A model generated the notes under the pieces. It did not search any database. It had not been told where the DNA came from and worked only from the letters and a program-made list of their open reading frames with translations. Positions 1 to 29,362 of a stretch of DNA of 29,362 nucleotides are shown piece by piece (position 1 is the stretch's first letter; the number at the start of each line of letters is the position of its first letter). This stretch comes from Gracilariopsis chorda (lineage: Eukaryota > Rhodophyta > Florideophyceae > Gracilariales > Gracilariaceae). Location: contig NBIV01000993.1 of the NCBI GenBank assembly GCA_003194525.1, forward strand, positions 1 through 29,362, in the 5' to 3' direction. Position numbers and translations under genes: made by a program.

Positions 1-487
1 GATCGAAACATTTTGTTTTCAAGCCGTACTCCATCTAAAACCATTAGCTTTTCAATGACCTACTCATCCTTTGACGTTTGAACCTTATTTGAAAATGCTC
101 CACCTGCGTACATATGCAAACAAAGTATAAAGGCCAAAGTACTCGAAGAAGACTGCCCATTACCACTTGATTAAGAAACTAAAAGAAAAAGTAGAAGTTC
201 GAGCAGTGTTAAATTCTAAACGCCGACATTTTTCTAAGATTTCAGCAAAAAATCCGCAATATCAGCATAGAAAGTAGTTGGTGGATTGCCATGGACATAT
301 TTTGGATTTGGGCAACGGAAACACCGAGAACGACAAATTGGAGGATTTCTTTGCTGTATTCGAGCAACATGTGATGTACGCTCTTTTGGGGATTGCGACA
401 CCGCATTGGAGTCAGAGTAGCGCACAGACTAAACCGTGAACCGGGGTTGAGTGGGCAACCTGCAGCTGCAACTCTGATTGTGTGCAA
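1..487 (-). pseudogene. Degraded copy of the transposon's Ser-rich first ORF
   Basis: From the ATG at 487 the minus strand encodes a peptide starting like the ORF at 1739 (Met-His-Thr-Ile-Arg-Val-Ala-Ala-Ala-Gly), but the frame breaks after the shared Arg-Asn-Pro motif. The reading then runs into a stop at 242, while the better match to the right copy moves to another frame. Nucleotide similarity continues to position 1, including the stretch equivalent to the Glu-Lys-Leu-Met region near 2175. It is a frameshifted, probably dead copy. No function is assigned. Confidence 0.5.
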
Positions 488-598
488 ATAAATCTGCGAA
501 CGTTGACTTTCGACCGTTTACCAGAAGTTGAAAAACAGTCGGAGGGCGATTCTATTGCACATAAGCTGCGATAGACCATTTGAAGAGGTTGAGTGCAG

Positions 599-606
599 TT
601 TATATA
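599..606 (-). promoter_or_regulatory. TATA box of the left transposon copy
   Basis: TATATAAA on the minus strand, about 115 bp upstream of the ATG at 487 and at the same relative position as the TATA box of the right copy. Conservation in both arms supports a real promoter facing into the element. Confidence 0.5.
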
Positions 607-934
607 GAGTTCAAGCGCCAGCCCCGTGGCACGCGCTGGGGAGGGGATCGTGTCATACGTATACTACACGTGTATGACAGCAATGATATAAGTTAGCAAT
701 GTCATTGCTATTCCGTATTTAATTGGGTAGCATGGCAAGTAACCCTCCAGCTACTTGCCACGTGTAAGATTTCTGTTACAACCGAAAAGCATAAACTGTA
801 AGTAGGTTTTGCTTCACTGCCCCTCGGTTGCAGAATGAACAAGAGGGAAGAAACAGACAGACACACAGACACACAGACAGACACCCGACACAAACAATAA
901 ATATTTTCGGCGCCGCCCTTTTGCAGCGCTAACA

Positions 935-1324
935 CTTTCCTTAGTTTTCAGTTCAACATGGACTACGACAAATTTGACGCCTCTCTTGTGGAATGATCCT
1001 CAAGGATAGGTGCTTTGCTTTGAAAAGCACTGCATCTACAAAGCTCTGAAAAAAAATCAACGTCGCCGATAATCAAAAGATTTTTCCCCCGAGATTGGAC
1101 ATTACTGTTGTTCGCAAGCGCGTGCAGAGCCAAAGGGTACGGTGGAAAGTCACTGAGCAAGCAGCACGGGCGCGTTGCTGGAAAGTCTCCGAGTTTTTGC
1201 GCCGTGGATGGCAGCAACGGTGGCGCGAATCACGGAAAGCAGGTTCCCCTTCTGCCTCCCTCCTCCGTCGCAACCGGGGACAGCGAGGATTGGTTTACTA
1301 GATCTCGAAAGTCGCCATGGTACA
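935..1324. other. Spacer between the two head-to-head element ends
   Basis: 390 bp of unique sequence between the opposed termini at 934 and 1325. It holds short overlapping ORFs on both strands with no recognisable motif. The bases flanking the two termini (CTTTC after 934, GTACA before 1325) do not match, so the spacer is not simply bounded by one target-site duplication. Confidence 0.5.
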
Positions 1325-1620
1325 TGTTAGCGCTGCACAAGAGCGGCGCCGAGAATATTTATTATTGTGTGTCTGTGTCTCCTCTTCTTTGAGTTCAGTG
1401 TTGCAACCGAAGGCAGTGAAGCAAACCTACTTATATGCTTCTCGGTTGTAACAGAAATCTTACACCTGGCAAGTAGCTGGAGGGTTACTTGCCATGCTAC
1501 CCAATAAGATACGGAATAGCAATGACATTGCTAACTTATGTCATTGCTGTCTTACACGTGTCTGACATGTATGACACGATCCCCTCCCCAGCGCCTGCCA
1601 CGGGCCCGGCGCTAGAACTC

Positions 1621-1628
1621 TATATAAA
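1621..1628 (+). promoter_or_regulatory. TATA box of the right transposon copy
   Basis: TATATAAA lies 118 bp before the ATG at 1739, with no ATG seen between the expected start of transcription and 1739. The same box at the same distance exists in the inverted left copy. Confidence 0.55.
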
Positions 1629-1738
1629 CTGTACTCAACCTCTTCAAGTTGTCTCTCGCAGCTTGTGTGATATAGAATCGCCTCCGACTGTTTTTCAACT
1701 TCTGAGAAGCGGTCGAAAGTCAACGTTCGCGGATTCCT

Positions 1739-2269
1739 TTGCACAGAATCAGAGTTGCAGCCGCGGGCGGCCCACTCAACCTCGGTTCACGGTTTAGTCT
1801 TTGCGCTCTTCTGACTACAATGCAAAGTCGGAATCCCCCAAAAGAGCGTACATCACATGTTGCTCGAATGCAAGCAAGCAATCTTCCAATTCGTCGTTCT
1901 GGGCGTTATCGTTGCCCAAATCCAAAGTATTTCCATGGCAATCCACCAATTACTCCTCGTGCAGATATTGCGGATATTGTTGATGAAATCTTAGAAGAAG
2001 GTGGGCCTTCAGATTCAAACACTGCCGGCACTTCTACGTATGCTTCGTTTTCTTCATCAGGTGGTAGTCGGCAATCTTCGTCGAGTACTTCGTCTTCTGG
2101 AAGTTCTTCTCATATGTCTGCTGGTGGATCATCTTCGAATTCTCTTCAAACGTCACAGGGTGAGTGGGCCATTGAAAAGCTAATGGTGGGAGATGGAACC
2201 CGGCTTTGGAAACAAAATGTTTCGACATGGAATGGTTTATGCATGTGCGTCATCTCGAGGTGGCATTGA
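1739..2269 (+). CDS. Ser-rich transposon ORF1, function unknown
   Basis: A 176-codon ORF. The first 80 residues are basic, Arg/Pro/Asn-rich and conserved in the inverted left copy. Residues about 95-145 are a low-complexity Ser/Gly/Thr tract, probably disordered. An alternative start is the ATG at 1820 (Met28), also conserved in the left copy. The reading frame overlaps the next ORF by 77 bp in a +1 relation, and the last 20 residues look unconvincing, so the two ORFs may be one protein separated by a frame change near 2230-2260. I recognise no domain. The conserved N-terminus and low-complexity middle would suit a nucleic-acid-binding or structural protein, but this is speculative. Confidence 0.5.
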   Translation: MHRIRVAAAGGPLNLGSRFSLCALLTTMQSRNPPKERTSHVARMQASNLPIRRSGRYRCPNPKYFHGNPPITPRADIADIVDEILEEGGPSDSNTAGTSTYASFSSSGGSRQSSSSTSSSGSSSHMSAGGSSSNSLQTSQGEWAIEKLMVGDGTRLWKQNVSTWNGLCMCVISRWH

Positions 2270-3026
2270 CCAATTTCATGAGATTGATGTCAACTCGATT
2301 TCACTCTTCGATGAAGACGGGGACTCTGTGTCCCGAATCATGATTGCTGAGACTCCACATGCACGGCGCCAAATTCCGCAGAAGAAATTTCGTGTTAGCT
2401 TCGGTGTTTCGTCATCTTCTACTTCTGGTGGACAGGGGTATACCAAAAGGATATTGGATGCCATTCGGAGATATACAGGATGTAGCATTGTTATTGGAAA
2501 ACCTGGTGCTCGTTCAACTGTCCCTGGCCTACGGCAATTTCATGATCCCCGCGGTAATAGGCCATTCTGGCGACAGAACAGCGGCAGTTGTCTTCTTGCT
2601 GCCGCTACAAACTGCGCATATCATATGGCTCTATATCGTTCTAGGTCGAGCACGAAAGCCGCAGAGTTCGCAGGTCGACTGGAGAATGCACTGTTTCAGT
2701 TTCCTCATGTACTGGCAAGTGTTGCTAGTGCATCAAATGCTATTCAAACTTCTGGTCTCGGGCTTGATGTTCGGCGTATACCAAACTACATGTACACCTT
2801 TGGTTTCTTAGCTGGTTTCTCTGGTCCTCATTGGTACCTGGTTCGCCTTCGCAATAATTCTGGAATAGACCATGTCATTGTCATTGATTCTTTGAAAGGG
2901 ATCATAATCGACAGTGCCGAGTCCCGTCATCTTAGACTATCCATGAGTTCTTTGAAACTTTGTGGTGGAGGTGAGCGACGCAATCCTCGCGTCGCAGAAG
3001 TACGAAAGATGTACTTCACGCATTAG
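2193..3026 (+). CDS. Putative papain-like cysteine peptidase of the transposon
   Basis: A 277-codon ORF ending at TAG 3026. Residues 129-141 read Asn-Ser-Gly-Ser-Cys-Leu-Leu-Ala-Ala-Ala-Thr-Asn-Cys, the usual look of a papain-fold nucleophile (Cys133) at the start of a helix. Residues 214-232 carry Trp-Tyr-Leu-Val-Arg, then Asp-His-Val-Ile-Val-Ile-Asp, giving a candidate His227 and Asp232 on adjacent strands. This order (Cys, then His-x4-Asp in beta strands) matches papain-like and C39/OTU-type folds; the exact family is not clear. Transposons and viruses use such peptidases for polyprotein processing or for removing ubiquitin-like tags. The true start may lie upstream through a frame change from ORF1, since the first 20 residues overlap it. 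No stop interrupts the body, so it may still be functional. Confidence 0.5.
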   Translation: MEPGFGNKMFRHGMVYACASSRGGIDQFHEIDVNSISLFDEDGDSVSRIMIAETPHARRQIPQKKFRVSFGVSSSSTSGGQGYTKRILDAIRRYTGCSIVIGKPGARSTVPGLRQFHDPRGNRPFWRQNSGSCLLAAATNCAYHMALYRSRSSTKAAEFAGRLENALFQFPHVLASVASASNAIQTSGLGLDVRRIPNYMYTFGFLAGFSGPHWYLVRLRNNSGIDHVIVIDSLKGIIIDSAESRHLRLSMSSLKLCGGGERRNPRVAEVRKMYFTH

Positions 3027-3132
3027 CAATAGCAAATAATCATATTCAATATGCAAAATGCTTAGATATGCATATGCAGTCTTCATGAATCTTCAATAAA
3101 TCAAATGCTTAATGCTTAATCAAAGTTGTTTC
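3027..3132. other. AT-rich gap between convergent ORFs
   Basis: About 100 bp rich in repeated ATGCATATGC and AATGCTTA-like words between the stop of the peptidase ORF and the stop of the integrase relic. It probably holds the two convergent 3' ends; no clear polyadenylation element can be singled out. Confidence 0.35.
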
Positions 3133-3739
3133 TTAATCTTCCAGTATCAATGGGCGTCGGCGATAGAGTTTCAATGTCCTTGCATGAATAAGTTGTCTTG
3201 TCACTCTACCGTGCATACTTTTTAGTTCATAGCGAGGGTGATTGGCGCTGGTCACACGGCATGGGCCGAAGTACTTGGATGTAAAGGCCGGTCATTTCTT
3301 AGCAGGGTTAAGTGCTTTGCCTTTGCAGATGAGCGCCTCATCACCAACTTTAAATGTGATAATTCGCGTATGTCTAGTCTTCGGTTGAGATTGATCTTCA
3401 ATCCTCTTGAATCTTCTCGAAATCAAAGTATCTAGTTCCAATTTCCGATGAGTCTCAGTGGCAGCTAGAAGTAATGGGGTGGCGTCATCATTAGTCATTC
3501 GGGAGGAATTCCGTACAGGAGTTCAAAAGGTGAACTGCCTCCTCGAAGTGAACGGCGCCGATATCCGTATAGGACACCGAGAATTGCTTCATCCCAAGTC
3601 TTCTGAGACTCTAAAACAGTTTTTCTCATAGCATTCTTCAAAGTTCCAATCATCCTCTCAGCTCTTCCATTTGACATTGGAGCATAGGCCAATACGGTTT
3701 TCCATACAATGCCATGCTCACTCGTAAAGTTCGTTAAAG
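3133..3739 (-). pseudogene. Integrase C-terminal relic (gypsy/Ginger type)
   Basis: On the minus strand, starting at the LTR junction, the reading shows the end of an integrase core: Ala-Tyr-Ala-Pro-Met-Ser-Asn-Gly-Arg-Ala-Glu-Arg-Met, where the Glu is the last catalytic acid of the DDE triad, followed by a Tyr-Gly-Tyr-Arg-Arg-Arg block and Ser-Pro-Phe-Glu-Leu-Leu-Tyr-Gly. A GPY/F-type module follows (Tyr-Phe-Gly-Pro-Cys-Arg-Val). The frame is broken at about 3495-3505 in a run of Cs (one base short), and an in-frame TGA lies at 3292-3294; the last stop is at 3133. The two catalytic Asp residues are missing because the gene is cut at 3739. It is dead. It converges on the peptidase ORF and may be the transposase of the same element. 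Confidence 0.75.
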
Positions 3740-4544
3740 TGAAGTGCAACGCCCTCAGGGAGGGATTCTGGGTACTTGAACGCTTTCTCGATATTATCGG
3801 TTGTGTAGTGTGTATATGAACTACGCCCCACAATGGTGGGTATGGACACGTGGGACACGGTTTTGGGTCAATTGGCAGTTGGCCATAGTAGTGGATGTTG
3901 CCACGGAATGTGGAGTATTTTAGTTAATTTTATTTATTATTTTCACACCCATTTCTGGGAAGCTAGTACTTAGTGCGACGGCGCACTGCCGTCGCACCAG
4001 TAAACCTTCCCCAACAAGGGACCCCAACCTGGGGAATTGGCTCTGAGCTTTACCGCCTCCGCGTGTTCTCAACTCCTCCTTGGAGGGAAGCACCGTAGTG
4101 TACGGAAGTTCACCCCCTTGCACATCTAAAGGAGACCCATCATTGGGAGTACTAATTGTTCCAATCATATTGGTGTTTCGCCCTGTATAGGGAGTCCTGT
4201 CCACCGGCATTGCCGTATCTACTCGTCGCTCTCGCGACCCACTCGTCCTTCCTCTTTCCCCTTTTTAGGGTAGCACCTCCCGCTATCCGCGGCCTCTTGT
4301 GCGCATCCGCTCACACACCCCCACTTACGTGGAAACATACCTCTACTGAGGATCACGCCCCGCTCACGCGGATACCGATTCTTCGCCTTCACCTCCCTGC
4401 GCGAGTCGCGACAGGTGTCCCTGGTCTTACAAACCGGCTTCGCCGTGACACCTCTGGGAGGGCTCTACCCATCTGGGTTCACCTCGTGAGAGGAAGATCC
4501 CGGACGTCTTTCGGTGTTTTTCCCCTTTGGGGCATTGCACCACA
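3740..4544 (+). repeat. 5' LTR (805 bp)
   Basis: Begins TGAAGTGCAACGCC and ends GCACCACA; matches 14434-15240 almost base for base. The boundary is fixed by divergence of the two copies on both sides and by the PBS starting 3 nt later. Differences include C/T at 3788, A/G at 3877, T/C at 3886 and small indels in homopolymer runs. It has many mini-hairpins, for example GACGGC-GCACT-GCCGTC near 3978. Confidence 0.93.
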
Positions 4545-4547
4545 AAG

Positions 4548-4565
4548 TGGTCTCCTGACTTAGAA
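4548..4565 (+). other. Primer-binding site (tRNA-primed minus-strand synthesis)
   Basis: TGGTCTCCTGACTTAG begins 3 nt after the LTR. Its complement ends in CCA and splits into a 7-nt acceptor half, a discriminator A, a 5-nt T-stem and a T-loop-like tail, so it has correct tRNA 3'-end geometry beyond the usual short match. The acceptor strand it implies starts with C, and I cannot name the tRNA. Confidence 0.7.
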
Positions 4566-4649
4566 TCGGTTTTTGTTTTCCCTCTTACGAGGTTTGTTTT
4601 CATTCACCGGAAGTTCCGTGATCGTTTCCCGTCGTAACGGTATTTTCTC

Positions 4650-6823
4650 ATGTCGAGAAATCCCTCCGACGCGGAGCCAGTGGTTACGCGTAGTCGCTCC
4701 CGCGACAACGCGGACACTTCCGAAGTTCGGTTCGTACCCCGTATCCCTATACGGACAAGTTCCAGCCGTGCTGGCGCCGCTTCATCGCGGAATGATACCC
4801 CCGGCAGGGAACCCCGGAACTTCCTTTTGCCCTCGTTATCACCCCCGCAGGGGAATGCAGCATCGACTCCGGCTGTTGCCGCAGTGCCCCAGGCACCCCG
4901 GCCTGCTCCCGCTGTCGCGGCTTCAAGCCCCCGTGGAACGGGCGATAACACCCCCCCGGGGACTTCCCTGGAATCCCAGGTCCGCGCTCTGTGGACCGCC
5001 CATGACACCCTTGTAGGGAAACTAAAATCCCTCCAAGAGGTGGTCTCGGCAACCCCCGTAGAGGAGGTCGCCGAGGAACTCCGTATTTTACGGTCTGACG
5101 TCAACTCCGTGTTGGAGAGTTTGGGACAACCCGCCGCCTTCATCGAAGGAGTTGAAGCCCGATTTGATCGGATTGGTGCCCGCCTGGAGACGCTGGAGCA
5201 GTTCGTCCTCATGGACAAACCATCCCCGGGTGATCCGGTAAACGAGGCATCGCACAACGACCAGCTTGCTGGGAAGAAGAAACGCCGTCACCGACGGAAA
5301 CATCACCGAAAATATTCGGACTCCGATTCTTCGACATCGTCGGACTCACCCCGAAACCATTCGGTTAGCTCGAGCTCCTCGGACTCCGACTCGGAGGACG
5401 AGAAGCGAGGCTACTCCTCCCGCTCGAAGCGGTCATCGGCCACTGAAGGTGTGGTCCGAACCCGCCAGAAGGGGAGAAGACACCCCGGTCTCCGGGAATT
5501 GAAACCGACAAACCCGGATTACCGGAAGCTTTTATCATACCGGTACTACCGGCTTGAAGATTCGTCACTTGGACGTACGCCCCGTGGTACGGGAAAGGTG
5601 CGAGAATGCATTAAGCGAATGCAGCTCTCGCTCCGCAACCAGTATTTTACTGGAGAGGACCCAGTCCTAGTACTGGATTTCCTATCCCGCTTTGTAGCGG
5701 AGGCCGATATCCTCGGTATGAATGAGGGACAAGCCTATTTGGCTTTACCGTATTTCTTACGGGAGTGGCCGAGGACCAATACACCTCTGTCCGAGGATCT
5801 TCTCGCGCCTCCGAGGGAGGAGTTACTTGCTGGCCGGAGGCTGTGCAGTATCTTCTGCGCTCCTACGCCACCAACACCGCTATTCAGCAGGCTATCCTCG
5901 CTTTGCGAGATACACGCCAGCGTGCTGGAGAGACCGAGACCGATTACTCGGTGCGCCTTAACAAGGCTTTCCACAGATGTGGTAACGTATACCCCGCTGG
6001 GGAGCGCAGTACCATGTTCATTGATGGTCTTGACCCGGCAATCCGGAGTTTAGTTACCCGTTATCGGGAGGACAAGCGAAGGATCACCTACCTCGAGCTG
6101 GTCCAACACGCTCGAGCGGAAGGGGATGCACTTCGTGCAAGAACTCCGAACAATCGGTCTAAATCCGCCAAGGCGTTGTTGCTGGAAAGCGAAGCTTCCT
6201 CTCTCCCGCTCACCGCGGATGGGAACCCTGGACAGGGATTTGATACCGTGCATTTAGCGCAGGGGGATGGTGTGTCGATACCCACCAGTGAGTTACCGTC
6301 AACGACGGAGATGACCCATGATACGGGAACAGAAGATCCCGTTCTATACGGTGGTAACAGTCGGGTTCAACCCCAACGACTCCCGTTTTCAAACGGTCAA
6401 TCCCGTTATCAACGGCCTGGATGGACTGACACCCGCCCTGCGGTTCGCTTCTCCGATACTCGGAATAATAATCCGCGTGTCGCGGTGCTGGCTCTCATTT
6501 GCCACCTGTGCTATGCCCATGGCCATACCTCTCCTCAGTGTATTTGTTCACTGAAGGATATGGCCAAGGTGGTGGCAAATTATGAGGCCCTCACTCCAGA
6601 GGAGAAACGTTCCGTCCCGACGGCTTCCTACCTCCGTGCTAAAACGGACTTTTCTCACGCCCTACCACAGACCCCGCGTGCGCGGCAAGCTTCATACACC
6701 CCGATTCGGGAGATCACGCAACCATCCGTTGCAACCCCCGCTTATGCGGATAGAAACCCCCGTCAACGGGATGAAGCACTCGTTGTCGAGGAAACCAACC
6801 CACCGCCGAAGGCGGAAAACTAA
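4650..6823 (+). CDS. gag: Gag polyprotein (with one frame change)
   Basis: The ATG at 4650 opens a frame running to 6053, but coding sense moves to the -1 frame between about 5740 and 5765 and then runs to the TAA at 6821-6823. The first half has a Pro/Ala-rich N-terminus, a coiled-coil-like Leu/Glu segment (about residues 110-190) and a strongly basic then Ser/Asp-rich tract (about residues 208-265). After the shift there is a capsid-like helical region with the retrotransposon-gag look (Trp-Pro-Glu-Ala...Tyr-Ser-Val-Arg-Leu) and a zinc knuckle of form CX2CX4HX4C at about 6498-6541, used in packaging RNA. The frame change is either a one-base deletion, an assembly error, or -1 recoding; no classic slippery heptamer is present. 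The start codon lies in the loop of a small hairpin. Confidence 0.8.
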
Positions 6824-7069
6824 CTGAGGGAGTCTCCCCTTTGGGAGAGGCGTCCTCAAAAACGAGGCTGTTGGCGCCCGAGGCGTCCTCGCCTGGCTCC
6901 CGGTGAAAGTCCTCTCGAGGAAAGACACCGCTGACGCGGACTCTGCGCACCTCGGTGTGTTGCGTCGCCCGTGGATACGCAGTAAAAATCCCCGGATTCC
7001 CGGTAGAGTCTTGGTCTTGGCCAAGCGCAATTATAAGGTCTATGCCGACCTTGGCCTTGACCCCAGTTT
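6824..7069 (+). other. Gag-pol junction with an open stretch in another frame
   Basis: The gag and pol frames are the same here but separated by several stops. The frame used by the first half of gag is open from about 6828 to the TGA at 7074 and reads like protein (basic, with Lys-Val-Tyr-Ala-Asp-Leu near its end). It leads directly into the protease, overlapping the pol ATG at 7070. It may be the true N-terminus of Pol, entered by frame change at both ends, or decayed coding DNA. Confidence 0.4.
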
Positions 7070-10000
7070 ATGGTGAGGTTTCTCACCGTCCTGGATACAG
7101 GTGCAGGCCCCAACTTTGTTGTGGAATCATTGTTACCCCCGCTTGTGCGGTCGCGTATCCGCTCTGACGCGGTCCCCGACATTTCGGATGCGAACAACAA
7201 TCCGTTACAAACGGTGGGCACAGTGGACCTCTTCGTGAGACTTGGTACATCTGTGGTGAAGTTGGACTTCATCGTTTGCCGTTCACTGGCAGCACCAGTC
7301 ATACTGGGATGTGATTACTGCGACAGATTTGTCGACGCAATCAGGCCCCGCCTCAGGCGTGTAGAACTTGACGACGGATCGTCGGTTCCGATTGTTCGCC
7401 GCCCGCTAAAGCGGTCCTCTCGGAAACAAGTTCCGCTCCCTGCTGCGCAGGAACCACCGCCCGCGTCCCGCGAGTCCACCAAGCTCCGCGTCGCTGCCTC
7501 GGTTTCTATACCGGCTGAGTCCCAAGTCTGGGTACAGGTAAATTCCCGTCAACACGGTCTTCGGGTTATACAACCCCTCGCCTCGTTGTACGAGAAATCC
7601 CAGCTGGCGCTGGCTAATGGAATTGTCTCCATTTCCCCGGATGTTCCTTTCCGGATATTGGTTGCCAACCTTGGCAAACACCCCCAGTATCTGGTCAAAC
7701 ACCAAGTAATTGGGAGTGTAACCCCCCATCCTATGGGAATGCTGCCAACGAAGATGACAGCCGCCGATGTACTCGGAGTTACCATCTCTTCTGAGGAGTT
7801 CACCCCGCCGTCCGAAGACGTCAAGTCTAAGGAGGGGGAGGAAACCGCTACTTCAGCGTCGAACATACCGAGTAACTCGGAATTGCGAACCACACCTGTT
7901 CCACAGGACAATGCTCCATCGAGCAATGACCGGATTGATCCGGAAAAAGCACTTGAAGCGCTGGACTTCAGCCACGTGCCAGAGTCGCACCGCGACAAAC
8001 TCCGTACTATGTTACGGGAATTCACCACAATGTGGGATGGCTCGCTTGGCGAGATTGATGCAACGGAACACCGGATCGATTTAATCCCCGGTGCGCGACC
8101 GGTTGCACAACCCCCTTACAGGGCAGGTCCGAAAGCTCGGGAAGAGGAGCAGTCCCAGGTGGACAAGATGCTCCGCGCAGGTGTGATTGAGCCCGCTCAA
8201 TCGCCCTGGGCATCCCCAGTTGTACTGGCTTTAAAGGCTGACGGAACCTGGAGGTTCTGTGTCGACTACCGCCGGCTCAATGCCGTGACTGTTAGGGACA
8301 CGTACCCCATCCCTCGTATGGACGAGTGCATTGACTCCCTTGGAGACGCCACCGTGTTCACGGCCCTTGATGCCAATTGGGGATATTGGCAAGTACCTGT
8401 CAGACAGGAGGATCGCGACAAAACCGCATTCACCTGCCATGCAGGAACGTACCGCTTCAAGCGGATGCCATTTGGGTTAACCAACGCCCCCGCCACCTTT
8501 CAGCGTGCAGTAGATATTCTACTCAACCGCTTTAAGTGGCGGAGTTGTCTGGTCTACCTTGATGATATTATCATCTTCTCCAACTCGTTGGACGACCATC
8601 TCACTCACGTCCGAGACGTGCTGACCGTACTCCGCGATGCGGGAATTACCCTCAAGTTGAGGAAATGCGAGTTTTTCACAGATACTGTGAAGTATCTGGG
8701 TCACATTATCCGTCCTGGACGGTTAGCGATCGAGAAAGCTCGAGTCAAATCCCTCGTTGAGGCGAAAGAACCCCGTACTCAAACGGAACTGCGCTCCTTT
8801 CTGGGGCTGGTCAACGTCTATCGACGGTTTATCCCGAACTTTTCGGATACTGCAGCGCCCCTGAACGCGTTGTTGCGAAAGGGGAACCCCCCAAAACTGG
8901 GAACATTTACGCCCGAGCAATCGGAAGCTTTTAACTTCTTAAAGGAGGCTGTCACATCAGCACCAATCCTACATCTCCCAAAACTTGGGTTGCCATACTC
9001 CGTAGATACGGACTCGAGCGACTACCAAGTCGGGTGTGCTCTTTTTCAAACCACCCCCGAGGGGGAACGACATCCAATTGGTTATTGGTCACGTTCGCTC
9101 AATGTTCATGAGCGGAACTACTCCGTATCGGAGAAAGAGTGCCTCGCCGTCGTATGGGCGATGACCACTCTGCGCCCCTACCTTATGGGAATTCACTTCA
9201 CCGTGTACACGGATCATTCCTCATTGAGGTGGTTGATGAATATCTCCGACCCGTCGGGACGCCTCATGCGCTGGAGACTCCGCCTCGCGGAATATGACTT
9301 TCAAGTCATTTATAAAAAGGGTGCGCAGAACACTCAGGCCGACGCTTTATCGCGGTTACCCACAAGTGGGGAAGCACTCCCAACGGAGGATGATGAAGTC
9401 CCATGCTTCATGGCTATAGACCCGGATGATCCGGAACATGCCGTCGAGGCTAGGCCAGAAACCTGGGACGAGGATGCTGATTTTGACGAACTACTCGCAT
9501 CGCGAGATAAATCTGAGAACCCGTTACCGGGAAACTTTGTACCGGTATCACCGGAAGAAATGATCCGAGAACAATTCGGCGACCCATTCTGTACGAGAAT
9601 TCGTGCCCGTATCAACGGTGGTGAAGATCTCCCTTTCGGGGTAAACGACAAAGGCTACCTCGTAAGAAAGGTCGAAGCCCGCCCACAGATTGTGGTACCA
9701 CATTCCCTGCAATCGCGGGTGTTACATCTATCACACTACGCCCCCATTGGAGGTCACCCAGGTGGGAGGAAACTCTACCTAACCCTGCGAAGGGATTTCT
9801 ATTGGCCCGCAATGGCGGTGGATTGCTACGCAACTGTGCGGTTTTGTAGCGAATGCGCGAAGAATCGCGTCAAACTCCGCAAAAATGCGAAGAAGATGAA
9901 ACTATTCCCCGCAAGGGCGCCGCTCGAGTTTATCGCGATCGATATTCTCGGACCATTACTCACCACGAAACGTGGAAACAAGTTTCTACTTGTCATTACC

Positions 10001-11554
10001 GACCGCTTTTCTAAGCTGGTACGGACTGTCCCTCTTCGGAGGATAACCGCTCTCACGGTGGCCCAGGCTCTGGTGACGCACTGGATTTTTGTCTACGGTC
10101 CCCCTGTAGAGGTGCTCTCTGACAACGGGAAGCAGTTCGTGAGCAAGTTCTTCCAGGATGTTTGTCGCATCCTGGATGTCAAGAACTTGTTCACGACTAC
10201 CTACCACCCCCAGTGTAATGGGCAAGTTGAACGGTTTAACCGGACGTTACTCGCGGCGTTACGTTCCTACGTCGCTGACCACCCAGCGAATTGGGATCTC
10301 TACGCTGATGCGGTAACCTACGCGTACAATACGCAGGTACACCGGACTACCGGAGTTTCGCCATTCGAGTTAGTTCTATCTAGAACACCCCCGCCTGTGG
10401 CGCTGGAACCCCAAGCTACCTTGGACAATTTCCCATCTGTGGGTATCTACCGGCAGCAATGGAAGCGATGGCTTTCCAAGCTGGTCCCCGCTGCGCGGAA
10501 GTCTATGGCACGGGCCCAAGCCGCTTACAAGCGGGATTTTGACGCTCGCGTGCGAGGAAAACCATCCCCGATTCGGGCAAATAACTACGTCTTCATCAGG
10601 AAGGAATACTACAACCCGGAACGGGAGAAGCGTCACAAACTCTCACCTGTGGCGGATGGACCCTTCAAGGTGATCTCTGTTAACACCGACACTGTCGTGG
10701 TAGAGATGGGGGACACGCACGAACGGATTTCCCGTGATCGTGTTGTCCTCGCCCCTCCTCCCTCGTCAGAGGTAGTCCTGGATCCAGGCAACCCCGTTTC
10801 TACGGACTCCGCTACACCGGAACAATCCGGGAGTACTAGACCTACGGTACTACCACACCCCAGCCGGGGACTCTCAGACCTACCGACTCTGTCGGACTCA
10901 CCGGCTCAGCCGGGTAATTCGGGCCCCTCAGCGCCCGCCCCTACCACGTCTGCCCCACTGGCGCGCATCTATACCCGCCAGGCGGGGAATGTTATCCCTT
11001 ATCCCGCCGCTCCGTCTAAGGAGGGGGAGGAGAACACTCGTTTTCGAGGAACGATATCACCGTCGCAACGGGAAACACACCGTAACATACGGAACACTGA
11101 CCGTGGAGCACGGAGTATGTCACGCGACACTAATCCCCCGTTCCCGGGCAGTGCTGTGCAACAGGAACCAGACGCACAGGCCCTGCAAAAGCGGCAAATA
11201 CACCGTTTGTCCCGGGAAAACGAGAAGCCTCACTCCAATACCGCAGCAGCGGAAAGGCAATCGCCCGATGCCTCGAAGCCGCCGTTGGCGGAAGTCCCCG
11301 CGGAAGCGGTTCAATCAGGTCGATCAGACCCGCGCCCTGCGGAGAAGGGGCGCCCAGATACGCCGGCCTCACAGGGGAATACCCACACCCCTCTTGGGGA
11401 AAAAGGCGGCCAAGCTGCAGTCGAAGCTTTAAGCCCTGGCTCGCAAGCACCAGAAACGCCTCCCGTCGTTGACGGAATCAAAGCCCCCGCTACGGGAATA
11501 ATTTGCGCCAACCCCCGCATCGCTGCGGCGAAGAACCGAGGAACTCGGGAATAA
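7070..11554 (+). CDS. pol: Pol polyprotein: protease, reverse transcriptase, RNase H, integrase
   Basis: A single 1494-codon frame. An aspartic protease motif Leu-Asp-Thr-Gly-Ala-Gly is at residues about 9-14. Reverse transcriptase spans roughly 335-560, with Tyr-Leu-Asp-Asp at about 495. RNase H runs from Asp-Thr-Asp-Ser-Ser (about 644) to Tyr-Thr-Asp-His-Ser-Ser (about 712). Integrase has an HHCC zinc-binding region (about 885-933) and a DDE core with Asp in Ile-Asp-Ile-Leu-Gly (about 957), Asp in Ser-Asp-Asn-Gly (about 1016) and Glu in Gln-Val-Glu-Arg-Phe-Asn (about 1051), followed by a Tyr-lacking basic C-terminal module. The last 250 residues are Pro/Ser-rich, unstructured linker. All catalytic residues I looked for are present, so the enzymes could be active. 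The ATG at 7070 is close to the protease active site, so the natural start may be upstream. Confidence 0.92.
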   Translation: MVRFLTVLDTGAGPNFVVESLLPPLVRSRIRSDAVPDISDANNNPLQTVGTVDLFVRLGTSVVKLDFIVCRSLAAPVILGCDYCDRFVDAIRPRLRRVELDDGSSVPIVRRPLKRSSRKQVPLPAAQEPPPASRESTKLRVAASVSIPAESQVWVQVNSRQHGLRVIQPLASLYEKSQLALANGIVSISPDVPFRILVANLGKHPQYLVKHQVIGSVTPHPMGMLPTKMTAADVLGVTISSEEFTPPSEDVKSKEGEETATSASNIPSNSELRTTPVPQDNAPSSNDRIDPEKALEALDFSHVPESHRDKLRTMLREFTTMWDGSLGEIDATEHRIDLIPGARPVAQPPYRAGPKAREEEQSQVDKMLRAGVIEPAQSPWASPVVLALKADGTWRFCVDYRRLNAVTVRDTYPIPRMDECIDSLGDATVFTALDANWGYWQVPVRQEDRDKTAFTCHAGTYRFKRMPFGLTNAPATFQRAVDILLNRFKWRSCLVYLDDIIIFSNSLDDHLTHVRDVLTVLRDAGITLKLRKCEFFTDTVKYLGHIIRPGRLAIEKARVKSLVEAKEPRTQTELRSFLGLVNVYRRFIPNFSDTAAPLNALLRKGNPPKLGTFTPEQSEAFNFLKEAVTSAPILHLPKLGLPYSVDTDSSDYQVGCALFQTTPEGERHPIGYWSRSLNVHERNYSVSEKECLAVVWAMTTLRPYLMGIHFTVYTDHSSLRWLMNISDPSGRLMRWRLRLAEYDFQVIYKKGAQNTQADALSRLPTSGEALPTEDDEVPCFMAIDPDDPEHAVEARPETWDEDADFDELLASRDKSENPLPGNFVPVSPEEMIREQFGDPFCTRIRARINGGEDLPFGVNDKGYLVRKVEARPQIVVPHSLQSRVLHLSHYAPIGGHPGGRKLYLTLRRDFYWPAMAVDCYATVRFCSECAKNRVKLRKNAKKMKLFPARAPLEFIAIDILGPLLTTKRGNKFLLVITDRFSKLVRTVPLRRITALTVAQALVTHWIFVYGPPVEVLSDNGKQFVSKFFQDVCRILDVKNLFTTTYHPQCNGQVERFNRTLLAALRSYVADHPANWDLYADAVTYAYNTQVHRTTGVSPFELVLSRTPPPVALEPQATLDNFPSVGIYRQQWKRWLSKLVPAARKSMARAQAAYKRDFDARVRGKPSPIRANNYVFIRKEYYNPEREKRHKLSPVADGPFKVISVNTDTVVVEMGDTHERISRDRVVLAPPPSSEVVLDPGNPVSTDSATPEQSGSTRPTVLPHPSRGLSDLPTLSDSPAQPGNSGPSAPAPTTSAPLARIYTRQAGNVIPYPAAPSKEGEENTRFRGTISPSQRETHRNIRNTDRGARSMSRDTNPPFPGSAVQQEPDAQALQKRQIHRLSRENEKPHSNTAAAERQSPDASKPPLAEVPAEAVQSGRSDPRPAEKGRPDTPASQGNTHTPLGEKGGQAAVEALSPGSQAPETPPVVDGIKAPATGIICANPRIAAAKNRGTRE

Positions 11555-12398
11555 CGCGCGCCATCGCACGCTCGAAACCGGTCGTACCGGACGCTGCTCC
11601 TCCTCACGGATATGGTGCACTGCGCTCAGCGGCATTTCCCCTGAAAAGGGTGTCATCGGCACCTGCCCGGAACCCCCAGAGGGGAATTTTGACCAAAATA
11701 CCGGTGTACCGGAGTTAGCCCCAGGCAACCCGTCAGTAGCCGGGGACACCACGGCATCGCCGGAACGTATGGTGCAGAGCGCTCGTGCGCCTGGCAGGGA
11801 GGCGGTTTGCCACCCAATCACCGTGTCGCACGGGACCCCCCAGGGGATTGTGGAAATGCCGATCCCGCAGGAGCGGTCATCTTCCCGCAAACTCGCGGTT
11901 CGTGCGCTCAACCGCGAAGGCGGAACCCAAGTCCCCCGCCGACTGGCGGTCCGCCCGGCCTACCGTGAAGACGGAAACAACGACACCCCTCTGGGGAACG
12001 ACTTGCCGGTGAAAACCGTGGCACCACACACCCTCTTGAGGGATATTTTCCCGCATGAGCAGCGGCCACTAGGACAGCGCACGGCAACGTCGGAGTTATC
12101 GCCGAACACCCTGCTAAGGGACATTATACCGCACCGCGGGCAACCCTCGCCAGGGATTACAACCACCACCCGGCACGGCCGGCAGGTCTACGAACGAGAG
12201 TTCGTAGTAGACCGACTTGTCGGACACACCTGGGACCAGGATGGTATTCTACAATACCGCGTCCGCTGGTACGGGTACGACCCCAGTGGGGATACGTGGG
12301 AGCCAATGGAACACCTCCCACGGTCGCAGGTCGTGCGATACCACCGTCAAACGGGAACTGCAGCTCCAGCCACGCTGGTAAATGCCCAAGTTGGGTAA
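11502..12398 (+). CDS. Pol C-terminal extension with chromodomain
   Basis: The frame -1 to pol is open from 11502 to the TAA at 12398, overlapping the end of pol by about 50 bp; the first ATG in it is 11769. About the first 220 codons are Pro/Arg-rich low complexity. Near 12187-12330 is a chromodomain: Tyr-Glu-Arg-Glu-Phe-Val-Val-Asp, then Tyr-Arg-Val-Arg-Trp-Tyr-Gly-Tyr and Asp-Thr-Trp-Glu-Pro, which includes the aromatic residues that read methylated histone tails. In chromoviruses this domain is fused to the integrase and steers insertion to heterochromatin. Here it lies in a different frame from the integrase, so it is either joined by recoding, made separately, or split by a recent indel. 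Confidence 0.75.
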   Translation, partial: FAPTPASLRRRTEELGNNARHRTLETGRTGRCSSSRIWCTALSGISPEKGVIGTCPEPPEGNFDQNTGVPELAPGNPSVAGDTTASPERMVQSARAPGREAVCHPITVSHGTPQGIVEMPIPQERSSSRKLAVRALNREGGTQVPRRLAVRPAYREDGNNDTPLGNDLPVKTVAPHTLLRDIFPHEQRPLGQRTATSELSPNTLLRDIIPHRGQPSPGITTTTRHGRQVYEREFVVDRLVGHTWDQDGILQYRVRWYGYDPSGDTWEPMEHLPRSQVVRYHRQTGTAAPATLVNAQVG

Positions 12399-12534
12399 CG
12401 TTGCCGCGCGAGCGGAGAGCGAAAGGAAAGGATAACAAGACAAGGTCCGTCGAAGACGGGGAACTCAACCGAGAAGCACCGTTCTAAACGGGAAAGTTTA
12501 TTCAAGGGAGCAGCTAGCTCCCCACAATACTACA
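12399..12534. other. Short gap between chromodomain and antisense ORF stops
   Basis: 136 bp tail-to-tail gap. It holds the ends of two convergent reading frames and a few mini-hairpins; nothing else seen. Confidence 0.4.
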
Positions 12535-14376
12535 CTACACTAACTGGCATAGCCAGGGAAAGAAGAACCAGGAAACTGGACTAGAGGTTTCACTCACCCC
12601 CATCGTCCGGGGCGTAACCCCAGCAAGGCGGTAGGCCAACGCGTCCGCCATGGTGGTGACATCCCCCGATACCTCGGCAGCGCTAAGACCGGCACCCCGG
12701 AGGAAACGTGCGATGATTTCGTTTTCATTCGCCGTCACCCCGCTGGGGATAGAAGGTCCGGCACTTGCCGTTGAAGGGTCAGCAGCCGGCTCGGCCGGAG
12801 ATACCCCCTCTGGGAAAGCTTCCGCGCTAGCGCCGGTTTCCTCTACGTCCATCTCCCCGGGTTCTTCCGGTTCGTTATCGACCATTGGGTCATCCCCGCC
12901 GTATGCGCGGTAGTAGTCGTCAGAATCGACGTACCCCACCGGGTGGTCTTCCGGCACATGCCGGGGCGTATCGCGAAGCTCTCGCGCCTCCTCGGAGGAA
13001 ATTTCCCGGAACTCCCAGGGGTCGAAGTAGATAAAATCCCCCGCAAGGGCGGTGTTTCTACCGAGTCCCGGACCACCGGTGTTACCGCTGCCGCCATCCA
13101 GACGACCGCTTTGCTCCAGCGGGACCTCACTCCAGCTAACGCTGTCGATGTACCCAAGTAATTGGAGGACCTCTTCATTGTTGGCCTGGCCCCCAAGGGG
13201 GATGCGAAGATCCAGGTTTCGGATCGCTGCCCGCACACGCGGTTGAAGGAACCAGAGACGATACTGGTCGTACGCCTCGTTGAGGATATAAGCCGCACTG
13301 CGGGCCGCCCACTCCGTAACCACTACGGACCACAACCCCGACCGGGGATCCTGCATGAGCAGCGAACCGAGGTACGTAAGTACCGGCGGGAGTTCTATGT
13401 AGCACCCCCGGCAGGCTTCATGGAAGCGCCACCACTCGGGGAGTGCTACATACCGACCTAGTCGGTGAGGCGGCGCAATCCGCTCTATCTCCACGTTCTG
13501 ATACGGGATAAAGTACCCGAATCGGGATCGCCAACGCCGCTCGTAGCGGATGAAGTTTTGGAGAAAGTTGGACCGGTATTGCCGGGGAAGGTACCTGAAC
13601 TCCGCCCGAATAATCGGTCGCTCCCAGCAAAGGGCCTCTTGCCGCGCTGCGGGGAAATTCCTCCAAGCGAGGGTCTCGAGGCGGAACAGGTTCTCGCCGT
13701 ACCCAATCTCCCCGCGAGTGCGGAAGTAGCTAACGTCGAAGCCAAACTCCGGTGGGACCGGTACATCGAATGGAGCCCGGCTCTGCCATTGGTACGCCAT
13801 CCGCGTCAACGCGGTCTGCGCCGCAGCGACGGTCTCGCCCGAGTTTCTTCGGAGGTGGTGACGCGGAATCGCAATCCGGTGACGCCAATCCCACGATGTG
13901 GTGACTGCTCTGGGCAGATCCCCCGGAAGGGTGTCTGAACCATCCGCATAAGCGGTGACCAACCCCTCATTGAGGACAGCGACCGGGTGAAACCACGGGG
14001 CAAGGCGCAGGCGCGACGCGTGATTCCGATTCATCGGGTTGAGCCCCACCAGGGTGTTGTAGGTTGGCCAGTTGGACACCGGAGTGGTTCCGGAGGACAC
14101 CACCGAAGGTGGTAGTGCGAAGGGATGGTCGGCTGCAGCAGCCATATTCCCCGGTTGTACCGGATTTCGATCGCCCTGAGGCAGGGGAACTGACCGGAAA
14201 CCGGTGGTGTACCGCCCGAGAAGTCTCGGCGGTTGGCTGTGGCTGTTGATATGGTTGTCGTCGTTCATTTGTCCCTTTTGGAGGGTGGCTGTTGTTGTCG
14301 TTTGTGTGCTTGATGACTCTGGTGCAGAGGGATTTACCGGAGAACCGGAGACAAAGCACGCGCTTTTATCACCCAT
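12535..14376 (-). CDS. Antisense ORF of the retrotransposon, 613 codons, unknown function
   Basis: A long uninterrupted ORF on the strand opposite gag-pol, between the chromodomain ORF and the polypurine tract. It starts at 14376, 58 bp inside the 3' LTR edge, so an antisense promoter in the LTR could drive it. An alternative start is the Met-Asn-Asp-Asp near 14265. The N-terminus is Ser/Thr/Gln-rich; the middle (about residues 100-400) is rich in Arg, Trp and Tyr and looks folded; the C-terminal 180 residues are acidic (Asp/Glu-rich, with Pro-Glu-Glu-Pro and many Ala). I recognise no known domain. Some plant Ty3/gypsy elements carry antisense ORFs in the same 3' position, but similarity to them cannot be judged here. 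Its length without stops supports coding. Confidence 0.65.
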   Translation of the reverse strand: MGDKSACFVSGSPVNPSAPESSSTQTTTTATLQKGQMNDDNHINSHSQPPRLLGRYTTGFRSVPLPQGDRNPVQPGNMAAAADHPFALPPSVVSSGTTPVSNWPTYNTLVGLNPMNRNHASRLRLAPWFHPVAVLNEGLVTAYADGSDTLPGDLPRAVTTSWDWRHRIAIPRHHLRRNSGETVAAAQTALTRMAYQWQSRAPFDVPVPPEFGFDVSYFRTRGEIGYGENLFRLETLAWRNFPAARQEALCWERPIIRAEFRYLPRQYRSNFLQNFIRYERRWRSRFGYFIPYQNVEIERIAPPHRLGRYVALPEWWRFHEACRGCYIELPPVLTYLGSLLMQDPRSGLWSVVVTEWAARSAAYILNEAYDQYRLWFLQPRVRAAIRNLDLRIPLGGQANNEEVLQLLGYIDSVSWSEVPLEQSGRLDGGSGNTGGPGLGRNTALAGDFIYFDPWEFREISSEEARELRDTPRHVPEDHPVGYVDSDDYYRAYGGDDPMVDNEPEEPGEMDVEETGASAEAFPEGVSPAEPAADPSTASAGPSIPSGVTANENEIIARFLRGAGLSAAEVSGDVTTMADALAYRLAGVTPRTMGVSETSSPVSWFFFPWLCQLV

Positions 14377-14420
14377 TTTCGTCTGGGAATCCTCCGCGCC
14401 CGCGGTCGTTTTCCCGTCTT

Positions 14421-14431
14421 AAGGGGGGGGA
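14421..14431 (+). other. Polypurine tract (plus-strand primer)
   Basis: AAGGGGGGGGA, ending two bases before the TG of the 3' LTR, the standard place for plus-strand priming in LTR retrotransposons. There is no similar tract before the 5' LTR. Confidence 0.85.
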
Positions 14432-14433
14432 TA

Positions 14434-15240
14434 TGAAGTGCAACGCCCTCAGGGAGGGATTCTGGGTACTTGAACGCTTTCCCGATATTATCGGTTGTGT
14501 AGTGTGTATATGAACTACGCCCCACAATGGTGGGTATGGACACGTGGGACACGGTTTTGGGTCAATTGGCGGTTGGCCACAGTAGTGGATGTTGCCACGG
14601 AATGTGGAGTATTTTAGTTAATTTTATTTATTATTTTCACACCCATTTCTGGGAAGCTAGTACTTAGTGCGACGGCGCACTGCCGTCGCACCAGTAAACC
14701 TTCCCCAACAAGGGACCCCAACCTGGGGAATTGGCTCTGAGCTTTACCGCCTCCGCGTGTTCTCAACTCCTCCTTGGAGGGAAGCACCGTAGTGTACGGA
14801 AGTTCAACCCCCTTGCACATCTAAAGGAGACCCATCATTGGGAGTACTAATTGTTCCAATCATATTGGTGTTTCGCCCTGTATAGGGAGTCCTGTCCACC
14901 GGCATTGCCGTATCTACTCGTGGCTCTCGCGACCCACTCGTCCTTCCTCTTTCCCCTTTTTAGGGTAGCACCTCCCGCTATCCGCGGCCCTCGTGTGCGC
15001 ATCCGCTCACACACCCCCACTTACGTGGAAACATACCTCTACTGAGGATCACACCCCGCTCACGCGGATACCGATTCTTCGCCTTCACCTCCCTGCGCGA
15101 GTCGCGACAGGTGTCCCTGGTCTTACAAACCGGCTTCGCCGTGACACCTCTGGGAGGGCTCTACCCAACTGGGTTCACCTCGTGAGAGGAAGATCCCGGA
15201 CGTCTTTCGGTGTTTTCCCCCTTTGGGGCATTGCACCACA
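14434..15240 (+). repeat. 3' LTR (807 bp)
   Basis: Same start and end motifs as the 5' LTR. It has C at 14482, G at 14571 and C at 14580 where the 5' copy has T, A and T. The sequence after 15240 is unrelated to what follows the 5' LTR, fixing the boundary. Confidence 0.93.
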
Positions 15241-15580
15241 ATAAGTTCTTATTAGTGTCTAACCGCCCGGATGTAATATTGCCAAATGATTATTTTTTAA
15301 GGTTTTGAACCTTTTATACACGCGTCAGAAACTTTTTGAATCAAAATTACGTTTTTGATATCAGAAAAGGCTGTTTCCTGAAGCTTTGTAGTAAATTCGA
15401 CATAATATTCAAGCATATCTCTATTAAACCATCTGGTTTTCTTATGTTTCTGCTTCTCAGCGAGCATAAACAACAGAGGCTTAGAATTTTTGCTATACAA
15501 AAACAGGTTGCATAACTTCTACGGACTACAAAAGGCGAAAAAATCCGATCAAAATAACTAGAACTAAAGGTTGATTGTTT

Positions 15581-15650
15581 TGACCTCATATGAGGTCAGC
15601 GGTCCGATAGACACTAGTGTCTATCTGATCAGCGACCTCATATGAGGTCA
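15581..15650. repeat. 70-bp compound palindrome
   Basis: Two copies of TGACCTCATATGAGGTCA (15581-15598; 15634-15649 in slightly shorter form) flank the 20-bp perfect palindrome GATAGACACTAGTGTCTATC (15606-15625). The whole unit is itself an imperfect palindrome centred at about 15615/15616. It could extrude as a cruciform, bind a dimeric protein, or be the end of a short transposon. Confidence 0.85.
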
Positions 15651-15950
15651 ATATTAATGACTTTAGAACTTTATCAAAACCTTAAAACTTTTCCAAAAAC
15701 TTTTTCACTTTGATTTTCTCATCATGTCTTCTACGCCGGCAGCGCTGAACCATGTCCACAACACATCACCAACAGTCGTAGCTGTCACATCAAGCACTAT
15801 CGTCAAAAACATTCGTACACAATGGCTCCGTCCACAGATCTTTTTGTTCAAAGACCACCTGGTTAGCCATGTTTCAAGTTCGAAATTTGAAATGTGGGGC
15901 CATGCGGATCAGATTTCAATTTTTTTTTTTAATTTTGCGTGCCGTTGCTC

Positions 15951-15992
15951 TGACCTCATATGAGGTCAGCGCACTGGTCCGATAGACACTAG
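15951..15992. repeat. Second copy of the palindrome unit, half length
   Basis: TGACCTCATATGAGGTCA followed by GGTCCGATAGACACTAG, the same order as at 15581 but with 5 extra bases between the parts and without the right half. It lies 370 bp from the first copy in direct orientation. Confidence 0.8.
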
Positions 15993-16269
15993 GGTGTACG
16001 TTGCACTTTTGCCTTCTTGGTGCCGTTAACTGTAATCTTTACGCTCAGACGCACTACTCCACCGTCGATCGGCCTTACTTTTCACGAGCAAGGCCGGTGG
16101 CTTGGTGGATTTATTGGAATTTCGGGGACTGTACTTTAGACGCGCACTGTACTTTCCTGCGCTACAGTCTGGCGCTTTTTTGGGCGTTCGCAAATGTCAC
16201 ACCTCTGATGAAGAGATGTCTATTGAACTGAAAAGAAGTGATTGCAATGGCTAGTTGACGAGGAGTCCA

Positions 16270-18133
16270 CTATTTCTCAGTTTGGTTCAGGTTTTCCAAG
16301 TCCCATGTTTGGTACGCTGTGTTTGGGTCTCCGCATGATTTCATCCGCAGCGAGATATCGCTTTTTCCATTGCTCTCAGCCTCTTTGACAACCGTGAGAC
16401 ATTCTCCACCATTAGTTATATACGTCCCAATGCGATCCGGTGCTGGCTCTAGTTCCCATGTTTGGCGCTCTGCCATATCATCTGCACATTTCACCCGGTA
16501 TAGTTTCGAGTCTTCTCCTCTTGTTAGACACCCGTCTAGCATGAATTCTCCAGAGAGGATCATCTTTGAGGTAGTGTGCACAACTGACTGACTTCCTTGC
16601 AGATAGTGGCAGGGATAGATTCCATACACCGCCCTGTCCCCATTCTCATGAAGATGATCGACACAACCACCGCTCGCATTATTCCTCATGTATCCTATTG
16701 CTGGAAAATAAGGGACTTGGTTTGGTCCGAGCAACTTCTTTGCCGATTCTAAGAGATCTGTGTTCACATTATCCAAATACCATTTGAATGGGCGGCACTG
16801 CAGTCGCTTCTGAATGTCCTCATAGAAACTCATATCACCGAGATTCATACCTTGCGGCAAAGGGGCCATAGAAACTTCAAACAACTTTCTGTAATCCCCC
16901 ATCCAGAAAGCCGCACGCAATCGGTTTCTCGATAAAGTTCCGTCTGGGATTGTGTATAAGCTTCCTTGCCAGTGCTTATCAGAGCGAAACACATGACCAA
17001 CCCTAGAACAAGGGATCCATTCGAGAGTGCCACCACACAGCCATATTCGAAAAGAAATTTCCATCTCTTCACCCCCCCACATTCTCATTTCAGGGTCGTA
17101 GAAGCCAAGTTTATCGAAATATGACGTCGACAGACTTAGTAAACCACCAGCCATTATCGGAGTTTTTCTGAGGAGTCGGATCCGTTTGGTTAATTTCCAC
17201 TCGCAGTCCGGTTTGCGTCAATCCCCATGAATGACCGAGAATATCAATACCCCCTCTCTTGTACTCAAAAGAATCGGCATCAATGCTATCGATGCTAGGA
17301 ACTACAACGCGATCAATCCCTTCGCGCAATCCCTCCGCAATGCGTCCAAGCAGTGGTTGAATCCATCCGGGACCAACCTCTACATGAGAATCGAGAAAAG
17401 TAATTGTATCTCCCGATGCAAGACTTGCGCCGCTATTCCTTGCCGCCATCAGACCATTGCGTCCCTTTAACCGAGCGATCATTATCTTCGGAAGCAAGTC
17501 AAGATGGTAGTCTAGTTCACCTCCCTCTAATAACCAAGGTGCGTTATCATCACTACCATCGTCAACAAGTATTATTTCTTTCAGTAAACGTTGCGGCGTA
17601 CGATTAAGCACTGAATGAATGGAACGTAATAAAGTTGATAAAGGTTCATTATAAAACACAATTACCACCGAAGTCGTAGGGAGCTTAGCCGTGTTTTCGT
17701 AAAACCAACCCTTCTTGCACAGTTTCGGTCGGACGTCGGATATTCGTCTGTCGAGAGGAAGGGAGTCCGACCTTAAACGATTGAAGCTGCAATTGGTGTG
17801 AGCCTTTTGCTTTTCTTCTGCTGTCTGCGCGGAAAAATCCAATGGAGTTGGAGTCCAGTGAGGTATTCCATTGATCTCGGCGATATGTCTTCCATGCATG
17901 TGCTCATCATCACGTTCCGGTTTGAGCATGAACGGTATCTTTGCACCACCATATTTCACACTTCTTTCCGGTAGCGGAATGTTTGGTGGGTGTCGAGAAG
18001 GCTGGTGAGAACCTTGCACTATCAGATATATGATGGTGGAAAGCGATACAAGTGTGATTGTAGCCCTCTTGGACAAGGGATTTTTCTTCAAAAGGCGAAA
18101 CACCCGCCGCTTTGACCAAACAGACTTGGACAT
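16270..18133 (-). CDS. Polypeptide N-acetylgalactosaminyltransferase with ricin lectin domain (one frame change)
   Basis: GT27 enzymes move GalNAc from UDP-GalNAc to Ser/Thr in the Golgi, starting mucin-type O-glycans. From ATG 18133: a basic cytosolic tail, one membrane anchor (about residues 23-39, type II), a stem, then the catalytic domain from about 154 with Val-Val-Ile-Val-Phe-Tyr-Asn-Glu, a Val-Asp-Asp-Gly-Ser motif, the Asp-Ser-His metal site (248-250), Met-Ala-Gly-Gly-Leu, Met-Trp-Gly-Gly-Glu-Glu and Cys-Ser-Arg-Val-Gly-His. The last 130 residues form a ricin-type lectin fold with Gln-x-Trp repeats. The reading changes frame by +1 at 17163-17170 (CAG AAA then one extra A), precisely between conserved blocks that align without gap otherwise. 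Total about 620 residues, normal for the family. No intron is needed. Confidence 0.88.
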
Positions 18134-18846
18134 TATGCTAGATGGGACAAAACTGACAGCCCGAAAGCTGCGCGCCTTCGCGTCAGAATTTCACTCTTGA
18201 AAGCGGGCAGATCCACGGACAATAGAGTCAAGACGGAGGGATCTAGAGATGATCGTACCGAGATGTACGATAGTGCACCATCTGTACAACGGCACTCGGG
18301 GATGCGTCACTCTGTATGAGGGTGTAGGGAATTCAAACGTGATACTGTCAGGCAGCCTTGAGCATGCGAGCTTAAATCAGTCTTGCAGGTAATAAGAGGC
18401 TCACGAAAACATTGCCAAACATATCCGACGCAACGATCAAAAACAGTGTTCTGCGAGGAATGAAAGGTTATGCTCCCTGATGGAAAACTTCGTTGAACCC
18501 CAGCACTTGACTCCAAAAGTGGCCCTTCAAGGCTGGGAGAAGGGCACGGACCAGTTTCTGGGAGGTTTCGAATCTAAGCTTTCCACGAAACCATCGCAGT
18601 CCTACAGGGGAGGCTACCAGCGGTACACCTGTCGCTGTTGGGAAGGCTACAGTACGCGCAAGGTTCTGGGCCGGCACTTCCGGTATCAAGCATCGAGCAG
18701 TACCGTTTACCCTTGGTGCTTTCGTAGATAGAAAGCCATACCCTTGCCTCTCTCTACGAAGTTAAAAAGTTTAATGGGCTGGGCTAAGGGTAAGGGTTAA
18801 GTGTGATGACGCGATCACCATCATGATGGTGGTGTACTTTTTCCGT
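18134..18846. other. Intergenic, upstream of the lectin-bearing transferase gene
   Basis: It contains the promoter side of the minus-strand transferase gene. A plus-strand ORF of 83 codons at 18480-18731 has no recognisable motif. A perfect 16-bp palindrome CACCATCATGATGGTG lies at 18816-18831, just past the stop of the next minus-strand candidate exon. Confidence 0.35.
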
Positions 18847-19093
18847 CTACTTGCTCTTTGAACTCACGCTGTAAACGATGCGCGGCACCATGCTCTTGGC
18901 ATCTCTCAGTAATGGCTTCATGGGATAGCCCGTCTGGGAAGTTGAAATGTTGCTGAAGGGAATAGATAGAGAGACGACGGGACACATCAAGAAGTCGGAT
19001 TCGTATGTCTTTTTGACCGACAGAAGCTCCATTCCCATTTTATGATATCCTTTGTCGTAATACAGGAACGCGGCCATGTCCAAAGCGTATCTC
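18847..19093 (-). CDS. Candidate terminal exon of an unrecognised spliced gene
   Basis: An open frame of 82 codons ending at TAG 18847, preceded at 19094 by TTCTAACAG, which combines a branch-point-like CTAAC with a 3' splice site. The product would have Tyr-Tyr-Asp-Lys-Gly and a Pro/Ser-rich middle, of no family I know. If it begins at 19093 the first base belongs to a codon split with an upstream exon. The open frame and acceptor are seen; that they form a gene is inference. Confidence 0.3.
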
Positions 19094-19541
19094 CTGTTAG
19101 AAGATAGGAAAGCAGGTCAAGTCATATCTTTATACCCTTCCTAGCTGTCTGAACTCATCTGGAGATTTGATGTGAAGCTTTTTGTTGGGGTTGTGCTGTT
19201 ATGGTTATCGACACGAGCTACCCTGTTCTAATTTCGAAAGCGTGGTAAATACTAATCCTAGAAGTAGATCAGGGTTACTCTTCTGCGGGGAGACCCGACT
19301 GCGGATCCAGTTCGTTCCGGCGCGCCTCGCCTTTTATTGCTCGCCTTTTCTATTCCCTTTTCGTTTACGAGGGAGAGTCAGCTAAGGCCACGCCACGGCT
19401 TTGATTTTGCTAACCTTCTAGCACACCGTGAAGGGCTCCAGATGGAGGCAATGCTGCCGCCTCACTCTATGCACTAACCCGCTACAGTTAGTGCGCCAGC
19501 CTTCCGACTACGAGTCACGGGGGAGCGAAGTGAGTCCGCAC
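19094..19541. other. Possible intron or intergenic DNA
   Basis: No convincing ORF. One perfect 8-bp stem with 8-nt loop, GCACTAAC-CCGCTACA-GTTAGTGC, is at 19471-19494. It does not fold into a complete tRNA in my reading. Confidence 0.3.
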
Positions 19542-19706
19542 CTGAAGCTGCCTCTGAAATAGCCTTAAGAAATCGAGATTTGCTCGTAGGTTCTGTACAA
19601 TGAAGTCGGAAGCGATTTCGTCCACCTGATCAACAACCTTTGGGAAACTGAACAAACGTACATGTTTGGTAGAAGTGTAGTACAGGTTTTGCGTGAGCCG
19701 TGGCAT
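19542..19706 (-). CDS. Possible upstream exon, unrecognised
   Basis: Minus-strand open frame from ATG 19706 with a protein-like stretch (Val-Val-Asp-Gln-Val-Asp-Glu-Ile-Ala) ending at CAG|GTGCGG, a plausible 5' splice site at 19542/19541. Its phase does not join directly to the exon at 19093, so a further exon or different splice sites would be needed. Weak. Confidence 0.2.
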
Positions 19707-20601
19707 CTCTGCATCCGTTCAGTTTCACGGTGCAATTTCTGTTTCGGTTAAATCATAAATGAAACATAGAAGCAAACGAACCGACAGCGCTTCTTTATAG
19801 ATCAGCCATGGCCAGCGCCAGTGACCTGGCTATTACTTGTCATAGTGCTTCCCAAACCCGACGAGGGTTATCAAGATACAGCCTGGTCAGCAAAAACCTT
19901 GTCCTTTCAAAGGCATATTATCAAAATACCAATGCTATGGGCACACGCAACCCGCCTTTACGTGGCAGTCTGTCTTCGCCCTGGAGCAATAGAAGCTAAG
20001 AAAACGGTTCTGTAACATAGTCTCCGACCATGTTATCGGAACAAGATAATATGCACCTGCAACATACAATACATCATCGCCGTCGCTATTCCGAACCAAA
20101 AGAACGTTGTAACCCCTACCGTAGTCTTGGAATTAGAGACGCGAGCTCATATAAACACACACACACACAAAAGAACGTTGGTTGTTCAGTTTCTTTCATT
20201 ACTTGTCCTGTGTGCAGCATGCGCAGTAAGCTTCTGAAGGGTCATGATCCATGCCCATATTATGATAGAAATGTGCTCCGTTAGCCAGAAACCTCATAAA
20301 TTTCTGAGCCACTTGTAGTTCGCCGGTCGACTCACAAGATGCGGTTTGAACACTCATCCTTAGCCGCCGTATAGACCTTCCCACGATTCTCGTAGGATGA
20401 GTATCAGTTTACATCACTTTGTTCTTGTGCAGATGATACGACGCTCGTGTTCTTGCGAGCCTATATCAAGAACATGGATTTCTAAAGATCCGCATAGTAC
20501 CAAGATACGAACAAGTCATTTCCTTTACCGTGCAGCTCATAGCTGTCACGTTTACAAGGACAGGGATGATAGAGATCTTAGATTCTGTTTAACAGATATC
20601 T
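19707..20601. other. Intergenic, no supported gene
   Basis: Short ORFs on both strands without motifs, and a small CA microsatellite at about 20154-20169. A 61-codon minus ORF at 20199-20384 is Cys/His-containing at its end but has no further support. Confidence 0.35.
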
Positions 20602-22215
20602 TCATATCCAAGTTTTTCCAGGTGTATCCGGATGCCATGGGTGATGTACCCCAGCCAATTTTACCATCACATGCTTGTCAAACCAATTAAAGTCCTTGCA
20701 TCCATTCCCTTGTATTACCGTCTTTTGAGTCCTAGCGTATGTATCAGTTTCCATCTCGTCTACGAATTGTTTCCACTCGGGAGGTAGGATTTTGCTCCCG
20801 AACAGTTTCTTATAATATCCTGTTCTTGCGTCGGAATGCTTTGCCCAGCGCTCCATAACTCGAATGTTGTTTCTAACAGTGATCTTTGTGAAGTTGTCCG
20901 CTGCATTGCCTTCTACGACGTATTGCCCTGGTTTTCCTAGGCCCAGCCTGTCAGTTAACTCTTGTGGCAAGTCTGGCGGCCACCGACCTGTCTCTTTCAA
21001 ATGAATTCTGTACATATGACCAACCCTGGAGCATGGTACCATCACAACTCGACCGCCACAACACCATATCTTTATAGCAAAGTCGGTGTTTTCTCCACCC
21101 CAAACGTACATACCTTCATCGTAGCCACCCATTTGCCAGAAGACATCACGTCTAACAGCAAACAAACTTCCAGCGGCGAATGGTGTTTCGTATGGAAGAC
21201 GCCTGCCAGGTTTTTCTACTTCAATACCATTCCCATCAGACTCACCAAAACGTGATCGCTGATAGCTGAACCAGAACTTGTCAGAGATAACACCGTACAG
21301 CAGGTCGCCGCTACCAGGCCCGTATGTCCAATCGATATCATTGATGATATCAAGGGTTTGAGCTGCTACAGTGTTTGGGCGCTCAATAATGGGGAGCAGA
21401 AGGTGCTGAAGCCAAGTCGCGCTGAGCATCTCAACGTGACTATCGACAAATACCAGTACGTCTCCAGTGGCAGCTCTTGAGCCACGCATTCGGCATCTTG
21501 CGACCCCTTCTCTCTCATAATTCGTAATGATCTTAACTTTTGGGCTTACGAGTTTGATTTGTTCGAATTCAGTTTCATTGAGCAGCGCTCGATGCTGAGC
21601 TTGGCCGTTGTCATCAATGATAATAATCTCCTTCAACAAAGACGGTGGAGTGCGTGCTATAATTGACTGCACAGTTAAAGTTAGCATGCCGTTTTGTTCA
21701 TTCTGCGTGGTTACAATAACACTCGCTAAAGGCATAGCGCTCTCGTTGAAGCGGTAACGACCACACATGCCAGTGAAGTACGCTGAGACATTGAGCTGGC
21801 GTACTGCTGGCAAATGTGGAACATATACGCGAGAGAAGAAATCGTCAACAGTGTCTTCCAGCCACCATGGAGGATCTTCGAATGTACCTTTTCGAGTTTG
21901 TGCAGCAAACCAGTCTCGGGAAGACCAGCCGAGGAAGGCCATGAAAGTTCCAAATACAATTTGCAACAATATGGCTCGCATTGTCCATGAAATTGGCAGA
22001 CGTTTGTTCATAGATGACTTTGAAGTCAGTTCTCCAGTGAACTGATGCTCTTGTAAGCCTCTGGCGAGTGTCTCCTCATTATTCGCCGAGCGCTGTCGTC
22101 TTCGCATCGGTAAGGAAAACATGGGCTTCTTTAACGCGACGCTTGACAATTGCACTAATATGGTGCTGGGGTTCTCACAAAGTAGCGTGATTTGAACGAA
22201 GAACACGGATGTCAA
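20602..22215 (-). CDS. Polypeptide N-acetylgalactosaminyltransferase-like GT27 enzyme without lectin domain
   Basis: Intact 537-codon ORF, intronless. A single membrane anchor at about residues 79-97 makes it a type II Golgi protein; the likely start is the ATG at 22122 (Met32) or the next Met at residue 37, since the first 30 residues add a second hydrophobic stretch untypical of the family. The catalytic domain has Ser-Val-Ile-Val-Thr-Thr-Gln-Asn-Glu, Ile-Ile-Asp-Asp-Asn-Gly, the metal motif Asp-Ser-His (258-260), Phe-Ala-Ala-Gly-Ser-Leu, Val-Trp-Gly-Gly-Glu-Asn and Cys-Ser-Arg-Val-Gly-His. After it come about 110 residues lacking the Gln-x-Trp repeats, so the ricin lectin domain is absent. 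Such members would depend on the catalytic domain alone for substrate choice. It shares strand with the lectin-bearing paralogue 2.5 kb downstream. Confidence 0.88.
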   Translation of the reverse strand: MTSVFFVQITLLCENPSTILVQLSSVALKKPMFSLPMRRRQRSANNEETLARGLQEHQFTGELTSKSSMNKRLPISWTMRAILLQIVFGTFMAFLGWSSRDWFAAQTRKGTFEDPPWWLEDTVDDFFSRVYVPHLPAVRQLNVSAYFTGMCGRYRFNESAMPLASVIVTTQNEQNGMLTLTVQSIIARTPPSLLKEIIIIDDNGQAQHRALLNETEFEQIKLVSPKVKIITNYEREGVARCRMRGSRAATGDVLVFVDSHVEMLSATWLQHLLLPIIERPNTVAAQTLDIINDIDWTYGPGSGDLLYGVISDKFWFSYQRSRFGESDGNGIEVEKPGRRLPYETPFAAGSLFAVRRDVFWQMGGYDEGMYVWGGENTDFAIKIWCCGGRVVMVPCSRVGHMYRIHLKETGRWPPDLPQELTDRLGLGKPGQYVVEGNAADNFTKITVRNNIRVMERWAKHSDARTGYYKKLFGSKILPPEWKQFVDEMETDTYARTQKTVIQGNGCKDFNWFDKHVMVKLAGVHHPWHPDTPGKTWI

Positions 22216-23755
22216 TTTTCCTTTGAGCAGCTGTGCGGACGGGGACGCATATCAGTTTCAGCCAAAATATCTTTCTGCTGGGATAATAGAGTACGGATCC
22301 AGTCCAAAAACTGGCGTGCAGGGGATGGGCGTCATAGAGAGGGAAGTGGATAGAACGAGCAGGTAGAACGCGGCAGCACTAGTCGTTGTCGAAGCTATGC
22401 CTTACACACAGGAGGGGAAACACGCCGAGTTGTGCCCAGTTCCCAACCACGATTAGAAGGCGTTGAAGGGTTAGCAATCTAACCCTTACTTACCCGTCGT
22501 ACGCGCGTAAGTCAGTACGTGTACTTGCATCTTGAATTCCATTGATTTATGTCATCTGCCAGCATCCAAGTTGTCAGTGTTGCGAAATAAAGAAAAGCTG
22601 AGTGGCGATACTGTAATGGCTTGTCTTACGAATCGTCGTGTGTCTGCTGTGCTGTGCTGTATTCTAACCTCAGATCTCCTGATCGAACTCTTTGCTGAGC
22701 GTCCAACAGGGCACAAAATTCGCAAGACATAGCAATTGCTGCCTGCAAACCCGAGTCTATCACTACCGCGTTTTCCATAGCTTGCCGAGAGCTCGAAGAG
22801 TTTCCTCCTAGGAAACCCAGGAGTCCCTTCGGGGACTCCACGTTGTGAAACGCGCCTAAACCTGAACAGAGCACCTACTTCTGTGACGAAGCGGGGCGGC
22901 AAGGCGAGCTCGGTTCGTCGCCTTCCATATTGTCAACAGATGGCCTTTTTCTCTCATTAAGAACGCAGGGACACAAGAACAGTCAAGACTTTGAACCAGG
23001 GTTCGTATCAGGGCACAGGCGCTTCTTATTTCTCTCTCTGGGGCAACATGTCCAACTTCCAGTCACCGAACGTTGTTGCGTTTTGAGTTTCCCCGCCTAA
23101 TGGCGAAGCGCGACACAATCACAGGGCGTAACCCCATTGGATCGTGGACCTCCATTTGTCGCACTGCCATTTTGCATCTGTTCCACATAGTTCCACTCTA
23201 TCCACAACAGCATATCATTCGTTCGGCATTCGTCGTACGACTTGTTCCGATAGTAATCGTGTCAAGTACATGTCTCGTCTGATACTTCCCGTGTGTTAAC
23301 AAGAATAACCTCGTGACACAAGCCTTTCGATTCCCCATTTCTGGACTGCAAGCATGCACTATCAAACCGCGCCGCGGCTGAACCGAAAAGGGTTGCCAGT
23401 CGCTACAGTATTGGAAACGTTGAGATCAATATCTCACTCCAGTCCTTCAACTGTTCGGAGGCCTACAACGCACTTCTCTTTGTAAGAGACTGACTCCGTA
23501 ATTCCGGAAACATCAAGCGCGTTCATGTATCACTGGCGGAGTCTGCTCCCTAAGTCTCAGAAGAGATTGTTCTCCATCTGCTACGCGGCCTCCGCCATAG
23601 CTGCTTAGCTCAAACTGAGAAGGGAACCAACAACACGTTACAGAAGAAATGGAAAAGTACCCGAGGAATGCTTCGTTTGGCTTAGTTTACGGAAAGATCT
23701 CGAAGAAAGCTGGCAATTCGTCATCTTCTCTGGAACAAAAGATCTAATCGATTAC
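22216..23755. other. Intergenic, no supported gene
   Basis: 1.5 kb with several overlapping short ORFs on both strands (longest 116 codons at 22552-22902, minus) that show no motif. It includes the promoter side of the GT27 gene and the hairpin pair at 22801-22839. Confidence 0.4.
22801..22839. other. Two tandem hairpins, one with a UUCG loop
   Basis: TTTCC-TCCTA-GGAAA (22801-22815) is followed by GGAGTCCC-TTCG-GGGACTCC (22820-22839), an 8-bp perfect stem closed by the very stable UUCG tetraloop. It could be part of a structured RNA or a 3'-end element; nothing nearby decides. Confidence 0.6.
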
Positions 23756-25311
23756 CTAGGGCTGAAGTAAGGACGCAATCGGAATGCCAGATGTTGACTG
23801 TGGTTGGGGTCGCCAGGACGCATGCGCACCGACATCCCTGCGGGTCATGGGCCACATGTATACCATGCTACTTCCGCTAGGTACGGCGTTCACGTTGTCC
23901 TGCGACTGCGTATCATTCAGGGTAGTGATGATCCAGGTCGACAAGGTCAGGCCGGCGCATCAGTACCCTCGTTTCCGATACCACCCTACCCACTTGATCG
24001 ATAGACAACACCATCTCCCACGTCCTCCCCGAATACTGAGTCGATTGATCTCAAATGAACCAATGATTCGTTGTGCAAGTAACTTACCATAGTCATTGGC
24101 ATCCTGAGCATGTGTTGCTATTCGCACCAATGATCGCATGGTCACAACTTTTCGAATCACAGTGGTTCGTCCAGAACTTTCTTCCTTCTGCAGCCGCTCG
24201 AAGAACCGCTGCCACACTAGGGCGCTGTCCCTACCTTCTGGGGAGACATCAGATGCTTTCACTTCCATCAATTCCGTATATGAAAGCTTGGTAGGTTGAT
24301 GTCGTCCTCGGATCAGGTTTTCCAGAAGCTTTGTCAGCCACCGCGGCACATCACGGATTGTTGCCTTGAGCACAGGCATTCTGATCATGTGTCGACCAGT
24401 GTACCTCAGGTCGGTCAACAGACTGAGTCGCGACTGTGCATCGGTGCAGTACTCCACATCTGTTTCTGCGTACCAACGATCACCGGTAGGAAGACCGTGC
24501 ACTGAGGTACCGTTCACCACAAGCATGCGTCCAAGAGTCCTAGCATAATACCTCGCGGGGTCGGTGTTGGGGTGATGACGACGCCCCTCGCCGTGTTGCT
24601 TAGTTGCACAGTGACTTCTCGAATCCACTTGTCACCGGTTGCTTCATACCCCGCTTCGGCGCATGCTTGTATGGCCAGAGCGATGAGATCCAGTTCCGTG
24701 ACCCCCAGATCTCGCCGTATGGCATCTCGCAACATCCAGGTAGTGCAGCACTGGCAAATCACAATGTTCAAGACCTTGCACCAGGCGGTCAACCTCGGTT
24801 CTCAGCAGCTTATCACACTCGGTGAATGTCGGAATCTGTAGTTCATCCATCTACTGACGGCCTGTTGCAGCTGCTCCGACAGGTCTGCTTCCGAAGGAGT
24901 GCCGTTAATCAGCTTGAGCAACATGATCAACAGATTGAGTGTTCCCGGATCTTCACCAAGTTCACCAGCTAGGAAATCACCTGCATCGTCCATACCGCAC
25001 TGCTCCATGTCTCGAAGGATCCTGGACGACGACTTCGAGCGCGTTGACGGCGGACATGATGAGTGGTAATTGACCTGATCCAGAAGTGCATCCCAGCGTG
25101 AGCGAATATTGAACTCGGAATAAGCATTATGCAAACCGGCCTTCTCGATCTCCAGTGTGGCCACTCCGTAGTACGTGTTGTGCAGGGCGACAATTTGCGA
25201 CAAGACGGCACGGTACGGCATGGCGTTGTGATACGATAAGATGGGTAGTTGGTAAGACTCCGGGAACAGATATTGTGAGAGATTACTTGCTGATTTCGAG
25301 GTGTGAGCCAT
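23756..25311 (-). pseudogene. Unrecognised gene of about 500 codons broken by frameshifts
   Basis: Coding-like sequence passes through successive minus-strand frames with overlaps and no gaps: ATG 25311 to about 24845; then a -1 change into the frame used to about 24710; a +1 change into the frame open to about 24580; a -1 change into the frame running to a TGA at 23960-23962; after that TGA the same frame stays open to TAG 23756. Each piece has balanced, globular-looking composition (helical, Leu/Arg/Glu-rich), unlike random shadows. I recognise no domain. The pattern fits a decaying gene or one with several assembly indels. An integrated viral gene is possible but nothing seen proves it. 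Confidence 0.5.
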
Positions 25312-26668
25312 CGGGTCTCAGTGACACCGTAGCAACAGGTGCTTGGCAAGCCGTTCCGGGCACAACTCGCACATAGCGGACGTTTGCAGAAGCCGACTCT
25401 GGGTTGATCCAACATTGTTTCGCACGAGGGTGCTTGACGGAGACAGTGTGTATACCTTACAAGGTCGGAGCTTGTGAAGGGCTGAGTGAGGTGGTATGGA
25501 GAAGCTACTGAGGGGAATGAGGGCGATGAAAGGTGGTACCTGACGGTCGAGAAATGGTTTGGAGGGGAGCGTAGAATTGGAAGTTCGGTGCTGGTGTCGG
25601 CAGGAGGGAATGGTATAGGCATCGACAGGACGCTATTTATGTGGGTGTCTGAGGCCGAGTGAGAGGAAGCAAGTGGCGCACAAGGAAGCAGTTTGGTGTA
25701 GGACAAAAGCTTGTTTTTTAATGTAAAAGACTAAGGTGATGGATGTGTAAGGAGTGGAGCCGTAACTTATTGAGGGTTCCTTCTGTAGGTATTGGCGTGT
25801 CGCAGAGGCGAAAGAGATGAGGGAGGCGTGAATGGAACGAGACTGTTCCATGAGGCGCATGGAATTGGATTGGATGCGTGTGCTGGCTCTTTCGTGAAGA
25901 AAAAAAATGGTTGCGAGATCGTTCAAAGAGGGTACCAAAGATACCAGTAGCCGATACGGACAAGAGAATGTGGTTTGTGTGCAAACATATAGGTCGTGTG
26001 ATCGGTTGAGTCAGGGTGGGGGATGGATATGGCGACTGCGTACGTGTTGGTCCACGACTGTAGCTAGCTGGGGGAGTTCAGTTTGTGCCTTGCCCACTCA
26101 AAAGCCGCGGGCGAGTTGCTAGTAAGGGCACTTACCCCCGTACTCGAAGCTGACGGGGGTTCGAGCTAACCTTGTATACGATGGGCGATGAAAGAGCGTG
26201 GAATGCGCGGGCTTACATGCGATCGATTATAATGGCCACGTCGCCATTAAAGCGCATACAGCTCTGGCGACTTCGGCGCTCTTGAAAGGCATGCAAGGTG
26301 GGGATCATATGAAGAGTCAATCAAAGTTAGGCCGAAAGAGTTGGGCGGGATGTTGACTTTCGGTAGCGCGAGCGTATGGACCCGTACAAACTGCTTCCAG
26401 GTGTCAAACGGTATTGCGACGTTGCAGCGTACCATACGGTGTGTATCCTTATTGTGACTCGGGGCGGTTACGGTCATATATGTGAGCTGGTAAAAGGGAC
26501 AGCACAACTGCCGTGCTCAAGAGGCGTAAGCAAATGCAGCACGGCGGCTGCATGATCATCACTGTACAAGATGCACCCGCAACCAAACAGCATGAAGACA
26601 TTTTCTGGCGGCTGCGTAGCTTGCTTGCATCGTGACGAGACAAGGACTGGGCAAAAACAATGCTGACT
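25312..26668. other. Intergenic, no supported gene
   Basis: It holds the upstream side of the broken gene. A 245-codon minus ORF overlaps 24969-25706 but is a Ser/Pro-rich shadow of that gene's frame. One GC-rich hairpin, CCCCCGT with ACGGGGG, lies at 26135-26159. Nothing else is convincing. Confidence 0.35.
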
Positions 26669-27063
26669 TCACCAAGCGGCGGTATGAAGCGCTAGTTTGT
26701 ACGGTGAATGCGTGGACGGCGTAGCACTTGTAGCATAGCCTAACATTTGAGCTCGACGAATTTCCTCGGCTTCAAAGACGGCCAGTCTTCGAAAACGCAT
26801 CTCTACCTTGTTGAGCAAGGCGATTATTTGCTGTGCGTTGAGCCCGTCGAGGCGGTTGACTGCGGAACGATGCGTGCTGTCCAGGGCGCTTGATGTGCAG
26901 CACCTAGGAATGCGCGGGGGGCGGGGGGAGTGGCTGGAGGCGGCGGACTAATTGGCTTGGACTGGCCGCTCAGAGTTGTTCGCAGACGCTTTGCGACGGC
27001 ACTGGTGGTTTGTCGGGGAGTTGTGGAGCGCGTTGCATCACTCGCAAGTCTCTTGGTTCCCAT
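26669..27063 (-). CDS. Small spliced gene, basic N-terminus, unknown function
   Basis: From ATG 27063 an exon encodes a basic, Thr/Arg-rich start and a Pro-rich tract to 26904. A 44-nt candidate intron (26903-26860; GTGCTG...TTCCGCAG) removes a stop and joins in phase 1 to an exon that runs to TGA 26669 with a helical, charged segment (Leu-Asn-Ala-Gln-Gln-Ile-Ile-Ala-Leu-Leu-Asn-Lys, then Val-Glu-Met-Arg-Phe-Arg-Arg). Predicted product 116 residues, possibly a small nuclear protein. The same frame stays open upstream to 27480 but is Pro-rich and less convincing. Without splicing, the two parts would be related by a one-base shift, so an indel is the alternative. The gene is divergent from prefoldin, sharing a 610-bp upstream region. 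Confidence 0.4.
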
Positions 27064-27673
27064 TGTTAATATGAGCTCGAATGGGATGTTGTCGCAAAGG
27101 AAGCAAGCAAGTGGGGGGTGGTGATGCGCGGAATGGGGACGTGGCGGGCGGAACGTTGCGCGGGCGGGAGGGGGGGCGTGAAGCGCGGAAAGCGGACGCG
27201 GAAGCACGGCGCTCGAAGACGGAGATACGCGGAGAGCGGGGACCGGGAAGGAGGGAAGGTAATTGCAGGGGGTGGCGGGATGAGCAAGCAACTCGGGAGA
27301 AGATGTATAAGATAAGTAAAGATGCGACGGAGGCGGGCGGCAGCGGAGCAACCACTCACAGTTGCTCAGTGCTTTATAGACAGTGCAATTGCTAGTGCTG
27401 TCAAAAAATAATTTCATTGCAGCAGAGCAACATGTAAGCACTGGCGGCGGCGCGCGTCGTTCCAACAGCAACCTCAACACACGTGGCCACCGACCGCTTC
27501 GCCACTGTGTACAGTACCAACGGTCAACGGTAGACTACCAGAAGTACAGTACCGTTTCGGTCGTTGCGTGTCTCCGTCGCAGATGGCTTCGGTAGCTTCA
27601 TCTCTGCTGGAGCGGATAACACACCATTACTATATGCTCAACGAGTTGTGACCTTTGATCGCGCCCACACCCA
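27064..27673. other. Divergent promoter region
   Basis: 610 bp between the starts of the small minus-strand gene and the prefoldin gene. Purine/G-rich on the plus strand at about 27110-27290. No clear TATA box is placed to suit both genes. It probably holds both promoters and 5' UTRs. Confidence 0.35.
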
Positions 27674-28148
27674 ATGGAGATCAACCGCCACGATGAGCGT
27701 CCGGGAGTTGTCATGTCCCTCAAAGACAAGGACGATATCAATGCGTTCTCCCGTCATCTCGCCCGCAAGAACGAACTGAAACGCCGCACCGAACGCCGCA
27801 AGAAGCTCATCCAGTTGCACGAGGACGCCAACGACGAACTCATCCTGCTCGACGATGACGCCCCCGTCCACTACAACATTGGCGACGTTTTCATTCTCGA
27901 CAGCAAGCAAGACGTCGAGCACACCCTCGAGCAAACCATCACCGAGCTCAACAACGATGTCGAGCAGTTCACCGCGGAGCTCGCTCAAATTGAGCAAAGC
28001 ATGACCAAGTTAAAGGCCACACTCTACGCAAAGTTTGGAAAGGTATCGCCTTCTGTTCTTCTCTTCACGCTTTTGTAACTCGCGTTCAATCACCTACTGA
28101 CCCCGCCGTCTTCGTTTTTTTGCGCAGACAATCAATCTTGAGGAGTGA
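27674..28148 (+). CDS. PFDN4: Prefoldin subunit 4, two exons
   Basis: Prefoldin is the cytosolic hexamer that hands unfolded actin and tubulin to the CCT chaperonin; subunit 4 is a beta-type subunit with two long coiled coils joined by hairpins. Exon 1 (27674-28042) encodes an N-terminal helix starting with Asp-Lys-Asp-Asp-Ile-Asn-Ala-Phe, a Leu-Asp-Asp-Asp-Ala acidic turn, the Ile-Gly-Asp-Val-Phe hairpin typical of subunit 4, and the second helix ending Leu-Tyr-Ala-Lys-Phe-Gly-Lys. An 85-nt intron (28043-28127, GTATCG...TTTGCGCAG) joins in phase 0 to exon 2, which adds Thr-Ile-Asn-Leu-Glu-Glu and TGA at 28146, the conserved family C-terminus. Total 129 residues, normal size. A non-coding or coding upstream exon cannot be excluded, but the ATG fits. 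Confidence 0.9.
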
Positions 28149-28279
28149 CTAGACATCTTCAAACACCACAAGCAGCACAGTCCTAAACTATCAATTGAAA
28201 CGGCCGAGAGTGTGTTTTCACCTCGTTACAACCGCCCGCTCTTTAGTATTCTACTCTGATCTAACATCGAAAGCCACTT

Positions 28280-29362
28280 CTACGCACCTCCAGCGGCCAG
28301 CGCCTTGCCTCTACTGCTCTCGGCAGCTCCGTCCTTGATAGATCGAATTTCCATACACCGATTAATAAACGAGCTCAGATTCGCGATGTACTCATCCGGA
28401 TGGATTTTGAGGTGTGATGCATGCACAGATTTCTCCCAAAACTTGTTGTATACCTCCAGACCACGCTGCCGGTTGTTCTCCATAAACCCCTCAACAGCGT
28501 TCTTCATGTTAGGAATCACCTTGTCATCCCCAGAATAGAAGTACAGTTGAGGTGAGGGCAATTGCATTGTGCGTAGGGCATCTTCACTCCTGCCGAACGA
28601 ATGACGAGCCTTGGTGATCCAGAAGAACGTAGACGCAATTGGTTCCCAAACAGCTTTCGAAATCATGGGACATACCGTATGCAAACCCTTGGCCACATCG
28701 TTGGGGAAGATCGGCGCCGGACCAGAATCAAACACCACCCCTGCAATCTTGTGGGTGATCTTGTCAAACCTCTCCTTCTCATGTCGCAAGCCGTCCAAAA
28801 GCAGCCCATAAATACCGGTCCCAATAGAGAAAGCATGCACAAACACAGGTCTATTTGGAGGTTGTTGGTCAATGATGTCGCCAATTCTCTTAGCCTGTGC
28901 CTTGCTTGCAGGCGGGAAGATGGCTGTTTTCAGATCATTGCAAACGCAGTGAACTTCGTATCCGAGGTCCTCATAGAACTTGGTGTACTTCTTCAAATGC
29001 TTCTTTCTGCGCACCCATCCAGCTGAGAATAATGACGACTGGAACGGATTGATCAACGAAACTGGGCGGGGCAAGGGAGGCTCCCATGGCGATGAGATTG
29101 GCCACAGCTATGCGATACGCATCATCTGCGCGCCCACGCATGATGACATGAGCGCCTGGTGCAACACCCCATGACGGGTCCACGTTGTCGTCATCATCGT
29201 GGTGATGGTGGTCATCACCAGAACCGCCACCGCCTCCCAGACCGCCAAATCGACCAAAGCCCCCTGAGCCCATGCGTTGTAGTTGGCGCTCAAGCTGCTG
29301 GCGACGAGTGGCCAGACCGCGGAAGGCGCCTCCCCCGCCGTACATGAGGGCACGCGCACGGC
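28280..29362 (-). CDS. TMEM53/DUF829-like protein, one frame change, partial at 5' end
   Basis: The family has an alpha/beta-hydrolase-like fold; animal TMEM53 sits in the nuclear envelope. The N-terminal part is Gly-rich with a His/Asp-rich run (about 29190-29230) and is open to the window edge; an ATG exists at 29345. The conserved start Val-Val-Ile-Ile-Leu-Ser-Trp-Met-Gly-Ala is followed by a +1 change at 29001-29007 (CAG AAA, one extra base) and then Lys-His-Leu-Lys-Lys-Tyr, exactly as the family pattern runs without gap. Then come His-Ala-Phe-Ser-Ile-Gly-Thr-Gly (candidate nucleophile Ser), Val-Phe-Asp-Ser-Gly-Pro, Tyr-Ser-Gly-Asp-Asp and Ala-Ser-His-Leu-Lys-Ile-His-Pro-Asp-Glu-Tyr. It converges on prefoldin, 131 bp away. 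Confidence 0.8.

What the first reader, a model, noticed from the sequence alone, without database searches (positions are those of the whole stretch)
3740..15240. A retrotransposon built of mini-hairpins every 18-34 bp
Across LTRs, gag, pol, linker and antisense ORF the element is packed with perfect short inverted repeats. In 8527-8762 I count ten; seven of those between 8561 and 8743 have stems of 5 bp or more. With uniform bases, simple arithmetic expects roughly one such stem (loops of 3-5 nt) per 340 bp. Hairpins appear in all codon phases, in coding and non-coding parts, and even over the catalytic YLDD codons (GATGAT-ATT-ATCATC). Neighbouring host genes do not show this. I know of no described Ty3/gypsy family with this texture. 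Candidate causes: fold-back template switching by the element's reverse transcriptase that perfects near-palindromes; selection for a compact, evenly folded genomic RNA; or evasion of a nuclease or silencing step. Stems are too short for Dicer-like cutting.
Basis: partly seen in the sequence, partly recalled or inferred. Interest (0 to 1): 0.88.

Follow-up and report, generated by a model that had tools for sequence, protein, structure and literature searches.

The report
Retrotransposon studded with tuned mini-hairpins
A mobile element in a red-alga genome carries about 300 tiny, stability-limited hairpins along its length, several times more than chance, and evolution seems to keep them, which points to an unknown job for the shape of its RNA.

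Summary
The element (3740-15240) is a Ty3/gypsy chromovirus in a gracilarialean red alga. It holds 163 perfect stems of at least 5 bp (loops 3-5) against 34.8 +/- 6.7 in shuffles; flanks match shuffles. The excess survives synonymous-codon shuffling, spans LTR to antisense ORF, recurs in a sister family about 71% identical, and is absent from representatives of nine other Ty3 and two copia lineages.

Unreported features: mainly stems of 4-6 bp with 3-4 nt loops; strict Watson-Crick pairing; C-first polarity (263 C...G, 36 G...C outer pairs); and a stability set point, extension falling below chance once a stem is GC-rich enough.

RT fold-back is not supported: private mutations neither perfect hairpins nor avoid stems. 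In family A, variants shared by three or more copies mostly avoid stems (1 of 21 in stems; p = 0.005), so purifying selection fits best; family B's shared variants do not show this. Hairpin positions turn over while the texture stays. Best reading: selection on sense RNA for fast-folding, stability-capped hairpins; the function is inferred.

The parts
3740..4544 (+). 5' LTR (TGAAGTGCAA...TTGCACCACA); 27 hairpins with stem>=4 and loop 3-4 versus 6.1 expected
   Evidence: one search counted 3740-4545
4638..6053 (+). open frame on the gag side (named by position; no Pfam gag match); stop to stop, first ATG at 4650 read from the sequence; 51 hairpins vs 13.4
5726..6823 (+). second gag-side open frame with a CX2CX4HX4C zinc-knuckle-like motif (seen by eye)
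7061..11554 (+). pol open frame: RT, RNase H, integrase; stem>=5 loop 1-5 hairpins 91 vs 21.3 under synonymous shuffles
8561..8743 (+). densest cited stretch: 8 perfect stems of 5-8 bp (two overlap), including the one over the YLDD codons (8561-8575)
11502..12398 (+). open frame with chromodomain (PF00385); 34 hairpins vs 8.7 in 11555-12398
12535..14418 (-). antisense ORF, 627 aa, with three protein relatives at 37-60% identity; 56 hairpins vs 17.2
14434..15240 (+). 3' LTR, 98.8% identical to the 5' LTR; 28 hairpins vs 6.2
   Evidence: one search counted 14434-15241

Best explanation
The element's sense RNA is under purifying selection to consist of many small self-contained hairpins: 4-5 bp (6-7 if AT-rich), loops mainly of 3-4 nt, strictly Watson-Crick, with a C-rich 5' arm and a G-rich 3' arm, and a stability held between a floor and a ceiling (about -3 to -7 kcal/mol by the RNA model). 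Shown: the excess, its limits, polarity, set point, lineage restriction, and in family A the failure of stem mutations to spread. Inferred: that sense RNA is the molecule, and the function. The role I think most likely is insulation: short loops and unambiguous pairing let the RNA fold back on itself at once after transcription, translation or unwinding, so it stays out of pairing in trans with antisense transcripts (the element has an antisense ORF) and small-RNA guides and forms no long duplex, while the ceiling still lets ribosomes and reverse transcriptase pass.
For: Excess over dinucleotide and synonymous shuffles. 29-40 hairpins/kb (stem>=4, loop 3-4) in all large parts, untranslated LTR included. 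Set point: given 5 inner pairs, a sixth pair is present in 0 of 12 (5 GC), 6% of 62 (4 GC), 10% of 48 (3 GC), 58% of 12 (2 GC), 3 of 3 (1 GC), 0 of 2 (0 GC); shuffles 22-30% where counts allow. Enrichment by dG: 5.5-7.8x between -3 and -7, 1.55x below -7. Selection in family A: 177 private mutations hit stems at 0.108 and linkers at 0.092 per site, but of 21 variants in three or more of 24 copies 1 is in a stem (p=0.005); 241 fixed subfamily differences are fewer in stems (0.035 or 0.029) than in linkers (0.053 or 0.056), and chance hairpins with loops 9-12 show no deficit. Sense strand: A at +1 in 103 vs T at -1 in 39 of 253 hairpins; predicted formation 0.459 sense vs 0.390 antisense, p=0.0007. 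The host has Piwi-domain genes and Dicer-like ORFs.
Against: G.U hairpins of equal predicted stability are enriched only 1.1-1.4x on the sense strand between -1 and -6 kcal/mol, unlike ordinary RNA-structure selection; on the antisense strand they reach 3.2x. Loops of 5-6 cost little in the energy model (recalled) yet are enriched only 1.0-2.3x. Folding energy of 120-nt windows is only mildly low and nearly equal on both strands (z -1.15 and -1.02). Natural flanks do not significantly raise hairpin probability over shuffled flanks (p=0.16), and at equilibrium a hairpin forms only about 46% of the time in the model. In family B shared variants are not depleted in stems (13/682 vs 36/2660 linker sites). 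Between A and B there is no compensatory excess over control hairpins (18/35 vs 12/17 doubly changed pairs). The private/fixed test gives p=0.03 on one background and 0.27 on the other. Nothing here shows the function; the C-first polarity is not explained by stacking energies (my reasoning, not computed).
Confidence: 0.45

Rival explanations
1. Dispersed packaging signals: each hairpin is a weak binding site for Gag, and about 300 of them guide RNA condensation into the particle. The protein reads an A-form stem of fixed size with CC/GG ends and unpaired A beside it.
For: Narrow geometry, C-first polarity (263 vs 36), flanking A on the sense strand, strict pairing and an upper limit on stem length would all follow from recognition of a shape. 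A gag-side ORF has a zinc-knuckle-like motif. Dispersed packaging signals are described for several RNA viruses (PMC6281560, passages seen).
Against: No shared loop motif: among 89 stem-5 loop-3 hairpins no triplet occurs more than 4 times, whereas the MS2 signals carry a motif in the loop. Long AT-rich and short GC-rich stems seem exchangeable, which fits stability better than a fixed protein footprint. Spacing is near random.
Confidence: 0.25
2. Hairpins matter in single-stranded cDNA or at the DNA level, for example for strand transfer or cDNA protection.
For: Strict Watson-Crick pairing with neither G.T nor A.C excess at inner stem positions and near-equal folding energy on both strands suit DNA better than RNA.
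Against: Flanking bases are strand-asymmetric and hairpins form slightly better in the sense RNA model. DNA energy models were not tried.
Confidence: 0.15
3. Nascent-transcript folding: C-first hairpins close as soon as the G-rich arm leaves the polymerase, preventing backtracking or RNA:DNA hybrids.
For: It would give a reason for the polarity and for short loops; the hairpins run through the whole element.
Against: No direct test; the set-point ceiling is not predicted. Literature on this was recalled, not read; one search that included it listed nothing.
Confidence: 0.1
4. Mutational origin: the element's reverse transcriptase folds back on itself and perfects near-palindromes.
For: It would give strict Watson-Crick stems in all parts of one RT lineage.
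Against: Private mutations show no hairpin gain over random, stems are conserved rather than fast-evolving between the A subfamilies, untranslated parts are no denser, and extension past the set point is below chance.
Confidence: 0.04
5. Chance, base composition or codon usage.
For: None found.
Against: z of 19 against dinucleotide shuffles, 14 against synonymous shuffles of pol; representatives of 11 other element lineages of the same host are at chance.
Confidence: 0.01

Closest known systems
Ty3/gypsy chromoviruses (Metaviridae)
   Same: LTRs, RT-RNase H-integrase order, chromodomain downstream; best listed protein relative 67% identical over the RT-integrase part, in unnamed assemblies.
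   Different: No hairpin texture in representatives of the nine other Ty3 lineages of this genome that were tested; long conserved antisense ORF.
Yeast Ty3 and Ty1 RNA genomes probed by SHAPE (PMC11381356; abstract, some passages and section 29 read)
   Same: LTR-retrotransposon RNA with structured parts inside coding sequence.
   Different: That paper describes a mosaic with stable, highly structured regions up to 30% of the RNA and an A-rich genome (about 36% A); here hairpins run through the whole element, are GC-rich and stability-capped.
Genome-scale ordered RNA structure (GORS) of RNA viruses (concept recalled; term met only in the listings)
   Same: Pervasive, non-positional excess of structure through coding sequence.
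   Different: Strictly Watson-Crick, C-first, loops 3-4, a stability ceiling, and only a mild fall in overall folding energy.
Dispersed packaging signals of RNA viruses (PMC6281560; passages read)
   Same: Many degenerate short stem-loops spread over the genome.
   Different: Those share a coat-protein motif, e.g. in the MS2 loop; none seen in loops here.

Membership tests
Ty3/gypsy chromovirus | RT - RNase H - integrase order in pol | tested here: met
   RVT_1 392-550, RT_RNaseH 644-745, Integrase_H2C2 879-936, rve 953-1050
Ty3/gypsy chromovirus | Chromodomain downstream of integrase | tested here: met
   PF00385, E 1.6e-10, in the following open frame
Ty3/gypsy chromovirus | LTRs with TG...CA ends | tested here: met
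   TGAAGTGCAA...TTGCACCACA in both LTRs
Ty3/gypsy chromovirus | Target-site duplication | tested here: inconclusive
   TAAAG before and ATAAG after; not identical
Genome-scale ordered RNA structure | Folding energy below shuffles through the genome | tested here: met
   mean z -1.15 (element) vs -0.14 (right flank) and -0.60 (left flank); modest
Genome-scale ordered RNA structure | Ordinary RNA pairing, G.U included | tested here: not met
   no or little G.U excess on the sense strand
Dispersed packaging signals | Shared recognition motif for the coat protein (sought in the loops) | tested here: not met
   no loop motif; the common elements are stem ends and a flanking A
Dispersed packaging signals | Binding by the particle protein | not testable with these tools
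   needs protein-RNA binding experiments

The most novel reading that the evidence does not exclude
The element carries a kind of genome-wide nucleic-acid design not described before: several hundred exchangeable mini-hairpins, each tuned to a set stability, strictly Watson-Crick and C-first, kept by selection as a texture while individual sites turn over, so that fitness depends on a statistical property of the RNA rather than on any one site.
Probability: 0.4. Interest if true: 0.92.

Novelty: new variant of a known kind. Interest (0 to 1): 0.8.

Why it matters
Whether genome-wide RNA structure in viruses and retroelements is selected as such, and for what, is to my knowledge an open question. 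Here the signal is unusually clean: a sharp size limit, a stability floor and ceiling visible pair by pair, a polarity of 263 to 36, two related families with it beside eleven tested lineages of the same genome without it, and a contrast between private and shared mutations in one of the two families. That makes the cause testable with small-RNA sequencing, structure probing and Gag binding in one host.

Tried and rejected
Composition or codon usage: rejected by shuffles. RT fold-back: rejected. Regular spacing: rejected. Rfam families in 3700-15300: none of 4227 reached threshold. Compensatory coevolution between families A and B: not found over controls. An earlier count of shared hairpin centres (41 of 139 vs 5.0 shifted) used a null that ignores protein conservation and is given no weight. 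Relatives outside the genome: one viral contigs and one genome-contig scan gave none, so whether the 67%-identical relatives share the texture is unknown. Host COX1 search gave two weak fragments below the cut-off. RdRP search: unanswered. Antisense protein: no PDB relative at E up to 1; no fold obtained. Literature: ten searches, of which 55, 71 and 72 listed nothing; two papers opened in part, the rest seen as listings only.
Full report
What it is. The stretch 3740-15240 is an LTR element. The LTRs (3740-4544, 14434-15240) are 98.8% identical over 807 columns and end in TG...CA. Pol (7061-11554) carries RT, RNase H and integrase, followed by an open frame with a chromodomain: a Ty3/gypsy chromovirus. 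A gag-side open frame (5726-6823) holds a CX2CX4HX4C motif, seen by eye. An antisense ORF (12535-14418, minus strand, 627 aa) is probably a real gene: three relatives at 37-60% identity, one annotated in Gracilariopsis chorda, and 43 of the 70 matches scored in its own genome have no stop inside. The genome (91.3 Mb, 1081 contigs) holds at least 72 copies of this family at 98-100% protein identity over 613 residues. The neighbouring GT27 glycosyltransferase gene is 76% identical to Gracilaria domingensis and 74% to Agarophyton chilense, with an unnamed best hit at 88%, so the host is a gracilarialean red alga; the species is not identified.

Perfect stems of at least 5 bp with loops 3-5: 163 in the element against 34.8 +/- 6.7 in dinucleotide shuffles; right flank 42 vs 39.2, left flank 15 vs 11.0. 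Under synonymous-codon shuffles, stem>=5 loop 1-5: pol 91 vs 21.3, gag-side ORF 39 vs 8.5, ORF 5726-6820 24 vs 5.3, chromodomain ORF 18 vs 5.2, antisense ORF 34 vs 10.7. Hairpins with stem>=4 and loop 3-4 run at 29-40 per kb in all large parts (3.3-4.6 times expectation; two pieces of 92 and 136 bp give 22 per kb), against 7-9 per kb in the flanks. Those with stem>=5 are less even: 18-20 per kb in gag, protease and RT-RNase H, 9-10 per kb in the other large parts.

Anatomy of the hairpins. The excess sits mainly in stems of 4-6 bp with loops that can close at 3-4 nt: stem 5 loop 3, 70 vs 7.2; stem 4 loop 4, 92 vs 25.6; loops of 5-6 weak, loops of 7 or more little or none. Collapsing inner pairs, 5-bp stems are enriched 8.7x at loop 3, 4.3x at loop 4, 1.7x at loop 5, 1.0x at loop 6. 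Outer pairs are C...G in 263 and G...C in 36 of 353 hairpins (overlaps included; 27 each A and T first); in the flanks 28 and 39 of 146. At inner stem positions 2-4 (loops 3 and 4) G.U shows no excess (24 vs 31.3 expected) and A.C none (38 vs 36.0; sums); at the loop-closing position G.T and A.C are 15 each vs about 6, as expected of shorter stems with larger loops. G.U hairpins of equal predicted stability are enriched only 1.1-1.4x between -1 and -6 kcal/mol on the sense strand, but 1.1-3.2x on the antisense strand, where A/C bases beside the sense stems can pair as G.U. Stem GC falls with length: 0.79, 0.72, 0.50, 0.43 for 4, 5, 6 and 7+ bp (n 214, 120, 15, 4), flat at 0.64-0.65 in shuffles. 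Given five inner pairs, a sixth pair is found in 0 of 12 (5 GC), 6% of 62 (4 GC), 10% of 48 (3 GC), 58% of 12 (2 GC), 3 of 3 (1 GC) and 0 of 2 (0 GC); shuffles 22-30% where counts allow. Stems thus stop growing once stable enough, more often than chance allows: a set point with floor and ceiling. By dG, family A is enriched 5.5-7.8x between -3 and -7 kcal/mol and 1.55x below; family B's copy L062 3.4-4.9x between -2 and -6 and at chance beyond; in L062 the ceiling shows at the sixth pair (0 of 20 with 3-4 GC) but not at the fifth. Spacing is near random (CV 0.92).

Where else it occurs. Of 22 loci examined, 17 belong to a sister family B (71-73% DNA identity to A, 96-100% among themselves; so not independent); all 17 show the stem>=4 loop 3-5 excess (2.2-3.3x). 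For the stem>=5 measure 16 of 17 have z above 2 and one (L053) has z 1.5. Representatives of 11 other lineages (9 Ty3, 2 copia; 41 loci clustered, one tested per cluster) give 0.87-1.26x, |z| at most 1.4. Locus by locus, 6 of 33 Ty3 control loci (L024, L027, L028, L031, L033, L054) reach z 2-3 on one of two measures, at most 1.7x. The trait is therefore tied to one element lineage, not to the host.

Selection or mutation. In 24 family-A copies over window 7061-8899, 177 private mutations fall on stems and linkers alike (0.108 and 0.092 per site) and neither create (0.047 vs 0.044) nor spare hairpins (loss 0.273 vs 0.283). Of 21 variants present in at least three copies, 1 lies in a stem (1/546 stem sites, 20/1293 others; p=0.005); 9 two-copy variants are too few to use. 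Between the two A subfamilies, 241 fixed differences occur at 0.035 or 0.029 per stem site and 0.053 or 0.056 per linker site, depending on which copy defines hairpins; chance hairpins with loops 9-12 show no deficit. The corresponding private/fixed Fisher tests are p=0.27 and p=0.03. In family B, private mutations again show no hairpin-making bias (0.058 vs 0.053), but shared variants are not depleted in stems (13/682 against 36/2660 linker sites, 21 loci), which I count against a strong version of the claim. Between A and B (copy L062), third codon positions are near saturation (45.5% identical) and hairpins are not conserved in place much beyond controls (21/98 vs 8/54; compensated double changes 18/35 vs 12/17). 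So the density is kept while sites turn over.

Which molecule. Bases beside stems are strand-asymmetric: A at +1 in 103 and T at -1 in 39 of 253 hairpins of the sense part, 19 and 9 of 53 in the antisense-ORF part. Predicted formation is 0.459 in sense and 0.390 in antisense RNA (307 hairpins, p=0.0007), though flanks do not beat shuffled flanks significantly (p=0.16). This favours sense RNA. Strict pairing and the near-equal window energies of both strands would suit DNA or a need for both strands to fold; I cannot exclude that.

Function. The host has two genes with near-complete Piwi domains and two ORFs with paired RNase III domains, so RNA silencing is plausible; the RdRP search did not complete. 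Short loops, unambiguous pairing and a stability ceiling fit an RNA that refolds quickly into local hairpins and avoids pairing in trans while remaining translatable and copyable. Dispersed Gag binding sites explain the polarity and geometry as well or better, but no loop motif was found. Neither is shown.

Novelty. I found no description of such a texture in the literature searches made, which cover one open-access library. Yeast Ty3 RNA is described as a mosaic of structured and dynamic regions (PMC11381356, section 29), unlike the capped hairpins throughout this element.

Noticed in passing
L079 (G000:C648:700-1700); 44 Piwi-fragment matches on 12 contigs, e.g. C483, C777, C944, C626: A multi-copy repeat (units about 8 kb apart on C483, C648, C777, C944) carries two fragments of the host Argonaute-like gene (L080) in opposite orientation, 84% over 279 bp and 79% over 181 bp, forming an 83-bp inverted repeat (88%). 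It could yield hairpin RNA against Argonaute, or be an old captured fragment. Only L079 was compared.
   Followed up: partly
window 12535-14418 (-): Antisense ORF of 627 aa, conserved at 37-60% in three other sequences including a Gracilariopsis chorda hypothetical protein; no Pfam family over its cut-off and no PDB relative; 43 of 70 scored matches in the genome have no stop.
   Followed up: partly
window 15581-15598, 15634-15649, 15950-15969 and 15606-15625: In the right flank a perfect palindrome (core GACCTCATATGAGGTC) occurs three times within 400 bp, with another 20-nt palindrome beside it; the flanks have an excess of stems of 7 bp or more.
   Followed up: no
G000:C883, C509, C755, C819, C573: Other Ty3 families lie in head-to-tail arrays with RNase H matches about 5.68 or 6.35 kb apart, as if copies shared LTRs.
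   Followed up: no
window 4638-6823 and 11502-11554: The gag side and the pol/chromodomain part are split over different frames in this copy, while 16 of the 72 copies listed have one open frame of 1875-1887 codons over the pol match.
   Followed up: no
window 3735-3739 and 15241-15245: The bases beside the two LTRs (TAAAG, ATAAG) are not an exact duplication; the copy may be recombinant or old.
   Followed up: no
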